The translations under genes were made by a program, and so were the position numbers. Shown here one piece after another: positions 1 through 64,000 of a stretch of DNA of 64,000 bases. The DNA comes from Pectinatus frisingensis (GTDB taxonomy: Bacteria; Bacillota; Negativicutes; Selenomonadales; Selenomonadaceae), in NCBI RefSeq assembly GCF_015732285.1, contig NZ_WIQU01000040.1, positions 1 to 64,000 of the forward strand. The letters are read 5' to 3'. Under the pieces are notes generated by a model, which had not been told where the DNA came from, did not search any database, and saw nothing but the letters and a program-made list of their open reading frames with translations. Numbering within the stretch: position 1 is the first letter of the stretch; every line of letters starts with the position of its first letter.

Positions 1-2183
1 GCTTTTATTATATCAGTCCAATATGTCTTACCTGAAGTATGCTTTACGGTCACTTTAAAGTATCCTGTAGAATCATAGTTGATAGACAGCTCATGTAACT
101 GCAAGCGTCCATTCAGTAAAGCCTGAGTGCCCCCTGAGCTATCCTGTTTCTTCACATAGATTGTACTTAAGACAGCTTTAAATTCATAAGGTATCCCTAA
201 GACTATGTTCTTGTTACTGTAGTTCCCTGAGACACTAAAGGTTCCATCAGAAGCTATGTCAGCAGCTTCAATAGTCAATAGCTGTCCATCAGGTGCTATA
301 AAGTCTACAGTTTTAATATCACTTAAATCTGTGGTGTTATATATGGTCTTTAAGTTGAACGAAGTCCTCTCATAGACTGAATCATAGACACCAGCAGCAG
401 TTATAATCTTTCGGTCAATATAAGCTCTATAAGGTTCCTCAGTGTAATCTTTGGTCTTATAGGTGAACTTAGATTTCTCTAAAGTGAGCATAGAGCCACG
501 CTTAATTAACAAGTAGAGCGTAGAGTCTATAAAGAAGCTACCATATATATGACCTTCAAAATCCCATTTACTCCAAGCTGCCTGAACTCTATTGTCATCA
601 ACAAACAAGTATTTATAGATGTATATAGAATCTAGGTCTCCTGTTGTCAGGAAGAACAATATGTTTTCATCAGTTGCCACAATGGTCTGATAGACACCAT
701 TAGGAATATAAGAAGGAATATGCGAAGTTATGTCCTGAGCGTTCCTTATGTTGTTTACACTCTCAACGTTGAAGTATTCCTTTATTGTCGTATATTCAGC
801 TCTTTCTGTAGCAAAATACATATTCTTTCCTGCAACTACAGGCTTACAATCAGGTGAACTTCTGAACTCTGTAGTTTCCACTAAGGCGCAATTCTTAGGA
901 CTCAAGACTGTATCTACACTCAACAAGAACTGAGCATCATTAGAAAAGAGGTACAAGTCCTCATTGAAGTCTACTGCATACTTAAGAATATTAATCTTAG
1001 AAGTTGTTGCAGGAATGTCAATACAATCTGTGTCTAATATGTCATTAGCTGTTGTCATCCACATATTAAAATATTCTGCGGATTCAGACATAATAACATT
1101 TTCACCTGATAAGACACCTAAGCGGTTCCTGAAGAAGAATATGTCATTCAATGTAGCATCTATAAAAGAAGGATTAGGATTGCTGTCATCATCACCAACC
1201 TTGCGTTCCGTCCAGTTACACCTTTGGAACTTAAATGAACCATCAGTCTGTCTAATGAGAGCATGGGGCATGGTACTAGCATCTATGTTAGTTAAGATAT
1301 TAGGGCAGCAACATTCTTCCCAAACCTTGTCAGTGCCATTATATTTGACATAATAACTACCTGAATCATCACTGCCATTAGGGTCTCCCTTTACTTTCAC
1401 AACGTAATCTGAAGGTGCAGTTGAAGGTAATAAAGAAAACCTCTGGACTGTTGTGGTTATGGCAATCATAGCATTATTATTGAAGCCATCCTGCGTAGAG
1501 ATATTTCCACCACTAAAGTTACCTCTGATACGTAGCCAAGCATCTCCCTCATCTACCGTATAACCACTACTCCTACAACCATTAGCTAATTGTGACCTAA
1601 TATATGCGGTATCAATTTTTTGTGTGTCTGTAGCATTGCTACCATCAGGTGAAGTATAAGTAGATATTTGCTTTCCATCAACATAAATGATGTATGTTCT
1701 GCCATACTGTCCTTGCTTTACGTGAATTAAAGCACCCTGAGAAGTAAAGTAGTCAGGTGAAGTTGTTCCTGTCATCCGAACAGTTTTAGTACGGTTGACA
1801 ATAAATGTATAGTCAGCTACCGTCAGGACTCTTAAGTCCTCTCTAGGCACCGTTGTTTTCAAATAGTCAGCATCTTCAGCTATCGTTACGGTCTTAGAGT
1901 TACCTGCAATATCTACTATTTTGATAGAGTTATCATAGAACATCATGATGTATCTTTCGTTAGCATCACGATTCACAAAGTGTACTAAAGGTTCTGAAGT
2001 ATCACTAAGAGAAATATCAGCTAAAGACTTTACGTGTAGTGTTGGTGGTCTTTTCTGTAAGCCACCTGCTTCAGTCGAGAAGCCATTTATTTGGTCATCC
2101 AATTGCTCAGGAAGTCTCAATATAGGTGGCTGCTGACTTATACCCGCAACAAGGTTTTTAATTGTCTGAGAATATTGTGTCAT
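1..2183 (-). CDS. Tail tubular protein B (T7 gp12-like), C-terminus cut by window edge
   Basis: Structural protein of the short podoviral tail nozzle. The reverse-strand reading frame starts at an ATG at 2183 and stays open to the window edge (about 727 codons; T7 gp12 has 794). The N-terminus reads MTQYSQTIKNLVAGISQQP and continues with an ILRLPEQLDDQINGFSTEAG stretch and GLQKRPPT, which is the diagnostic start of gp12 proteins. Its ATG overlaps the stop of tail tubular protein A as ATGA, so translation of the two is likely coupled. The missing C-terminus lies left of base 1. Confidence 0.93.
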   Translation of the reverse strand, partial: MTQYSQTIKNLVAGISQQPPILRLPEQLDDQINGFSTEAGGLQKRPPTLHVKSLADISLSDTSEPLVHFVNRDANERYIMMFYDNSIKIVDIAGNSKTVTIAEDADYLKTTVPREDLRVLTVADYTFIVNRTKTVRMTGTTSPDYFTSQGALIHVKQGQYGRTYIIYVDGKQISTYTSPDGSNATDTQKIDTAYIRSQLANGCRSSGYTVDEGDAWLRIRGNFSGGNISTQDGFNNNAMIAITTTVQRFSLLPSTAPSDYVVKVKGDPNGSDDSGSYYVKYNGTDKVWEECCCPNILTNIDASTMPHALIRQTDGSFKFQRCNWTERKVGDDDSNPNPSFIDATLNDIFFFRNRLGVLSGENVIMSESAEYFNMWMTTANDILDTDCIDIPATTSKINILKYAVDFNEDLYLFSNDAQFLLSVDTVLSPKNCALVETTEFRSSPDCKPVVAGKNMYFATERAEYTTIKEYFNVESVNNIRNAQDITSHIPSYIPNGVYQTIVATDENILFFLTTGDLDSIYIYKYLFVDDNRVQAAWSKWDFEGHIYGSFFIDSTLYLLIKRGSMLTLEKSKFTYKTKDYTEEPYRAYIDRKIITAAGVYDSVYERTSFNLKTIYNTTDLSDIKTVDFIAPDGQLLTIEAADIASDGTFSVSGNYSNKNIVLGIPYEFKAVLSTIYVKKQDSSGGTQALLNGRLQLHELSINYDSTGYFKVTVKHTSGKTYWTDIIK

Positions 2184-2749
2184 GTTCTCTCCAATGTGCC
2201 AGAGACACCAGCTAGGTTAAGCATATTATAACTTCCCATATTCAAGTCATAATCTGTCAAGCCTTGTGCTGCTTCCTGTAATTCATACATTAAGTCCTGA
2301 GAAACGTCTGTGTCACCTAAGTATCTAGCTTGAAATTCTACGGCAACTTTAGCTGTCACATAGTCTCTAAAGGCTTGCGGTAAGTCCTCAAAGTCTACAG
2401 CTATAATAGCTTTCAACTCTATTGCTTTAGCAAACAAGAAGGTACTATCAGTCATGTTGTATAAATAATCCCCACGTTTGACATAGGTATTACTATCGGT
2501 TGACTTATATTTAATTATTGAGTTGTTCCAAAGAATCTTTTTAGTTAAAGCATCAGGTGTCATTGTGTACTCAGAATAAGTGTTAAAATCCCAACCTTGC
2601 ATCTGAACCTGTCTGCTTACTCTGTCTAGCAATCTAAGGATATTGTCTACATCAACATCATCATTTTCATCTAAGGTGTCAATAGGTGCGCTACCTATAG
2701 AGCTTAAGACAATATTAACTGCATCAATCTTAGACATTACTGTAAGCAT
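2180..2749 (-). CDS. Tail tubular protein A (T7 gp11-like)
   Basis: 189-aa gatekeeper/tail-tube protein that forms the ring between connector and nozzle in T7-type virions. The region SKIDAVNIVLSSIGSAPIDTL, followed by VSRQVQMQGWDFN, matches the gp11 family pattern (AVNDIL-SIGE-P, then INRQIQSRGWTFN in T7). Length is close to the 196 aa of T7 gp11. The start at 2749 has an AAGGAG Shine-Dalgarno seven bases upstream; an internal Met at residue 5 is a weaker alternative. It lies between a strong terminator (upstream, after capsid) and tail tubular B, with which it overlaps by four bases. Confidence 0.9.
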   Translation of the reverse strand: MLTVMSKIDAVNIVLSSIGSAPIDTLDENDDVDVDNILRLLDRVSRQVQMQGWDFNTYSEYTMTPDALTKKILWNNSIIKYKSTDSNTYVKRGDYLYNMTDSTFLFAKAIELKAIIAVDFEDLPQAFRDYVTAKVAVEFQARYLGDTDVSQDLMYELQEAAQGLTDYDLNMGSYNMLNLAGVSGTLERT

Positions 2750-2770
2750 AGCATCACTCCTTAAAAGTAA

Positions 2771-2800
2771 AATAAAAAGGGAACACCGAAGTATTCCCTT
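2771..2800 (-). terminator. Intrinsic terminator with cUUCGg loop after the capsid gene (T-phi analogue)
   Basis: On the minus strand AAGGGAATAC, UUCG, GUGUUCCCUU form a 10-bp stem (one U-G wobble) closed by a C(UUCG)G tetraloop and followed by UUUAUUUUACUUUU. It lies between major capsid and tail tubular A, the same place as the T-phi late terminator of T7, and would raise capsid mRNA relative to downstream tail mRNA. Confidence 0.88.
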
Positions 2801-2817
2801 AAGTTACTTAGAATCTA

Positions 2818-3822
2818 TTAAGCAGATGCGTTAGCTACAATACCCAAGAAAGAACATTCAGGACGAAGTCCACCAACACCTACAGCCATTTTAGCTATAA
2901 TCTGGTCAGCCTGATATTCAATTCTGCGACCGCTTTCCATGCTTAAGTTCTGCAAGCGAAGCACACCTGCGCTGGTTTTATGACAAATAATAATTGGACT
3001 CTTACTTGCATAAGCAGCAGGGAAGATGTGACCGCTGCCCTGAATGACATTAGTATTGTCATCTCCACCTTTGGTAAGATGCGGGCACTCAATGATGTCA
3101 AAGCCAGCCAAGCGGATAACGTCACCTTCCAAGAGGTTGCCAGAAGCACCATAGTCATGATTAAGGAACTCTAAGGCACTTGCGAGAGCTGCATGATACT
3201 CAGGTGTTACATAAGCATAACGGTCTGTAGAAGGAACATAGTTCTTACTCATAGCAGCTTTAGCCTGAAGAAGTATCTGATAGATAGCTAAACCAGTCTG
3301 CTTGTTGATACCACCAGTTATGCCTGTGTCAAGAGTCTGAGTGATAACTCCACCCTTACCAAGACCAGCAACGTTTTCACTGGTGTTCAAAGCTTCTTTA
3401 GCAATTTCAGCTAACACAGAAGCATCATGGGAAATAGCGAGGGCATTACCCAATTCAGAAGCATACGGAGAACGGAAGTCATAATGAGCAATAAACTCAT
3501 CTAAGTCAAAGATGAGAGTGTCAGCGGTCAAAAGACCATCAATGACAATAGTACGTTCACCATTCTGGATGGTTTCCCTGATGTCATCAAGGTTCTTACC
3601 AGCTTTCAAATAGTGAGCGTTAGTGCGACCAAAAGCAGGGAACTGAGCCGATTTACCAGCAGTTATGGAACGTTCCATGATTCGACCTGTGGTTACAGAA
3701 GTGCGCTGAAAGGCAGCCAGAGTTTCCCCCGAGAACACCATGAGTGCAAGGGCAAGTTTGTCAGCGTCAGTTGTGGCAACACCATTGATTGCCATAGGAT
3801 TTGCGATTGTTACATTAGCCAT
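2818..3822 (-). CDS. Major capsid protein (T7 gp10-like)
   Basis: 334-aa HK97-fold shell protein; T7 gp10A is 345 aa. Recognised by the T7-type pattern at residues 25-70: LALALMVFSGETLAAFQRTS, then GRIMERSITAGKSAQFP and GRTNAHYLKAGKNL, and by position between scaffold and a terminator. No sign of a gp10B-type frameshift site was noticed at the 3' end. Upstream on the transcript are an intrinsic terminator and a small hairpin (3843-3857) just before the AGAGGAG ribosome binding site, so this gene probably has its own 5' end or processing site. Confidence 0.92.
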   Translation of the reverse strand: MANVTIANPMAINGVATTDADKLALALMVFSGETLAAFQRTSVTTGRIMERSITAGKSAQFPAFGRTNAHYLKAGKNLDDIRETIQNGERTIVIDGLLTADTLIFDLDEFIAHYDFRSPYASELGNALAISHDASVLAEIAKEALNTSENVAGLGKGGVITQTLDTGITGGINKQTGLAIYQILLQAKAAMSKNYVPSTDRYAYVTPEYHAALASALEFLNHDYGASGNLLEGDVIRLAGFDIIECPHLTKGGDDNTNVIQGSGHIFPAAYASKSPIIICHKTSAGVLRLQNLSMESGRRIEYQADQIIAKMAVGVGGLRPECSFLGIVANASA

Positions 3823-3842
3823 ATTTTTATATAATCTCCTCT

Positions 3843-3857
3843 TGTGGTTTTACCACA
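3843..3857 (-). promoter_or_regulatory. Small hairpin directly upstream of the capsid ribosome binding site
   Basis: TGTGGT-AAA-ACCACA forms a 6-bp stem with a 3-nt loop immediately 5' of AAGAGGAG on the minus strand. A 5' stabilising hairpin or processing product is plausible for an abundantly translated capsid mRNA; function is inferred only. Confidence 0.45.
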
Positions 3858-3858
3858 T

Positions 3859-3891
3859 AAAAAAATAGACACAGGTCTTTGACAAGTGTCT
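3859..3891 (-). terminator. Intrinsic terminator between scaffold and capsid genes
   Basis: On the minus strand AGACAC and GTGTCT pair, with an inner GTC/GAC pair around AAA, and ATTTTTTT follows directly. It would end or reduce transcripts coming from the portal-scaffold genes before the capsid gene. Confidence 0.65.
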
Positions 3892-3924
3892 TTCATTAAT
3901 AAATTTAATTTTGTCTTTTGAATC

Positions 3925-4710
3925 TTATTTCCTGAAGAAAGCAGCGTTCTTAACTTTAGCAATAACATCCCTAGTGTACTTAGGGTCTGTCTGGTATCTA
4001 GGGTCTGACATAGCTTTAACCATGTCTTGTGTATTTGCAAAGCCTGTTACAACGTTACCTGCATTAGCACCAGCCATAATCGTAGGATTAGCTGTGCCAT
4101 ATTTAGCTGTCATCTGAGCTTTAATGCCATTGATAGCTAATTGAATCTGCCCTAAGTTACCTGTGTTTAACGTAGCATTGAAGCTTTCACGTATTGCCAC
4201 AGGCTGACTTTCCATGAACTTAACGAGCTGTCCATATCCTTCAGAGCCACCTGCAAAGCCTTGTACCTGACCTACAAATTTGTCTACTGTAGCTTGCATA
4301 CCGTTGATGTAAGCATCTACTACAGACTTAGGATAACCAGCTTTATCTAAGGCATCCAAAGAAGCCTGAGACAATTCACCGTCATTGTCAAACTCTTTAG
4401 CCAAAGCATCAAAGTCAACACCTTTAGTTTGCAGTTCGGTCTTTAAGTCACCTTCAGTTTTAATCTGAGTGTCTATATTTGTCTGAACTGCTTCAGGTGT
4501 ATCCTGCTGCGGTTGAACGTCTGTATTAGGTTCTGTAGCTGGTGCCGTTGGGTCTGTAACATCATCCATAGTCACAGGATTCTGGTTTACCTGTATGGTG
4601 CTGCCAGTGTTCTTAACGGTCACATTAGGTTGAACCTGTGGTTCCTGCTGTGATTCTGTATTTACTGTTGCATCTGTTGCTTGTACATTATTATCTTGTA
4701 CATCTGCCAA
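3925..4710 (-). CDS. Capsid assembly (scaffolding) protein, T7 gp9-like
   Basis: 261 aa, strongly acidic and rich in Gln, Thr, Asp and Val in its first 110 residues, as expected for a flexible scaffold that is lost during maturation. The centre contains LKTELQTKGVDFDALAKEFDNDGELSQ in the manner of gp9 proteins, and the C-terminal third (YQTDPKYTRDVIAKVKNAAFF) is basic, the end that binds the capsid protein in scaffolds. Flanked by portal (upstream) and capsid (downstream), the canonical order. Assignment is by context and composition plus the central motif. Confidence 0.85.
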   Translation of the reverse strand: MADVQDNNVQATDATVNTESQQEPQVQPNVTVKNTGSTIQVNQNPVTMDDVTDPTAPATEPNTDVQPQQDTPEAVQTNIDTQIKTEGDLKTELQTKGVDFDALAKEFDNDGELSQASLDALDKAGYPKSVVDAYINGMQATVDKFVGQVQGFAGGSEGYGQLVKFMESQPVAIRESFNATLNTGNLGQIQLAINGIKAQMTAKYGTANPTIMAGANAGNVVTGFANTQDMVKAMSDPRYQTDPKYTRDVIAKVKNAAFFRK

Positions 4711-4755
4711 TTAATATCAATCTCCTTTATTTCCAGATAATTATGTGTATTATTT

Positions 4756-6294
4756 CTATTGCTGTTTCATAGCTGCACCTGCTATCTGTGGTACAGTGCT
4801 TTGAGCTAACTGATTTTCCTGAGCCTGTTGCTGTTCCTGAGCAACTTCTTCATCAGTCTTTATGACACTTGAAGCATCTATTCCAATAGCTGTAGCAAGC
4901 TGTGTCATAATCTCACCTTGCTTAAGTCTCTGTTGGAACGCTTCAGGCAACACCTGAGCATACTTCAAGAATGAATCTAATTTAGTTAAGTCATGACCTC
5001 TGCCAAGAGCTTCTATGCCTGTGGTTATCTGAGGGTCTACACCTTTAGAACCTTGTGGCAGCTCAGGGATAGCACCAAGTCTTTCCATCTGCACCATGAA
5101 GCGTTTGACTAAAGGTAACTGAAGTTCCTGAGACAATATAGAATATATACCGCCTATAGTATCTTCTAGCTCATTAGCTACATACCTGATTTCTTCTGCT
5201 GTCACACGTTCAGCATCCCGCTGTACCGCTGAGTTCAGAAGGAACGCATAAGACAATCTGCTTTCTATATCCTGCTTCATAGCATTAGCTACCTGCATAT
5301 CCTGTGTCTTATTGATTTGCAATGCTTGTACATCATCAATCTTACCTTTAATGAAGTCACCTGAGTTAGCTTTAGACAGCTCTGAGACCCTTGTAGTGCT
5401 GTTAGGATTGACGAGGTATATGATGTTACCTGCCACAGCAGCAAGTTGTACAAGAGACTTAGAGAGTCCTTCAAGTGCCTTAAGGTCTCCTATATATTCG
5501 TCTACAAAGCTTCTGCCATAAGCTTCTCCATCCATCTTTCGGAGTCTTATAGGTATCCAAGGAGATTTGTCTTTAGGATAACTCTGGTTACTTCCAGCAA
5601 TCATAGTGCCCTCTATTTCCTGATAAGACACATAATTGTCACCTTGCAAAATAACATGACTATAAATTTCATATATCTTGTCAGGGTCAATGTCCTGATT
5701 GTCTCCTAGGCAGCTTTGAGCTTGCTCAGGCAAAGCACCATATGCTATTTTTTCTTTAGTTACAATCTCCAAAATATTACCAACACCGTCACGCTGTACA
5801 ACATAAGAGTTCAAACGATACATCCTCATGCCACCCTCAGCAGGTGGTAGGAACAATAGAGCATTACCAGCTACAATCAATTGCAGGATAGCTTCATTAG
5901 CTGTAGTCCTTATTTGGTGTGTCTCCATATAGGATGTTATGGTCTGCTCAATTTTTACTAAAGCAGCATCCCATTCTACTTTTGTCTTAGAGTCCTCTCC
6001 TATAGCGTTCACTATATCGGAACCTAAAGACAACCTGAAGAATGGTTCATTAGGTGGAAATAAAGCCAGCAAGAGCTTAGAGGACAAATTGTTAATACCT
6101 CTGGCACCCATAGACTGAAAAGGTGTCTCATAGTTTGTTGAGCTGTTATCTGTGTCTTTAGGAAATAACATAGGTATAGTATACTTAGCGCACTTCTCAG
6201 CTCTATCTGTGTAAGGTTTACGCTCAGTTTCTAGTTTGTTGTAGCGTTCCCTAGCGTTAGCTGAAAGTGTTGTGGTAGCTTTATTTTGTGTCAT
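4756..6294 (-). CDS. Portal (head-tail connector) protein, T7 gp8-like
   Basis: 512-aa portal subunit, close to the 536 aa of T7 gp8. It forms the dodecameric channel at the capsid vertex. Recognisable family stretches are RYNKLETERKPYTDRAEKCAKYTIP (residues 17-41, given here in part), GARGINNLSSKLLLALFPPNEPFF, and RDAERVTAEEIRYVANELEDTIGG, all typical of podoviral connectors. The C-terminus is Gln-rich (EEVAQEQQQAQENQ), common in this family. Its start codon overlaps the stop of the 88-aa ORF upstream by four bases. Confidence 0.95.
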   Translation of the reverse strand: MTQNKATTTLSANARERYNKLETERKPYTDRAEKCAKYTIPMLFPKDTDNSSTNYETPFQSMGARGINNLSSKLLLALFPPNEPFFRLSLGSDIVNAIGEDSKTKVEWDAALVKIEQTITSYMETHQIRTTANEAILQLIVAGNALLFLPPAEGGMRMYRLNSYVVQRDGVGNILEIVTKEKIAYGALPEQAQSCLGDNQDIDPDKIYEIYSHVILQGDNYVSYQEIEGTMIAGSNQSYPKDKSPWIPIRLRKMDGEAYGRSFVDEYIGDLKALEGLSKSLVQLAAVAGNIIYLVNPNSTTRVSELSKANSGDFIKGKIDDVQALQINKTQDMQVANAMKQDIESRLSYAFLLNSAVQRDAERVTAEEIRYVANELEDTIGGIYSILSQELQLPLVKRFMVQMERLGAIPELPQGSKGVDPQITTGIEALGRGHDLTKLDSFLKYAQVLPEAFQQRLKQGEIMTQLATAIGIDASSVIKTDEEVAQEQQQAQENQLAQSTVPQIAGAAMKQQ

Positions 6295-6557
6295 ATATTC
6301 AGTCCTGTAGAATTACTTCCAGTTGCACTTGTGTCACTGGTACTAACCATAAGAGACTTCTTCCCACGCTTTCTTTTAGCTAATTCTGAAGCTGTGGTTT
6401 CTGCATTGTCTGCTGAACCACTATTCTCAGCAGCAGGTGCAGGAGTAGCACCAGAGGAAGAATTAATTACATTTGTTCCACTATCAGAGCTTCTACCACT
6501 AAAGACACTACCTACAACTTCAGCTACACTCTTTACTGCATTTTTAACGAATCCCAT
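6291..6557 (-). CDS. Small protein with basic GRxSL-type tail, paralogue of the next gene
   Basis: 88 aa, beginning MGFVKNAVKSV, with a low-complexity Ser/Ala/Gly middle and a basic KRKRGKKSLMVST motif near the C-terminus. The neighbouring 69-aa protein has the same layout (MGFITKTIKSL ... KKKVRGVNSLLVPT). Proteins with a K/R-rich RGR-S-L/I-L-T motif are common just upstream of the portal gene in many podoviruses and are of unknown role. The N-terminus is an amphipathic helix. Function not known. Confidence 0.75.
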   Translation of the reverse strand: MGFVKNAVKSVAEVVGSVFSGRSSDSGTNVINSSSGATPAPAAENSGSADNAETTASELAKRKRGKKSLMVSTSDTSATGSNSTGLNI

Positions 6558-6561
6558 TTAA

Positions 6562-6771
6562 TCACTGTCCTTTCATTACGTTTTCCGTAGGCACCAATAG
6601 AGAATTAACACCTCGAACTTTTTTCTTGCCATTATCACCCATTACAGGTGCTTCAGGGTCATTAGAGGACGTTGAAGCAACTAAGTCCTGTGCTGTTATT
6701 CCACTAGCTGTAGAAACAGTTTGAACATCAGGTGAGAATAAAGATTTAATTGTCTTAGTTATAAATCCCAT
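6562..6771 (-). CDS. Small protein, paralogue of the adjacent 88-aa ORF
   Basis: 69 aa; amphipathic start MGFITKTIKSLF, variable Ser/Ala middle, conserved tail KKKVRGVNSLLVPTENV. It is separated from its paralogue by four bases and from the 61-aa ORF by none, so the three are translated from one mRNA. The pair looks like a tandem duplication followed by divergence of the linker. Possibly a minor virion or assembly protein; no function can be assigned. Confidence 0.72.
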   Translation of the reverse strand: MGFITKTIKSLFSPDVQTVSTASGITAQDLVASTSSNDPEAPVMGDNGKKKVRGVNSLLVPTENVMKGQ

Positions 6772-6957
6772 TTAGTCTTTATCATCCTCTCTTGAAAGAG
6801 CATCAAGTGTATTGATGACCTCATAGACTCCCTTCATATACCCTACAGCTTCATCAGTGGTCTTGAAATCTTTCAGACCACCTATTAAATTTGTGGTACT
6901 GTAACTTTGTTTCAGCCAAGACACAACTTGTTTAGGTACAAAAGGTGTTTCATCCAT
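6772..6957 (-). CDS. Conserved small phage protein of unknown function
   Basis: 61 aa with FVPKQVVSWLKQSYS near the start and an acidic C-terminus (SREDDKD). Small proteins with a PKQV-WL motif occur before the portal genes of T7-like phages. It overlaps the GNAT-like gene by eight bases and abuts the 69-aa gene. No catalytic motif is visible. Confidence 0.7.
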   Translation of the reverse strand: MDETPFVPKQVVSWLKQSYSTTNLIGGLKDFKTTDEAVGYMKGVYEVINTLDALSREDDKD

Positions 6958-7432
6958 TCTTTAAACCTCCTACAATTTTTATATAAGAAGGGCATGTTAA
7001 TTCAAATCCCCCTTTCTTATAGGCATTAGATACTATTGCAGGTTTATCCATAAAGAAGTTACCTGCAACAATAAACTTGCAATTGAATATCCTAGCTAAG
7101 TTATCTAGCTCTCTTATGGCTATCCTGCTGAACCCTTTGAACTCAGGGTCAATACAGAACACGAATTGTTCAGACAATAAAAGTTCTGAAGTCCACCAAG
7201 TATAGCCAACATCAAAAGCTAATAAGCCTATAATCTTAGAGCCATCCCACCAGACTCTTAGCTGACCTTCTTTGTCTATTTGTCTTAATGATTTCTTAAA
7301 TTTCTTTAAGTCCGTTAAGAAAAGTAAAGGAGAGCCAATTCTAGCTCTCTCCTCTACCGCACGTTCCACTATATAGTCAAGCTCTGAGTCTGTTAAAGGT
7401 CTTGTAAGAATCTTTATTTTGCTGGTGTCCAT
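6950..7432 (-). CDS. GNAT-like acyltransferase-fold phage protein
   Basis: 160 aa. The pattern of an N-terminal helix pair, a hydrophobic strand (KIIGLLAFDVGYTWW), a central strand ending in IDPEFKGFSRIAIRELDNLAR and a final strand before KKGGFELTCPSYIK is typical of the GNAT N-acetyltransferase fold. The pyrophosphate-binding loop (usually Q/RxxGxG/A) is weak: FKGFSR. Such proteins lie between exonuclease and head genes in several T7-like genomes; their substrate is unknown. It overlaps the exonuclease gene by 19 bases. Confidence 0.6.
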   Translation of the reverse strand: MDTSKIKILTRPLTDSELDYIVERAVEERARIGSPLLFLTDLKKFKKSLRQIDKEGQLRVWWDGSKIIGLLAFDVGYTWWTSELLLSEQFVFCIDPEFKGFSRIAIRELDNLARIFNCKFIVAGNFFMDKPAIVSNAYKKGGFELTCPSYIKIVGGLKNG

Positions 7433-8169
7433 AGTTTCGGAACACCTTCTTTAAAGTTATAGTCGGAAGCTCTGAGTATTCTGGCAACCCTAGCTTGCAC
7501 GATAGCATCATCTTCAGTAAGACCCTGCTTCTCATAAGCCTTTACAACCGTCTCCCAAGTAGGAGAAGCATCCAAGAGCCTTGTGGCATTTACCTTGCCA
7601 ACTTTAGGACACCCTGAGTAACCATCAGTTGTATCACCAATCAATGTCTGGTAGAGGTGCCAGTAATCAGCATCCGCTTCAGTTGTTTCAGACAATTCTT
7701 CTCTTATGAAGTCATAGAACGTAGCAGGTAGACACTTCATATCCTTGTCACCTGAGAGAATCAATACGTTACCTTTGTTAGCTTTAAGTGTCGATAAGAT
7801 ACCTATACAGTCATCAGCTTCTAAAGTTGGTTTCAGATAGGTCTTATAGTTCTCCATTACCCACTCAACAATCTTGTAGTAACATACAGGCTTTCTTTTT
7901 CCTGCTCTGTTAGCTTTATATGTCGGCAATATTTTCTTCCTGAAGTTAGCTTTAGGGTCTGAGAAACAAAAGATTGTCTCAAAGTCACCATCATACTTCA
8001 TAGCTCTTAAAGCTCTCTCTAAAGCACTATCCAAAGAATTTATGAAGTGTTCTTTGGCATCCGCAGGGTCACTAAAGAGCGAACATATGTTACCCCAGTC
8101 AACCTCTTGCTCTACAGCGGAACACGCTCTAAAGACAAACATATCTGCATCAATCAATATCTTTAACAT
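7414..8169 (-). CDS. 5'-3' exonuclease (T7 gp6-like)
   Basis: About 251 aa. T7 gp6 degrades host DNA and removes RNA primers. FEN/PIN-type acidic residues are visible: LIDADMFVFRA at the start, LEADDCIGIL and LSGDKDMKCLP, and LIGDTTDGYSGCPKVGKVNA, the helix-hairpin-helix-like H3TH region. The start is placed at the ATG at 8169 (MLKILIDADMF): the upstream in-frame extension overlaps the small membrane ORF and lacks homology. The small ORF's stop is two bases before this ATG, so the genes are probably coupled. Confidence 0.9.
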   Translation of the reverse strand: MLKILIDADMFVFRACSAVEQEVDWGNICSLFSDPADAKEHFINSLDSALERALRAMKYDGDFETIFCFSDPKANFRKKILPTYKANRAGKRKPVCYYKIVEWVMENYKTYLKPTLEADDCIGILSTLKANKGNVLILSGDKDMKCLPATFYDFIREELSETTEADADYWHLYQTLIGDTTDGYSGCPKVGKVNATRLLDASPTWETVVKAYEKQGLTEDDAIVQARVARILRASDYNFKEGVPKLWTPAK

Positions 8170-8170
8170 A

Positions 8171-8347
8171 TCAAGACACCAGCCAATCTCTAAGTCGGTC
8201 ATGTATCTTATACACTACTGGTTCAGCTTTTTCTAAAACACTAGTCAAGACATATTCTATATACAGAAAGCCTTTAGCAAACCATATGAATAAATAGAAT
8301 GGCAGCCATATCAAATTAACTAAAAAGAATTTAATGTAATATTTCAA
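8171..8347 (-). CDS. 58-aa membrane protein with a TTG start
   Basis: Short reading frame that starts at TTG, overlaps the ligase stop as TTGA, and has an AAGGAG site nine bases upstream. It ends two bases before the exonuclease ATG, filling an otherwise empty 140-bp gap. The product is KYYIKFFLVNLIWLPFYLF and IWFAKGFLYI, one strong membrane segment at residues 6-30, then a charged tail EYVLTSVLEKAEPVVYKIHD. Position corresponds to the small genes before gene 6 in T7. A small membrane-associated phage protein is the most that can be said. Confidence 0.6.
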   Translation of the reverse strand: MKYYIKFFLVNLIWLPFYLFIWFAKGFLYIEYVLTSVLEKAEPVVYKIHDRLRDWLVS

Positions 8348-9240
8348 TAGTCTGGTTCTCCTTTGTCATATCGTATTCCCTTAAATCTAGGTTCTCTGAG
8401 CTTTCCTTTAGCGGATTCTCCCATAGCATCTACCTGAACAATCTTGCCTACTATGAGGTTAGGATTGTGATACCAAGCGTCACGCTGTGCATCCGTCATG
8501 CCTGACACATGGATTTCTTCATCTTTATAGCGGCACACTAAGCCACCTAAAGTGTTCTCATATTTCCCGTTGCCCTTAAAGGTATCTACACATAATAGGT
8601 CTACTGAAAGACCTTTCTTAATTTTGATGATAGAAGCATTACGCTTGCCAGCCTGATAAGGTTGAAACTCAGCAGCATGAAGGACAGCACCTTCACCACC
8701 ACGTTTCCAAATAGACTCAGCAAAAGACATAACTTCATCTAAATTTCTGACATTATAATGAATAACTTCATACAAGAAAGGTTCTATCATGCTCAAAGAT
8801 ATGTCTGAGTTCACTAAAAAAGTTGGTAAGGTTATATCTGCTACCTCTTTTTCATCCCCATCATTTATGAGAGTGTGCATCAAAGCAACAAGTTCAGGAT
8901 GTTGTTTCTTTGTATCTCTACAGGCACCAGAGATAACGTTCTGTGTCTCGTTGAAAATATAGGCTTCAAATATCATGAACTTTTCTCTGCCAACACGTAG
9001 GAAGTCATCAAGCTCAGGCTTTAAATGTTCCATAGACAAAAATTCTTCGCCTGTCCTAGAGCAAACATGTATCACCCCATTAACCCTTATGGCACAACAA
9101 AAGACACCATCAAACTTCTCTGAGACCCACATAGGGAACTTAAGTTTGCTGGTGTCTATCTGTTCGATAGGCTTTAGTTTTTGAAAGAGGTGCTTCTTGT
9201 CACGCTTTAAGTGGGCACAAAGGTCAAATGGTTTTGGCAT
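8344..9240 (-). CDS. ATP-dependent DNA ligase
   Basis: About 298 aa. Nucleotidyltransferase motif I is MWVSEKFDGVFCCAI (Lys of EKFDG is the AMP-accepting residue); motif III-like EEFLSMEHLKPELDDFL, motif IV-like GGEGAVLH, motif V IIKIKKG, and an OB-fold C-terminal part with GMGES-type AMGESAKGKLREPRF are present. T7 gp1.3 is 359 aa, so this is a compact form. The start at 9240 (MPKPFDLC) has GAAGG nine bases upstream; an upstream Met would lie inside the previous gene. In this phage the ligase is with the replication genes rather than in the early block as in T7. Confidence 0.9.
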   Translation of the reverse strand: MPKPFDLCAHLKRDKKHLFQKLKPIEQIDTSKLKFPMWVSEKFDGVFCCAIRVNGVIHVCSRTGEEFLSMEHLKPELDDFLRVGREKFMIFEAYIFNETQNVISGACRDTKKQHPELVALMHTLINDGDEKEVADITLPTFLVNSDISLSMIEPFLYEVIHYNVRNLDEVMSFAESIWKRGGEGAVLHAAEFQPYQAGKRNASIIKIKKGLSVDLLCVDTFKGNGKYENTLGGLVCRYKDEEIHVSGMTDAQRDAWYHNPNLIVGKIVQVDAMGESAKGKLREPRFKGIRYDKGEPDY

Positions 9241-9619
9241 AAGCGAATACCTTCTTCCACTTTTCAACCATTTCATCTTTGTGAGCTTCAGCAGCTCCCA
9301 TTGTCATAAAGTTATTCTTCATAGCAACACGAATCTCAGAACTACCACAGTTTTCATAAAGGTAAGAATGAGAGATATAACCATCACAATCTATATTGAA
9401 ATACTTCACTTTATCATATTCAGGATTTATAACTGCACCTGCACCTTTTTCTTCCTGCTCTATAAGCCTTTCAAGAGCCAGCTTCAGACCTATAGCAACG
9501 TCAAAGGTATCTTCAGGATTACATTTGGCTACACCTTTATGCTTACCTCGCATAGCTATAACTACTTTTCTGTCTTTCGTAATAATTTTTATTTTTTCAT
9601 TTGGCATTACTGTTACCAT
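9224..9619 (-). CDS. Hypothetical phage protein
   Basis: 131 aa. The start at 9619 follows GAGGAG by nine bases and comes right after the stop of the FTR-like gene (TAAAATG); a longer in-frame version lies inside that gene. The first half (IKIITKDRKVVIAMRGKHKG) is a basic beta-rich stretch; the second half (KVKYFNIDCDGYISHSYL then NNFMTMGAAEAHKDEMVEKW) resembles the small beta-strand plus helix modules seen in many phage proteins in which a Gly follows the first strand. No function can be assigned. Confidence 0.7.
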   Translation of the reverse strand: MVTVMPNEKIKIITKDRKVVIAMRGKHKGVAKCNPEDTFDVAIGLKLALERLIEQEEKGAGAVINPEYDKVKYFNIDCDGYISHSYLYENCGSSEIRVAMKNNFMTMGAAEAHKDEMVEKWKKVFAYAKTI

Positions 9620-9620
9620 T

Positions 9621-9866
9621 TTATTTGTCTCCTCTTTTATCTCTAATATAAAGTCCACAACGGCAAGCCTTAAGTTCCCTCATGTATCTACAAGGACACA
9701 CTGTGTCAGCGTTATGTTGCGCCAGACAAGGGCAGTAAGGTTCACCTAATTTGGATTCATTCTTCCCTAGCTTCGTCAAAACATTAGCAACTTGAATAGC
9801 TTTAGGATTGACGAGCATCCCATATTTCTTAGCGTTAGCTTCAGGTGTATAAGCTGAATCAGACAT
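9621..9866 (-). CDS. Ferredoxin-thioredoxin reductase catalytic-subunit-like Fe-S protein
   Basis: 81 aa. The C-terminal half carries YCPCLAQHNADTVCPC, then CRCGLY: three paired-Cys motifs (CPC-x9-CPC-x8-CRC) like the CPC...CPC...CHC of the FTR beta subunit, which holds a 4Fe-4S cluster next to a redox-active disulfide. The helix TPEANAKKYGMLVNP before them also fits. It would reduce a disulfide in a partner, perhaps thioredoxin, using ferredoxin electrons. The start at 9866 overlaps the thyX stop by eight bases. Substrate unknown; the final His of the usual CHC is Arg here. Confidence 0.72.
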   Translation of the reverse strand: MSDSAYTPEANAKKYGMLVNPKAIQVANVLTKLGKNESKLGEPYCPCLAQHNADTVCPCRYMRELKACRCGLYIRDKRGDK

Positions 9867-10437
9867 GGAAGTTGCACCCCCATTCAGAACAATGGTCACA
9901 AGACATAAAGTTTCTGTTAAATATCTCAGGTGCTTCAGCAGCTAAAATAGTTTTAATTCCAGCAGCTATGTCTTGATGTTCCTGTTGTGCCCTATGACAT
10001 AAGCGTTTCGGAAGATATTCAAACCAAGCTCTGAAGTTACCTGTGACAACAAGTTTATACTTAGCAGCTTTAGGCAGCATATAGGCAGCTTCTTCAAATG
10101 ACATACCACCTGATGCCAGAAGTTTAGAATAATTGTGCATTTGTTCATTCAGAGATACGTTCAAAGCATTGTTGTTTGTGTGATAGAAAGAAGTCAATTC
10201 ACTTCCCCTGCTGCTCTGTACAGTGAAGGATAGATGTCTGTGCCTAGTTATCTGAAGCAGCACCGAGATACTACAATCTAACTCAAACGTAGCTGAACAG
10301 TGCTCTAAGACACTTAAGTGACCTGCTTCTATGATGTGTTCTATAACACCAGCGGGGCAGTTCTTCTGATAACATTGTCCTGCTGCTGTTTGCAAGATTT
10401 CCATATAGTTAGGAGTGATAGACAAAAGTTTTATCAT
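9859..10437 (-). CDS. thyX: Flavin-dependent thymidylate synthase ThyX
   Basis: 192 aa. ThyX makes dTMP from dUMP with methylene-tetrahydrofolate and FAD-bound hydride, without dihydrofolate production. The ThyX motif RHR-x7-S is present as ITRHRHLSFTVQSSRGSE, preceded by HLSVLEHCSATFEL (His-rich substrate region) and followed by NFRAWFEYLPKRLC and the helix of Gln residues AQQEHQDIA. It is a little shorter than the usual 220-250 aa. It overlaps the zinc-ribbon gene by four bases and the FTR-like gene by eight. With dUTPase and phage NrdDG it makes a dNTP-supply module suited to anaerobic growth. Confidence 0.93.
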   Translation of the reverse strand: MIKLLSITPNYMEILQTAAGQCYQKNCPAGVIEHIIEAGHLSVLEHCSATFELDCSISVLLQITRHRHLSFTVQSSRGSELTSFYHTNNNALNVSLNEQMHNYSKLLASGGMSFEEAAYMLPKAAKYKLVVTGNFRAWFEYLPKRLCHRAQQEHQDIAAGIKTILAAEAPEIFNRNFMSCDHCSEWGCNFHV

Positions 10438-10598
10438 TTCTTCATACCTGCCTTTACTGGATTCTTGTATTCCTTGCTCTTTATGTCTCTCAAATTTATT
10501 GTCTTACCGCAGGAACAAGTTATGCTTATAATGCACTTTGAGTAAGACTGAAGTAATGACTTTCCACATTTAGGACATTTCAATCTTTCGTTAATCAT
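10434..10598 (-). CDS. 54-aa zinc-ribbon protein
   Basis: Small ORF filling the gap between DNA polymerase and thyX. It starts MINERLKCPKCGKSLLQSYS and has a second pair TCSCGKTINLR, a C-x2-C ... C-x-C zinc ribbon of the Com/rubredoxin-like type, with a basic C-terminus. AAGGGATG lies seven bases upstream of the ATG, and the stop overlaps the thyX start (ATGA). Possibly nucleic-acid-binding; function unknown. Confidence 0.65.
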   Translation of the reverse strand: MINERLKCPKCGKSLLQSYSKCIISITCSCGKTINLRDIKSKEYKNPVKAGMKK

Positions 10599-10627
10599 AA
10601 TAAATACATCCCTTCAATTTAGTGGCA

Positions 10628-12526
10628 TTAGTGGCAATCTGCCCAATTCTTTCCTATCTTTCCTTCTGTATCGAGCTGTATACGGAAACTAAAAAAGGCT
10701 TCTGCATCACGCATAGCCTTTTGTGCTTCTTCTATAACAATGTCAGCAATCTCTTTAGTCCTACAGGCAAGCTGGATTTCATCATGAACCCAAGCCATGT
10801 AAGCAAAGCTGCCATCCCAGCCATGCTTCAAGCCACGTTCAAGCAACCTTCTCTCAGTCTCTACAATCCACTTTTTGCAAATTAAGGCACCTGCGGATTG
10901 CAGCAGCAAATTTAGTGCTGAGTGAGGACTCCTAACGTGCAGCAAGCGTCCGTCAAGACCTTTAAGGTAATGACGTTTCCACTTGACAACTCTGCCTTTG
11001 TCTGAGACAACTAAAGCATCCTGAACGGCATCCCTAAGACACTTAATAGCAGGTGTAGCTTTAAGGAACTTTCTCTTGATAGCCTTGCCATCTTTAGCGG
11101 TTCCTTTAATTATCTTGCCAATCTTAGCATCACCAGCACCATACAGGAAGGCATAGATGAATGTCTTAGCTTGATTTCTCTCAGGCAAGCCAGCAGCTTC
11201 CTGATTCATGGTGTGTATGTCACCAGTAAGGATTGTATGAGCATACTTACCGTTGTCATAAGGTGCCATAAAGTGCGCTAAACATCTGAGTTCCAGACCA
11301 CAGGCATCAATTCCAGCCTGATACCAGTTACCAGAATTAAATAAGGTTCTACACTCTTTGCCATATGGAGAGCCTATATGTGGCACCTGAGCCACGTTAG
11401 GTGAGCTATGTGTAGCTCTGCCAGACACAGCACCATTTGGTACAACCCTACCATGAATACAGCCTGTGTCTACGTTATAGGCATCTATCCAAGCATGAGA
11501 GCCATCCGCTAGTTGCCCTAAGCGTTTCTTAAGCATTAAGGATTCTTGAATGAGACCTGCGATATGCTTCAGTTCTTCAGGGCAAGCTTCATCATTGACA
11601 ATAAAGTTAAGAGTTTCATCATCCATCTTAAGGCGGTAATTCTCTATTTTAGGATTATCGTCCATATCTGGTATGTCATATAAATCAATATTGTCAGGAT
11701 TGTAATTATACATTTTACGAAAGACATATTCTATCTGAAGTCTAGAGTTTGGATTAAAGGATTTATAGCGTTGAATAGCCACACCTTTTTTATAACCGAG
11801 CCTTTTATTGTCTCTCTTAGGCACGAATATTTTGTCTGGTATCTCTGGTATCTTATTTACAAGTTCTGCTTCCAGAATGGCTTGTTGTGAGCGTAGAGTA
11901 GCTTCTAGTTTCAAAGCACCTTCTATGTCAAACTTAAAGCCATTTCGTTCCTGCTTAGACATCAGCCAAGCAACCTCATGCTCTAGCCGTATAGCTTTAG
12001 CGGAATAATGGGATGACATTAGCTTTTCAAAGAGTGCTTTAGTCACCCATACATCCTGCTCATTGTAATCTAGCATTTCAGGAGTATAGATTGCCCAAGC
12101 ATCCTCTTGTTCACCATAGGTTCCCTTAAGGATATCTAAACGATACCCCCAAGCCATGAGCTTATGAGACTTATAAAACTTCTTAGGAAGCTGACCTGAC
12201 CGCATATAGCCTAGGTCAATTACATCAATGTTTGAATAAATAAGACGAGCCATGACTAAAGTATCAACTACCTGCGAATGTTGCTTATAGCCAACATGAA
12301 AGTTAGCATAGAGCTTCTCCAAAGCAGGAATATCATAGTTTATAATGTTGTGACCACATATGGAGTCTCCCTCATCTATAGCCTTTTGTAGTCTCCTGAC
12401 TCCTTCTTCTACCTGTGTTGGGTCATAACGAGACATTTTATTTGTTGAAGTGTCATAAATGCACATACAATGCAGCTTTGACACAGTGTCTAGCAATCCA
12501 TCTGTTTCAATATCAAACAATAACAT
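10628..12526 (-). CDS. Family A DNA polymerase (T7 gp5-like) with a shortened thumb insertion
   Basis: 632 aa. The 3'-5' exonuclease begins MLLFDIETDGLL (Exo I). Polymerase motif A is GIDACGLELRCLAHF, the O helix RNQAKTFIYAFLYGAG (including the Tyr of T7 Tyr526) is motif B, and motif C is AWVHDEIQ. The protein is about 70 aa shorter than T7 gp5. From memory of gp5, most of the difference falls between the conserved thumb segments, where T7 has its thioredoxin-binding loop; here only about 16 residues (DNKRLGYKKGVAIQRY) separate PKR from SFNPNSR. A GAAAGGAAG site precedes the ATG. Confidence 0.95.
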   Translation of the reverse strand: MLLFDIETDGLLDTVSKLHCMCIYDTSTNKMSRYDPTQVEEGVRRLQKAIDEGDSICGHNIINYDIPALEKLYANFHVGYKQHSQVVDTLVMARLIYSNIDVIDLGYMRSGQLPKKFYKSHKLMAWGYRLDILKGTYGEQEDAWAIYTPEMLDYNEQDVWVTKALFEKLMSSHYSAKAIRLEHEVAWLMSKQERNGFKFDIEGALKLEATLRSQQAILEAELVNKIPEIPDKIFVPKRDNKRLGYKKGVAIQRYKSFNPNSRLQIEYVFRKMYNYNPDNIDLYDIPDMDDNPKIENYRLKMDDETLNFIVNDEACPEELKHIAGLIQESLMLKKRLGQLADGSHAWIDAYNVDTGCIHGRVVPNGAVSGRATHSSPNVAQVPHIGSPYGKECRTLFNSGNWYQAGIDACGLELRCLAHFMAPYDNGKYAHTILTGDIHTMNQEAAGLPERNQAKTFIYAFLYGAGDAKIGKIIKGTAKDGKAIKRKFLKATPAIKCLRDAVQDALVVSDKGRVVKWKRHYLKGLDGRLLHVRSPHSALNLLLQSAGALICKKWIVETERRLLERGLKHGWDGSFAYMAWVHDEIQLACRTKEIADIVIEEAQKAMRDAEAFFSFRIQLDTEGKIGKNWADCH

Positions 12527-12553
12527 AATTGTTCTTCCTTTCGTGTTTTTATT

Positions 12554-12571
12554 TTGTAACGTACATTACAA
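12554..12571 (-). repeat. Palindrome copy 1 (TTGTAACGTACATTACAA)
   Basis: Eighteen-base palindrome with one mismatched pair, lying directly after the phage nrdD stop and before the DNA polymerase ribosome binding site. In RNA it forms a 6-bp hairpin. The same element occurs at 18608-18625 and, slightly changed, at 23144-23161, each time within a few bases of a stop codon. Confidence 0.75.
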
Positions 12572-14347
12572 TTATTGATAAAATCTTTTCTGTTGTTCCT
12601 TTTGTCTGGCATCACTGAAGTTTGAGATACGCTTCAGGTATCCTATGATACGAGTTCCGTAATCTAAGTTGGTACTAGTGCACTTAGGGCAAGCCTTAAG
12701 CGTCCGAGGGTCAATATTTCCACAATCGTTACATATCGTGCATTTAGTATTAGTAGTCCAATAGTTGACTCCTGCAACCATACAGAGGTCAAACAAGTAC
12801 ATAGCATTATCATAAGACAATAGCTGTTGAAGGTTTAAATGCAGTGCACTTCCACCATCTAAATACTGAATTATTTCTTTGCCATGTAATTGTATTTTGT
12901 CTAATATGGTAGATTCTGTATCTTCAACTAGATAGAAATAACTGTTATAGCAATCACGATTAACTTCATAACCTGATTCTTTATCCCATTTAGCATTTTT
13001 GACACCTAAATTTTCAGCAGGTACTAGCTCAGTGTTGAAGCGTATGCCTTTTATTTTGAGCGTCAGCTTATTGCAATTGCTTATACTAGATAAGACACGC
13101 TGAATGTATCCTTTGTAATACTTATTATTTCCAACTACATACCCTCTATACTCAGCACTTTCAGCCAGACCATTAAGACCAATTGTTAAAAATTGTTTGT
13201 CTATGTCCATGAATCCAGCGGAGTAAGCAGGTAATAAGCCAGCAGCTATATATTCCTTATAGACCTCTTTGTAAGCTATAAGATACTTTTGGATGTCTGC
13301 AACCACTTCTTCTAACTGCCATGCTTTATACTTATGAGCAAACCTATTCATGTTCAAAGTGATAACCTGAGCTGAACCTGTGACAACACCGCCAGCACCT
13401 AAAGTGTAACTAAAAGTGTTGTCAGCTAACTCATTCCTCAAACGGCAGCAGGATGCAAGACTATCAACGGCATCAGACATATAAATAAAGAAGCTGTTGC
13501 CTTTAGACATTTCAGCAGCTAAGAACTTCTGAAATATTGTATCTACTGCTGCATTGTCTTTAGTCAAGAGTGAAGCTGTAACTACAGGAAAAGTAAGCAA
13601 TTCCTTAGTGCGTTCTTCTCTGAACCATATTAGAAAGTATTCCTGTAGTTTACGTGTACTATCCATATCAGGCTGTGTGCCATCAGGATAGTAGAACTCC
13701 CCAAACATTTCCTGCATATAAGGCTTATCAAAAATAGAGATATTCCAGAATACGCTCTGGTCTCCTCTGGCACTTGCAGGTTGATTTAAGGCATACACAA
13801 CACCCTGAAGTTCCTGAGTTATCTCTTTTTTATTTGTCTTTAAATAATCTTTGCCATACTGCTGTCTTGCAAAGTAGTCAAAGATATGCAAGAACTCAAC
13901 TGTTGCTACAGCACCAGCAAAGTTAGAAGCTACCTGATACACAAGATTCACAAAGCCACCACAAAATGACTGAAGGTTCTTAGGTGCCCCTGAGACACCA
14001 CCCATACACTTTGTGCCTTCCAAAAGGAAAGGATAAAGCGTGATACTGGCACAATAAGGTTTCAAGCTGGTTTCATCATGAATATAAATTAGATGACTTT
14101 CAACATCAGCTATAAACTGGTCTGCTGTGTCTTTGTCATATAATTCAGTTATCTTATTGTAAACTTTAAGTCTGTTTATCTGTATTGTGTCAGCCTTATA
14201 TAATTCAGCTTCTAGCGTAGCTATGGTCTTATGAGTGACATTAGCGTTGCTGTCCACTTCTGAGCCTGAAGCTGCATTACTGGCTTTCATGTAATGTTCT
14301 ATGAAGTCTAGCTTTTGCTGCTTCTGGCTATCTTTAAGTTTATACAT
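12572..14347 (-). CDS. nrdD: Phage class III (anaerobic) ribonucleotide reductase, large subunit
   Basis: 591 aa. It reduces ribonucleoside triphosphates with formate via a glycyl radical made by NrdG. Family features: SAR/GDQSVFWNISIFDKPY, two C-terminal zinc Cys pairs (CTICNDCG and CPKC) and the radical loop GTRIIGYLKRIS, where the Gly of IIGYL carries the radical. There is no N-terminal ATP-cone, unlike the host NrdD at 31 kb, so it should escape dATP feedback. All catalytic parts are in one chain, again unlike the host enzyme. It is divergent from the host copy, so it was not recently picked up from this chromosome. Confidence 0.93.
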   Translation of the reverse strand: MYKLKDSQKQQKLDFIEHYMKASNAASGSEVDSNANVTHKTIATLEAELYKADTIQINRLKVYNKITELYDKDTADQFIADVESHLIYIHDETSLKPYCASITLYPFLLEGTKCMGGVSGAPKNLQSFCGGFVNLVYQVASNFAGAVATVEFLHIFDYFARQQYGKDYLKTNKKEITQELQGVVYALNQPASARGDQSVFWNISIFDKPYMQEMFGEFYYPDGTQPDMDSTRKLQEYFLIWFREERTKELLTFPVVTASLLTKDNAAVDTIFQKFLAAEMSKGNSFFIYMSDAVDSLASCCRLRNELADNTFSYTLGAGGVVTGSAQVITLNMNRFAHKYKAWQLEEVVADIQKYLIAYKEVYKEYIAAGLLPAYSAGFMDIDKQFLTIGLNGLAESAEYRGYVVGNNKYYKGYIQRVLSSISNCNKLTLKIKGIRFNTELVPAENLGVKNAKWDKESGYEVNRDCYNSYFYLVEDTESTILDKIQLHGKEIIQYLDGGSALHLNLQQLLSYDNAMYLFDLCMVAGVNYWTTNTKCTICNDCGNIDPRTLKACPKCTSTNLDYGTRIIGYLKRISNFSDARQKEQQKRFYQ

Positions 14348-14356
14348 AGATTACCT

Positions 14357-14809
14357 TCATCCCACTATCCGCCAATCCTCAGCAAGCATATCTGTTTGTG
14401 AAGCCAACCATCCTATAATGATGGAACCATCTGCTGCCTTCATATCAATATGTGATTGTATATTAACTGTAGCATCACATTCTAAGAGTGCATGTTCACC
14501 AAATAATTTTTTTGCTGTTTCTTGCTTTAAATTAATTACAGGTATAATACTTCCTGTAGTCAGATATATAAACATCCCTTTGCCATTCCAGCCTTTACGG
14601 CTAACTTTTTTGCCCAATTTCAAAGCTTCAATAGCAAGACCAAAATTCATACCATCTATAGGACGATAGGCTTTCTCAAAGACAGCTTTAGGAGACCAAG
14701 AGATATATCCGTCCTCATACTGTAATCTGTAGCCATCTTTTCCAGCAGTTCTACCTGTTATATCACAGCCACGTTCAGCCTTAATAATTTTAGTTCCAAT
14801 ATAAATCAT
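14357..14809 (-). CDS. Tad2-domain (DUF2829) protein, likely anti-Thoeris
   Basis: 150 aa in two parts. Residues 1-50 (MIYIGTKIIKAERG, then DGYRLQYEDGYISWSPKAVF) are a small module often fused to phage proteins. Residues 52-150 start MNFGLAIEALKLGKKVSRKG, continue WNGKGMFIYL and end GWLASQTDMLAEDWRIV: the DUF2829/Tad2-like domain. Tad2 proteins are known to bind and sequester the gcADPR signal of Thoeris and related nucleotide signals of other defences. That activity is inferred from family. It sits between phage nrdG and nrdD, overlapping nrdG by one base. Confidence 0.82.
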   Translation of the reverse strand: MIYIGTKIIKAERGCDITGRTAGKDGYRLQYEDGYISWSPKAVFEKAYRPIDGMNFGLAIEALKLGKKVSRKGWNGKGMFIYLTTGSIIPVINLKQETAKKLFGEHALLECDATVNIQSHIDMKAADGSIIIGWLASQTDMLAEDWRIVG

Positions 14810-15345
14810 TACACTAACTCCTTTTGAGGAAGAAAAGCATCCGTCATATCAATTAATTCTTGTATTCTATCAACATAAACACCATGTATAAAGGTATACT
14901 TTATGTCTACCTTATAGAACCTTTGGTTAGTTGTTGGTGACTGAAGTCCACCTAAAGCTGCCTTATAGCTACCTGTTTTTAGCCATGTCAATGGTAATTT
15001 CTGAGCTAACCATCTATGAAAGGATTCATCATCTGTGCCAGTGTAAAGACATACAGGTGCTATGCCGCTCATGACAATGATAAGTTCTTCTAATTCCTCA
15101 TCACTTAAGCCGTTGGTAGTTCCACCCATCAAGACAATAGCATTAGCACCTTTGTCCACCTGAGCTTCAGCATATTGCATCATCTGATACAATGACATCT
15201 TTTCATTTACTTTGCATCTTAAATGCTCACTGTGGCAACCTTTGCAATTCCTGACACATTCTCCTATTTCAAAATAGACAGCAACCTTATTAGGTACTTC
15301 AGTTAATGTGATACCTTTAGATACCACAGGAATTAAAATTGACAT
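14809..15345 (-). CDS. nrdG: Phage anaerobic ribonucleotide reductase activase
   Basis: 178-aa radical SAM enzyme that installs the glycyl radical in NrdD. The Cys motif is CVRNCKGCHSE (C-x3-C-x2-C) at about residues 30-38, followed by the typical VLMGGTTNGLSDEELEELI segment in place of the usual TFSGGEP. Length is slightly above the 155-175 aa norm. It belongs to the phage nrdG-tad2-nrdD cluster and overlaps the primase-helicase gene by 13 bases. It differs strongly from the host NrdG. Confidence 0.9.
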   Translation of the reverse strand: MSILIPVVSKGITLTEVPNKVAVYFEIGECVRNCKGCHSEHLRCKVNEKMSLYQMMQYAEAQVDKGANAIVLMGGTTNGLSDEELEELIIVMSGIAPVCLYTGTDDESFHRWLAQKLPLTWLKTGSYKAALGGLQSPTTNQRFYKVDIKYTFIHGVYVDRIQELIDMTDAFLPQKELV

Positions 15346-16985
15346 CCTGCTTCTTCTCCTTTATTTTCTTTTATTTCCAGAGGGTCAACGTCCTCTAGGA
15401 TATTTTTACTTTTGTTAAAACGTACATAACCTGCAATTCCTGTATTGCCTGTAAAGCGGTTCTTCAAGACCCTAAGTTTCAAAGTGTTCTTAAGGCTTTC
15501 ATCATCTGCCTGTTGGTTTCGCTCTAGTGCTAAGACAATATCAGGAAGCTGTTTTAGGGAACCTGAGCCACGCAGGTCATCTAGTGAGATAATCCCACCT
15601 TGCTCAAAAGGTGTAGCTTTCATATCACTTTTACGTAAGTGAGAGACAACTACTATTCCTGCCCCTGTTTCCTCTATGAGTGCTCTGAGGTTAGTCATCA
15701 GGCGGTCTATACATTTCCTTTCGTCACCTGAAGATTCGTCTAAGCCAGATACAGCTATCGAAACATGGTCAAATATCGCGTAGTCGCATCCTTCACCTGT
15801 AATCAGATACCTTATTTTGTCTAGGAGATTGCCACCTTCTATGCTTCCAAAGTGGTCATATAGGACAAAATTACCATCCCCAAACACCTTGTCATACATA
15901 GTTTCTAATAACTTTTTGTCTAAAGTATTCCACAGCAAGTGAAGTGGCAACTGACAATGTATAGACAATATGTCTTTTAAGGTTTTCTTAGGATTTTCTT
16001 CTAGCATCACTAAGCCAACTTTAAGACCATCTTTCATCTTTAGCTTGTAGGCTATCTCCCTTGCCATAGTTGACTTGCCGATACCTGAGCCAGCAGTAAG
16101 CAGCACCATTTCACCTTTTCGGATACCCATAGTCATCTTGTTTAGCTCAGGAGACCAAGGATACTCAAAGGTTTCTTGTGTTTCCTCTGAGGAAAACAAA
16201 ACGTCCTTCAGGTCTTTAGCATTTACTAGACCGTCAGGACGATATTCTTTAGCGTTCCATATTGCATTGATGATAGCATCCGCTTTGCCAGCTATAAGGC
16301 ACTCATTAGGGTCTTTAAGCGGTAATTGAGCTATCTTAAGTTTATGAGGTGGTAATAAGCCTACAACGCTCTGTACGGCTTTCTGTCCAACCTCGTCCAT
16401 ATCAAACATGACTATGACTTCCTCGAAGCCTTTAAGCCAGTCAATGTTTGCCTTGAAGGTGTCTAAAGCACTCTTACAGCCGAACGGCAAGGACACTACA
16501 GGATACTTATTGCCCTGAACCTGTGACACCGTAAGACAATCAATTTCACCTTCAGTGATAACTAACTTCTTGCCCCCCTGAAACAACTGCTGCCCCCAAA
16601 AGACATGAGCCTTATGACCTCTTACTATAAAGTTTTTGTCTTTATCTCTGCTCTTTTGGAATACAACTTCTGCATCTGCGACATAGTTAGCTATCTGTAT
16701 TGAGTTTCCCCATTCATCCTTCGTGACAAAATAGCCATACTTCTTGCAAGTAGAAGCCTTTAAGCCACGTTTACGAATATCTTTTATTAACATATCTTGT
16801 ACAGGAATGATAGACAATTTCTTCTTTGTAGTAACTGTCACTGACTCACTCCCTTCTAGTTTCGTCCACTTCTCACAGACAAAACAGAATTTATGGTCTG
16901 TGTATAAAGTAGCACCATCCGAACTCCCACAAAACTCACATGGTACATGAGCTTGCACTATTTCAGATTCTCCCAATATTCTCAC
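15333..16985 (-). CDS. DNA primase-helicase (T7 gp4-like)
   Basis: 550 aa, compared with 566 for T7 gp4A. The N-terminal zinc-binding domain has HVPCEFCGSSD then FCFVCEKW (residues 13-43). The TOPRIM primase core has KLVITEGEIDCLTVSQ and VIVMFDMDEVGQKA. The C-terminal RecA-like helicase has Walker A TAGSGIGKST, Walker B-like DYAIFDHVSIAV, then VVVSHLRKS and SGSLKQLPDIVLALERNQ. The acidic C-terminal tail for polymerase contact is present but mild (ENKGEEAGCQF). The start overlaps the lysozyme-like gene by 23 bases. Confidence 0.95.
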   Translation of the reverse strand: MRILGESEIVQAHVPCEFCGSSDGATLYTDHKFCFVCEKWTKLEGSESVTVTTKKKLSIIPVQDMLIKDIRKRGLKASTCKKYGYFVTKDEWGNSIQIANYVADAEVVFQKSRDKDKNFIVRGHKAHVFWGQQLFQGGKKLVITEGEIDCLTVSQVQGNKYPVVSLPFGCKSALDTFKANIDWLKGFEEVIVMFDMDEVGQKAVQSVVGLLPPHKLKIAQLPLKDPNECLIAGKADAIINAIWNAKEYRPDGLVNAKDLKDVLFSSEETQETFEYPWSPELNKMTMGIRKGEMVLLTAGSGIGKSTMAREIAYKLKMKDGLKVGLVMLEENPKKTLKDILSIHCQLPLHLLWNTLDKKLLETMYDKVFGDGNFVLYDHFGSIEGGNLLDKIRYLITGEGCDYAIFDHVSIAVSGLDESSGDERKCIDRLMTNLRALIEETGAGIVVVSHLRKSDMKATPFEQGGIISLDDLRGSGSLKQLPDIVLALERNQQADDESLKNTLKLRVLKNRFTGNTGIAGYVRFNKSKNILEDVDPLEIKENKGEEAGCQF

Positions 16986-17301
16986 CCTTTGTGAGTAAAG
17001 GTAAGCCTAGTGTGTGCTGTAGTTCGCTTAAAGCGTTCTTCTGAAGGTCATTAAGGTCTTTACTAAGACACAAGACATAGCAGGTATACTGCCAGTCAAT
17101 TAATGAAGTGTCAGCATATTGCTTCAGCGGTATTCCTTCTTCTACTCGTCCATCTGGATGAATGATAAAGTGAAACCCTAAGCAAAACCAGCCTTTCCAC
17201 ATCAGCTTTTTTTCTATTTCTTCTTTTGACATATCCTTGCTATTAGTGAATACTAAGCGGATAATGTTCATTTCTTCTTTTCGTTCTAAAAACTTAATCA
17301 T
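16963..17301 (-). CDS. T7 lysozyme (gp3.5) homologue lacking amidase residues
   Basis: 112 aa. GWFCLGFHFIIHPDGRVEEGIPL (split here: residues 37-45 and 46-58) matches the zinc amidase core GWLDVGYHFIIKRDGTVEAG of T7 lysozyme, and CYVLCLSKDLNDLQKNALSEL matches its later helices. The first zinc ligand (His17 in T7, in VHCSAT) is Thr/Asn here (VFTNSKD), the catalytic Tyr46 is Phe43, and the C-terminal part with His122, Lys128 and Cys130 is absent. It cannot be an amidase of the known type. T7 lysozyme also binds and inhibits T7 RNA polymerase, so a purely regulatory role is the best guess. The exact start is uncertain (Met11 possible). Confidence 0.72.
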   Translation of the reverse strand: MIKFLERKEEMNIIRLVFTNSKDMSKEEIEKKLMWKGWFCLGFHFIIHPDGRVEEGIPLKQYADTSLIDWQYTCYVLCLSKDLNDLQKNALSELQHTLGLPLLTKGENIGRI

Positions 17302-17310
17302 AATACTTTG

Positions 17311-17751
17311 TCAGCCTTTCGATTTAAGACCAACGATTGACTTTTTGGATTCTTTGAACCATTCAGCAGGTATCAATTTAGCTGCATATTTGTAGCCATT
17401 TTTAATACACCAGTCAGCATATGTTGTCTTTGAACCCTTGTATAGCTTGCTATTAGGATCCGTAAAGACAAAGCGTATATCTAGGTTCGGATACGTTTCT
17501 TTGATTATCAAGTGCTTTTTGCGGTCAGCTATCTCAAATAATCCTTTTGTTTCAACGATTATACCGTTAGACAATATAAAGTCTGGTGTGTACTTATGTT
17601 CGCTGGCAGGAATTATATAGGTCAGATAAGATTGCTCATACACCTCTTTATTTTCATAATTTTTAATTTGTGCTGCAACCTTATCTTCTAAACCTGACCT
17701 GTGCCCATGACTAGGCTTGTAGTGATACTTTCCACCATGTAAGAGACTTAT
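17311..17751 (-). CDS. Endonuclease I / Holliday-junction resolvase (T7 gp3-like), probable AUA start
   Basis: 146 aa if started at 17751. The core reads PASEHKYTPDFILSNGIIVE, then TKGLFEIADRKKHLIIKE, containing the Asp, Glu and Lys that match T7 Asp55, Glu65 and Lys67. The matching Glu20 lies in RSGLEDKV, upstream of the first ATG (17643), so the gene must start earlier. In that frame the only codon with a spaced Shine-Dalgarno (AGGTG, seven bases) is ATA at 17749-17751, overlapping the SSB stop as TAATA, where other genes here have TAATG-like couplings. From that ATA to the RSGLED motif there is no ATG, GTG or TTG. Confidence 0.82.
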   Translation of the reverse strand: MSLLHGGKYHYKPSHGHRSGLEDKVAAQIKNYENKEVYEQSYLTYIIPASEHKYTPDFILSNGIIVETKGLFEIADRKKHLIIKETYPNLDIRFVFTDPNSKLYKGSKTTYADWCIKNGYKYAAKLIPAEWFKESKKSIVGLKSKG

Positions 17752-18371
17752 TAAAAGTCACCTTCAGACTCTTGTGGTGAAAAAGGTATTTCGTCATCTG
17801 TATCCACTGTGTTCGCTTCATTTTCCTGACTATAGCCATCTTCTTTGTCGAAACCTAAGCCAGCAGCAGAGTTGCTACCATATTCCACCATGTCTAATAT
17901 TTGTATGCCTAAGAGACGCAAAGAGACCCCATAGTTCTTGTCATTCATATAGAACGGAGACAATTCAAAAGCAACAATAGCTTTAGAGCCATTTCCTACA
18001 CCTGTTATGGTCTTAGAAATTTCTTTTGTAGCTGCATCGAAGATAGGAACGGACTTTTCTAATTCTGTACCATCCTTGCATTTGATGATGTGTGTCATTT
18101 TGAATTTGAAGTATTCTTCTTCTTTGTACTCTTTCAAACCATTTGAATAATCATATTTGAATTTCTTAGCTGGACATTCATCCGATTCTTTGAATTTATT
18201 CCATTCCTCGTCAATCTGGTCTAATAATTTCTTTTTGTCTTTTTCGGAGAGCTTCAGCATGACCGAAAATTTGTTTGTTGAGACCCCTTTAAATTCCTCT
18301 GGTTTCAATAAGTGAGCAAATAAGACCTCACCAATACCTGTTTTACCTTTAAATAATTTTCTTTTTGCCAT
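17751..18371 (-). CDS. Single-stranded DNA-binding protein (T7 gp2.5-like)
   Basis: 206 aa (T7 gp2.5: 232). Positions 1-30 (KLFKGKTGIGEVLFAHLLKP) and the beta-rich middle match the gp2.5 OB-fold pattern, and the C-terminus is highly acidic and ends in Phe (TDDEIPFSPQESEGDF), the hallmark tail that contacts polymerase and primase-helicase. Located just upstream of endonuclease I, as in T7. The TAA stop overlaps the proposed ATA start of that gene. Confidence 0.88.
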   Translation of the reverse strand: MAKRKLFKGKTGIGEVLFAHLLKPEEFKGVSTNKFSVMLKLSEKDKKKLLDQIDEEWNKFKESDECPAKKFKYDYSNGLKEYKEEEYFKFKMTHIIKCKDGTELEKSVPIFDAATKEISKTITGVGNGSKAIVAFELSPFYMNDKNYGVSLRLLGIQILDMVEYGSNSAAGLGFDKEDGYSQENEANTVDTDDEIPFSPQESEGDF

Positions 18372-18419
18372 ATGTTTATCACTTGTCCTCTACAAATTTA
18401 ATTTTTGTCTGTTTACTAA

Positions 18420-18578
18420 TCATTTTATTTTGACCTCATCTAGCGCAATACCATCAGGAGTAAGACAACAATATCCACTTTTATTGAAGTGACAACGGTT
18501 ACAAGACTTCTTTGCTTTGCACCAATCCTGAATTTCTTTAGCAATAAATACAACTTCCTTAAATTTCTTTGATTTCAT
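18420..18578 (-). CDS. 52-aa Cys-rich phage protein
   Basis: Start placed at the ATG at 18578 (MKSKKFKEVVF), nine bases after AGAGG; the longer frame runs through the upstream palindrome and is unlikely. The Cys pattern DWCKAKKSCNRCHFNKSGYC followed by another Cys may bind zinc or an Fe-S cluster. Function unknown. Preceded by palindrome copy 2. Confidence 0.6.
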   Translation of the reverse strand: MKSKKFKEVVFIAKEIQDWCKAKKSCNRCHFNKSGYCCLTPDGIALDEVKIK

Positions 18579-18607
18579 GTTATTAAACCTCTCTTGTCCT
18601 TTTAATT

Positions 18608-18625
18608 TTGTAACGTACATTACAA
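18608..18625 (-). repeat. Palindrome copy 2 (TTGTAACGTACATTACAA)
   Basis: Identical to the element at 12554-12571. It begins two bases after the stop of the DUF3310 gene and precedes the AGAGG site of the next gene. Confidence 0.75.
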
Positions 18626-18627
18626 TT

Positions 18628-18993
18628 TTATTTTGTAGGGTCTATAGTTTCGCCTTTACTAGCTATCTCCAACCATTCGGCATACCTATGAATCTTTGCA
18701 GCTTCCTGCTGCCCTGCATCCTTTTTACCGAACCGACACGAATATTTGATTATGTTACCTAACAGGAACCCAATAAATGCTTCATGTGACAATTGAGCTT
18801 GCATGAGTTCTATAGGCTGGACTGAGCCACCATAATGTTTGTCAAAGTGCTTAGAAGCATCCACAGCATCATTATGTGTATGAGTAGATAATTTAGCTTC
18901 AAGTCCTCTTTTTTCATCACTGGTGTGAACATGGACATAACTAGATTCATCCTCATTCATGCACTTATGAAAATCCCAATCAGGCTGCATCAT
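18628..18993 (-). CDS. DUF3310-domain protein (T7 gp1.7-related)
   Basis: 121 aa. The C-terminal half contains HYGGSVQPIELMQAQLSHE, then FIGFLLGNIIKYSCRFGKKD and the AAKIHRYAEWLE helix, which is the DUF3310 pattern. T7 gp1.7, an unusual nucleotide kinase acting on dGMP/dTMP, carries this domain, so a role in nucleotide supply is possible here but not shown. The N-terminal 50 residues are His- and Asp-rich and unassigned. Its start overlaps the dUTPase stop. Confidence 0.78.
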   Translation of the reverse strand: MMQPDWDFHKCMNEDESSYVHVHTSDEKRGLEAKLSTHTHNDAVDASKHFDKHYGGSVQPIELMQAQLSHEAFIGFLLGNIIKYSCRFGKKDAGQQEAAKIHRYAEWLEIASKGETIDPTK

Positions 18994-19508
18994 TTATTGT
19001 CACCTGTGGAACCGAAGCCACCTTCAGACCTTTCAGTTTCACTTAATTCTGTAACTTCTTCAAAAGACACATCAACATTCTTCTCTATCAAGCATTGAGC
19101 AAGCCTTGTGCCCTCTGCTATGTAGACTCGTTCTCGACTTAAGTTATCTATAAGCAACTTAAGTTCCCCACGATAATCAGCATCAATAATGCCAACTTGA
19201 TTAGATAAGCGTAATTTAGTCTTTAAAGCTATACCAGACCGCATGAATACTTTCATGTGATAGCCTTCAGGTATCTCAAAAGCTAATCCTGTGGAGAGCA
19301 TGGTGCTTTTGTCATCTGCATTAATGCAGCGTACATAAAGACCTTCTGTTGTAACTAAGTCAAAGCAAGCGGCATCTTTGGTCTGCCTTTTAGGAATCAT
19401 AGCGTTTTCTGTCAGCTTTTTGACTTTGACTATTAGACCTTTTGGAGTGTTTGAGCCTAACTTTGGTTCTTCTGGTGCTGCTGCTTTTGGCTTTCTTGTT
19501 GTTGTCAT
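18990..19508 (-). CDS. dut: dUTP diphosphatase
   Basis: About 172 aa. All five trimeric dUTPase motifs can be read: AACFDL (1), MRSGIALK (2), GIIDADYRGELK (3), ERVYIAEGTRLAQ (4) and RSEGGFGSTG (5, C-terminal arm). It makes dUMP for ThyX. The start is placed at 19508 (MTTTRKPK) with AAAGGATG upstream. A longer in-frame ATG at 19571 lies inside the phage-polymerase promoter at 19553-19576 and reads through it, so it should be discarded. Confidence 0.92.
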   Translation of the reverse strand: MTTTRKPKAAAPEEPKLGSNTPKGLIVKVKKLTENAMIPKRQTKDAACFDLVTTEGLYVRCINADDKSTMLSTGLAFEIPEGYHMKVFMRSGIALKTKLRLSNQVGIIDADYRGELKLLIDNLSRERVYIAEGTRLAQCLIEKNVDVSFEEVTELSETERSEGGFGSTGDNK

Positions 19509-19552
19509 CGAATCATCCTTTTCTATGTTTGAATTTTGAAAATGAGTGTTTC

Positions 19553-19576
19553 TCTCTGTATTGTGTGCCACCTAAA
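19553..19576 (-). promoter_or_regulatory. Phage RNA polymerase promoter, copy A (upstream of dut)
   Basis: Minus strand reads TTTAGGTGG, CACACAATACAGAGA. It shares TTTAGGTG with the SP6 promoter and the CAC-ATA-GAGA layout with T7-family promoters, and recurs near-identically at 19779-19802 and 22487-22510. It should drive the replication genes from dut onwards. Confidence 0.8.
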
Positions 19577-19778
19577 TAAAGCCAGTAACAGCAAGGCTTT
19601 AAGACACATAAAAATTTAAGGTTTTAAAAGACAAATAAAGAGTTTACTACTATAGCTATTTACTTTAGTAAACCTTTAGTAATACTAAAGATATAAATAA
19701 TAAATAGTTATAATAGTGAAACTAAAAGAGGAACCCTTAGCTATCTTAAAGATAACTAAAAGTTCCTTTATGTTTCTC
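19577..19778. other. AT-rich stretch between two phage promoters; candidate primary replication origin
   Basis: About 200 bp without a gene, over 75% A+T by eye, between promoters A and B and directly downstream of the RNA polymerase gene. T7's primary origin has exactly this arrangement (phi1.1A, phi1.1B and an AT-rich run after gene 1). It contains inverted repeats such as CTTTAGT-AAT-ACTAAAG and GTTTACT...AGTAAAC. Origin function is inferred from position and composition. Confidence 0.5.
19729..19767 (-). terminator. Long hairpin after the RNA polymerase gene; possible early terminator
   Basis: Minus strand: GGAAC, TTAG, TATCTT then AAGATA, CTAA, GTTCC pair around one central base, followed by TCTTTTAG. 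It could stop host-polymerase early transcripts after the phage polymerase gene, as the T7 early terminator does. It also falls only about 15 bases into the transcript from promoter B, so a 5' leader hairpin is an alternative. Confidence 0.55.
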
Positions 19779-19802
19779 TCTCTGTATTGTGTTCCACCTA
19801 AA
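19779..19802 (-). promoter_or_regulatory. Phage RNA polymerase promoter, copy B (after the polymerase gene)
   Basis: Minus strand TTTAGGTGG, AACACAATACAGAGA; one base differs from copies A and C. A partial second copy (CTAAGTGGAACACAAAG on the minus strand, about 19810-19826) lies just upstream in tandem, overlapping the 3' end of the polymerase gene. Confidence 0.8.
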
Positions 19803-19822
19803 AGTTAAACTTTGTGTTCCAC

Positions 19823-22465
19823 TTAGGCAAAACAAAAATCACTATTGGCTATGTTGTCAATATTTAAGTTTCCAAACTTAGGCAGCTCAGGGATTTCAGC
19901 ATCATCAGCTATAAGATACTTAACGTCATTCAAAAAATTTTCTAAATGGTTCTGGTCTTTATATAAGCCAATAAATTCTTGCCTTATAGTCTTATATAAA
20001 CTTCCTGCATGAGCTATATCAGTACCAAAGGAATCATGTATCATAGCAAAATTTCTATTACCTAATTTATGTTCAGCCACAACCACTCTTTGTAAATGAC
20101 AAGCATCCATGCTGTGTATAAAGTTAGGACTGATACCATTCTTTTGACCTCTAATATTGATATTGCCTGTAGATTCATTAGTATAAAAGCGTACCCTAGC
20201 ACTGTTAAATCTTAATTGTACTTTCTTTTCTTCTTCTACCATATAATTTTGCTGAATTGGTAAACCATTTGGTGTACACCACGTAACAACTTTACTATTG
20301 CTGCATATGAGACCTGCTATTTGTTGAAGCCATTCCATACCTTCTACAGCCTTAACAACTGTTGTAACAACTGCATCCCATATAAGACCTACCATGTAAA
20401 CCGCAGCCTGATTTTTGTTTAAAAAAGGTGAATCCTCTGGATGGTCTAAGACAAAAGGTTTTATAATATCTTCTAAAATATTTTCTTTAAAACCATATTG
20501 TCTACTGCCATAAGCTAAAGTCATGACAGACCTCTTGCAAACCTTGCGTGTTATGCCTTTTTGTCCAAACTTCATGTCATTAAAGGTAGTCCAATTAAGA
20601 GCTAGTGTTTTTGTACCATATTTAATGTTTTTATTCGCTTGTAGCTTGCCATCTTTAGTAGGCTTTAGTTCATCCTCAGTACCACTTATAGCGTCCTTAA
20701 GCAACACCTTGTTAACCTTTTCAGCTACAATAGAATAAATATCCTGCACTGTGTCAGAAGGTATCAAATTGACAGCCTTACCGCCTATTTCATCCCTTAA
20801 GAGAGCCGAAAAGTGCTGCAAGCCTGAACAAGTGCCATCAAAAGCTAGTGCCAAGCCTGACTTAAAGCCAACACAAGAATTATTATGGGTAGACATATAA
20901 GTTTTAAGTTTCTTCCATTCAAAACAAAAGGCTAGAAATTCCATAGGATAGTCACCTTTAGAGACTTCATACCACCATTGGTATCCTAAAGCATCCTCAG
21001 CACTATTGATAATGTTGTCTGTGTTGTCCTCTACCCACTTGACTCTATCAGCAAAGTTTATTTTGTCATTACCTGCAAGGTTTGCGCCATGTATAGCCAT
21101 CCACTTATAATCATCTTTATGCTGACATTCAGAAGGTTCAGCAAACAGCAGCAAAGACTTGCTTATATCGTCACCTTGTGGACTTAAAGCTGTCGGAATT
21201 GGGTAGCAGCGTCCTCTATAATCCATGTTCCAAGGAAAGTAAATTTTGTCATATGCAGCAAACTTTTCAGCGGTCTTAAGTGCCATTAAGAGACGTAGAG
21301 CGTGACTTTTTCGTACTTCTTCTTGCTTATAGATTGCTACAAGGTGCTTTTTGTGTTCCTTAATTTCTTCTTCCGTTGCTGTGTCTGGTGCCTTTGAGAT
21401 AGTAAAAGGTTCTGTTTGAGGTAAACCACCCAAGTTACCACCACTTGCATATATGTCTTTCATGACTTGCAAAATGTCCTTATTGATGATAAAAGGTGTA
21501 TCCTGCATAGCATTAAGGGCATCATAGACATTAGATAAATCAACTGTTTCAAGCTTCTTTTGATATTTTGAAGTAAATATATTATCACTACCAAATTTCA
21601 GTCTTAAAAGTTTAATTAGAAGCATAGACTCACCATAATAAGCACCTTCTGTCGGACTTGTCCAGTGTTTAGGTGGTATGATAGTAGGCTTGTAATGTAT
21701 AGCATTTTCAAGTAGATGATTTTCATTACTGAACCAAGCCTTTTCAAACCATTCAGTCATAGCAAGACAAGTTATTTTCTTTTCATTCCTTAATCTTTTA
21801 ACAGTCTTGAAATATCCGCTGCCTTTAATAATACTTTCTAAAATTTTAGCACCTAACATTTGTGCTTCTTGTCTGCTCCATGTAATACGTGTATAACCTT
21901 CTTTGTTCATACGATTTACTGCATAAACAATCTTATAAGACTCTTGTACACGTTGAGAAATACCTTTTTCCATGCTTGATTTAAGCCATTTTAAATCAGT
22001 GCCCTTATTAGCTTGCTCCCATTGATAAAAAGCTTCTATATCAGCTTCAGCCTTTATATGACTACCAATAAAAAAGGCTATTTCAGAAACAGAATTTTCA
22101 GTAGTAAAAATCTTGTTTACGCTTACTGACAAGCCAATTAAAGTAATTAATTCTTCTAATTTGTCCTCTTGTTCTCTATAGATAGATATTAAATCTTTCA
22201 TAGGCTTTACATAATAACCTTGTGTAGTTTTCTTTGGCTTTTGTACGTCTGTTATAAGTGCCTTAATGTTATCCCTACAAGAATCCCAAGCATATTTAGC
22301 AAATTTTTCGCCTAAATTGCTTTGTCCTGCTGTGCCCTCTCTTTTAGCCTTTTCTAATGATAAACGCAAGCTATTTTCAGCTTCTTTTTTACACTCTGAT
22401 TCAAGCTCTAATTGTTTATAGAATAAGTCTCCATATTGATTAATATACTTGTCATAATTAAACAT
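19823..22465 (-). CDS. Single-subunit phage RNA polymerase (T7/SP6 type)
   Basis: 880 aa (T7 883, SP6 874). Catalytic motifs: ALAFDGTCSGLQHFSALL (motif A, T7 Asp537), RKVCKRSVMTLAYGSRQYGF (motif B, T7 Lys631/Tyr639), FIHSMDACHLQR and MIHDSFGTD (motif C, T7 Asp812), and the C-terminal Phe-Ala end SDFCFA (T7 SDFAFA). The specificity-loop region before SPNFIHS differs from T7, fitting the different promoter sequence. GGGGG lies seven bases before the ATG. A phage promoter copy sits just upstream, so the polymerase probably boosts its own synthesis. Confidence 0.97.
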   Translation of the reverse strand: MFNYDKYINQYGDLFYKQLELESECKKEAENSLRLSLEKAKREGTAGQSNLGEKFAKYAWDSCRDNIKALITDVQKPKKTTQGYYVKPMKDLISIYREQEDKLEELITLIGLSVSVNKIFTTENSVSEIAFFIGSHIKAEADIEAFYQWEQANKGTDLKWLKSSMEKGISQRVQESYKIVYAVNRMNKEGYTRITWSRQEAQMLGAKILESIIKGSGYFKTVKRLRNEKKITCLAMTEWFEKAWFSNENHLLENAIHYKPTIIPPKHWTSPTEGAYYGESMLLIKLLRLKFGSDNIFTSKYQKKLETVDLSNVYDALNAMQDTPFIINKDILQVMKDIYASGGNLGGLPQTEPFTISKAPDTATEEEIKEHKKHLVAIYKQEEVRKSHALRLLMALKTAEKFAAYDKIYFPWNMDYRGRCYPIPTALSPQGDDISKSLLLFAEPSECQHKDDYKWMAIHGANLAGNDKINFADRVKWVEDNTDNIINSAEDALGYQWWYEVSKGDYPMEFLAFCFEWKKLKTYMSTHNNSCVGFKSGLALAFDGTCSGLQHFSALLRDEIGGKAVNLIPSDTVQDIYSIVAEKVNKVLLKDAISGTEDELKPTKDGKLQANKNIKYGTKTLALNWTTFNDMKFGQKGITRKVCKRSVMTLAYGSRQYGFKENILEDIIKPFVLDHPEDSPFLNKNQAAVYMVGLIWDAVVTTVVKAVEGMEWLQQIAGLICSNSKVVTWCTPNGLPIQQNYMVEEEKKVQLRFNSARVRFYTNESTGNINIRGQKNGISPNFIHSMDACHLQRVVVAEHKLGNRNFAMIHDSFGTDIAHAGSLYKTIRQEFIGLYKDQNHLENFLNDVKYLIADDAEIPELPKFGNLNIDNIANSDFCFA

Positions 22466-22486
22466 TTGTAAACCCCCATAAATTCA

Positions 22487-22510
22487 TCTCTGTATTGTGT
22501 GCCACCTAAA
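22487..22510 (-). promoter_or_regulatory. Phage RNA polymerase promoter, copy C (upstream of the polymerase gene itself)
   Basis: Minus strand TTTAGGTGG, CACACAATACAGAGA, identical over the core to copy A. Its predicted start is about 20-25 bases before the polymerase ATG, giving a positive feedback loop. Confidence 0.8.
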
Positions 22511-22649
22511 AAAGGTCAAAAATATAGCAGCTAAGACATAACAGCCTTAACTGCTTGTTTGCTTTTTAGAAATGTGCCTTATGCTATTTGAAAATTCTGT
22601 AACTTGCTTCACCTCTCATACATATACATGACTTCACTTGCTCTATTTA

Positions 22650-22751
22650 CTACTTGATGGACTTAATAAAATGTCCATTTCCATCATAAAGCAAAATCTT
22701 TTTATTACGTGATACGCATAAGACCAATAAATTTAGCAATAGTTTCTTCAT
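22650..22751 (-). CDS. Possible 33-aa peptide
   Basis: Short frame starting MKKLLLNLLVLCVSRNKKIL, hydrophobic at the N-terminus, with AGAGAGG ten bases upstream inside the end of the 83-aa gene. It is the only open frame with a ribosome binding site in the 290-bp gap before the polymerase gene. Evidence is limited to frame, spacing and start signal; function unknown. Confidence 0.35.
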   Translation of the reverse strand: MKKLLLNLLVLCVSRNKKILLYDGNGHFIKSIK

Positions 22752-22756
22752 TTTCT

Positions 22757-23008
22757 TCAATCCTCTCTAATCAACTTGTAGCCTTTATTGCCAAAAAACT
22801 CTTTGTAACCATTGATAGCTTGTGTGGTGCTTGAAGTGAACCAACCGCTATGTGTGACACTAAAAGTTTTCTTGTTATCATCTACACAACAAATATCAGT
22901 GCCATAATATGTAAAACTTCTGTGTCCATAGATTCCTACAAAAACAGCATGGTTGCCTACTGTTTTAGACTTGTTAGCTGCTGTCAGCTTTTCGATATAT
23001 TTACGCAT
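22757..23008 (-). CDS. Early phage protein of unknown function
   Basis: 83 aa. The central part (GHRSFTYYGTDICCVDDNKKT then SVTHSGWFTSSTTQAINGY) resembles a short phage module of the type T-Y-x-T-I-V ... GGW-T-TT-x-MN (DUF8033-like) by eye. It lies in the early block between the SprT-like gene and the RNA polymerase gene. Confidence 0.65.
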   Translation of the reverse strand: MRKYIEKLTAANKSKTVGNHAVFVGIYGHRSFTYYGTDICCVDDNKKTFSVTHSGWFTSSTTQAINGYKEFFGNKGYKLIRED

Positions 23009-23143
23009 AATTTAAAACACCTCTCATATAATATAGTTGTCATATTCCAATAAATGCTTATTTTAAGGCTTGTAAGACAAAGGAAGTTGATATTAGACAT
23101 TAAGACTATAAGAGCTTGTCTTTCCTCTGTCTTACTCGCTTTT

Positions 23144-23161
23144 TTGTAATGCACATTACAA
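23144..23161 (-). repeat. Palindrome copy 3 (TTGTAATGCACATTACAA)
   Basis: Variant with perfect 7-base arms (TTGTAAT / ATTACAA). It starts three bases after the stop of the SprT-like gene. Confidence 0.7.
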
Positions 23162-23164
23162 TTC

Positions 23165-23794
23165 TTAAATCATAAATTCGTTACATTCAGCACACTTGAT
23201 ATTTAAACCTGCTGCACCTGTAACAAATGCGCCACATATCGGACAGGTATATTTGACTTTATGACTTGCTTTTTTGACTTTTTTCTTTTCTGAACCTAAC
23301 AAGCCTTTACAAGTGAACGGCAAGTATAATCCTTCTGGCATCTTGTTGAACGCTTTTATAAATCTACCATCTTTAGCCACATAATGAGTCATAGATTGAC
23401 CAGTACGCTTACCACCTTCAACGCCTGTATTACTGCATATCAAGCCAACTAACTCCATTTTGTCGGCAAACTCTTTATTGTGATAGCAACGTCTGGGCGG
23501 TTTGCCTGATGTTTCCTGCCATAGATGGCACATTTCATGAACCAAAGTAGAAAAAAATTGTTCGCTAGAGCGTTTGGACATATAATCAGGATTCATGCTA
23601 ATTTCATGAGCTTGCTTGCTGCTGTCCTTACTGTCAGACCATTGAGAAGGTACAAAGAAGCCTAAAGCCTTGCTTTTACGGCTAAAGGTCAAGATAACTT
23701 CTGGCAAGCTACCAGCAAATAAAGCCTTGTTGTAGTACGTAAAAGCATCTTGCAATGCCCCATACTGCGCCGTTGTGATTGTTTGTTGTTCCAT
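23165..23794 (-). CDS. SprT-like zinc metalloprotease
   Basis: 209 aa. The zinc protease signature is LVHEMCHLWQE (HExxH), followed by a third-ligand region PPRRCYHNKEFADKM, as in SprT/Spartan-like proteins; the C-terminus has a zinc ribbon (YTCPICGAFVTG ... IKCAECNEF), the usual SprT layout. The family acts on DNA-associated proteins and is common in mobile elements. It is an early gene between ArdA and the polymerase. Substrate unknown. RNA hairpin copy 1 lies just upstream. Confidence 0.85.
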   Translation of the reverse strand: MEQQTITTAQYGALQDAFTYYNKALFAGSLPEVILTFSRKSKALGFFVPSQWSDSKDSSKQAHEISMNPDYMSKRSSEQFFSTLVHEMCHLWQETSGKPPRRCYHNKEFADKMELVGLICSNTGVEGGKRTGQSMTHYVAKDGRFIKAFNKMPEGLYLPFTCKGLLGSEKKKVKKASHKVKYTCPICGAFVTGAAGLNIKCAECNEFMI

Positions 23795-23834
23795 GATTGT
23801 AATTACCTCACTTGTGTTTTATTTTTAGAGGTGC

Positions 23835-23889
23835 TTATTGTCCTCTATAGTGCCCACAAGCGAACTTGCAAGCACCTACAAGACAATAA
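23835..23889 (-). ncRNA. 55-nt structured RNA element, copy 1 (between ardA and the sprT-like gene)
   Basis: In the minus-strand transcript: outer stem UUAUUGUC/GACAAUAA, an internal loop, then an 11-bp inner stem GUGCUUGCAAG-UUCG-CUUGUGGGCAC. The second copy at 24437-24491 has the same length and shape with compensatory changes. Resembles the irregular RNase III processing hairpins between T7 early genes. The 3' part also reads GGCACTATAGAGGACA, similar to a T7-type promoter core. Confidence 0.75.
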
Positions 23890-23891
23890 AG

Positions 23892-24401
23892 TTAATAACG
23901 TTCTATATAGCCATTTTCTGTGTATGTTCCGTCCATGCTTGCATCCCGTCCGATAGCTTCATAGTCCAAATAGTTTTCTAAAGCTTCTGGCACTTCAACA
24001 CCAAACAAACCTTCATCAACTAAATAGTGCCCTAATTCGTCATCATCTGATATACCAAGATAAAATCCGTAATCTTCTTTTTGCATAGCTTCAAGTGCAT
24101 CAGATAGACCCCACGCTTCACAAGCTGCATTGAAGGCTTCGTGGTCACAATCCTCAATACTGTTAATTTGTTCCGCTATGTCATCTAAATGCTGTAAACT
24201 TTCATATTCGCTAATTTTCAACCCCTTAATATCTGTTTCATAATCGGTAATAAAAAAATCTTCATAGCCTGTATTGTCAGCAACACCAATACTTTTTAGT
24301 TCTTCTTGCCAGTCTGGCTGTTCTAAGACATCAATCCACTTGCCAACTAATTCACCTTCGTTATACTTGCCTAAATTCGTTAAATAAATTTTTAATTCCA
24401 T
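23892..24401 (-). CDS. ardA: ArdA-family anti-restriction protein
   Basis: 169 aa and very acidic. The family start is visible (IYLTNLGKYNEGELVGKW), together with VGVADN/GYEDFFITDYE and the C-terminal NYLDYEAIGRDASMDG. ArdA proteins mimic bent DNA and block type I restriction-modification enzymes. It is one of the first genes to be expressed, the slot that T7 fills with the unrelated DNA mimic Ocr (gp0.3). Flanked on both sides by the two covarying RNA hairpins, which would free it as a separate mRNA. Confidence 0.93.
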   Translation of the reverse strand: MELKIYLTNLGKYNEGELVGKWIDVLEQPDWQEELKSIGVADNTGYEDFFITDYETDIKGLKISEYESLQHLDDIAEQINSIEDCDHEAFNAACEAWGLSDALEAMQKEDYGFYLGISDDDELGHYLVDEGLFGVEVPEALENYLDYEAIGRDASMDGTYTENGYIERY

Positions 24402-24436
24402 GATAATTACCTGCCTTTTTAAATTTAGTAGGACGC

Positions 24437-24491
24437 TTGTTGTCCTCTATGGTGCCTATTAGCGTACTAATAGACACTTACAAGACAATAA
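24437..24491 (-). ncRNA. 55-nt structured RNA element, copy 2 (upstream of ardA)
   Basis: Inner stem GUGUCUAUUAG-UACG-CUAAUAGGCAC, 11 bp; outer stem UUAUUGUC/GACAACAA with one mismatch. Relative to copy 1, stem positions 8 and 9 change on both sides (C-G to U-A, A-U to U-A) and position 7 goes from G-U to A-U. Confidence 0.75.
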
Positions 24492-24492
24492 A

Positions 24493-24678
24493 TCACTTAC
24501 TTATCATACGTACACCAAACATGGTAAATACTTTTGATTTTTTATATTCAACTTGCTTCATTGTTGAGGTGTTAAGTTGTAATCTTTTGACTTCATTTTC
24601 TGTAAATAATTCGTTCTTGATAGAATATAGTGACCTATTGATTTTTACGTTGTCTTTTTGTGCTTGATAGTATTTCAT
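24493..24678 (-). CDS. Small early phage protein
   Basis: 61 aa, basic (MKYYQAQKDNVKINRSLYS at the start). AGAGGAAG precedes the ATG by about 11 bases. Second gene of the early block, between an 85-aa protein and ArdA; candidate host-takeover protein by position only. No motif recognised. Confidence 0.6.
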   Translation of the reverse strand: MKYYQAQKDNVKINRSLYSIKNELFTENEVKRLQLNTSTMKQVEYKKSKVFTMFGVRMISK

Positions 24679-24684
24679 GATTGA

Positions 24685-24942
24685 TTATTCTTCCTCTCTC
24701 TGATATGCTTGTTCTTCCGCATCTTGCAAGGCTTCAATTTTTCTAAATCTCTCTTTTATGATTTCTCTAGCTGTTATAATTCCCGCCAAATAACCTTCTT
24801 GAAACTTGCCAGCACCTTCTAAGATTGCGCTTGCTGTTTCACTGTGTAGAATTGATAACTCAATATCTACCAGCCCTAAAGCTCTATGCTGTGCCCTAAG
24901 TTCTAACCATTTTTTAAAGTGTTCGTTGTCTTTAAGTGCCAT
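24685..24942 (-). CDS. First early phage protein, helical
   Basis: 85 aa, mostly helical with many charged residues (HFKKWLELRAQHRALGLVDI; C-terminus DAEEQAYQREEE). AGAGG lies nine bases before the ATG. It is the first gene after the host-type promoters on the minus strand and is probably made immediately on induction or infection. The profile resembles small phage proteins with helical hairpins; function unknown. Confidence 0.6.
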   Translation of the reverse strand: MALKDNEHFKKWLELRAQHRALGLVDIELSILHSETASAILEGAGKFQEGYLAGIITAREIIKERFRKIEALQDAEEQAYQREEE

Positions 24943-24972
24943 TGTTGTTTACCTCTTTCGTTTTATTTAGTT

Positions 24973-25072
24973 GTTTGTGTTCCCATTGTCATCACGTTCT
25001 ATGGTGAGCGTGTGCCCCGTTGCCCTGTTGGCAATTACAAGAATATCATGTTTGTGTTCCCGTTGTCAACAC
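24973..25072. repeat. Two 23-bp direct repeats in the early promoter region
   Basis: GTTTGTGTTCCC(A/G)TTGTCA(T/A)CAC occurs at 24973-24995 and 25050-25072 with two differences. Each copy contains a TGTCA/TTGTCAA segment that is a -35 box on the minus strand, and GTGTT plus (A)ACAC half-sites. Confidence 0.7.
25040..25069 (-). promoter_or_regulatory. Host-type early promoter (minus strand)
   Basis: TTGACA, 18-bp spacer, TATTCT. The -35 lies inside direct repeat 2 and is bracketed by GTGTT (25054-25058) and AACAC (25068-25072), a possible operator. It points into the early genes. Confidence 0.6.
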
Positions 25073-25104
25073 TTTTTAATAAAATAATTTAAATAGTTTT
25101 TGAG

Positions 25105-25133
25105 AGTAGATATATAAAATGGCTGAATGTCAA
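25105..25133 (-). promoter_or_regulatory. Second host-type early promoter (minus strand)
   Basis: TTGACA, 17-bp spacer, TCTACT, about 65 bp upstream of the previous promoter. Tandem early promoters parallel A1-A3 of T7. Confidence 0.5.
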
Positions 25134-25213
25134 GAACCGCAAGGCTTTTCAGATTTCAAAATAAGTTAAAATCAAGGTAAAATTTCTAGATCAGAGTTAA
25201 AATAATTATTGTG

Positions 25214-25260
25214 ATGACATATAAATTAATATGTGTTATAATCTCATTGAGAACACATAT
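25214..25260 (+). promoter_or_regulatory. Promoter and palindromic operator of the RHH regulator gene
   Basis: ATGACA (25214-25219), 17-bp spacer, TATAAT (25237-25242). A 9-bp inverted repeat, ATATGTGTT (25229-25237) and AACACATAT (25252-25260), overlaps the -10 box and the start site. Its left arm is mostly untranscribed, so it is more likely a protein-binding site than an RNA hairpin, fitting autoregulation. Confidence 0.68.
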
Positions 25261-25275
25261 AAAGAAGGTGAGTAA

Positions 25276-25431
25276 ATGGACGATAAGCAATTAAAAAATA
25301 AATATATTCATGTGAGAATAGAAGAAAACTTCAAGAATGACATAACAGCATTAGCTAAAAAATATGGCATGAATATATCAGATTTAATTAATGTTTTATT
25401 ACATCAGTGGTATGTAGACAAAACAAAATAA
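25276..25431 (+). CDS. 51-aa ribbon-helix-helix (Arc/MetJ-type) regulator, candidate lysogeny repressor
   Basis: MDDKQLKNKYIHVRIEENFK leads into a beta strand (YIHVRIE), then two helices (KNDITALAKKYG, ISDLINVLLHQWYVD): the RHH fold, in which the strand pair of a dimer reads the DNA major groove. GAAGGTGAG precedes the ATG. It is divergent from the early genes, has its own promoter with a palindromic operator, and ends at a bidirectional terminator. No cI-like gene is seen elsewhere in the window, so this is the best candidate for the switch regulator, although a repressor could also lie beyond base 1. Confidence 0.75.
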   Translation: MDDKQLKNKYIHVRIEENFKNDITALAKKYGMNISDLINVLLHQWYVDKTK

Positions 25432-25435
25432 ATAA

Positions 25436-25479
25436 AAAGCCTACTTCAAGTTATCTTAAAGATATCTAAAGTAGGCTTT
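25436..25479. terminator. Bidirectional terminator between convergent RHH and membrane-protein genes
   Basis: AAAGCCTACTT (25436-25446) pairs with AAGTAGGCTTT (25469-25479), with an inner TATCTT/AAGATA pair. T-rich sequence follows on the plus strand and A-rich sequence (T-rich in the minus transcript) on the other side. Confidence 0.8.
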
Positions 25480-25626
25480 ATGTTTAATGTTTCTTATTCT
25501 TTTTATGACATACAAAATACCTTCAATGATAGCAGCAAACAATAAACCACTAATAAAGACCAAAATAAATAATATTTTCCCTTTAAACGCCTTATGACAA
25601 ATAAAATAAATTAACCATAAAATCAC
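25456..25626 (-). CDS. Possible 56-aa membrane protein (GTG start)
   Basis: Open frame starting at GTG: VILWLIYFICHKAFKGK and ILFILVFISGLLFAAIIEG give two likely membrane segments, then a basic tail VIKRIRNIKHKAYFRYL. Its stop falls inside the terminator hairpin. The ribosome binding site is weak, so confidence is limited. It follows the 71-aa membrane protein in the same direction. Confidence 0.35.
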   Translation of the reverse strand: MILWLIYFICHKAFKGKILFILVFISGLLFAAIIEGILYVIKRIRNIKHKAYFRYL

Positions 25627-25652
25627 CTAAACAAACAACTAAATCCAATTAA

Positions 25653-25868
25653 TTAACCTCTTTCATCATTTTTAATATGTATTAATATATAAAAGATAAT
25701 AAATAATATAGACATCATAATAACAGGCATTGCATAATGAGTAATATTTTCTTCGCTTAAGGCAACTAAAAGACCAGATAGCACCCATAAGACACCTAAA
25801 GCAGCTAAAAGCCATTTAAGACCTTCTTTATCTATAATTAATTTTATATTATGTCTACCTCTTTTCAT
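25653..25868 (-). CDS. 71-aa two-helix membrane protein of the lysogeny region
   Basis: MKRGRHNIKLIIDKEGLKW is a basic cytoplasmic start; two membrane helices follow (LLAALGVLWVLSGLLVAL and AMPVIMMSILFIIFYILIHI), then KNDERG. Located between the RHH gene and the integrase control region. Small membrane proteins at this place in prophages are often expressed in the lysogen and can act in superinfection exclusion, which is only a suggestion. Two GTTAAC palindromes lie just upstream (about 25875-25905). Confidence 0.6.
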   Translation of the reverse strand: MKRGRHNIKLIIDKEGLKWLLAALGVLWVLSGLLVALSEENITHYAMPVIMMSILFIIFYILIHIKNDERG

Positions 25869-26038
25869 TCTTTAAGTTAACTTTAAGTAGTTTCTAGTTA
25901 ACCTAACATTATTAGATTTATTTCAGATTTAAATATAACATAAGCAGGATATTTAAGCAACTACAAGATATAGTATGTATTACTTAAAGTTGCCTACAAG
26001 ATATTGTGGTTCTAAAGATTAAAACAGATAGGTCTATT

Positions 26039-26066
26039 TTGACACACTAGCACACTAAATTATAAT
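26039..26066 (+). promoter_or_regulatory. Consensus sigma-A promoter 1 toward the integrase
   Basis: TTGACA (26039-26044), 16-bp spacer, TATAAT (26061-26066): perfect boxes. The -35 is part of TTGACACACTA, repeated in the next promoter. Confidence 0.7.
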
Positions 26067-26068
26067 TG

Positions 26069-26096
26069 TTGACACACTACATACAATTAGTATACT
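26069..26096 (+). promoter_or_regulatory. Tandem sigma-A promoter 2 toward the integrase
   Basis: TTGACA, 16-bp spacer, TATACT. It begins three bases after the -10 of promoter 1, and both -35 boxes are followed by CACTA. Confidence 0.65.
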
Positions 26097-26151
26097 TTGA
26101 CCTTTTGACCTTTATAAAACTACAGGTACTTTAAGCAACACAGAGCATACT

Positions 26152-26303
26152 TAGCTATTTTAATAGCATAAAATAATTTCATGAAGAACCTATAGCACTC
26201 TTTAAGCACCTAAAAGCATATTGACATAGTAACTATAAGTATTGTAATATTATTCATGATAATATATATATATGTCTTATCTTATAGCTATTTTAATAGC
26301 ATA
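26152..26303. repeat. 19-bp direct repeat containing a palindrome, two copies
   Basis: TAGCTATTTTAATAGCATA occurs perfectly at 26152-26170 and 26285-26303, 133 bp apart. Each contains GCTATT-TT-AATAGC. Candidate binding sites for integrase, an excision factor or the RHH regulator. Confidence 0.75.
26221..26248 (+). promoter_or_regulatory. Sigma-A promoter 3 toward the integrase
   Basis: TTGACA, 16-bp spacer, TGTAAT; located between the two 19-bp repeats. Confidence 0.5.
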
Positions 26304-26477
26304 TACTAGCTTTAAGACACTTAAGTATAGTTTAAGCAGGACTTTAGGTATCTAGTAGTATATATAAGTGTTCTATAAGTCAACGGAAAGTGGGCAATGG
26401 GGGATTCGGTGCAGCCGTCTGGCATATATATGGACGTAAATTTATTTTCAAAATTTTAAGTTTAGGAGTGATTATCT

Positions 26478-27604
26478 ATGGCAAAGACAAAAGGTGGACA
26501 CAGGAGACCTAAAGGTGAAGGCTCAATCCAAGTTATGCCTAATGGGAACTATAAGATGACTATAAGTATCGGAGTAGGTCTTGATGGTAAGCAAAAGCGT
26601 AAAAGTATCACAGCAAGCTCCAAACCAATATTGATGTCTAAAGTAGCAAAACTCAGAGTATCTTTAGGACAAGACATTCAACACTCTAGTACCCCAAAGC
26701 TCTTTAAGGATGTAGCTAAACAGTGGCTAGAATCCAAAGAAGGTATGGTGTCAACAAATAGTTATATCAGTTATACTACCACTTATAAATCCTTCTTTTA
26801 CCTTTTTGATTCTTATAGGATAGACAAGATTACCTCAGATATTATAGATGAAGCTCTTATGAGCGTTAAGGGAACTAAAAGTAACCGTAGACCATCTGTA
26901 GGCACACTCATAGGTTACAAAAGGGTCTTAGGTGTCTTTTTCAATTATGCTGTAGACAAACAGTATATAGCAACATCACCTATGAAAAGGACTATGACGT
27001 TCTCTAAAAGGAAGCAAAAGGTTGACCTAGTGATTCCTACTAAAGAGGAACTTAAAGGTATACTACAAGATGCCAAGAAGTTTGATAAGGAGACAAAAGA
27101 TTACACATTACAAATATATCCCTTATTTCTATTAGCTACTGCCACAGGGATGAGGTTAGGTGAAATGTTAAACCTAAGACATTCAGATATAGACATGAAT
27201 ACAAATACCATATTTATTAAGCACAAACTACTTTAGATGGTGCTGACCAACCTTTAAAGACTGAAAGTTCTCAACGAAAGATTTATGTCAACCCAAAGGT
27301 GCTTAAAGTTCTCTCTGGTGACACTGAGTTTCTTTTTAATATCAGAGGAAAACATGCTAAATATCAAGTTGCTGCCACATATCTTCATAGGTACTTTGAG
27401 GATGCTAAGGTTCCTGAAAGGTTCACAATGCACTCCTTTAGACACTATCATGCTACGGAACTCTTATTAAATAAAATTGGGGTCAAAGAAGTAAGCAAGA
27501 GATTAGGACATAGTGACATCCAAACTACTTTAAATCTTTATGCTCACTGGATTCCAGAAATGGACACTGAAGCTGCTAGAGTGATAGATGATAGCTATAT
27601 TTAG
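26478..27604 (+). pseudogene. int: Tyrosine integrase, interrupted by a frameshift
   Basis: Phage integrase of about 375 aa if intact. The first part (to 27236) carries the N-terminal arm-binding and core-binding domains and the first catalytic Arg (TGMRLGEMLNLRHSD). The second part, in the -1 frame, carries HSFRHYHATELL (HxxR), GHSDIQTTLNLYAHW with the late His and the Tyr nucleophile. The frames overlap only at 27221-27233 (an upstream stop at 27218-27220 limits it), around CACAAACTACTT; re-reading one A restores KHK-TTLDGADQPL. No canonical slippery heptamer is in phase. Most likely a one-base deletion or a sequencing error. AGGAGTG precedes the ATG. Confidence 0.85.
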
Positions 27605-27605
27605 C

Positions 27606-27638
27606 TGGTGCTTATATGGTGCTTATATGGTGCTTATA
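27606..27638 (+). repeat. Three tandem 11-bp repeats (TGGTGCTTATA) right after the integrase stop
   Basis: Perfect head-to-tail copies at 27606-27616, 27617-27627 and 27628-27638. Because integrase-proximal att sites usually lie here, they may be part of attR or integrase-binding repeats. No matching copy is available since the other end of the prophage is outside the window. Confidence 0.7.
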
Positions 27639-27666
27639 CACTAATTATGTCATTCAAATCTAAAAA

Positions 27667-27728
27667 TAAGACCCATAGGATAAAACCCTTAACGCTTTGT
27701 TGTTATTGGTTTTATCCTATGGGTCTTA
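27667..27728. terminator. 21-bp perfect inverted repeat, bidirectional terminator at the prophage-host border
   Basis: TAAGACCCATAGGATAAAACC (27667-27687; 21 bases, first base outside the T-tract) pairs with its exact complement at 27708-27728 around a 20-base loop. It separates the convergent integrase and host secreted-protein genes and may contain or adjoin the attachment core. Confidence 0.7.
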
Positions 27729-27748
27729 GAGTTTCTAAAGACTATAAA

Positions 27749-28435
27749 TTATATCAAGGATTTATTTTGCGTATTTGTTTTTTCGTAACTTTTAATGATT
27801 TTTTGAACCTTTTGCTGTTCGGTATGGGATGTTTTCACAGTGGAAATAGTTGATTGTTCTTTTGACTGGGAATTGTTCCATAAACCAGCGGCTTTTAATT
27901 CTGCGGGACTAATCTGATCACGTTGTCTGCTCAACAATTCCTGCCTATGATCATTGGCATACGCAATTATTGATTCATAAAAAGTTCGATCCAAATTTTT
28001 GGCGGACATTTTATCAATACTGTCAACCCGGTTGGAATTGAATGTTGATATAGGGCTCCACCAGATGTTAAGGTATTCGTCAGAGACATAAGTTACTATA
28101 CGAGCCTTGGTGTCGATATGTAATATACCCGCATAGCCCCACAAATTATCGAATCCGCTGAGGTCCTCATCATTCCAGCGTCGTTTTTCTACGACATCCT
28201 GCATTTCTATCCAGTCGTATTGTTCTAAAATTGGAACTTCCAGAATATTGGTATCAGCTAAACCGTCATTGCCGACGGCATACTTCATTTCTGCTTTGTT
28301 GAAATAGTACCCGATGCGCGGTGAAGCCTGAACCCATTGGTAAATATCATCCGGTATTGGCTGTGCCGCTGCTGTCGTCAGGCTGTTTCCCAATATAAAG
28401 AGAAATGCCATCCAAAAGCTAATTATTTTATACAC
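27749..28435 (-). CDS. Secreted host protein of unknown function
   Basis: About 228 aa with a signal peptide (KIISFWMAFLFILGNSLTTA then AAAQP). The start is taken as GTG at 28435 after AGGAGG; the longer frame has no start signal. The mature part contains PDDIYQWVQASPRIGYYFNK, a repeated-looking W-rich region (GFDNLWGYAGILHID) and YLNIWWSPISTFNS, then a Gln/Ser-rich tail that ends QNKSLI. It may be a surface or periplasmic protein. Its 3' end is the closest host sequence to the prophage, so it may have been altered by integration. Confidence 0.7.
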   Translation of the reverse strand: MYKIISFWMAFLFILGNSLTTAAAQPIPDDIYQWVQASPRIGYYFNKAEMKYAVGNDGLADTNILEVPILEQYDWIEMQDVVEKRRWNDEDLSGFDNLWGYAGILHIDTKARIVTYVSDEYLNIWWSPISTFNSNRVDSIDKMSAKNLDRTFYESIIAYANDHRQELLSRQRDQISPAELKAAGLWNNSQSKEQSTISTVKTSHTEQQKVQKIIKSYEKTNTQNKSLI

Positions 28436-28743
28436 CTTTTTTACATACCTCCTAATAATTGACCTGCTGTTATTATAGCATATTATTATTTTTTGAAAAC
28501 CGGCGGATGAGATTAAATGCAAAACCACAATAAATATAAACATATTTTGCGCAATGACAATAAATTATTTTATATACTGCTATAAAACTTAATAAGTTAA
28601 TATATAATGATGATAAAAATAAATAAAATTAAGTATTGGAGAAAACTATCCGTACAGCTGCCTTGCTTAATTAGTTTCATTTTAGTACAATTATAAAGTC
28701 AATATAGTTAATGTATATTATCATTTTAGGGGGTAGATCTTTA
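28436..28743. other. Divergent intergenic region, nothing specific recognised
   Basis: 308 bp, AT-rich, between two divergently read genes. Only the ribosome binding site of the permease (GGGGGT, about 28730) is clear. I looked for a purine riboswitch because the downstream gene is a purine permease but saw no conserved core. Confidence 0.4.
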
Positions 28744-30048
28744 ATGTCTTTGAATGAAAAATTCAAATTCAGTGAACGTAATACTACATTGGGCACGGAA
28801 ATCATTGCCGGTATTACTACTTTTGTAACGATGTCTTACATAGTTATTGTAAATCCTAGTGTTTTGAATAAAGCCGGCATGGATTTTAACGGAGTGTTTA
28901 TAGCTACTATCCTGGCTGCTGTGATTGGTACGCTGATAATGGGATTGGTGGCGAACTATCCTATTGCCATAGCACCGGGGCTGGGTATGAACGCGTATTT
29001 TGCTTTCGTTATCGTTCTTGGAATGGGTATCCCATGGCAGTCGGCATTGGGCAGTGTTTTTATAGCATCAGTAGTTTTCCTGCTGCTGTCGCTTACTAGT
29101 TTTCGGGAAGCATTAATAGATGCTATCCCCACTTCATTAAAAGCAGGGATAAGTGCAGGTATTGGATTATTTATTGCTTTTATCGGGATGCAGAATGCCC
29201 ATCTGGTAGCGCCGTCACCGGCAACTATAATAACATTGGGAAATTTTTCCGAACCGGTTGCTTATATGACTCTTTTAGGGCTTTTTATAACGATAGTTTT
29301 ACTTGTTAACGAAGTACCGGCGGCAATATTTTTAGGAATGGTGATAACTGCGGTAGTTTCGTTTCTCATGGGGTTTATTCCTTTGCCGTCAGCTGTTTTT
29401 AGCATGCCGACAGGACTTGAAAATACATTTATGCAGATGGACTTGGCCGATGCGTTTTCACCTAATTTGTTCGCTATAATATTTACTTTTTTCCTGGTTA
29501 CATTATTTGATACTACGGGTACGATGATTGGCGTCGCCAGTCAGGCCGGACTTATGAAAAATGGCAAATTTCCCAATGTCAGAAGTGCACTTATGGCAGA
29601 TGCTGTTGCCAGTACCTGTGGATCACTGTTAGGAACTTCGCCAACCTCGGCATATGTCGAATCCGGGTCAGGGGTAGCAGCCGGTGGTCGTACAGGATTT
29701 ACTTCAGTGGTAGTGGCAGTATTATTTTGCTTCATGTTGTTTTTGGCACCGATAGCCCAAGTGTTGGCTGCTGTACCGGCAGTGACGTCACCGGCATTGA
29801 TTGTTGTCGGTTTTTTAATGATGGGCAGTCTTAACCAGATTGATTGGCATAATGTGGAAGAATCATTGCCGGCATTTTTTGTTTTGTTCTGGATGCCTTT
29901 ATCTTATAGTATAACCAATGGTGTCGGTGCCGGGCTTATCAGTTATCCACTGATTAAAATATTCCGTGGTAAATTCCGTCAGGTTCATCCGCTTTTATAT
30001 ATTTTTATGGTATTGTTCATAATACAGTTTATTATGATGAATCATTGA
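28744..30048 (+). CDS. NCS2-family (AzgA/PbuG-type) purine permease
   Basis: 434 aa, 12-14 membrane segments. Motifs typical of the hypoxanthine/guanine/adenine H+ symporter subgroup: GTEIIAGITTFVTMSYIVIV at the start, ANYPIAIAPGLGMNAYFAF, TLFDTTGTMIGVASQAG and GTSPTSAYVESGSGVAAGGR. Start at 28744 after GGGGGT (an upstream in-frame start lacks a signal). The following glucosaminidase gene starts 18 bases after the stop, so the two may be co-transcribed, though their jobs seem unrelated. Confidence 0.92.
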   Translation: MSLNEKFKFSERNTTLGTEIIAGITTFVTMSYIVIVNPSVLNKAGMDFNGVFIATILAAVIGTLIMGLVANYPIAIAPGLGMNAYFAFVIVLGMGIPWQSALGSVFIASVVFLLLSLTSFREALIDAIPTSLKAGISAGIGLFIAFIGMQNAHLVAPSPATIITLGNFSEPVAYMTLLGLFITIVLLVNEVPAAIFLGMVITAVVSFLMGFIPLPSAVFSMPTGLENTFMQMDLADAFSPNLFAIIFTFFLVTLFDTTGTMIGVASQAGLMKNGKFPNVRSALMADAVASTCGSLLGTSPTSAYVESGSGVAAGGRTGFTSVVVAVLFCFMLFLAPIAQVLAAVPAVTSPALIVVGFLMMGSLNQIDWHNVEESLPAFFVLFWMPLSYSITNGVGAGLISYPLIKIFRGKFRQVHPLLYIFMVLFIIQFIMMNH

Positions 30049-30065
30049 TTAAGGAGCGAGTCCTA

Positions 30066-30800
30066 TTGTTTAGAGTTAAAATTTACTGGTTAAATGTATT
30101 GATATTAAGTATGATTTTATTTGTAACTGCTGCATCAAATACTTGTTTGGCAAAAAGCCTTCCCCGTGAGCACGATAAGAATGTTATTATGCGGGTGAAC
30201 AATGCTGCATCACATAAAATATTTTCCGATAAGATACAGCAAATACTGACCGATTATAATAAACCGGAAAAAATTAAGCCGCAAATTTATACATCACCGG
30301 ATTCGATTATGGGGACGGCTACAGCCACACCTGAACAATGTGTACGTTATTTGCTGCGGGTAAATCCTAATCCGTCGATTTCAGTTTCACCTCAGGAACT
30401 GGTCTCTTATTATTATCAGGAAGGTAGTCGTGAGGGTGTGCGCCCAGACGTCGCATTTGCACAAGCTTTGGTTGAAACTGGATTTTTTCGTTATGGCGGC
30501 ACGGTAACACCGGATCAAAATAATTACTGTGGCTTGGGCACTACAAGTACCATCGTCAAGGGGGCTTATTTCCCTACCTCCGAGTTAGGCGTCAGAGCTC
30601 ATATTCAACATTTACTGGCATATGCTTCAACAAATGTTCCCAAAGAGCCAATAATTGATCCGCGTTATTCATTGGTGCGGTCGATTTATCAAACAGGTAC
30701 CCTGAAAACGTGGCAGGATTTAAATGGCCGCTGGGCTGTACCGGGAGATATTTATGGGCAGAATATATTACGCATATATCAGGCTATTTTGAACTCATAA
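30066..30800 (+). CDS. Secreted glucosaminidase-domain protein
   Basis: About 244 aa. Signal peptide FRVKIYWLNVLILSMILFV to SNTCLA. The C-terminal domain (VSYYYQEGSREGVRPDVAFA, QALVETGFFRYGG, NNYCGLGTTS, ELGVRAHIQHLLAYA) is a glucosaminidase/lysozyme-like fold with the catalytic Glu in QALVETG; it would cleave peptidoglycan glycan strands outside the membrane. Start chosen as TTG at 30066, seven bases after AAGGAGCG; an upstream TTG overlaps the permease stop and lacks a site. A terminator follows. Confidence 0.85.
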   Translation: MFRVKIYWLNVLILSMILFVTAASNTCLAKSLPREHDKNVIMRVNNAASHKIFSDKIQQILTDYNKPEKIKPQIYTSPDSIMGTATATPEQCVRYLLRVNPNPSISVSPQELVSYYYQEGSREGVRPDVAFAQALVETGFFRYGGTVTPDQNNYCGLGTTSTIVKGAYFPTSELGVRAHIQHLLAYASTNVPKEPIIDPRYSLVRSIYQTGTLKTWQDLNGRWAVPGDIYGQNILRIYQAILNS

Positions 30801-30822
30801 ACAATAATATATATATAATTAT

Positions 30823-30866
30823 AAATACCGTTAAGTGAGAATTGATCCTTAACGGTATTTTGTCTG
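30823..30866 (+). terminator. Terminator after the glucosaminidase gene
   Basis: AAATACCGTTAAG (30823-30835) pairs with CTTAACGGTATTT (30848-30860), followed by TGTCTGTT. Confidence 0.8.
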
Positions 30867-30969
30867 TTAAAAAAATATTTGTATAGATAAAAATTTATTT
30901 ATAGTACTAAAACTACGATTTTATTTGGCATGCTGATTAAGATACGCAGTTTTCTTATTAACTATATAC

Positions 30970-31020
30970 CTACTATATGTTGTATGTAGCATTGACATAA
31001 ACTTCTATATATAGTAAAAT
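30970..31020 (+). promoter_or_regulatory. nrdD promoter with two NrdR-like boxes
   Basis: Promoter TTGACA (30992-30997), 17 bp, TAAAAT (31015-31020). Box-like CTACTATATGTTGTAT (30970-30985) and CTTCTATATATAGTAA (31002-31017) have centres 32 bp apart, about three helical turns, as expected for paired NrdR sites; the second covers the spacer and -10. NrdR itself is not in the window. Confidence 0.65.
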
Positions 31021-31072
31021 CTGATTATTATTTGAGAAATGTGTTTTATCTCAGGAGGGTGGACGAAACAAA

Positions 31073-33343
31073 ATGATCCTGCAATCCAGACAATCCATAA
31101 AAAAACGCAATGGAGAAATTGCTGCCTTTGATTCGCAGAAAATAGCCAATGCAATAAAAAAAGCTAATTTGGAATCAGTTGATGATACTTTTTCATCCGA
31201 TATGCTGGCAACACTGACAAACGGTGTAATCAAAGAAATGGAAAATATTCCGGTTCCCACTGTTGAACAAATACAAGATGCCGTTGAACGTGTGCTTATT
31301 GCAAACAATATGGCCAGCACGGCTAAAGCTTATATTCTTTATCGAGCGGAACATACAAAAATACGTGAAGCAAAAGTTGATTTGATGGACATATATGATG
31401 AATTGACTTTTAAACAGGCAAAAGACGCTGATTTAAAAAGAGAAAACGCCAATATTGATGCCGATACAGCAATGGGGACGATGCTGAAATACGGATCGGA
31501 AGGTTCAAAGTATTTTATTGACAATTACATACTTCCAAAGGATATAGCTGCAGCTCATATCGATGGTGACATTCACATCCATGATAAAGATTTTTATATG
31601 CTGACTGAAACGTGCTGTCAGATTGATTTGCTGAAATTATTTCATGATGGTTTTTCTACAGGGCACGGGGCCTTACGTGAACCTAATGACATAAGATCTT
31701 ATGCGGCATTGGCTTGTATAGCTATTCAGGCTAATCAAAATGAAATGCATGGAGGGCAGTCTGTTCCCAATTTTGATTATTCAATGGCACCCGGAGTACA
31801 AAAAACTTTTAAAAAGCAGTATTTAAAGGCACTTGCTCAATATTTTACAATTACAGTAAATTTGTCTGGTAAAGCAGCACGGGCTCTGGTATTAGAAATT
31901 TCAGATAATATTACGACAACGATAGGTATGAATAATGCGTCGGAACTGGGTAAGGCGATATCTGAATATTTTGCTGTACGGCAAAATATAATTGAGGGAC
32001 AAAATATTTCTGGTCATGCCGTTCAAGCGGCACACGCCTATGCGGAACAGACTGCCTTGCATGAAACGGACGCAGCAACTTATCAGGCTATGGAAGCATT
32101 TATTCATAATTTGAATACGATGAATTCCCGGGCCGGAGCACAGGTACCTTTTAGTTCAGTTAATTATGGTACGGATGTTTCACCTGAAGGACGGATGGCT
32201 ATAAAAAATCTTTTACTGGCCACTGCAGATGGTTTAGGGAAAAATGAGACCCCAATTTTTCCGGTACAGATATTTAAGGTCAAAGAGGGTGTGAATTACA
32301 ATCCGGGTGAACCTAATTATGATCTTTTTCAATTAGCAATAAAAACATCAGCAAAACGATTGTTTCCTAACTTTAGTTTCCTTGATGCTCCGTTTAATAA
32401 AAAATATTATAAACAGGGAGATTATAATACTGAGGTAGCCTACATGGGCTGCCGTACAAGAGTCATGGGCAATATTTATGATCCGGCGCGTGAAGTTACC
32501 TGCGGACGCGGTAATTTAAGTTTCACCAGTATAAATTTACCGCGCCTGGGTATTGAAGCTCAAGGTGATGTAAATAAATTTTATCACGAACTTGATGGGA
32601 TGATTGATTTGGTTATCAGGCAGCTGTTGCATAGATTCAAGGTGCAGGCAGCTAAATATGGCCGTAATTATCCATTTTTAATGGGGGAACATATTTGGCT
32701 CGATTCGGATAGAATCTGTGCTGAAGATAAGATTGGGGAGATTTTAAAACATGGTACATTAACAGTGGGGTTTATCGGTCTGGCGGAAACGTTAAAAGCT
32801 CTTATTGGTCAGCATCATGGCGAAAGTGAAAGAGCACAAAAATTTGGACTGGCAATAGTCGGGCATATGCGAAAACGAATGGACGAAGAATCTCTGCGCA
32901 CTAAGCTTAATTTTTCTTTGATAGCAACACCGGCAGAAGGTCTCAGTGGACGATTTGTTAAGATAGATGCCAAACGTTATGGAAAAATACCGGGAGTGAC
33001 AGATCGTGCTTATTATACCAATTCATTTCATGTACCGGTTTATTATCCGATAAGTGCTTATAAGAAGATCCAGTTGGAAGCGCCCTATCATGCATTGACA
33101 AATGGCGGACATATAAGTTATGTAGAAATGGACGGGGATCCGCTGAAAAATCTTAAAGCTTTTGAATCAATTATCCGTTGTATGCATGACAGCGGCATTG
33201 GATATGGTTCAGTGAACCATCCGGTAGATCGTGATCCGGTTTGTGGATATACGGGGATTATTGACAATGTTTGTCCTAAGTGCGGACGTACAGAAGAAGA
33301 ACACATGCATCATGTTGTTTTGCCGCGCATGCAGTGTCATTGA
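31073..33343 (+). CDS. nrdD: Anaerobic ribonucleoside-triphosphate reductase, large chain without glycyl-radical loop
   Basis: 756 aa. N-terminal ATP-cone (IKKRNGEIAAFDSQKIANAI, residues 9-95), then the class III core with HIHDKDFYMLTETCCQIDL and NLSFTSINLPRLGIEAQGD. The C-terminus keeps the zinc Cys pairs (DPVCGYTGIIDNVCPKCGRT) but ends soon after (EEEHMHHVVLPRMQCH) without the RxxGYL radical motif. That motif is in the next small ORF. Usually both are one chain of about 700-780 aa. AGGAGGG precedes the ATG; the promoter has NrdR-like boxes. Confidence 0.93.
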   Translation: MILQSRQSIKKRNGEIAAFDSQKIANAIKKANLESVDDTFSSDMLATLTNGVIKEMENIPVPTVEQIQDAVERVLIANNMASTAKAYILYRAEHTKIREAKVDLMDIYDELTFKQAKDADLKRENANIDADTAMGTMLKYGSEGSKYFIDNYILPKDIAAAHIDGDIHIHDKDFYMLTETCCQIDLLKLFHDGFSTGHGALREPNDIRSYAALACIAIQANQNEMHGGQSVPNFDYSMAPGVQKTFKKQYLKALAQYFTITVNLSGKAARALVLEISDNITTTIGMNNASELGKAISEYFAVRQNIIEGQNISGHAVQAAHAYAEQTALHETDAATYQAMEAFIHNLNTMNSRAGAQVPFSSVNYGTDVSPEGRMAIKNLLLATADGLGKNETPIFPVQIFKVKEGVNYNPGEPNYDLFQLAIKTSAKRLFPNFSFLDAPFNKKYYKQGDYNTEVAYMGCRTRVMGNIYDPAREVTCGRGNLSFTSINLPRLGIEAQGDVNKFYHELDGMIDLVIRQLLHRFKVQAAKYGRNYPFLMGEHIWLDSDRICAEDKIGEILKHGTLTVGFIGLAETLKALIGQHHGESERAQKFGLAIVGHMRKRMDEESLRTKLNFSLIATPAEGLSGRFVKIDAKRYGKIPGVTDRAYYTNSFHVPVYYPISAYKKIQLEAPYHALTNGGHISYVEMDGDPLKNLKAFESIIRCMHDSGIGYGSVNHPVDRDPVCGYTGIIDNVCPKCGRTEEEHMHHVVLPRMQCH

Positions 33344-33372
33344 AATTTATAAAAGTTAAGGGGAGTGGATTT

Positions 33373-33657
33373 ATGTTTGTAAAGGGAATTGAAGTGTCCG
33401 TGAACGGACTGGCAGATGTTTCGCTGGATGAAGTGATAAATTATATCAATCTGATAGAGAAACGCACAACAAAAAGATTACAGTATTTAAATCTTTCCGA
33501 TGCCGGAAATGGCAGCGTGGCTATTGACTACAGGCTTCAGCCAGCAAGCTTTGAGCGTATTCGCCGCATTACCGGATATTTGGTAGGTACTACAGATCGT
33601 TTTAATAATGCTAAGCGGGCTGAAGAACATGACCGTGTTAAACATGGACTTAATTAA
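33373..33657 (+). CDS. Separate glycyl-radical domain polypeptide of NrdD
   Basis: 94 aa, start at 33373 after AAGGGGAGTGG. The C-terminal half FERIRRITGYLVGTTDRFNN then AKRAEEHDRVKH is the class III glycyl-radical end (Gly of TGYL carries the radical), which in most NrdD enzymes directly follows the zinc domain. The N-terminal 55 residues (KGIEVSVNGLADVSLDEVIN ... LNLSDAGNGSVAIDYRLQP) are a small alpha/beta module I do not recognise. It lies 29 bases after nrdD and overlaps nrdG. It must associate with NrdD for activity if the enzyme works. Confidence 0.82.
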   Translation: MFVKGIEVSVNGLADVSLDEVINYINLIEKRTTKRLQYLNLSDAGNGSVAIDYRLQPASFERIRRITGYLVGTTDRFNNAKRAEEHDRVKHGLN

Positions 33658-34141
33658 AGTAGCTGGGGTTGTCAATGATTCAGTTGTCGATGGTGAAGGG
33701 TATCGTTTTACTATTTTTACACAAGGATGTCCGCATGACTGTCCGGGATGTCATAATCCACAGACCCATGACCGCAATGGCGGCAGATTAATGACTGTGG
33801 ATGAATTGCTGGGACTCATTCGGCAAAATCCGCTGCTGTCAGGGGTGACTTTTAGTGGCGGAGAACCATTTATGCAGCCTGGGCCACTTGCTTTATTGGG
33901 TCAAAAAGTTCATGCCTGTGGACTGGATATAACTACTTATACGGGTTATACCTTAGAACAGCTGCAGTTAATGGAAAATAAGCATGTAGGTGGATTGCTC
34001 GCTGTAACTGATGTATTGATAGACGGTCCTTTTGTTGCAGCGAAGCGTGATTTGACATTGCAGTTTCGGGGCAGCAGCAATCAGCGCATTATTGATATGA
34101 ATGAAACCCGTAAAAAAGGATTTGTCGTATTAAAAAATTGA
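33644..34141 (+). CDS. nrdG: Anaerobic ribonucleotide reductase activase
   Basis: About 165 aa radical SAM protein. Motif QGCPHDCPGCHNPQTHDRNG gives the C-x3-C-x2-C cluster ligands, followed by VTFSGGEPFMQP and the typical TYTGYTLEQL. It activates the glycyl radical on NrdD, here presumably on the small chain. The start at 33644 overlaps the small chain gene by 14 bases; no strong ribosome binding site is seen, so coupling is likely. A bidirectional terminator follows. Confidence 0.93.
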   Translation: MDLIKVAGVVNDSVVDGEGYRFTIFTQGCPHDCPGCHNPQTHDRNGGRLMTVDELLGLIRQNPLLSGVTFSGGEPFMQPGPLALLGQKVHACGLDITTYTGYTLEQLQLMENKHVGGLLAVTDVLIDGPFVAAKRDLTLQFRGSSNQRIIDMNETRKKGFVVLKN

Positions 34142-34147
34142 TATTAT

Positions 34148-34196
34148 AAAATATAGTGGCCGGGAATTATTGATTAATTCCCGGCCACTATATTTT
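34148..34196. terminator. Bidirectional terminator, 22-bp perfect stem, between nrdG and sbcC
   Basis: Arms 34148-34169 and 34175-34196 are fully complementary around a five-base loop, GC-rich in the middle (GTGGCCGGGAATTA), with A/T tracts on both sides. Confidence 0.93.
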
Positions 34197-36940
34197 TAAG
34201 TAATTATTTCCACATGGCTGCCACCGTGTGGTGTTTTAGTGACTATAATTTGTTTATCGATACGTTGCTTGAGTTCTGTTACATGTGAAATTATGCCGAT
34301 TAATTTATTACCTTCAGTGAGGGTATGCAAAACATTTATGGCATGCTCCAATGATTCTTCATCCAATGAGCCAAATCCCTCGTCGACAAACATTGTATCG
34401 AGTTTTATACCGCCGGCTGCAGATTGTATTTCATCTGATAATCCTAAAGCCAATGATAATGATGCCTTAAAAGATTCACCACCGGATAAGGTTTTTATAC
34501 TTCGTTCAGTGCCGTTATAATGATCGATAACATCAAGCTCAAGGCCACTTTGACTACGCATATTGTTTGCGGATAAACGTCTCTTGAGTTCGTATTGACC
34601 AGCGCTCATCATCATGAAGCGGGTGTTGGCGCGGGCAATTATTCGGTCAAAGTAATGCATTTGGATATATGTCTCCAATGTTACTTTTTCTTTGCCTGTC
34701 TGCGTGCCGTTGACCGTTTGTGCCAAGTCGCGCTGCCAGCGATAATTTTCTGATAACCTTTCATAGGCAGATTTTTTTTCATTTATATTATTCAAAGTTT
34801 TTTGGTTATTGGTAAATCGCAAAGTAAGTCTATTTTGCTGCTGTATCAAAAGATTTTTTTGTCCGGTAAGGGTTTCCTGCACTTTTTGTAGTTGGTCAAT
34901 ATCGATATCGGTGGTGTTTTTTAGCTGAGTGGTCAATGCGGCTAGTTTAGCTTTTTCATTATTAATAAAAGTGTTTTTGTCGATAAGTTCAGTTTGGCTG
35001 TCATGCAGATTTTTTTCCAGATTTTTGCTGTAATTTTCCTTTTGCTGTAGTATGTGCAGAGCTGTTATTTTGTCTTTATATGTAAGCTGAGCGGATTTTT
35101 CAGCTTTTTTGTTGGCGATATTTTTGATGTTTTCCGTAACGACAGCTAGCTGTTGTTGATTTGACCGTTCTTCCTGGCTAAGGTTATCATATTCTTTTTC
35201 CAATGAGGGGATAGTTTTATTTAGGTTTTCTTTGAGGGAAATGGATTTACTGGTAGCAGTCATTTCTGCTTGCACTGACTCAAGATCTTTATCCAATTGG
35301 CATTGCAGTAATTGTGCGGCAGAACGTATTTCACTTTTTTCATTGCAATTGAGTAATAAAACAGCTTTTTTAATTATTTCTTTATCTAATGAATTAAATT
35401 GTCCCTTTAAATTGCCGGCTTCCATGCTTAATTTGGTAACACAGGAATCTTTTTTCAATTTTTCCTGTTTCAAAAGATTGATTTGTTCTTTGGAGGGAAC
35501 ACAATCCATTGGTTCGGCCGGCTGCGGGTGTAGTTTGGAACCGCATACAGGACAAGGTTGTCCTTCTTTTAAACAGGCAGCTAAAATACCGGCCTGTCCA
35601 TCAAGATAAAGTTTTTCCAGGCGGTCATACTTTTGATGTAATTGCTGTTGGTTGATTTGTTCTTGCTGATAATTGTGGAGAGCTTTTTTATAGGCAGTAA
35701 GCAATTGATTGTATTCAACCATTTTCAGTTGTAATTCCTGCAGTTCTTTCTGTTGGGTGTTTATGTCGGCAAGTAATTTTTTTTGTCGTTCTTGTTTGAC
35801 AAGTATATCCTCCAGCTGTACTTGTTGAGCTTTAAGTGTAGTTATTTTTGTTGTAAGTCGGGTCAATTGGCTGGTAAGTGCAGTCAGTTTTTGTTGCAGC
35901 GTGCTTTTTGCAGTATGGCAGGTATTTTCCTGCAAAATGATTTTGTCCAATTCATCATAAGCAGTGAGTTTATTCTTTATATTGACTATTTCGCTGATAT
36001 TGCCGGCATAATCGGTTTTATATTTTTGCTGGGCATTATCATAGACCGTTTGTAAATTTTTGACTAAAGGAAGAGTTTTTTTAATGTTTTTTTCGCATAA
36101 TTTGATTTCTTCCTGAATTTTAATTAGTGAAGCGGCGTAGCCAAGCTGAGAATTGTTCTGGGCAATTTGTTTTTCATTAATATGCAGCTGCTGGTTTACA
36201 TATTTGAGGGCAGCCGCATCTTTTTCCATATATGGCTGCACAACAACGAGAAATTCATCTATTACGGGAGTTTCAGGTAATATGGTTCCTGGAGGCAATT
36301 GCAGGTTGTTTTTGGCATAACCAATATTCATATCCAGATATTCAAGTTCTTTGGCAGTCGTTTCAGCAGATTTTTTAATATTTTCCTGTAGCAGCTGATA
36401 TAAGTCAGTGTTAAAAATTTTGCGAAATATATCACTACGTTCTTTGGTTGAAGCCAGCAAAAGGCGCAAAAAGTCACCCTGGGCAATCATGGCAATCTGG
36501 GTGAACTGTGTTTTATCCAGGCCAATCAAGTTTTCAATGGCTTGTGTCACTTCTTTCAATCCAGTTATTATGCTGCCATCCGGCATTTCCAGATGGGCAT
36601 TCGGTTTTTCTGAAACCAACTTATCACCGCGTTTAGCGGGACGCTCATATTCTGGATTACGATATAATGAATACTGCTGATGGTTATATGTAAATAATAA
36701 TTTTACAAATGTTGGTGTCTGGCTATTGGCATATTTGCTGCGAAACATTGTTGATTCGCGTACTGGTCCGCTGGCTTCACCATATAAGGCATAAATGAGT
36801 GCATCGAATAATGTCGTTTTTCCGGCACCGGTATCACCACTTATAAGATAAATACCTTTTTCTCCCAATTTAGCAAAATCAATTTCTGTTTCCTCTGCAT
36901 ATGGACCAAATGCGGATATTGTGAGCTTTAATGGACGCAT
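34196..36940 (-). CDS. sbcC: Exonuclease subunit SbcC (Rad50-like ATPase)
   Basis: 914 aa. Walker A YLISGDTGAGKTTLFDALIY at residues 30-50, two long Gln/Leu/Lys-rich coiled coils around the zinc hook GQPCPVCGSKLHPQP (residues 455-470), and the C-terminal signature KTLSGGESFKASLSLALGLS with Walker B MFVDEGFGSLDEES. With SbcD it opens hairpins and degrades DNA ends. Its ATG overlaps the last base of sbcD. Confidence 0.96.
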   Translation of the reverse strand: MRPLKLTISAFGPYAEETEIDFAKLGEKGIYLISGDTGAGKTTLFDALIYALYGEASGPVRESTMFRSKYANSQTPTFVKLLFTYNHQQYSLYRNPEYERPAKRGDKLVSEKPNAHLEMPDGSIITGLKEVTQAIENLIGLDKTQFTQIAMIAQGDFLRLLLASTKERSDIFRKIFNTDLYQLLQENIKKSAETTAKELEYLDMNIGYAKNNLQLPPGTILPETPVIDEFLVVVQPYMEKDAAALKYVNQQLHINEKQIAQNNSQLGYAASLIKIQEEIKLCEKNIKKTLPLVKNLQTVYDNAQQKYKTDYAGNISEIVNIKNKLTAYDELDKIILQENTCHTAKSTLQQKLTALTSQLTRLTTKITTLKAQQVQLEDILVKQERQKKLLADINTQQKELQELQLKMVEYNQLLTAYKKALHNYQQEQINQQQLHQKYDRLEKLYLDGQAGILAACLKEGQPCPVCGSKLHPQPAEPMDCVPSKEQINLLKQEKLKKDSCVTKLSMEAGNLKGQFNSLDKEIIKKAVLLLNCNEKSEIRSAAQLLQCQLDKDLESVQAEMTATSKSISLKENLNKTIPSLEKEYDNLSQEERSNQQQLAVVTENIKNIANKKAEKSAQLTYKDKITALHILQQKENYSKNLEKNLHDSQTELIDKNTFINNEKAKLAALTTQLKNTTDIDIDQLQKVQETLTGQKNLLIQQQNRLTLRFTNNQKTLNNINEKKSAYERLSENYRWQRDLAQTVNGTQTGKEKVTLETYIQMHYFDRIIARANTRFMMMSAGQYELKRRLSANNMRSQSGLELDVIDHYNGTERSIKTLSGGESFKASLSLALGLSDEIQSAAGGIKLDTMFVDEGFGSLDEESLEHAINVLHTLTEGNKLIGIISHVTELKQRIDKQIIVTKTPHGGSHVEIIT

Positions 36941-38073
36941 TATTTTGCCTCCCAGATTTGTTTGATTAAGTCATTGGCAAAGTGTTGCTGCTTGCTGCTG
37001 AGTGGGTGATTATTTTGCAGTAAATAAAAACTTTCCAAAAGGTCAGCAGGAGATTTGGCGAGGGTAATATCATTATTAATGATAGGATTGTTAGTTCGTG
37101 TTTGTGTATTATCATAATTTATTTTCATTATATTGGGATAAATTGTCCGCAGCTTGCCGATGGCATCGGGAATTTCTGTTTCATCAGTGAGTGTTATTGA
37201 CAGATAATCGTCTACCGGTGTGCCGATATAATTGTTTCTGTTTACCAGTTCAGCATAGCTGCCGCTTATTTCCCGCATGTCGTGCAGAGGAGTAAGCGGT
37301 ATTAAATTTATGTGCAGATCACCTTTTTCCTTGAGTTCAACGATTGTAAGGACTTTTTTGTGGGTAGCTTCAGAAAAAGAATATTTTAAAGGTGTTCCTG
37401 CATAGCGTATAGTGTCAAAACCTATCTTTTGTGGTCGGTGGATATGCCCCATGGCGGCATAATCAAACGGGGTTAAAAGATCGGCGGAAATATTATCGAG
37501 TCCGCCTACGCAGATTTCCTCCGAATCACTGGTTTTTGCACCGGTGACAAATTGATGGGCAATTATTATATTGCGCAAGCTTTGATCAATGTCCATTTTT
37601 TTTACAGCAATGCGGACTGCATCTTCATAAGTATGTATTTCCTCATTTGGCCAAATTTTCTTGGCATGGATTGGTTTAATAAAAGGAAGCATATAAATAT
37701 TTATTTTACCATACTGATCGTGTAGTTCCAGCGGGAAAGAATCACCGGTGAATGCAGCAGCAATGTATACGTTGCTTTTAACTAGCAGATTGGCTCCAAA
37801 TGCTAATCTGTCAGCTGAATCGTGGTTGCCGCTGATTATAAAAATCTTAAGGTTTAAGGCTGCCAGGGCAGTTAGAAATTTATCAAATACTCTTACTGCT
37901 TCAACCGGCGGCAGCGGTGTATCATAAATATCACCGGCAATGAATATAGCATCCGGGTTATTGTCAGTAATCATTTTCAAAATTTGGGTTAAAATATATT
38001 TTTGATCATCAAGCAGAGAAAAACCGTTTAGACGTTTGCCAATATGCAAATCTGCTAAATGAATAAATTTCAT
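36940..38073 (-). CDS. sbcD: Exonuclease subunit SbcD (Mre11-like nuclease)
   Basis: 377 aa. Metallophosphoesterase motifs FIHLADLHIGKRL, FIAGDIYDTPLPP, IISGNHDSADRL, IIAHQFV and AAMGHIHRPQ. The start is placed at 38073 (MKFIHLADL) with GGAGG seven to eight bases upstream; the longer frame reads through the cheR terminator. First gene of sbcDC. Confidence 0.95.
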   Translation of the reverse strand: MKFIHLADLHIGKRLNGFSLLDDQKYILTQILKMITDNNPDAIFIAGDIYDTPLPPVEAVRVFDKFLTALAALNLKIFIISGNHDSADRLAFGANLLVKSNVYIAAAFTGDSFPLELHDQYGKINIYMLPFIKPIHAKKIWPNEEIHTYEDAVRIAVKKMDIDQSLRNIIIAHQFVTGAKTSDSEEICVGGLDNISADLLTPFDYAAMGHIHRPQKIGFDTIRYAGTPLKYSFSEATHKKVLTIVELKEKGDLHINLIPLTPLHDMREISGSYAELVNRNNYIGTPVDDYLSITLTDETEIPDAIGKLRTIYPNIMKINYDNTQTRTNNPIINNDITLAKSPADLLESFYLLQNNHPLSSKQQHFANDLIKQIWEAK

Positions 38074-38087
38074 GTTTGTCCTCCAAT

Positions 38088-38123
38088 TAAAAAAGAGCTG
38101 CCATATAATGGGGCGGCAACTCT
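38088..38123 (-). terminator. Terminator after cheR
   Basis: Minus strand AGAGTTGCC ... GGCAGCTCT followed by TTTTTT, just before the sbcD ribosome binding site. Confidence 0.75.
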
Positions 38124-38220
38124 GCTTTTTGTAACGACACAATGCCGCTGAATGATACCAAAAATCTTGAAAATAAAATAGTGTTATCATATGATAGAAA
38201 ATTGGTGGGAATAATTGGGT

Positions 38221-39009
38221 TCAGCGGTTGCTGGGACGCCGATAAAAGAATGGGCGATAGTTTTCATAACCCATTTCGCGATAATTTAAAACTGCTTCGG
38301 TGCCGCCGACAAATAGCATGCCACCTGGTTTCAGTGAATTAAAAAATTGGCGGTATAATGTGTTTTTGGCTTCTTCTGTAAAATAGATAACGACATTACG
38401 GCAGAGAATAAGATCAAAATTTGTTTCAAACGGATCTTTTAAAAGATTGTGTCGTTTAAATTCTATTTTTGCTTTTATTTTAGGGTCGATCGTATATTTG
38501 TCAGCAGTTGTTTTGGTGAAATATTTTTGTTTTCTGTTTAAAGAGATAGATTTTAATTCATTTTCAGTATAAACACCGGTTTTAGCTTTTTCGAGGATAT
38601 CGATATCAAGGTCAGAAGCTAGAATGCGATGTTGCACCCCGGGGGTTTTTTCATCTAAAATCATAGCAATGGAATATGGTTCAGCACCTATGGAGCAACC
38701 TGCACTCCAAATATTGAGCTTGGAATTTCGGGATAATAATTCGGGAATGACAATGTTTTCTAATTCAGAAAACTTTTCTGGAGTACGGAAAAATTCCGAT
38801 ACATTTATCGTCAGATATTCAATGAATGCGGCGAAAAGATCCCTGTCTTTTTCGACATATTCAAAATAAGACGTAAAACTTTGAAAGCCGTTACGTGTAA
38901 CAAGATTATTTATACGACGCTTCATTTGGGCTTCTTTATATAAATCAAGATCTATTCCTGTTTTTGTTTTGAGTTTTTGTTTAAATGTACGCCAATCTAG
39001 TTCATCCAC
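38221..39009 (-). CDS. cheR: CheR-type chemoreceptor glutamate methyltransferase
   Basis: About 262 aa from the GTG at 39009 (VDELDWRTFKQKL), which has GAGGAG upstream; the in-frame extension to 39123 has no clear signal. The N-terminal helical domain ends MKRRINNLVTRNGFQSFTSY; the SAM-binding domain has NVSEFFRTPEKF, IWSAGCSIGAEPYSIAM, LASDLDIDILEKAK, FDLILCRNVVIYFTEE and LKPGGMLFVGGTE. It transfers methyl groups from SAM to receptor glutamates. No other che gene is adjacent. Confidence 0.92.
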   Translation of the reverse strand: MDELDWRTFKQKLKTKTGIDLDLYKEAQMKRRINNLVTRNGFQSFTSYFEYVEKDRDLFAAFIEYLTINVSEFFRTPEKFSELENIVIPELLSRNSKLNIWSAGCSIGAEPYSIAMILDEKTPGVQHRILASDLDIDILEKAKTGVYTENELKSISLNRKQKYFTKTTADKYTIDPKIKAKIEFKRHNLLKDPFETNFDLILCRNVVIYFTEEAKNTLYRQFFNSLKPGGMLFVGGTEAVLNYREMGYENYRPFFYRRPSNR

Positions 39010-39196
39010 CTTAATAATCGCTCCTCTTTGGTCATTTTTTATGGTGTAGATGGGTGGACCCCATGTAGTATCTATTTTCAGATTATGGCATATTTTAGCT
39101 TTGGCCATACCCATCATCCTCATAATAATTATTATTATAAAACTATTGTAATTTTATCATAATTTGTTTATTAAAGATATAGGTATGAAATGAAAA

Positions 39197-40435
39197 CTAT
39201 TGAATTCTATAATGGCTGAAACTGCCGATTTGTATTGAAGAAAATTCACCTTTTAAGCCGCCGAAAAACATCTTTGTGCCCAGTGCCGGTTCAAAATCGG
39301 GCATGGCAGTGGTGAAGCTGTCAGGATCGATATTTAAATTGCGTACCTGTATCATATCAACAGGGCACTGGCGCAAAAAAGCACGCCAGGCGGCTGCCTC
39401 GTTTTTACTGTCGTTAAAACCAGGAAAGTAAAGCATATTTAATGATACATAAACTCCTTTTTTCCTGGCATAATTAATTGAAGCCATGACATCTTTTAAA
39501 TGGTAATTAGAGCGGTAATATGCCTGATAGTTACTTGGTACGGCACTGATAATACTGACACGCATACTGTTTAAACCGGCATCGGTCAAGCGGGCTATTC
39601 CATCGGTGAATCCGGCATTGGAATTTATGTTTATCTGTCCGTTAAATGTTTTGTTTCTGATGATATGCATTGCCGGTACAATCGTATCGACCGCCAATGA
39701 AGGTTCACCTTCGCAGCCTTGACCGAAACTTATGATGGCATCAGGGGCAGTCGACAGATGATAGATACCAATTTGGGATATTTCGTCGGGTGTAGGATAA
39801 AATTTTATTCTGCTTTGTGGTGATGGACAGCATTCAGCTGCCTGCAATGATATGCAGCCCAGACAGGCAGCATTGCATATCGGTGATACCGGAATACCTG
39901 CTTCCCAGCGATGATAAAATAAATTTTGCGCCGTGCAGCAGTGCCATTGCAAGGAGCAGTCTGCTAAGTGATCTACCAGACGATTGTGCGGTAAAGATTG
40001 TTTTACTTTGTTGATCAGCTCGGGAAGGTCGGCAGTGTTATAACGGACAGGATCCCATTTATCATTTTTGTCAGTGTATACGGCCGCTGCATATATGTTA
40101 TTTTTATATAAAGCAACAGCGGTATAACCATAGAGAGGCAGTGGCTGGGCATCATGTTCTTTACGAAAGGCCGGCAGGTAAAGTCTGGTATATCCAACCG
40201 GAAGTAATGCTGCTACAGCCTGACCGGATATGGGCATTGTTTCGCCACCTGATTGTCCTAACGGCATACGGTCTGGCAGATACATAAGATCGGCACTTTC
40301 CGGTAAAGGTATCAGGTCATGTTTTTTAAGCAATATATTTTTGCTACCGCTTCTGCCCATGGCAGCTATACCCGGGGCATCAAATATTTCTCCATTTTCA
40401 TCGGCGTAAAGTAATGTTATTTTTTCATTATCCAT
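39197..40435 (-). CDS. Radical SAM protein of unknown function
   Basis: 412 aa. Residues 1-150 form a divergent alpha/beta leader (DAPGIAAMGRSGSKN ...). A Cys-rich stretch (DCSLQWHCCTAQN) precedes the radical SAM motif PICNAACLGCISLQAAECCP (C-x3-C-x2-C at about residues 186-193), then FGQGCEGEPSL in place of GGEP, and SMRVSIISAVPSNYQAYYR and YFPGFNDS as in radical SAM TIM barrels. Overlaps pth by eight bases. Substrate unknown; the spare Cys residues may hold an auxiliary cluster. Confidence 0.8.
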   Translation of the reverse strand: MDNEKITLLYADENGEIFDAPGIAAMGRSGSKNILLKKHDLIPLPESADLMYLPDRMPLGQSGGETMPISGQAVAALLPVGYTRLYLPAFRKEHDAQPLPLYGYTAVALYKNNIYAAAVYTDKNDKWDPVRYNTADLPELINKVKQSLPHNRLVDHLADCSLQWHCCTAQNLFYHRWEAGIPVSPICNAACLGCISLQAAECCPSPQSRIKFYPTPDEISQIGIYHLSTAPDAIISFGQGCEGEPSLAVDTIVPAMHIIRNKTFNGQININSNAGFTDGIARLTDAGLNSMRVSIISAVPSNYQAYYRSNYHLKDVMASINYARKKGVYVSLNMLYFPGFNDSKNEAAAWRAFLRQCPVDMIQVRNLNIDPDSFTTAMPDFEPALGTKMFFGGLKGEFSSIQIGSFSHYRIQ

Positions 40436-41051
40436 TGTAAATGGCCTCGTTTGCTGGTTTTACAGGAGCATTTTTATGATGTTTATCCTTGCGGGGGTTG
40501 TATTTATTCATGGCGATATCTACAGACTGAGTGATTATGCATTTGACAGCCGGGATTAATTGTTCAATAGCTGTATCAACGGCCGTTTTATCAGCTGGAG
40601 AAAATTTTGATAAAACATGGTCGTTTACCCGCCAGTTAGGCAGCGGCCGTCCTATACCAATTCGCACATGGGTAAATTCATTGCTGCCGATGCAGGTAAT
40701 AATGGATTTTATGCCATTATGACCACCAGAACTACCCTTGGTGCGTATTCTGATCATTCCGGCAGGCAGATCCATATCATCATGTACGACGATAAGGTCC
40801 TGCGGTGCGATTTTATACCACTTTAATGCGGGACCCACGGCATTGCCGCTTAAATTCATGAATGTCATTGGTTTGAGCAATAAGACTTTATTCCCACCAA
40901 TTATAGTTTGCGCCACAATAGCATTGAATTTTTCCTGCCAGCTGTCAACATTAAGAGTCTTAGCCAAGGCATCAATGAACATAAATCCTGCATTGTGTTT
41001 CGTATTATTATATTCCTGACCGGGGTTTCCAAGACCCGTAATTATTTTCAT
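40428..41051 (-). CDS. pth: Peptidyl-tRNA hydrolase
   Basis: 207 aa. Start MKIITGLGNPGQEYNNTKHN with the catalytic His (TKHNAGF), LLLKPMTFMNLSG, VVHDDMDLPAG and SSGGHNGIKSI are all conserved Pth motifs. It releases peptides from stalled peptidyl-tRNA. The C-terminus (NPRKDKHHKNAPVKP) is slightly extended. Located near prs and glmU, a common arrangement in Bacillota. Confidence 0.97.
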   Translation of the reverse strand: MKIITGLGNPGQEYNNTKHNAGFMFIDALAKTLNVDSWQEKFNAIVAQTIIGGNKVLLLKPMTFMNLSGNAVGPALKWYKIAPQDLIVVHDDMDLPAGMIRIRTKGSSGGHNGIKSIITCIGSNEFTHVRIGIGRPLPNWRVNDHVLSKFSPADKTAVDTAIEQLIPAVKCIITQSVDIAMNKYNPRKDKHHKNAPVKPANEAIYNG

Positions 41052-41141
41052 TAATGTTTTCCTCCAAAAATCTGATAGTGTCTATTGATGAAACAGTATT
41101 ATTTGTCATATGTAATTTTTATAAAGCAGGCAAATAAAAAA

Positions 41142-41175
41142 ATAAAAGTTTTCATTATACAATGAAAACTTTTAT
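41142..41175 (-). terminator. Terminator after uppP
   Basis: ATAAAAGTTTTCATT and its complement form a 15-bp stem with a four-base loop; the minus transcript continues TTTTTTTATTTG. Confidence 0.85.
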
Positions 41176-41191
41176 CTTACTCAATTATATT

Positions 41192-42016
41192 TTAACCGAT
41201 TGACACAAAATATGCAAAAACAAGAATGCCAAGTACTATCCGATACCAGCCGAATATTTTAAAATTATTATTCTTGATGTATCGAAGTAAAAATTTGATT
41301 GATATAATAGAAACGATAAAAGCCACAATCATGCCGACGAGCAATATGATTATTTCCTGTGTGGAGTAATTAAAACCGAATTTGATGATTTTTAGTAAAC
41401 TGGCACCAAACATGACTGGTATGGCGAGAAAAAAAGTGAATTCTGTTGCTACATAACGCGATGCCCCAAAAATAATGCCGCCGAGAATAGTTGCCCCGGA
41501 GCGGGATGTACCGGGTACTAATGCTAAAACCTGAAAAATACCAATGATAAAGGCGGTCTTATAGTCCAGATTTTCTAAAGATGTTACGCGGGGATAGCGA
41601 TTTTTATTATAATTTTCTACGATGATAAATAAAATTCCATATAAAATCAATGTAAACGCTACTACATGGGCATTCATAAAATGCTGCTCCATATAGTTAT
41701 TGATTAATAATCCGATAACGGCCGCAGGTATGCAGGCAAAAATAACTTTCAGCCAGAGGGAAACTGTTTGACGTTTTTCCAGAATGGTTTTACCGGCGGC
41801 AAATGGATTGAGTTTTGTAAAATTAAGTGCTACAACTGATAAAATAGCACCTAATTGAATGACTACCAAAAACATATCCATAAATTTTTTGTCGACAGAC
41901 ATTTTAATAAATTCATTGACTAAAATCATATGGCCGGTACTGCTTACCGGCAGCCATTCGGTAAGCCCCTCAACGATACCTAAGACAGCAGCTTGCACAA
42001 TGGTAATGAAATCCAA
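41192..42016 (-). CDS. uppP: Undecaprenyl-diphosphate phosphatase
   Basis: 274 aa, about eight membrane segments. BacA-type signatures LGIVEGLTEWLPVSSTGHM (residues 13-31) and LVPGTSRSGATILGG hold the catalytic Glu, His and Arg. It regenerates undecaprenyl phosphate for peptidoglycan synthesis at the membrane. Minus-strand, between prs and pth. Confidence 0.96.
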   Translation of the reverse strand: MDFITIVQAAVLGIVEGLTEWLPVSSTGHMILVNEFIKMSVDKKFMDMFLVVIQLGAILSVVALNFTKLNPFAAGKTILEKRQTVSLWLKVIFACIPAAVIGLLINNYMEQHFMNAHVVAFTLILYGILFIIVENYNKNRYPRVTSLENLDYKTAFIIGIFQVLALVPGTSRSGATILGGIIFGASRYVATEFTFFLAIPVMFGASLLKIIKFGFNYSTQEIIILLVGMIVAFIVSIISIKFLLRYIKNNNFKIFGWYRIVLGILVFAYFVSIG

Positions 42017-42072
42017 ATATTATACCTCCTGTAATCTGTAATTTGTGGATTGCAGATTATTGTAGATTTATG

Positions 42073-42101
42073 AAAAAGGTCTTCCCCGGGAGGGAAAGAC
42101 C
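42073..42101 (-). terminator. Terminator after prs
   Basis: Minus strand GGTCTTTCCC, TCCC, GGGGAAGACC followed by TTTTTC. Confidence 0.85.
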
Positions 42102-42127
42102 GCAGGATAAATGCATATAAATGAGAA

Positions 42128-43102
42128 TCAGACTTTTGTTTGAACAGCGTCAGCCATGTCAAATAATTTGCTTACAGAAGTTTGAGTGTAGATACGGGCA
42201 ATAGCTTCGCCGATTGCCGGTGCTATCGATAGAGAAACTATTTTGCTGGAATGTTTGTCCTTAGGCAGTGGAATAGTGTTGGTAATAATCAATTGGTCGA
42301 TCGGTGAATCATCGATACGCTGAACGGCGGGATCACTCAGAATACCATGCGTGCAGCAGGCAAAAATTTGTTCTACACCACGTTCTTTTAATGCCTTGGC
42401 TCCTTCACATAATGAACCGGCAGTATCGACAATGTCATCAATTATTATAGCGTTTTTACCTTTTACATCACCGATTAGACTCATGACTTCAGCCTTACCA
42501 GGCATAGGGCGTCTTTTTTCGATAATAGCGATGGGAGAGTTAAGCCTGTCGGCGAGATTGCGTGCCCGGGTAACACCGCCTAAATCAGGTGAGACAACGA
42601 CAATATCTGATAAATTTTTTGTGCGGATATATTCTGCCAAAATCGGGGCAGCTGCCAAATGATCGACAGGAATATCAAAAAAACCTTGTATCTGTCCGGC
42701 GTGCAAGTCTACTGTGACCATCCTGTTCACACCGGCGGTAGTCATTAAGTCAGCTACTAATTTAGCAGAGATAGGTTCGCGGCCGCGTGTCTTTCTGTCT
42801 TGGCGGGCATAAGCATAATATGGAACGACTGCAGTGATATTACGTGCTGAAGCACGTTTACAAGCATCGACCATTATTAAGAGTTCCATCAGGTTATCAT
42901 TTACCGGCTGACTGGTCGGTTGGATAATAAATACATCCTTGCCGCGAATACTTTCGCTGATCATTACCTGGGTTTCCCCATTGTTAAAGTGTCCCACAAA
43001 CGTATGGCATAATTCTACACCAATATAATCTACTACCTCTTGTGCCAGCTGCGGATTGGCATTACCGGTAATAATACATAATTTGTCTGTGTTCAAAATC
43101 AT
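42128..43102 (-). CDS. prs: Ribose-phosphate pyrophosphokinase
   Basis: 324 aa. Makes PRPP from ribose 5-phosphate and ATP. Motifs: [87 protein letters not shown] and the PRPP loop [14 protein letters not shown]. The start at 43102 follows GGAGG by about ten bases. Separated from glmU by a weak hairpin (43149-43170). Confidence 0.97.
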
Positions 43103-43148
43103 CAATTTTCCTCCTGCAATTTATATGCATTAATAAATTTTTATTATA

Positions 43149-43170
43149 AAAGAACAAGATATTGTTCTTT
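43149..43170 (-). terminator. Weak hairpin between glmU and prs
   Basis: AAAGAACAA and TTGTTCTTT pair around four bases; the following minus-strand T-tract is short (TTTTATAAT), so it may only partly terminate. Confidence 0.4.
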
Positions 43171-43222
43171 ATAAACTGATTTTATCATAAACTGCCAGTA
43201 AAATGATAGGACATATCAAAGA

Positions 43223-44590
43223 TTAATTGCGTTTATCATGCCATTTTTCGATATTGGTCTGTCTGGCCCGCCCGACAGCAAGAGAACCATCCGGGACATC
43301 TTTGGTTATCGTTGAACCGGCTCCTACATAGGAATTCTTGCCAATTTTTACCGGTGCTACCATATTGGAATTACAACCAATAAAAGCATTATCTTCTATA
43401 GTCGTGCGGTGTTTGTTTTTTCCATCATAATTTACGGTTATACAACCGCAGCCCATATTGACACCTGAACCGATGTCGCTGTCACCAATATAACTTAAAT
43501 GAGGTAATTTTGTACCGGTACCAACATTAGAATTTTTTACTTCAACGAAATTTCCAATATGAACATTAGCAGCTATTTTGGTATGAGGACGTAAATGCAC
43601 GTATGGACCAACTGTGGCATTGGCCCCAATTTCACAATCATGGGCATAGGTAAAGGAAATTATTGCACCGTCCTTGATAACTGTATCGGAAAAACGGCTG
43701 CATGGACCTATTTCGCAATTGGCCCCGATTATACAATTTCCCTGCAGCCATGTTGATGGATAAATGACAGTATCTTGTCCTATTACTACAGTACTGTCGA
43801 TATAAGTCGTATCAGGATCCATTATGGTAACACCGCTGATCATTAGCTGATGATTTTTGCGGTGATGAAGTATTTTTTCCGCGTGTGCCAGCTGTTCACG
43901 GGAATTTATCCCCAGGGTAGATTCATAATTATCGGCAGCTATGGCATTTATTTTTTCATTTTGTTTCTGAAGTATTTCCAATACATCGGGCAAATAATAT
44001 TCGCCCTGAGCATTATCATGTCCAACTTGGTGTAAAGCCGGGAAAAGTGACGCTGCATCAAAACAATAAATGCCGGTGTTGACTTCAGTTATGGCTTTTT
44101 CTGAAATACTGGCATCTTTATGTTCAACAATTTTTTTGAATTCGCCGTTAAAATTTCTGATTATTCGTCCATAGCCGGCGGGATCGGGCATGACAGCAGT
44201 CAACACTGAAGCCTGAGCGCCAGTGTTTATATGTGACTCATAAAAATCTTTAAGTATTTTTGCGGTCAGAAGCGGAGTATCACCGCATAATACCATGACA
44301 GTATCATTCTTGGTAATAAGTGGTTCCGCCTGTAATACGGCATGTCCTGTACCCAGCTGTTCTTGTTGGACAACTATCCGGGCGGTGTTGCCGATAGCCG
44401 TTTCAACTTTATCGCGGCCGAAACCGACGACCACGATGTTTTGGGTGGCACCGGCGTCTTCGGCAGCGTCAATAACATGCTGCAACATTGATTTACCACC
44501 AATATGATGCAGCACTTTGGGCAGAGAAGACTTCATGCGGGTACCCTTACCAGCGGCTAATATTATGGTAGAAAATCCTTTTGTATTCAA
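43223..44590 (-). CDS. glmU: Bifunctional N-acetylglucosamine-1-phosphate uridyltransferase / glucosamine-1-phosphate acetyltransferase
   Basis: 455 aa, the normal length. The uridyltransferase half starts IILAAGKGTRMKSSLPKVLH and includes VLCGDTPLL and EVNTGIYCFD; the C-terminal left-handed beta-helix has repeated hexapeptides and YDGKNKHRTTIEDNAFIG with the acetyltransferase His. It makes UDP-GlcNAc. The start appears to be TTG, abutting the gntR stop (TAATTG), so expression is probably coupled. Confidence 0.97.
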   Translation of the reverse strand: MNTKGFSTIILAAGKGTRMKSSLPKVLHHIGGKSMLQHVIDAAEDAGATQNIVVVGFGRDKVETAIGNTARIVVQQEQLGTGHAVLQAEPLITKNDTVMVLCGDTPLLTAKILKDFYESHINTGAQASVLTAVMPDPAGYGRIIRNFNGEFKKIVEHKDASISEKAITEVNTGIYCFDAASLFPALHQVGHDNAQGEYYLPDVLEILQKQNEKINAIAADNYESTLGINSREQLAHAEKILHHRKNHQLMISGVTIMDPDTTYIDSTVVIGQDTVIYPSTWLQGNCIIGANCEIGPCSRFSDTVIKDGAIISFTYAHDCEIGANATVGPYVHLRPHTKIAANVHIGNFVEVKNSNVGTGTKLPHLSYIGDSDIGSGVNMGCGCITVNYDGKNKHRTTIEDNAFIGCNSNMVAPVKIGKNSYVGAGSTITKDVPDGSLAVGRARQTNIEKWHDKRN

Positions 44591-45316
44591 TTAATGTTCA
44601 CTTTCCTTTTTATCGTATTCTCCGTTTTGTTGGATGTCCTTCATACTTTTTAGAAGTGTCTGTTCTGATTTTTCCATGTGTTTTTCAGCTGCTTTCTGAG
44701 CGTCAAGCACATTACCCTGCGCGATAGTGTCAACGATACGACGATGCTCTTCAAGTGTTTCTCGTAACCGTCCGGGGTATGACATTGATTTGGTGCGAAA
44801 GCGTGTGAGTTGTTCCCGCAGATTGGAAATAATTCCCACTAAACGATTATTGCGGCTTGCCTTGTATAGTAAATCATGAAATTTAGTATCAGTTTCGACA
44901 ATTTTATCCATATTATTTTCTTCAATATGTTCGCCAATTTGAACCAGCAGACGCTGTAATTCTTCCAGTTCGTCATCAGATATTCGTTCCGCTGCCAAAC
45001 CACTGGCAAGGGAGTCCAAAGCAGTGCGTATTTCAAATACTTCGTTGACATCACGAATTGACAAATTAGCGACATACGTACCGCGGCGCGGCATCATTAT
45101 TACATATCCTTCCAGTTCCAGTTTCCGGATAGCTTCACGTACGGGCGTGCGGCTTACACCCAGTTTTTCTGCCAGATGTATTTCCATCAGACGCTGGCCC
45201 GGTTTTAATATGCTGGATCGTATGGCATTCCTGAGTGTCTCAAAGACAACTTCGCGCAGCGGTTGGTAACTGTCTAATTTTATTGGCATCAGTTTTTTAT
45301 CATTCAACATATTCAT
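44591..45316 (-). CDS. GntR-family (FCD domain) transcriptional regulator
   Basis: About 241 aa. Winged helix at residues 20-80: LREVVFETLRNAIRSSILKP, GQRLMEIHLAEKLGVSRTPV, REAIRKLELEGYV. The C-terminal all-helical FCD domain has FEIRTALDSLASGLAAERI, a metal-site-like DTKFHDLLYKASRN and LEEHRRIVDTIAQGN. The start at 45316 has AAGGGGACG upstream. Found between ispE and glmU in many Bacillota; ligand and targets not known. Confidence 0.9.
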   Translation of the reverse strand: MNMLNDKKLMPIKLDSYQPLREVVFETLRNAIRSSILKPGQRLMEIHLAEKLGVSRTPVREAIRKLELEGYVIMMPRRGTYVANLSIRDVNEVFEIRTALDSLASGLAAERISDDELEELQRLLVQIGEHIEENNMDKIVETDTKFHDLLYKASRNNRLVGIISNLREQLTRFRTKSMSYPGRLRETLEEHRRIVDTIAQGNVLDAQKAAEKHMEKSEQTLLKSMKDIQQNGEYDKKESEH

Positions 45317-45323
45317 CGTCCCC

Positions 45324-46190
45324 TTACCTGGTGGTATTTGCGGGTTTTGCCGCGTATACATCTATATCGGAATAATCAGCACGCATTTGCGATACTATTT
45401 GTTGTGCTGATTGGTAATTTTCACAGATAGCAAAAATACTGGGACCGCTGCCAGACATTAAAGCGGCTTTGGCACCGTAACTACAGAGCTTTTCCTTGTA
45501 AACGGCCAGCTGGGGATATCTTTTAATGGTAACCGATTCCAATACGTTTTCTAATAATTTACAAATGCCGTTGAGATTTTTTTTAGTGAGTTCATGCAGC
45601 ATTGCCCGGGTATTAGGATGATGTACTACAGCAGCGGCATGATAATTGTTATAAACCCATGCAGTAGAAATACCCATTTGGGGTTTGAGAATAACGAGTG
45701 CACATTCCGGCAGGGATTGCACCGGAATGATTTTTTCACCGCGTCCCTTAGCCAGCATTGTGCCACCCATGATACAAAAGGGAATATCCGAGCCGAGCCG
45801 GGTGCCAAGCTCACATAATTCTTCATCAGGACGATTGAGCATAAATAAACGGTTGAGACCATGCAGTGTAGCTGCTGCATCAGCGCTGCCTCCTGCTAAT
45901 CCGGCAGCTATAGGAATGTTTTTTTGCAGTGATATTTTTACACCGGTAGTTATTTTATAAGTTTGCAAAAATAATTTTGCGGCCTTATATATAAGGTTGT
46001 CTTTTTTGTTTTCAATTCCGTCTATAGCACAATCAAGTATTATATCGCAAATAGCAATTTTTTCAAGCGTGACTATATCACTAAGGTTTATCGCCTGCAT
46101 TATCATTTCAACCTCATGATAACCATCGGGCCTTTTGCCGAGAATATCCAAGGTAAGATTGATTTTGCCGTTAGCTGTAATTGTAACCAA
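45324..46190 (-). CDS. ispE: 4-diphosphocytidyl-2-C-methyl-D-erythritol kinase
   Basis: 288 aa, GHMP kinase of the MEP isoprenoid pathway. Motifs: ANGKINLTLDILGKRPDGYH, the ATP loop IPIAAGLAGGSADAAATL and MSGSGPSIFAICEN. Isoprenoid supply also feeds undecaprenyl phosphate used with uppP. First gene of the minus-strand ispE-gntR-glmU-prs series. Confidence 0.97.
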   Translation of the reverse strand: MVTITANGKINLTLDILGKRPDGYHEVEMIMQAINLSDIVTLEKIAICDIILDCAIDGIENKKDNLIYKAAKLFLQTYKITTGVKISLQKNIPIAAGLAGGSADAAATLHGLNRLFMLNRPDEELCELGTRLGSDIPFCIMGGTMLAKGRGEKIIPVQSLPECALVILKPQMGISTAWVYNNYHAAAVVHHPNTRAMLHELTKKNLNGICKLLENVLESVTIKRYPQLAVYKEKLCSYGAKAALMSGSGPSIFAICENYQSAQQIVSQMRADYSDIDVYAAKPANTTR

Positions 46191-46475
46191 TTTGTCAACT
46201 CATTTCCCTGATAAATATAATAAGATTGTAGCAACTTTTTAGGCAAACGGCAATACTTTGGGTGTTTCTTCTTGACAAGATTGGTAAGAAATCGCATAAT
46301 TAAGCTAAAATAAATTAATTTAGTAATATATTGTATTTATAGTCTGACTTATATTGCGCATTGGGGCGGTTTTTGCAATATATTAAAATTATTAAATGAA
46401 ATAGTGCATTTACCAGTAATTTATTTTGACTATGGCAATAAATGATAAATGATTTATTGTTATGGAGGATTTTCT
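46191..46475. promoter_or_regulatory. Divergent promoter region between ispE and the pseudo-ATPase operon
   Basis: 285 bp, AT-rich. Just before the plus-strand ribosome binding site lies CAATAAAT (46436-46443), eight bases, ATTTATTG (46452-46459), an 8-8-8 inverted repeat that could be an operator or leader hairpin. No strong consensus promoter is evident. Confidence 0.4.
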
Positions 46476-48467
46476 ATGACGTATCAATTTTACGATTTTA
46501 AGCATTTAGCAATAGTAACAAGTATATCAATATTATTTGATATACTTCTCCTCTATATTTTTTTTGCACCGATATTTATTCTGCCCTTGCCGGAATTTAT
46601 TGCAGGTGCCGTTCCAAGCACGCTTGTATCATTGCGGTTATTGTTATTTTTGCCAATTGTATTCATTAACTATCAGTATTATACTTTTGCAAGCGGAGTT
46701 TTCAAGGGGAAGATTTCGGCGGAACTTCTTGTAGCATTGGGAACACTACTTTTTACCGGACTGGGAATATATAATTTTATTTTGGTACTGATGGGATATT
46801 CATCTGATATAGGCGGCGCGTATTTTGAGTTGATTGGGACTGCTTTGACATTACTGACAGCAGAAAAGTCTATCGAACGATATTTTAATGGTAAAATGCT
46901 GATAAAGCAAAGTGATTTTGAGCCTGATCAGGTTGAGTATGTTTCTGTATTGGATCTTGAAGATAATAGGGAAAAACAACTTTTGATAACCGCAATAAAA
47001 CCGGATGATATCGTAAGTATTAAGCCGGGGCAAAGAATTCCGGCTGATGGTATTGTATTTTGGGGTGAGGGTGATGTCGATGAGGGGCTGTTTACCGGTA
47101 TAAAATCACCCGTTCATAAGATCACTGACGATAAGGTTTATGCTCACACTTTTAATAAATCAGGGACTTTTCAGTACAGAGCCGCCTGCACAAGCGGTGC
47201 GTCGCTTTATTACCGATTACTGAAAGCGGTTCGGGAAGCGCAGTCTGATGAAATATTTATGGAAAAAATTATTGACACAATTACCAAATATATGACAGTC
47301 TTCACTTTTTTTACCGCATTAGTCAGTACTGGAATTGGTATTTATCTACATAAGCCGGTAATGACGATTATATTGGCCGGTGCAATTGTATTGGTGGTCG
47401 GATATCCGCAGATAATCATGATGATGAGGCGTAATGCAGTTGTTGCGGCATTAAAAAAATGCAGTGAATCAGGGATTTTTGTGAAGAATGCTGACAGTAC
47501 CAAATATGTAAAGCATATTGATACACTCATATTGGGGAAAACAGGAATAATTACTAAGGGCAAACCAGTGGTCGCAGATATAATAGCAGAAGGCGTTATG
47601 CCTCAGATGCTGCTTTCTCTGGCAGCAAGTGCCGAAAAAAATTGTGATCATTTGATAGCGAAGGCGATAGTTACTGCTGCTGTACGGAATAGAGCACATA
47701 TAAGGAGAATTTCCTCAATGCAGGAAGTTCCGGGAAGTGGAGTAGAAGCATTAATCAATGGTGAAATAGTTCGTGTAGGTACGGTCGCCTGGCTGGAAAA
47801 AGAAAATATTGATATAAGTGATCAAATGCGAATGAAAGCTTTTCAATCAGCTAAGGCCGGCAACACGGTAATATACATCGCCTTAGGCCGGTACTGCCAT
47901 GGTTTGATTATGCTGACGGATCCAATAGGATACAAAGTCCGCACGGCACTCAGCAGTTTACGGAAGATGGCAATAAATGTGGTAGTTTTTAGTGGCAGTG
48001 ATAAAAATACACTGCGGGCAATCACTGATGAATTGGCAATAAATCAATACCGGGCAGGATTGACTGCCAATGATAAAGCCAGAGAAACAGCATTGCTGCA
48101 CGTACATGGTCTTACGATTGCGGCTGTCGGCAATACTGAAAGTGATGCAGCCTTGTTAAAAACTGCCGATATTGGAATAATGCTTGGAGGCAGTATTAGT
48201 ATAGATGAACCTGTCGATATCATTGTTCCTGCTGCTGATCTTCGGCAAGTCGCTGCAATGTTTCAATTTTTCCGCCAGTTGTCAAAACAGATGAAACAAA
48301 ATATAGCTATAGCTGTTTTATATAATATTTTAGCTGTCATAGCAGCAACAGGCCTTTTTTATTATGACGGACTGTTTGGTTTTGTTACTTTTTTGGCAGC
48401 AGGGTGGGTCATAGCTGTTATCATCATGGGGCGCAATAATTGTATGACGCGGCCTAAACAGAATTAA
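46476..48467 (+). CDS. Catalytically degenerate P1B-type ATPase homologue
   Basis: 663 aa with the overall fold of a heavy-metal P-type ATPase: membrane pairs, actuator, P and N domains and two last helices. Every key motif is changed: TGE of the actuator is TGI (207-209), the metal-binding CPC of helix 6 is GYPQ (309-312), the phosphorylated Asp of DKTGT is Gly354 (GKTGI), the HP of the N domain is HL (392-393) and GDGxND is GNTESD (552-557). No N-terminal metal-binding domain. Yet the frame is fully open and domain spacing is kept, so it is a pseudoenzyme rather than a decaying gene. GGAGG precedes the start. First gene of a three-gene operon. Confidence 0.88.
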   Translation: MTYQFYDFKHLAIVTSISILFDILLLYIFFAPIFILPLPEFIAGAVPSTLVSLRLLLFLPIVFINYQYYTFASGVFKGKISAELLVALGTLLFTGLGIYNFILVLMGYSSDIGGAYFELIGTALTLLTAEKSIERYFNGKMLIKQSDFEPDQVEYVSVLDLEDNREKQLLITAIKPDDIVSIKPGQRIPADGIVFWGEGDVDEGLFTGIKSPVHKITDDKVYAHTFNKSGTFQYRAACTSGASLYYRLLKAVREAQSDEIFMEKIIDTITKYMTVFTFFTALVSTGIGIYLHKPVMTIILAGAIVLVVGYPQIIMMMRRNAVVAALKKCSESGIFVKNADSTKYVKHIDTLILGKTGIITKGKPVVADIIAEGVMPQMLLSLAASAEKNCDHLIAKAIVTAAVRNRAHIRRISSMQEVPGSGVEALINGEIVRVGTVAWLEKENIDISDQMRMKAFQSAKAGNTVIYIALGRYCHGLIMLTDPIGYKVRTALSSLRKMAINVVVFSGSDKNTLRAITDELAINQYRAGLTANDKARETALLHVHGLTIAAVGNTESDAALLKTADIGIMLGGSISIDEPVDIIVPAADLRQVAAMFQFFRQLSKQMKQNIAIAVLYNILAVIAATGLFYYDGLFGFVTFLAAGWVIAVIIMGRNNCMTRPKQN

Positions 48468-48491
48468 AATTCATTTTAGGAGGGATCTGTT

Positions 48492-48701
48492 ATGTTGAAA
48501 ATTTATATTGAAGGTATGACCAATGAGCGTTGTCTTCCACGGGTGAAAGCGGCACTGGGGGATTTAGAGGGAATGCATGAAATAAAAGAGATGAACTTTG
48601 CTGAAAAATATGTTGTTGTGGACTGCAGCACTGACAAAGAAACATTACGGGCAGCTATCAGTGATGAAGGATACAACGTGATTAAAATAGAACAAAATTA
48701 A
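48492..48701 (+). CDS. HMA/CopZ-like small protein with one metal-site Cys lost
   Basis: 69 aa with the ferredoxin-like HMA pattern: KIYIEGMTNERCLPRVKAAL, then KYVVVDCSTDKETLRAAISDE, GYNV. Copper chaperones have GMTCxxC; here the first Cys is Asn (GMTNERC), leaving one. It lies 24 bases after the pseudo-ATPase and has AGGAGGG before its ATG. Both partners of a normal copper-export pair are thus altered in a matching way. Confidence 0.8.
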   Translation: MLKIYIEGMTNERCLPRVKAALGDLEGMHEIKEMNFAEKYVVVDCSTDKETLRAAISDEGYNVIKIEQN

Positions 48702-48714
48702 AAAGGGAGCCAAA

Positions 48715-49395
48715 ATGAAAAAAATATTTTTAGCTGTGATGTTTTCTTTCCTGATAATATTTCCACAATCAGTTAATGCAGAAATACGCCAAACAGAAAA
48801 CGGCACAGTAATAGCAAAAGAAAGTGCATTTACATACAGTCAACCGGCATCAGTTTCTGAAAAAAAGCCGGTAGATGTTTCAAATAGTAAGAAGCAAGCT
48901 GCCAAAGAAAATATTTTTTCGATTTATGTAAAATCAACGCGTTTTTATAATCGGAATAAGATCAACTTTCGAGCCCATCAGGAATTAGATGTAATGTCTA
49001 ATTCAAAGACGATAGACTTATTGTTAGATTCTAAACTGCCGCCGCGTATCGAATACACTAAAGCGGGACTGGTAAAAAAACTGATGCTTAAAAAAATTAG
49101 TTATAACGACCAATATTTTATTTCATTTAAAATTAAACCGGTTGAGCTGATACCACTTTATGATGCTGACAAAGTTGAAATTGTTTTTCCTGTGATAACG
49201 AATGGAACCAATATAAGTTATCAAAAAGATAAAAATGGCGAGTGGAAGCAGGTTTATGTAAAAAAAGAATTAGAGAAAAGTTCGCAAATTAGTGAAGTGC
49301 GTTATGTAATTCCACGACAGATAGTTGGAGAATGGCAAGACGTCTTAAATGCTGATTTACGGCCCGGCAGCATCAGTGCTGAGAGAATGTCCTGA
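48715..49395 (+). CDS. Secreted protein of unknown function, third gene of the pseudo-ATPase operon
   Basis: 226 aa with a signal peptide (KKIFLAVMFSFLIIFPQSVN then AE). The mature part is basic and beta-rich (IDLLLDSKLPPRIEYTKAGL; KIKPVELIPLYDADKVEIVF). It starts 13 bases after the HMA-like gene. No family recognised. Its co-occurrence with the two degenerate metal-transport proteins may indicate a joint envelope function. A terminator follows. Confidence 0.75.
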   Translation: MKKIFLAVMFSFLIIFPQSVNAEIRQTENGTVIAKESAFTYSQPASVSEKKPVDVSNSKKQAAKENIFSIYVKSTRFYNRNKINFRAHQELDVMSNSKTIDLLLDSKLPPRIEYTKAGLVKKLMLKKISYNDQYFISFKIKPVELIPLYDADKVEIVFPVITNGTNISYQKDKNGEWKQVYVKKELEKSSQISEVRYVIPRQIVGEWQDVLNADLRPGSISAERMS

Positions 49396-49438
49396 CATGT
49401 CAATGTATAAAAGTTTGATATGACAGTGATGCACGGGT

Positions 49439-49480
49439 AAAAATAACCATTGCGTATAATGAACGGCAATGGTTATTTTT
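49439..49480. terminator. Bidirectional terminator before dhaM
   Basis: AAAAATAACCATTGC (49439-49453) and GCAATGGTTATTTTT (49466-49480), a 15-bp stem between convergent genes. Confidence 0.92.
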
Positions 49481-49481
49481 A

Positions 49482-49871
49482 TTATATTTTATGAATTTGG
49501 ACGACCTTTGCGGCTACATCAAGTATTTTTTTTACATCGCTGCCCAGGGATGCTTCGATAGCGGCGATAACTGCTCCTTCCAGGATCGGGGCATCAGCAA
49601 TATGAACATTCTTTTCCGTGAAATGACTATTGCCTCTGATCATATCGGCGCAAATTATGGCACTGCCAAGGTCAACAAAGAGAATAACCCCATCGTCATT
49701 ATCAGCTTCTTCAATAGCAAATTCAACTTTATCCAGGTCAATTCCCAAAGAACCGTCTTCGCAGCCACCAACGGCGACAATTGGCTGATTGGGTTTGCCT
49801 ACTTCAGCAGCTATATCTTTTATGCCTTCAGCAGCTTTTACACTATGTGATACTATTACGATTCCTACCAT
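49482..49871 (-). CDS. dhaM: PTS-dependent dihydroxyacetone kinase phosphotransferase subunit
   Basis: 129 aa, the EIIA-mannose-like domain only. VGIVIVSHSVKAAEGIKDIA has the phosphoacceptor His (residue 9), and AVGGCEDGSLGID, ILFVDLGSAIICADM and APILEGAVIAAIEASLG are family motifs. It passes phosphate from HPr to DhaL-bound ADP. The dhaK and dhaL genes are not adjacent here, so it is either solitary or works with genes elsewhere. Confidence 0.92.
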   Translation of the reverse strand: MVGIVIVSHSVKAAEGIKDIAAEVGKPNQPIVAVGGCEDGSLGIDLDKVEFAIEEADNDDGVILFVDLGSAIICADMIRGNSHFTEKNVHIADAPILEGAVIAAIEASLGSDVKKILDVAAKVVQIHKI

Positions 49872-50108
49872 ATATATCCATCCTCACTAGCAATATATTA
49901 GATCAAAACTTTTTACAGCTTAAATCAGCTTTTTCTTAAAATAAAATGTTACTTTATTATTATAGCATACAGCCGGGGTGACAGAGAATATTTTATTAAT
50001 AAGGCATAATACATAAAAGGTATTATTATTGAATCTAAACAATTTTGTGATTTTTTGATATAATGATGTAATAATGGATGTTATAATTAATATAGGGGGA
50101 GTATGCAT

Positions 50109-50471
50109 ATGAAATTCAGATTTGCCCATAATAATCTCAACGTACTTGATTTAGAAAAATCAGCAGCTTTTTATGCACAGGCATTTGGTTTGAAGGAAGT
50201 ACGGCGTAAGGAAACAGCAGATTTTGTCCTTTTGTATTTGGGTGATGGTCAGACCAGCCACGAATTGGAACTGACATGGTTAAAAGCCCGCAAGGAAAAA
50301 TATAATCTAGGAGATAATGAATTTCATTTAGCGTTTGCGGTGGACGATTTTACTGCGGCACATGAGCTTCATGAAAGAATGGACTGTATTTGTTATGAAA
50401 ATAAAAAAATGGGAATATATTTTGTGTCAGATCCTGACGGATACTGGTTGGAAGTAATTCCTAAAAAATGA
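50109..50471 (+). CDS. VOC-superfamily (glyoxalase I-like) protein
   Basis: About 120 aa. FAHNNLNVLDLEKSAAFYAQA, then ELELTWLKARKEKYNLGDNE, FHLAFAVDDFTAAHELH and VSDPDGYWLEVIPKK show the beta-alpha-beta-beta-beta repeats and the metal ligands of glyoxalase I (His, Glu, His, Glu). Lactoylglutathione lyase activity on methylglyoxal is likely but substrate is unproven. Start at 50109 after GGGGGA. Followed by hexokinase after 19 bases. Confidence 0.87.
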   Translation: MKFRFAHNNLNVLDLEKSAAFYAQAFGLKEVRRKETADFVLLYLGDGQTSHELELTWLKARKEKYNLGDNEFHLAFAVDDFTAAHELHERMDCICYENKKMGIYFVSDPDGYWLEVIPKK

Positions 50472-50490
50472 TGAGAGGGATACAATTCCA

Positions 50491-51762
50491 ATGGATGATA
50501 AAAAATTAAAAAAAATGCTTTGCGAGTTTAATATTACCATCGATGATCTTAAACAAACGGCGGCTTGTGTGCGTTATGATATTGAGCAGGGACTCAAAAA
50601 TAAGCCGACATCTTTGAAAATGCTTAAATCGTATATTGGACTTCCCAGTGGAGCTGAGACTGGTGAATATTTAGCACTGGATTTTGGCGGTACTAATCTG
50701 CGGGTTGTTTTGGTTCGCCTGGACGGAAACGGCAAATATAGTATTATCAAAAAAATAGCTAAACCGCTTAAAGTACCTGGTGTATATGATTTTATCGGGG
50801 CACAGGCAAAGGCTGAGGATCTTTTTGATTTTATTGCCGGGATAATTGCAGAAGTAATAGATGGGGACAAAAAGAAAAAGTATTTTCTCGGGCATACTTT
50901 TTCTTTTCCATCCAGTCAGACTAATATATATAATGCCCGGCTTATAACATGGACCAAGGAATTTGCCACAAGCGGGGTGGAAGGCCATGTGGTTAATGAT
51001 TTGCTAAGGGAAGCATTGATTCGTCAGGGATTCGGCAATGTGGAACCAATTGCGGTCATTAATGATACAGTCGCAGTATTATTGGCGGCAGCTTATAAAT
51101 CTTCTGATACATATATTAGTTCAATATATGCAACGGGGCATAATACATGTTATTTTGAAACGTATCAGGGATCTGACGGCAAGCCGATGATAATTAATTT
51201 GGAAATTGGCGGATTCGATAAATTGGTGGTAAATGAATATGATAATCGCCTTAATGCCGATTCGGAATTACCTGATCAGCAGCGCATGGAAAAAATGGTT
51301 TCCGGACGTTACATCGGTGAACTGTTCACTTATTGTATGCAGGATTTATTTGCGGCTGTGGGTAAAATACATTTTAGCAGTATAGATTTATCGGCTATTT
51401 TAAATGATGAAGAAACAGAATTGCCTGTCATACGGAAGTTGATTATTGAACGCATTGGTGTTGAAATAACACGGCAGGAAGCTGAGAATATCAAGAAATT
51501 GGCGGCCGTTATTGTAAGTCGTTCGGCACGTATTGTTGCTGCCAGTTTCTGCGGTGTTTTGTGGCATATTTTCCCGGAAAACATACCGGCACATAACATC
51601 GTTATTGATGGTTCAGTATTTGAGAAGATGCCGCTGGTAACTGATAATATGTATAGAACATTAAATGAAATTCTCGGTGACGAATCGGCCAATGTAAGAT
51701 TGGTTTTAGAAAATGGCGGTTCTGTTTTAGGAGCTGCCGTGGCTGCGGCTATGAACAAATAA
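50491..51762 (+). CDS. Eukaryote-type hexokinase
   Basis: 423 aa. Hexokinase motifs of the eukaryotic (not ROK or Glk) family: phosphate-1 LALDFGGTNLRVVLVRL, sugar-binding GHTFSFPSSQTNIYNARLIT then WTKEF, catalytic-Asp region VAVINDTVAVLLAAAY, and VIDGSVFEKMP and LENGGSVLGAAVAAA in the adenosine site. It phosphorylates hexoses at C6 in the cytosol. The family is sporadic in bacteria. Between a glyoxalase-like gene and rpoN in one apparent operon. Confidence 0.9.
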   Translation: MDDKKLKKMLCEFNITIDDLKQTAACVRYDIEQGLKNKPTSLKMLKSYIGLPSGAETGEYLALDFGGTNLRVVLVRLDGNGKYSIIKKIAKPLKVPGVYDFIGAQAKAEDLFDFIAGIIAEVIDGDKKKKYFLGHTFSFPSSQTNIYNARLITWTKEFATSGVEGHVVNDLLREALIRQGFGNVEPIAVINDTVAVLLAAAYKSSDTYISSIYATGHNTCYFETYQGSDGKPMIINLEIGGFDKLVVNEYDNRLNADSELPDQQRMEKMVSGRYIGELFTYCMQDLFAAVGKIHFSSIDLSAILNDEETELPVIRKLIIERIGVEITRQEAENIKKLAAVIVSRSARIVAASFCGVLWHIFPENIPAHNIVIDGSVFEKMPLVTDNMYRTLNEILGDESANVRLVLENGGSVLGAAVAAAMNK

Positions 51763-51778
51763 GATTGAGGACCATAAG

Positions 51779-53143
51779 ATGAAGCAGGATTTGGCTTTAA
51801 ATATAAAGCAAAAATTGATTATGACACCAAGAATGCAGCAGTCAGTGAAAATATTGCAGATGTCATCACAGGATCTGCATGCTGCCATTGAAGAAGAATA
51901 TAATGAAAACCCTACTTTGGAATTTGCGGAGCTTAAGACGGATAGTGATAGTGACATAAGACAGAAACTTACTGTTGATGACATAAAAAAATTGGCTGAA
52001 TTTCTGGATAATGGCAAAGAAGGACATCATTCGTCAACAGCGGCAGATGACGAGTATGATTTTACTATACCGGCAGAAGAAAAAAATCTGGCTGATTATT
52101 TGTATGAACAAGTTGGATGGACATTTACAGATACAAAAAAGCGTAATATTGCTGATTATATCATCGGCTGTATCGATGACTGTGGTTATCTTACGGCTAC
52201 ACTTGAAGATATAGCTGCCTTAACGCAAAATCCGGTTGATGAAATTGAAGCAATACTGCAGATAATACAATCTTTTGAACCGGCGGGGGTAGGGGCACGC
52301 AATTTATCGGAATGTTTAAGACTGCAGGCACGGCGATTAGCTATTTACAATGGACTTACGGCAGTGATAATTGATAAATATTTGCTGCAGCTTGCTAAAA
52401 ATCAATTAAAGATAATTGCTCAAGCCGAAAATGCAGATATTACTGATGTTCAAAAAGCTGTGGCAATTATAAAGAAGCTGACGCCAAAACCGGGCGCAGC
52501 TTATGGAAACGAACAGATCGAGCATATTATCCCTGATGTTACAGTGCGTCAAATTGATGGTAAATATGTAGTACTGGTCAATGAATATACGGTTCCCAGT
52601 CTTCGAATAAGTGAACTTTATCGCAACACGCATAATATGGATGCGCAGACGAAAAAATATGTAGAACAGCGTGTTAATTCAGCTATTTGGTTGATTAACA
52701 GCATTGAACAGCGCCGCCAAACATTGTTTAATGTTGCTTCACAAATAGTTTTGCAGCAAAAAGATTTTTTTGATAATGGTTATGAATATTTGCGGCCGTT
52801 ATCTATGAAAACGATAGCCGAGATATTAGGAATCCATGAATCAACGGTCAGCAGGGCTATCGCCAATAAATATATGGAAACACCACATGGAATAATAAGT
52901 ATTCGTAAATTTTTTCCGGCTAATGCTGTATCTACGACTACCGGAGAAGAAATGATAGCTGCCAAGATAAAAACTGTTATAAAAAACCTGATTGAAGGGG
53001 AAAATTCGGCAAAACCATTAAGCGATCAGAAAATCTGTGATTTACTACAGGAGCAGGCTATCGATATTTCACGGCGTACAGTTATGAAATACCGTGAACA
53101 ATTGGGTTATCAGTCTTCTACGGTCAGAAAACAATATATATAA
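51779..53143 (+). CDS. rpoN: RNA polymerase sigma-54 factor
   Basis: 454 aa. Region I is Gln/Leu-rich (MTPRMQQSVKILQMSSQDL); the core-binding region has FEPAGVGARNLSECLRLQ; the helix-turn-helix has IAEILGIHESTVSRAIANKY and the RpoN box ISRRTVMKYREQLG is near the C-terminus. It directs transcription from -24/-12 promoters with enhancer-binding activators. Starts 16 bases after the hexokinase stop. No activator is nearby. Confidence 0.96.
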   Translation: MKQDLALNIKQKLIMTPRMQQSVKILQMSSQDLHAAIEEEYNENPTLEFAELKTDSDSDIRQKLTVDDIKKLAEFLDNGKEGHHSSTAADDEYDFTIPAEEKNLADYLYEQVGWTFTDTKKRNIADYIIGCIDDCGYLTATLEDIAALTQNPVDEIEAILQIIQSFEPAGVGARNLSECLRLQARRLAIYNGLTAVIIDKYLLQLAKNQLKIIAQAENADITDVQKAVAIIKKLTPKPGAAYGNEQIEHIIPDVTVRQIDGKYVVLVNEYTVPSLRISELYRNTHNMDAQTKKYVEQRVNSAIWLINSIEQRRQTLFNVASQIVLQQKDFFDNGYEYLRPLSMKTIAEILGIHESTVSRAIANKYMETPHGIISIRKFFPANAVSTTTGEEMIAAKIKTVIKNLIEGENSAKPLSDQKICDLLQEQAIDISRRTVMKYREQLGYQSSTVRKQYI

Positions 53144-53167
53144 TGTTTGCTTTATTATATTGGATAA

Positions 53168-53228
53168 AATAATAAGTCCGGTGCTGATGATCTTCTGCTG
53201 CCGAAGTATCAGTACCGGACTTATTATT
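53168..53228. terminator. Bidirectional terminator between rpoN and the chemoreceptor gene
   Basis: AATAATAAGTCCGGTGCTGAT (53168-53188) pairs with its near complement at 53208-53228 (one G-T pair). Confidence 0.92.
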
Positions 53229-53242
53229 ACTAATTTTAGTAA

Positions 53243-54079
53243 TTAATTATCGGATTGTTCCATGGCGGTTTCTAAATTTTTCGCAGCTTTGGTTATATGC
53301 GCCAAAGTAGCTGTTATTTCTTCGGTGGATGCAGCTTGCTGTTCACTTATAGCACCGACAGCTTCTATGGATTTAAAAATTTCGGCTACGCCATGATTCA
53401 TTTCTTCAAGAATAGAATGGATTTGTTCGGTGGCATTTTTGGATTGATCAGCAAGTTTCCGGACTTCTTCCGCAACAACGGCAAATCCTCTGCCGTGTTC
53501 GCCGGCACGTGCTGCTTCAATAGCTGCATTCAGTCCTAAAAGATTGGTTTGCTGGGCAATATTATTAATGAATTCGATTACTTTTGCTGTTTCACCGCTT
53601 TTTTGTTTTAAGTTGGTTGCTTCCGTTATGGAACCTTGGCCTGATTTGGCTAATTCACCGGCACTGTTGGCAACTTGTTCTATAGATTGGTAAGCTGTTT
53701 GTGTGGAAGAAACTACGTCTTTTACAGCTTTTATTAAATTGTCGTTGGCAGCGGCGCTGGTGCAGAAGGCACTTAATGTGCCGATAATTTCATTACTGGC
53801 ATTGTATAGGGGAATCACGGTAATTTTTTGTCTGCCGTCGGAACTGGTTTTACTGATACGGGTTTTGTTGTTTAGACATTCTTTGACATCTGAGTTAATG
53901 GCACCGCCTTTTTGGATGTCATTATTGAGTGATGCTTCTTTTTCACAAGCAAGATATTGTGTCAAATCGGATATTGCGATAAGCGATATATTTGGCAAAA
54001 GTTGTTTTACCAAGGGAATAGTAAAACTGAAAGAATTGAAAATATCAGTATCGCTTTTTATATTTTCCGGATAATTCAT
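53243..54079 (-). CDS. Soluble methyl-accepting chemotaxis-type receptor
   Basis: 278 aa without any membrane segment. The N-terminal 115 residues ([40 protein letters not shown]) look like a small ligand-sensing domain. The C-terminal helix pair has the receptor hairpin tip [20 protein letters not shown] then [16 protein letters not shown]. It would signal to CheA/CheW from the cytoplasm; ligand unknown. The signalling helices are short compared with full receptors. Confidence 0.85.
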
Positions 54080-54371
54080 TATATGATCTCCTCTAAGATG
54101 TTAATAAATTTGTATGAATATTGGCATTAATTGCATTAAATTGATTGTAGTTTATTAAATATAAAAAGTCAACATAATATAAAACAATTAATTATTCATA
54201 TGATAAAATAAATTTTTAATAAAAAAAATTTATTTTTATCATTAATACTATTGTTATTTTATTCACAATCGTTTATAATAACTTTGTGACAAAAAGTACA
54301 TACTTATTGTACTAAAACATTGCTTGACACAGATTATGCCAAGTGGATTTTTTACGCTGGGAGTGGGAAAT
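54080..54371. promoter_or_regulatory. Divergent AT-rich region before ndh; possible Rex half-site
   Basis: 292 bp without a gene. TTGTGACAAAAAGTACA (about 54284-54300) has one good Rex half-site (TTGTGA) and a poor second half; AGTAC...GTACT forms a short inverted repeat beside it. Regulation of NDH-2 by Rex is known in Bacilli; here only suggestive. Confidence 0.3.
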
Positions 54372-55643
54372 ATGTCGGGGAAAAGACCTCATGTAGTGAT
54401 TGTGGGTGCCGGATTCGGGGGAATCAAGGCAGCAAAATTGCTCGCTCGGGAAGATGTGGATGTCACATTGATTGATCGCAATAATTTTCAATTATTTCAG
54501 CCGTTGTTGTATCAAGTCTCTACATCAATGCTGTCAATTGATGAAATTGCGTATCCAATAAGAACATTTTTCCGTAAGAACAAAAATGTGCGGTTCATGT
54601 TGGCACATGTACAGGGATTTGATGCGAAAAATAAGGAAGTAATTACACCTTATGGGCATGTTAAGTACGATTATCTTATTCTTGCCGCTGGGTCTACTAC
54701 TAATTATTTTGGCATGAATAAGTTGGCTTATTCCACTTATGGCATGAAAACGCTGCGGGAAGCTATTCATATACGCAATCATGTGTTGCATATGTTTGAA
54801 CGGGCTGAACGTGAAAAAGATCCGGATGTACGTAAAAAAATGCTTACATTTGTTTGTGTGGGCGGTGGACCTACAGGAATTGAAGAAGTTGGTTCTCTTT
54901 CTGAGTTAGTCTATATGGCAATGAAAGATGAGTATCATGGACTTGATTTAAATGAAGTGTCTATAATTCTAATTGAAGCTACTGATAAGGTATTGCCGAT
55001 GATGCCACCTGATTTGCGTGATGAAACAGTGCGAATTCTGAAAAAGAAGAAGGTTGACGTACGTCTTAATACTCAGGTGGTAGATTGTGATGAAGATGGT
55101 CTTACATTAAAAGACGGGACCAAAATAGCTACACGCACTGTAATCTGGGCGGCAGGGGTGAAAGCAGTACCAATGATTGCCAAATTTGGTGCCGAAGTTG
55201 ATCGGGCTGGTCGGATTATCGTTGGAAAAACACTGCAGGTTCCTGGGCATCCGGAAGTTTTCGCTATCGGTGACTGTGCTCATCTTGAACAAGATGGACA
55301 TCCGTTGGCGACAATAGCACCTGTTGCAACACAAGGGGCTGTTGTTTGTGTGGCAAATGTAAAAAGCCTTATTAAAGGGCAAAATAAACTGCAGGAATTT
55401 ACTTATCATGATGTTGGCAGCATGGCAACAATCGGTCGGGGCCAGGCAGTCATGTGTAAAGGCAGCTGGAAAATGAAGGGCTTTTTTGCCTGGAGTGCCT
55501 GGCTGACTGTACATTTGATACGTTTGGCGGGAGCCCATACCAATATAACAGTTGCCTTGAAGTGGGCTTGGAACTGGCTGTCAGGGATAAGATTGGGACG
55601 TATTATTACCAATATTCCGGATAATCGCGATTCCAATACGTAA
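54372..55643 (+). CDS. ndh: Type II NADH dehydrogenase (NDH-2)
   Basis: About 423 aa. FAD motif HVVIVGAGFGGIKAAKLLAR, the NDH-2 quinone/flavin sequence NFQLFQPLLYQVSTSML, the NAD-binding motif FVCVGGGPTGIEEVGSLSEL, TVIWAAGVKA, VFAIGDCAHLEQDGHPLATI and a C-terminal amphipathic region (KWAWNWLSGIRLGRII) for membrane binding. It moves electrons from NADH to quinone without pumping protons. Start at 54372 (MSGKRPHVV) after GGGAG. Confidence 0.94.
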   Translation: MSGKRPHVVIVGAGFGGIKAAKLLAREDVDVTLIDRNNFQLFQPLLYQVSTSMLSIDEIAYPIRTFFRKNKNVRFMLAHVQGFDAKNKEVITPYGHVKYDYLILAAGSTTNYFGMNKLAYSTYGMKTLREAIHIRNHVLHMFERAEREKDPDVRKKMLTFVCVGGGPTGIEEVGSLSELVYMAMKDEYHGLDLNEVSIILIEATDKVLPMMPPDLRDETVRILKKKKVDVRLNTQVVDCDEDGLTLKDGTKIATRTVIWAAGVKAVPMIAKFGAEVDRAGRIIVGKTLQVPGHPEVFAIGDCAHLEQDGHPLATIAPVATQGAVVCVANVKSLIKGQNKLQEFTYHDVGSMATIGRGQAVMCKGSWKMKGFFAWSAWLTVHLIRLAGAHTNITVALKWAWNWLSGIRLGRIITNIPDNRDSNT

Positions 55644-55670
55644 CAGTTAGAACAAAAACTTGATATAATA

Positions 55671-55714
55671 AAAAGGCGTCGAATCATTTACTTTATGATT
55701 TGATGCTTTTTTTT
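55671..55714 (+). terminator. Terminator after ndh
   Basis: AAAAGGCGTCGAATCAT pairs with ATGATTTGATGCTTTT (some G-U) and runs into TTTTTTTT. Confidence 0.88.
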
Positions 55715-55778
55715 GTGTTATAATGGTTTTGTTTGGTAATTTATTTGATTAGGCAAATGGATAAGGGGGATGCATATA

Positions 55779-57029
55779 TTGCTGCGTATTGTGTTTATGG
55801 GAATATTGTCATTGGTTTGTTTGTCGCAGACAGCTGTGGCGGCGCCTATGCATGATAAGGCGGATTATACAGGGACAATAAGTGACTCGGTGAATAAGGT
55901 AAGTATTAAGTGGACACCAATAGCCGGTGCTGTTCAGTACAGGCTTAATATCACCGATAAAACAGTGATATTGAAAACAGTTAAGCCTATATATGCTGCT
56001 GGATGTGAGCTGGATGTGAAGGATTTGTCTGTTGATTTTAAAAATTTGGATTGGCAGGTACAAGGACTCGATTATAACGGCGCTCCGGTAAGTGAATACA
56101 GCAAGCCGGAACCTTTGTCGAATGCAATAATAAACAGTGATCGTCCTATTGCGACAACACAATTTGACAAGATGAAATATACACCGGTTTATCCCACATA
56201 CTCATGGATACCATACTTGAATGCAGCCAAGTATGCGATACGTGTTTATCACAGTGATAGTGGCAGATTTGGCACGGCAGATACCTTATTACATGAATAT
56301 AAGACGGATACAGGGTTTGATTTTTATGATCCGTCAGCCTATGTAAAACCTGGACAATATTATTGGACTATTCAGGCGAGAAATGTCAATGATCGTCCGA
56401 TAAGCCACTGGTCAAAGCCGATATATTTTTCTGTAATCAATAAAAATATTATTACAGCAGCTTTGGGAGATAGTATTACACATGGCGGCGGGGCAATTAG
56501 TACGCCACCGGGGTATCTTATATATGACTGGCAGACATATTGCCCGGTTCCGGTATTGAACATTGGCTATAGTGGGGATACCACGAGTGCAATGCTTAAA
56601 CGTTTTACGTCCGACGTACTTCCATTTAAGCCGCAGGTCCTGGTGATAATGGGCGGTGTAAATGACATCCGAACCGGAATAACGGCTCAGGAGGTCATAA
56701 ATAATTTGTCACAGATACGACAGCTGTGTATTGATAACAATATTATACCGGTATTGGTAACAGTTACACCTGTCGAACCGGCTAAGATGCAAATTGTCGG
56801 CAGAAATCCGCCTGATGACTGGCAGTCTCAGTTAAATACGGTTAATAATTGGATAATGTCCTACAAAAATTCAATAGATGTTGCGTCCCTTTTGACTGAT
56901 AACAGTGGATTGCTGCGAAATGACTTTACGACTGATGGACTGCATCCTGATATGATCGGTAAGGAAATAATCGGGTCAACTATCGGACAGGCACTATTAA
57001 AAAATTATCCGGATATTTATAGTAAATAG
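55779..57029 (+). CDS. Secreted SGNH/GDSL-type hydrolase
   Basis: About 416 aa with a signal peptide (LRIVFMGILSLVCLSQTAVA then APM). Residues 20-220 contain two fibronectin-like or Ig-like beta domains (VSIKWTPIAGAVQYRLNITD; YSWIPYLNAAKYAIRVYHSD). The C-terminal SGNH hydrolase has block I AALGDSITHGGG, block III VIMGGVNDIRTG and block V TTDGLHPDM with the catalytic His. It probably removes acyl groups from an extracellular carbohydrate. TTG at 55779 is the better spaced start after AAGGGGG; an ATG at 55770 directly abuts that site. Confidence 0.85.
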   Translation: MLRIVFMGILSLVCLSQTAVAAPMHDKADYTGTISDSVNKVSIKWTPIAGAVQYRLNITDKTVILKTVKPIYAAGCELDVKDLSVDFKNLDWQVQGLDYNGAPVSEYSKPEPLSNAIINSDRPIATTQFDKMKYTPVYPTYSWIPYLNAAKYAIRVYHSDSGRFGTADTLLHEYKTDTGFDFYDPSAYVKPGQYYWTIQARNVNDRPISHWSKPIYFSVINKNIITAALGDSITHGGGAISTPPGYLIYDWQTYCPVPVLNIGYSGDTTSAMLKRFTSDVLPFKPQVLVIMGGVNDIRTGITAQEVINNLSQIRQLCIDNNIIPVLVTVTPVEPAKMQIVGRNPPDDWQSQLNTVNNWIMSYKNSIDVASLLTDNSGLLRNDFTTDGLHPDMIGKEIIGSTIGQALLKNYPDIYSK

Positions 57030-57059
57030 GACAAGTTTGTGTAAAATTTCTGAGGAATG

Positions 57060-57239
57060 GTGATTGTTACGCCGGAAAATGATGATATAAAAAACGTCGA
57101 GTCAGCTATACGGGCAATCAATAAGCTTTGCGGGCATTGTTCCATTTGCAGCAGCCAATGTCCTGTGGCTGTTGCCCGGCGGGCGATGGAATCGTTGTGC
57201 TATGATTTGCAACGCACGCATGATGAAAATAACATGTGA
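57060..57239 (+). CDS. Small single-cluster ferredoxin-like protein
   Basis: 59-60 aa. KLCGHCSICSSQCPVAVARR has C-x2-C-x2-C-x3-CP, the ligand pattern of one 4Fe-4S cluster, inside an otherwise helical protein (NVESAIRAINKL; AMESLCYDL). GAGGA precedes the start; ATG at 57057 or GTG at 57060 are possible. It follows the SGNH gene closely and lies before the glyQS leader. Confidence 0.6.
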   Translation: MIVTPENDDIKNVESAIRAINKLCGHCSICSSQCPVAVARRAMESLCYDLQRTHDENNM

Positions 57240-57402
57240 GGCAAAAATACCGGGCAGCCCGGACTTAGCTTAAAAGTGGTATGGAAATATAAATATATAG
57301 GTAATAATAAAAGAAATGTATTTTAGTGGAGCATAGAAAGTTCTTTATTATGATTTAATTTAAATGATTGTTTTGTGCAGATGATAAACATGTTATGGTT
57401 TA

Positions 57403-57431
57403 TTGACAAAAAAATTTTTATCTGGTAGACT
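57403..57431 (+). promoter_or_regulatory. Promoter of the glyQS T-box unit
   Basis: TTGACA (57403-57408), 17 bp, TAGACT (57426-57431); start site expected near 57438. Confidence 0.78.
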
Positions 57432-57437
57432 ATATAC

Positions 57438-57640
57438 GTTTAGCGATGAGCAGTATTATTCAGTTCTGTAGTAAAGCGAGGCGCGGTGGTGAAAGGCGTT
57501 GTTGGGACTGACGGCAGGCTGTTAGCTGTGAAAAATTAATATTTAAAGCGGGCTTATGCCAATCAGGGTGGAACCGCGGATTTATATCCGTCCCTGTGAT
57601 GTTGTTAATATCACAGGGACGGTTTTATTTTTATTTATAC
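57438..57640 (+). ncRNA. T-box leader controlling glyQS
   Basis: The conserved antiterminator sequence AGGGTGGAACCGCG is at about 57567-57580, preceded by stem-loop-rich sequence (GATGAGCAGTA ... AAGCGAGGCGCGGTGGTGAA). The competing terminator is GTCCCTGTGAT...ATCACAGGGAC then TTTTATTTTT (to about 57632). Uncharged tRNA-Gly should favour read-through into glyQS. I could not assign the specifier codon confidently. Confidence 0.93.
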
Positions 57641-57689
57641 AGTTTATTATTAAAATATTGCCGAAACAATAAGAGGAGGTTTTTATTTT

Positions 57690-58568
57690 ATGACATTTCA
57701 AGAAATTATTTTGGCTTTGCAAAATTTTTGGTCTGAGCAGGGCTGTATATTAATGCAGCCTTATGATGTAGAAAAAGGAGCCGGAACAATGAATCCGTCG
57801 ACTTTTTTGCGCGTATTAGGACCTGAGCCATGGCATGTTGCCTATGTTGAACCATCACGCCGCCCGGCTGACGGACGTTATGGGGAAAATCCCAATAGGT
57901 TGTTCCAGCACCACCAGTTTCAGGTTATTATGAAACCATCACCTGATAATATTCAAGAACTTTATTTAGCCAGTTTAAAAAAACTTGGGGTTCATCCGGA
58001 AGACCATGATATTCGGTTTGTTGAAGATAATTGGGAATCACCGACTTTGGGTGCCTGGGGTCTTGGCTGGGAAGTCTGGCTGGATGGTATGGAAATAACA
58101 CAGTTTACATATTTTCAACAAGTGGGCAGTGTGGATATAAGACCGGTGGCTTCAGAAATTACTTATGGATTGGAACGTCTGGCTATGTATATCCAAGGCA
58201 GGGAAAATGTTTTTGATATAGTTTGGTCAGGCGATTACACATACGGTGATGTATTTAAACAAAATGAATTCGAACAGTCTACGTATAATTTTGAATTAGC
58301 CGATACAAAGATGTTATTTGATTTATTTGACAAATATGAAAAAGAGGCTTTGCGTATAATTAAACTGGGATTTGTCCATCCTGCGTATGATTATGTTTTG
58401 AAATGCTCACATACATTTAATTTGCTTGATGCCAGAGGTGCAATCAGCGTATCTGAACGTACGGCATTTATCGGCAGAGTCAGGAATTTGTCACGGCAAT
58501 GTGCAAAATGCTATCTAAAGCAGCGTGAGGAGCTTGGCTATCCAATGTTAAATCGAGGTGTTAAATGA
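57690..58568 (+). CDS. glyQ: Glycine-tRNA ligase, alpha subunit
   Basis: 292 aa. [56 protein letters not shown] and [20 protein letters not shown] are conserved in bacterial alpha-2 beta-2 GlyRS. AGAGGAGG precedes the ATG. The stop overlaps the glyS start. Confidence 0.98.
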
Positions 58569-60613
58569 TGAGTAGGGATTTACTATTAGAAATAGGCACG
58601 GAGGAAGTTCCGGCACATTTTATGCCTGGGATTCTGCAGCAGCTTAAAGTAAAAGCAGCTGATAAGTTTGACCAGCTGCATATTGATGTGTCTGGAATAA
58701 GAACGCTGGGAACGCCGCGCCGTATTACTTTACTGATAAAAGGCATGGCGGAAAAACAGGCGGATATTTCTATAGAACACAAGGGACCGTCGACTAAAAT
58801 AGCTTTTGATAAAGCGGGAAATCCGACTAAGGCTGCGGTAGGATTTGCCCGGGGCAAAAATATTCCGGTGGATAAATTGACGGTGAAAGACGGATATGTA
58901 TACGCTGTCGTTCATGAGCAGGGAAAGGCAACAGCAAAATTACTGTCAGTGATTTTACCGGAACTTATAGAAAATTTAAATTTTCCTAAAACCATGCGTT
59001 GGGCTGATTTGGATTTTCATTTTGTCCGGCCGATTCGTTGGATCGTGGCATTGTTTGGTGATGAAATAATTAATTTTACTATTGCAAATGTGAAATCGGG
59101 TAATAAAACACGTGGACACAGGTTTTTAAGCGATGGTGAGCATATTATCCCTAATGCTTCAGAGTATGAAGAAGTATTGAAAAATCTCCATATTATAGTT
59201 GATCAAATTGAACGTCGGACAATGATCGAAAAGCAAATTAAAGAACTGGCGGAAAAAAATAATGGCATTGCGCAAATAACAGATGAATTGCTGGAAGAAG
59301 TCACCTATTTGGTTGAATATCCCACAGCGTTATGCGGCAGATTTGAGGATAAATATTTACAGCTGCCTAAGGAAGCTGTAATTACACCGATGCGTGAACA
59401 TCAGCGGTATTTTCCGGTTGCAGATGCTGCTGGGAAGTTGTTGCCTTTATTTATTACGGTGCGAAATGGCGGCACTAAATCATTGCCAACAGTGCAGCAT
59501 GGCAACGAACGTGTGCTGAGAGCAAGATTGGCTGATGCACAATTCTTTTTTGATGAAGACCGGAAAAAGAAATTAGCTGATTATCTCGAAAAATTAAAGG
59601 CTGTTGTTTTTCAGGAAGGACTTGGCAGTGTTTATGATAAAACCCTGCGCTTGGAACAGTTGGCACAATATTTGGGCAGGGCAGTTGATGCGACTCCGGT
59701 TGATTTGGATGCGGCCAAACGGGCAGCTTTTTTATCCAAGGCTGATCTTGTTACCGGAATGGTTTGCGAATTTACCGAACTGCAGGGAATTATGGGGCGT
59801 GAATATGCGCTGTTGGATGGTGAAAGTGGTGCTGTGGCAACGGCGATAGATGAGCAATACATGCCGCGATTTGCCGGGGATAGATTACCGGGAACAGTAG
59901 CCGGCCGACTGGTCAGCCTGTCCGATAAAATTGATAATATTACGGCAACTTTCAGCCGCGGTCTTGTTCCGACTGGGTCGCAGGATCCATTTGCCTTGCG
60001 CAGACAGGCGCTGGGAATTGTCAATATATTGATTGAGGGACAGATAAATATATCTTTGACAAAGTTCATTGATAAGGCAATGAGTCTGCTTGATATTAAT
60101 TCTAATAAAAAAACCGGATTATTGAATAGTATTGTCGATTTTATAAAATCACGGTTTAATACTGTACTCACTGCGGATGGTATTTGTTACGATGTTATTG
60201 ATGCTGTCAGTGGAACTATTGATGATATTTATGCAGCATATAAAAAAGCCAAGGTAATCAATACTAAGGTGCTCGAAGGAGACTTGTCGGCAGCAATACA
60301 GGCTTTCATCAGAGTCAGTAATATTGCAAAAACGGATAATTTGCAAATGGATGCGGCCTTGTTTACCTGTAGGGAAGAAAAAGCGCTTTATGACAGTTAT
60401 ATTACGGTAAAAAAAGCCGTCGCCGAATACAAGTATGATTATGCGGGAGTAATTGATGAGTTAACAAAATTAACGGCACCGATTGATATGTTTTTTGATA
60501 AGGTAATGGTAATGGATAAAGATGAAGTGATAAAAAATAATCGGTTGGGTTTGTTGAAAAATATAGATAATTTAGTTAAAAAAACAGCTGATTTCAGCAG
60601 GATAGTCCTTTAA
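58565..60613 (+). CDS. glyS: Glycine-tRNA ligase, beta subunit
   Basis: 682 aa. [20 protein letters not shown] at the start, then [20 protein letters not shown] and [15 protein letters not shown], typical of GlyS. The C-terminal anticodon-binding region includes [15 protein letters not shown] and [16 protein letters not shown]. Start codon (ATG at 58565 or 58568) overlaps the glyQ stop. Confidence 0.98.
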
Positions 60614-60797
60614 ATAGAAGATACAGCTACGCTTTTAAGGCCGTTTTTTCATTTTCCCCAACCTGAGATAAATTTACAGTCTGCATTATTCGGTGAATAG
60701 GATAAAAACGGCTGCTATTGATAAATATAGTGGTACAGGGCATGGCTATATCGGCTTAGTCCATGCCTATCGAATAATAAGAGAAGGAATAAAATAT

Positions 60798-62177
60798 ATG
60801 GAAGAAAAAAATTTACAACGTAATTTAAAGGCACGTCATGTCGAAATGATAGCATTGGGAGGAACGATCGGCGTAGGCTTGTTTATGGGGTCAGCCAGTA
60901 CTATTCAGACAGCCGGGCCGTCAGTTTTGCTGTGTTATGGTGTGGCCGGACTGGTGATTTTTTTTGTAATGCGCATTATGGGGGAAATGCTGTATCTTGA
61001 GCCGGTGACAGGTTCTTTCGCTTCATATGGATATAAATATATTCACCCGTTTGCTGGTTATCTTACAGCATGGTGCTATTGGTTTTTGTGGGTGACTGTG
61101 GGCTTGTCGGAAATAACGGCAATCGGTATTTATGTAAAATATTGGTTTCCCTTTATGCCGCAGTGGATTTCAGCTTTTGGCGGCCTGCTTGTTGTGACAC
61201 TTGCCAATATGGCGGCAGTAAAATATTATGGTGAATTTGAATTTTGGTTTTCTATTATAAAAATCACAACAATTGTTGTGATGATAGTCGTTGGGTTTGG
61301 TCTTATATTATTTGGTATAGGAAACGGGGGACAACCGATAGGGTTTTCCAATCTTTGGACTCATGGCGGTTTTTTCCCAAATGGATTTAGCGGAATGCTG
61401 GCAGCATTATGTATAGTGACGGCATCTTTCCAAGGGGTGGAGTTAATCGGGATAACTGCCGGTGAAGCTCAACATCCACGGGAAACATTGCAAAAAGCGA
61501 TTAAGGGAATTGTTTGGCGTATACTCATTTTTTACATCGGGGCGATTTTTATCGTAATTACTATTTATCCTTGGAATCAACTGGGTATGCTGGGTAGTCC
61601 GTTTGTGACAATATTTGCTAAAATAGGTATAACGGCAGCGGCCGGTATAATAAACTTTGTTGTTTTGACCGCGGCCTTATCGGGATGCAACAGCGGTATT
61701 TACAGTGCCGGACGGATGCTGTATACTTTGTCGGAAAACAATCAGGCGCCTAAATGGCTGGGAAAATTGTCAAAAACCGGAGTGCCGCGTAATGCAATAT
61801 TTATTACAATGGCACTATTGAGTTTAGGTGTTGTTTTGAATTACTTGATTCCGGATTCAAAATTATTTTTGTACATTTATAGCGCCAGTGTATTTCCTGG
61901 AATGATTGCGTGGTTTGTTTTAGCAATAGCACAGAAAAATTTCCGCAAAAGTTATGGTAAAAAAATAATGGATCAACATCCTTTCAAATCACCACTTTAT
62001 CCTTACAGTAATTACTTTTGTCTGATATTTCTGGTCTTTGTGACGGTCGGTATGTGGATCAATGATGATACCAGAACATCATTGATTATTGGCTGGATCT
62101 TTTGTGGTATTCTGGCAGTTTATTATTACCTGCGTCTGTCGGGAAACAGTTCGGTTTTACCTGAGAAGCACAATTGA
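60798..62177 (+). CDS. APC-family amino-acid permease (AAT type)
   Basis: 459 aa, 12 membrane segments. [20 protein letters not shown] then [13 protein letters not shown] is the AAT-family signature, with [20 protein letters not shown] later. Proton-coupled uptake of a neutral or aromatic amino acid is likely; position between glyQS and pheST hints at a tRNA-charging link but the substrate cannot be told. The start at 60798 is preceded by GAGAAGG; a hairpin GGCATGG...CCATGCC lies upstream (60739-60767). Confidence 0.9.
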
Positions 62178-62202
62178 TAATGAAGATATTTTATGCTATA
62201 CT
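62174..62202 (+). promoter_or_regulatory. Promoter of the pheST T-box unit
   Basis: TTGATA (62174-62179, overlapping the permease stop), 17 bp, TATACT (62197-62202). Confidence 0.72.
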
Positions 62203-62207
62203 TATCG

Positions 62208-62452
62208 GTGCTTAAAATTATATATTGTTAAATTAATGATGAAAAAGAGAGTATGTTCATTCTTTTATACAGAGAATATCGTTTAGGCTGAGAGGGATAT
62301 TAAAAGTATGGGCAGAAGTTCACTTTTGAGTTCCATTGTGAAGGTTTTCTGTGTAACTGTGGCGTTGGCTGCGTTAAAGTCATATTGAGTATCAATTAGG
62401 GTGGTACCGCGGATTTTACTTCGCCCCTTGCAGGGGCGGAGTTTTTTTATTT
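62208..62452 (+). ncRNA. T-box leader controlling pheST
   Basis: Stem I-like GAAAAAGAGAGTA, the conserved AGGGTGGTACCGCG box at about 62398-62411 and the terminator CGCCCCTTGCAGGGGCG then GAGTTTTTTTATTTTT (to about 62454). A TTC triplet occurs in the stem I 3' part (GAAGTTCACTT), compatible with a Phe specifier. Uncharged tRNA-Phe should allow read-through. Confidence 0.93.
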
Positions 62453-62494
62453 TTGGGTGGATTTAATCATTTGATTTTATCGGAGGTATTTATT

Positions 62495-63523
62495 GTGGAA
62501 CAGGAATTAATACAAATTAAAGAAAAGGCATTGGCAGCCATAAAAGCAGCCGATGATTTGACAGTTCTTAATGAACAAAGAGTAAGATATCTTGGTAAAA
62601 AAGGTTCGCTCACGGCTATACTGCGCGGTATGGGAAAATTGGCACCGGAAGAACGGCCGCGAATCGGGCAGCTTGTCAATAAAGTGCGTGCAGATATTGA
62701 ATCATTGATTGAAGAAAAGCAGACAGCATTGAAGGCGCGTGAACTTTCCGACAGATTGGCCACGGAAAAAATTGATGTGACTCTGCCTGGACGTAAACGG
62801 GAATTGGGTCATTTTCATCCGTTGACATTAACACTGAATAAATTAAAGGATATTTTCCGCAGCATGGGATATTCTATAGCGGAAGGACCGCAGATAGAAA
62901 CAGATTATTTTAATTTTGAAGCATTGAACTTACCCAAAGATCATCCGGCACGTGATATGCAGGATTCATTTTATATTACTGATGAAATTCTTATGCGTAC
63001 GCAGACTTCACCGGTGCAGGCCCGCACAATGCAGTCACACGAACCGAATAGTCCAATAAAGATAATAGCACCCGGCCGTGTATATCGTCGTGATGATTAT
63101 GATGCGACTCATTCACCGATGTTTACTCAGGTGGAAGGATTATGCATTGACGAAAATATTAAATTCTCCGATTTGAAGGGAACTCTTACTATGGCCATGC
63201 AGCAATTGTTTAATGATGATCTTAAACTGCGTTTTCGTCCCAGTTTTTTCCCATTTACCGAACCAAGTGCTGAAGTAGATATAAGTTGTGTAATGTGTCA
63301 TGGCAAAGGATGTCGGGTATGCAAGGGCACTGGCTGGCTGGAAATATTGGGAGCTGGAATGGTTCATCCGCGTGTATTGGAAATGAGCGGATATGATCCC
63401 AAAAAGGTCAGCGGGTTTGCTTTTGGTCTGGGAGTTGAACGCGTAGCTATGCTCGCTTACGGAATAGAAGACCTGAGGTTATTTTTTGATAATGATCTGC
63501 GATTTTTAAAACAATTTTGCTGA
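62495..63523 (+). CDS. pheS: Phenylalanine-tRNA ligase, alpha subunit
   Basis: 342 aa. The start is GTG at 62495 after GGAGG. N-terminal coiled coil ([20 protein letters not shown]), motif 2 region [20 protein letters not shown] then FTQVEGL, and motif 3 [35 protein letters not shown] segment with four Cys is present as in many bacterial PheS. Confidence 0.98.
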
Positions 63524-63549
63524 TGTTGTTATAGGAGGAGAGTATTTGT

Positions 63550-64000
63550 ATGCAAGTATCTATAAAATGGCTTAAGGATTATATCAATTTTACTCAAACA
63601 CCGGAAAAATTGGCTGACATGCTTACAATGGCCGGGATACCGGTCGAAAGCATCATTGATCCTGGTGAAGGACTGCAAAAAGTAATAACCGGACGAATAG
63701 AAAAAATAGTACCGCATGAAAATTCTGATCACTTGCAGATTTGTACGCTAAATGTAGGAATGGCAGAAAATTTGATTATAGTGACCGGAGCAAAAAATGT
63801 CGCCGAGGGGCAAATAGTGCCGGTGGCAATGGTTGGGGCGCATTTACCCAATGGTATGAAAATTTCTAAAGGAAAATTGCGCGGTGTGATGTCGTGGGGC
63901 ATGTTGTGTTCGGCCCAAGAGTTAAAACTGGATTTGGAAATGTTGCCGGAAAAACAAAAGATTGGTATATATATATTGCCAGATGACACACCGGTGGGAA
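63550..64000 (+). CDS. pheT: Phenylalanine-tRNA ligase, beta subunit (N-terminal part; cut by window edge)
   Basis: First 150 residues. MQVSIKWLKDYINFTQTPEK begins PheT; residues 40-150 form the EMAP/tRNA-binding OB domain (VITGRIEKIVPHENSDHLQI; VTGAKNVAEGQIVPVAMVGA; SWGMLCSAQELKL). GGAGGAG lies upstream. The full protein would be about 800 aa. Confidence 0.97.
   Translation, partial: MQVSIKWLKDYINFTQTPEKLADMLTMAGIPVESIIDPGEGLQKVITGRIEKIVPHENSDHLQICTLNVGMAENLIIVTGAKNVAEGQIVPVAMVGAHLPNGMKISKGKLRGVMSWGMLCSAQELKLDLEMLPEKQKIGIYILPDDTPVG

Follow-up and report, generated by a model that had tools for sequence, protein, structure and literature searches.

A P1B-type ATPase of Pectinatus that lacks catalytic and metal-binding motifs and keeps a conserved nucleotide-binding domain

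We analyzed a 64,000-nucleotide stretch of Pectinatus frisingensis DNA (here, "the window"), part of a 2.9-Mb genome assembled in 71 contigs. On the forward strand, positions 46476 to 48467 form an open frame of 663 codons, with GGAGG ahead of its start. The encoded 663-amino-acid protein is a degenerate P1B ATPase that we refer to as the pseudo-pump (pseudo-CopA). Its similarity to CopA spans most of the protein (top PDB match, 7r0g; E value, 3.8e-60; residues 29 to 637), and the full-length P1B homology is accompanied by the domain order M-A-M-P-N-P-M. The pseudo-pump scored above the cut-off of TIGR01494 (116.6 bits; cut-off, 62.3) and missed the cut-offs of two heavy-metal subfamilies, TIGR01525 (298.4 versus 346.25) and TIGR01511 (213.8 versus 397). 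An AF2 model with four sequences as input was poor (mean pLDDT, 57.1); a Foldseek search using this poor model placed P1B ATPases at the top (7r0g; E value, 6.5e-31; TM, 0.51; rmsd, 14.9).

When aligned with CopA, the window protein has GKTGI in place of DKTGT (D354G and T358I), YPQ in place of CPC (residues 310 to 312), TGI in place of TGE (E209I), CDHL in place of SEHP (P393L), and GNTESD in place of GDGxND (D553N). The roles assigned to the motif residues scored here follow earlier studies of P-type ATPases, CopA among them. We compared four further genomes of the genus, which belongs to the Selenomonadaceae: Pectinatus cerevisiiphilus, P. brassicae, P. haikarae, and a genome designated G004. 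All five Pectinatus genomes carry an orthologue of the pseudo-pump at the equivalent locus, with open frames and 33 to 57% identity, and the catalytic losses of the window gene are shared by all four of the others. The original prediction, of a full-length P1B ATPase devoid of its catalytic and metal-binding motifs, therefore held, and the presence of the same losses at the same place in the orthologues rules out sequencing error or chance.

We tallied individual residues in the five Pectinatus orthologues against 25 canonical sequences (the sequence L023, from genome G013, was excluded). None of the 20 catalytic cells (the Asp and second Thr of DKTGT, the Glu of TGE, and the first Asp of GDGxND) is retained. 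The codon of the once-phosphorylated Asp, now Gly354, lies at positions 47535 to 47537 (+), and Asp is found there in 0/5 orthologues (G, G, G, A, and G); all five have Ile for the second Thr of DKTGT. At the former TGE motif (now TGI; 47094 to 47102, +), Glu is likewise present in 0/5. At the former GDGxND motif (now GNTESD; 48129 to 48146, +), the first Asp is Asn in 5/5 and the last Asp is retained in 5/5. Metal ligands are also largely gone. The former CPC site (now YPQ; 47403 to 47411, +) keeps its first Cys in one orthologue and its second in none (1/10 cells), and retention is 3/10 for the YN of helix M5 and 2/15 for the MxxSS of M6. Among the metal entry residues, Met is kept in 0/5, Asp in 1/5, and Glu in 4/5. 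One part of the original prediction thus failed to generalize: the YN said to be retained (assigned there to helix 7) has its Y in only 1/5 orthologues and its N in 2/5. The N-terminal HMA stretch is missing in two orthologues (the window protein and L008) and present in three; CxxC is found in none of the five pseudo-pumps. The metal-path losses are not identical from species to species, a variation that fits an absence of selection on the metal path. We considered D349, which is invariant and lies in HIDT, as a shifted nucleophile. We think this unlikely because D349 precedes the catalytic position by five residues and its equivalent is also present in a CopA with intact DKTGT (L002). The inference that P-type pumping has been lost rests on sequence alone, and we regard it as nearly certain.

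The pseudo-pump gene heads a small operon. Upstream of it we located a sigma70-type promoter, TTGACA-17-CATAAT (46272 to 46300, +), with 11 of 12 consensus matches and with both hexamers identical in the five species aligned. Promoter-like hits in this region are no commoner than in shuffled sequence (15, against a shuffle mean of 12.4), so the promoter call rests on conservation. The intergenic region between ispE and the operon (46191 to 46475) contains the promoter in a block that is strongly conserved in the five species, with promoter-like sites in both directions; the coding sequence downstream of it is the fastest evolving of nine genes compared.

Two further genes, both absent from the original prediction, follow the pseudo-pump gene. 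The second operon gene (48492 to 48701, +) encodes a CopZ/HMA-like small protein of 69 amino acids; only the window copy was scored against Pfam HMA (31.1 bits; cut-off, 24.8). This copy has lost its CxxC, with NERC (in MTNERC) where the motif is expected. A CxxC in the normal position is absent from four of the five species (P. frisingensis, P. cerevisiiphilus, P. brassicae, and G004); the P. haikarae protein retains CEHC, and that of P. brassicae has CAKC three residues beyond the normal place (copies of the gene compared with that of the window include L045, 8085 to 8291, and L044, 7995 to 8201). It is possible that the shifted CAKC could still bind metal. Within the genus, the metal site of the CopZ-like protein has thus changed against a background of pump motifs that had already been lost in all five species.

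The third operon gene (48715 to 49395, +) encodes a 226-amino-acid protein that looks exported, with a signal peptide judged by eye, and that has no Pfam family. Among 189 genomes of the family, this protein was found in seven, namely, the five Pectinatus genomes and two genomes of one other genus; across the class, it has matches in 10 of 380 genomes, of which three are weak or partial. The relatives in the other genus (L041 and L042; 26% identity) lie beside what looks from its sequence like a HAD hydrolase gene, and no P-type gene was seen within the 3.6 kb fetched around them. A profile of the third protein found no match among PDB sequences at an E value of 1, and an AF2 model with four sequences as input had a pLDDT of 50.7. 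Its best matches, P19/FtrA/HftA proteins, several of which are copper bound, were not significant (E values, 0.04 to 0.25; TM, ~0.2) and were given no weight. Matches to two Pfam families, one member each (E values, 0.029 and 0.11), and a weak NCBIfam match below the cut-off were taken as chance. The third protein may be part of the pseudo-pump system, or it may merely sit under the common promoter; we hold either as no more than possible.

Elsewhere in the window, positions 2180 to 24401 (-) hold a run of phage genes that is T7-like by its make-up. Pfam identified a single-subunit RNA polymerase, a family A DNA polymerase, and a head-tail connector in this run; other genes were recognized by eye. 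A tyrosine-integrase open reading frame at 26478 to 27236 (+) matches just residues 4 to 59 of the 172 of the catalytic domain, approximately the first third. Together, the run and the integrase appear to be a prophage or a piece of phage whose integrase is apparently truncated.

Gene order at the locus suggests where the operon came from. In all five Pectinatus genomes the order is ispE, pseudo-copA, pseudo-copZ, and the third protein gene, and csoR is absent. Three genomes of related genera (G018, G027, and G093) have ispE, csoR, copA, and copZ at this place, with DKTGT, CPC, and GDGxND intact. Of the six nearest genomes, the remaining three showed no such arrangement: G026 has csoR-copA with no ispE in the preceding 6 kb and a contig that ends within copA, G012 had no match to either ispE or csoR in 15 kb, and G159 had none in the short flank fetched. 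Since three of the six nearest genomes carry csoR-copA-copZ beside ispE, the Pectinatus operon was likely derived in place from such an operon, with csoR lost and one gene gained.

A profile built on the five pseudo-pumps was used to search 189 genomes of the family, with at most five candidates scored per genome and a capped list. The five Pectinatus proteins scored 1054 to 1178 bits, followed by six ordinary CopA proteins at 452 to 513 bits and then by scores of 389 or less. Among the 30 loci returned, DKTGT is absent from the five Pectinatus loci and found in the other 25; in one of these, L091 (G013; the same gene as L023), it was established separately from the script that covered the other 24. 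More weakly matching degenerate P-type ATPases fall outside the scope of the capped list. When 84,980 species genomes were scanned for two degenerate peptide patterns, which limit the reach of the scan, 12 loci emerged: three Pectinatus records at 35 to 39% identity and nine at 29% or less. In a phylogenetic tree, the five pseudo-pumps form one group with 100/100 support, so the degenerate motifs do mark a conserved clade, as had been proposed as a check; the nearest CopA genes are L011 to L013. The terminal branches are long, and the joining of L009 and L010 is possibly long-branch attraction. The tree omits L023 (G013) and includes L012/L086 (G026), which is cut by the contig end.

We compared substitution rates in the pseudo-pump and other genes, using 608 gap-free codons for the pseudo-pump; two orthologues (632 and 709 codons) were trimmed at the N terminus by start choice. 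For the closest species pair, NG86 gave a dN of 0.321 and a dS of 2.20 for the pseudo-pump (dN/dS, ~0.15), compared with dN and dS of 0.110 and 2.80 for CopA, 0.126 and 1.62 for ispE, and 0.073 and 1.84 for glmU. The dN of the pseudo-pump is thus about three times that of the working CopA. An omega of 1 was rejected for the pseudo-pump (2dlnL, 928.5). One-ratio omegas from IQ-TREE (0.036 for both the pseudo-pump and CopA) were not taken as estimates of selection, given the saturation of synonymous sites (tree length of the pseudo-pump, 33.9), and YN00 returned a value in only 1 of 16 comparisons. We also simulated neutral evolution with substitutions only and no indels (200 runs). At 57% identity the simulated frames held a mean of 9.7 stops (minimum, 2) and at 39% identity a mean of 14.3 (minimum, 4), whereas the five real frames hold none. 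We concluded that the pseudo-pump is under purifying selection, weaker than that on CopA outside the N domain, where constraint is clearly relaxed. The protein thus meets the criteria for a pseudoenzyme: family homology is retained, catalytic residues are lost, and the gene is maintained by selection.

A CopA with intact CPC, DKTGT, TGE, and GDGxND is encoded elsewhere in all five Pectinatus genomes (its SEHP is SEHF in P. brassicae), and the sole CsoR-family match of the window genome adjoins the intact CopA gene. The motifs of this second CopA are shown to be intact; that it does the copper pumping is inferred. The clade, the selection tests, and the intact CopA together support the original proposal of a pseudo-pump kept under selection. 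That proposal was to be abandoned if homologues with intact motifs occupied the same locus and selection here had recently relaxed, a combination that is met only in part, since intact genes at the locus exist but belong to other genera, and it is outside the N domain that constraint is relaxed.

The N (nucleotide-binding) domain, residues 373 to 484 (47592 to 47927, +; borders placed by hand on the alignment), is the best-conserved part of the pseudo-pump. E387, H392, G420, G422, and G435, which we take to be nucleotide residues from their equivalents in ATP7B/CopA, are retained in 24 of 25 cells in the five orthologues; the lone exception is a change of H392 to Val in P. cerevisiiphilus. Retention is 30/55 cells for the remaining N-domain columns that are invariant in canonical pumps (Fisher P value versus the pocket, 1.9e-4) and 322/790 for all other invariant columns (P value, 1e-8). 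These P values are indicative only, as the sequences are related and not independent. In the P domain, 33 of 40 cells are retained for K355, T356, TGD, K534, and ND, with TGD at 11/15 and the N of ND in 3/5 orthologues.

Mean pairwise identity among the five pseudo-pumps is 59% in the N domain, 44% in A plus P, 25% in the membrane segments, and 19% in M5-M6. The corresponding values for the working CopA encoded by these genomes are 55%, 73%, 80%, and 91%. The conservation profile is therefore inverted: the N domain is the most variable part of CopA and the best-kept part of the pseudo-pump, and the last two helices (M5-M6) are the least variable part of CopA and the worst-kept part of the pseudo-pump. 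Because the 95% bootstrap intervals for the N domain overlap (53 to 65% for the pseudo-pump and 49 to 62% for CopA), we conclude that this domain is as conserved in the pseudo-pump as in CopA; greater conservation is not shown. For the closest pair, the N domain has a dN of 0.168 in the pseudo-pump and 0.194 in CopA; in the other segments, the pseudo-pump exceeds CopA in dN by a factor of 2.8 to 8. Segment dS is saturated or undefined; that of the N domain, 2.57, is saturated while its dN is 0.168, and the constraint is thus on the protein rather than on the DNA. A circular-shift test found 11 equally extreme placements among 652, every one of them beginning at residues 363 to 373, on the N domain. 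Of 37 clade-specific invariant residues, 17 fall in the N domain, which makes up 112 of the 663 positions, and 1 falls in the membrane segments, which make up 276. When the 40 invariant columns shared with canonical pumps are added to these 37, only 2 of the 77 clade-invariant columns are in membrane segments. The conservation profile shows that selection acts on the cytosolic head of the protein, and chiefly on its N domain; what the head does is inferred. The sensor, regulator, or scaffold roles originally suggested are thereby narrowed, with the signal in the nucleotide domain and not in the membrane part; a sensor acting through the metal path is unlikely because the membrane part is not conserved.

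The explanation that we favor, with a probability of roughly 0.58, is that the pseudo-pump is a membrane-anchored, ATP-binding, non-pumping sensor or scaffold. In this explanation, the csoR-copA-copZ pump of a Pectinatus ancestor would have lost phosphorylation, dephosphorylation, and metal transport and been retained for another job, the step for which the sequence comparison is direct evidence. The helices would now serve mainly as an anchor; their weak conservation is shown, and this role is inferred. The remaining steps are inferences: the N domain would bind ATP or ADP without phosphoryl transfer, the head would then shift its shape or expose a surface, and its state would be read at the membrane by a partner protein, for which the co-degenerate CopZ-like protein is the likeliest candidate. 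The proposal that metal-binding domains of CopA are pump regulators and do not deliver copper (PMC11970713) suggests how such a pseudo-chaperone might dock. The explanation is limited by a sample of five species, by the lack of partner or expression data, and by the possibility that the pocket residues are kept for folding. The H392 change, the incomplete retention of TGD and of the N of ND, the raised dN, and the poor AF2 model also count against it.

The possibility of a pocket kept for folding underlies the closest rival, a scaffold that only binds protein: a partner, either the CopZ-like protein or an unknown cytosolic one, would dock on the N domain, the pocket would be kept for folding, and nucleotide would be irrelevant. 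The clade-specific invariant residues N405, R411 to S414, R433, and W439 are near the pocket in sequence and form a potential interaction surface, and the CopZ-like neighbor has been retained although its normal-place CxxC is gone in 4/5 species. Against this rival, the pocket residues are better kept than the other canonical-invariant columns of the same domain, as described above. A scaffold of this kind remains possible. We are more doubtful that the pseudo-pump and pseudo-chaperone enter mixed complexes with the intact CopA/CopZ to tune or damp copper export. All five genomes do have an intact CopA, the parts share a common ancestry, and the CopZ-like proteins of P. haikarae and P. brassicae have a normal and a shifted CxxC, respectively. 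However, the membrane segments are weakly constrained (19 to 28% identity), the copper sensor gene csoR has been lost from the operon, and none of the five pumps has a CxxC. This makes a regulator of CopA unlikely.

Two other explanations have less support. The pseudo-pump might be a cryptic transporter or ATPase that works by a nonstandard mechanism, as reported for ERMA/TMEM94, which has DKQGI and GSSANL, lacks TGES, and shares with the pseudo-pump an Ile for the second Thr (PMC13322241). But ERMA needs its Asp (D427N abolishes transport), and this Asp is gone in 5/5 pseudo-pumps; the near absence of clade-invariant columns from the membrane segments argues against transport as well, and we consider this explanation very improbable. 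Finally, a decaying pseudogene or sequencing artifact would account for the raised dN and the diverged helices. It is all but excluded by five open frames where every neutral run gave at least 2 stops, by the rejection of an omega of 1, and by an N domain conserved to the level of CopA.

A bolder version of the favored explanation would have the whole copper-export operon of a single genus converted to a nucleotide-sensing complex that is anchored in the membrane and independent of copper, with the dead pump as ATP receptor, the mostly metal-free chaperone as cytosolic reader, and the new exported protein outside. We offer this version only as a possibility. Pumps of the large P-type ATPase family couple nucleotide binding tightly to phosphorylation and to transport. 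If the favored explanation is correct, Pectinatus, a beer-spoilage genus, offers a natural lineage without phosphorylation or transport but with a selected nucleotide domain, and thus a clean case in which to study the head by itself. It would also be a bacterial clade of pseudoenzymes in a superfamily for which the literature that we searched describes none. The loss of the normal metal site in most species by the chaperone-like neighbor provides a comparative series for the reuse of a metal-homeostasis module. In the open-licence literature searched, we found no bacterial pseudo-P-type ATPase and no paper joining "P-type ATPase" with "pseudoenzyme," and among the top-ranked open-licence papers for Pectinatus and copper, no title concerned such a protein. 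The main text of PMC11510336 mentions neither ATPase nor copper, and in PMC10654040 "pseudo" occurs once, within a species name.

The pseudo-pump and its neighbors resemble several known systems in part. The P1B-1 CopA of related Selenomonadaceae, encoded in csoR-copA-copZ, is homologous over its length and has the same order of domains and of operon genes; three of the six nearest genomes also carry it beside ispE. The Pectinatus protein differs from it in having no catalytic Asp, TGE Glu, GDG Asp, CPC, or CxxC, and the operon differs in the loss of csoR, the addition of a third gene, and the inverted conservation profile. The second gene product scores as Pfam HMA, like metallochaperones of the CopZ/Atx1 type, but lacks their normal-place CxxC in four of five species (it is kept in P. 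haikarae, and P. brassicae has CAKC). In apicomplexan fusions of a P4-ATPase with guanylate cyclase, a P-type ATPase module is likewise part of a signaling protein; these fusions are P4-like, joined to cyclase domains, and eukaryotic (PMC6592433). The nearest degenerate P-type ATPase in the open-licence literature searched is the animal protein ERMA/TMEM94, which is not a P1B ATPase. ERMA lacks TGES and GDGxND, has DKQGI, and depends on its Asp; it reportedly transports Mg2+, and structures show its N-domain pocket occluded (PMC13322241). It is thus like the pseudo-pump in having no TGES, in the loss of GDGxND, and in the change of the second Thr of DKTGT to Ile. In the Asp and the pocket the two are the reverse of one another: ERMA keeps its Asp and has an occluded pocket, whereas the Pectinatus protein has lost the Asp and kept the pocket residues.
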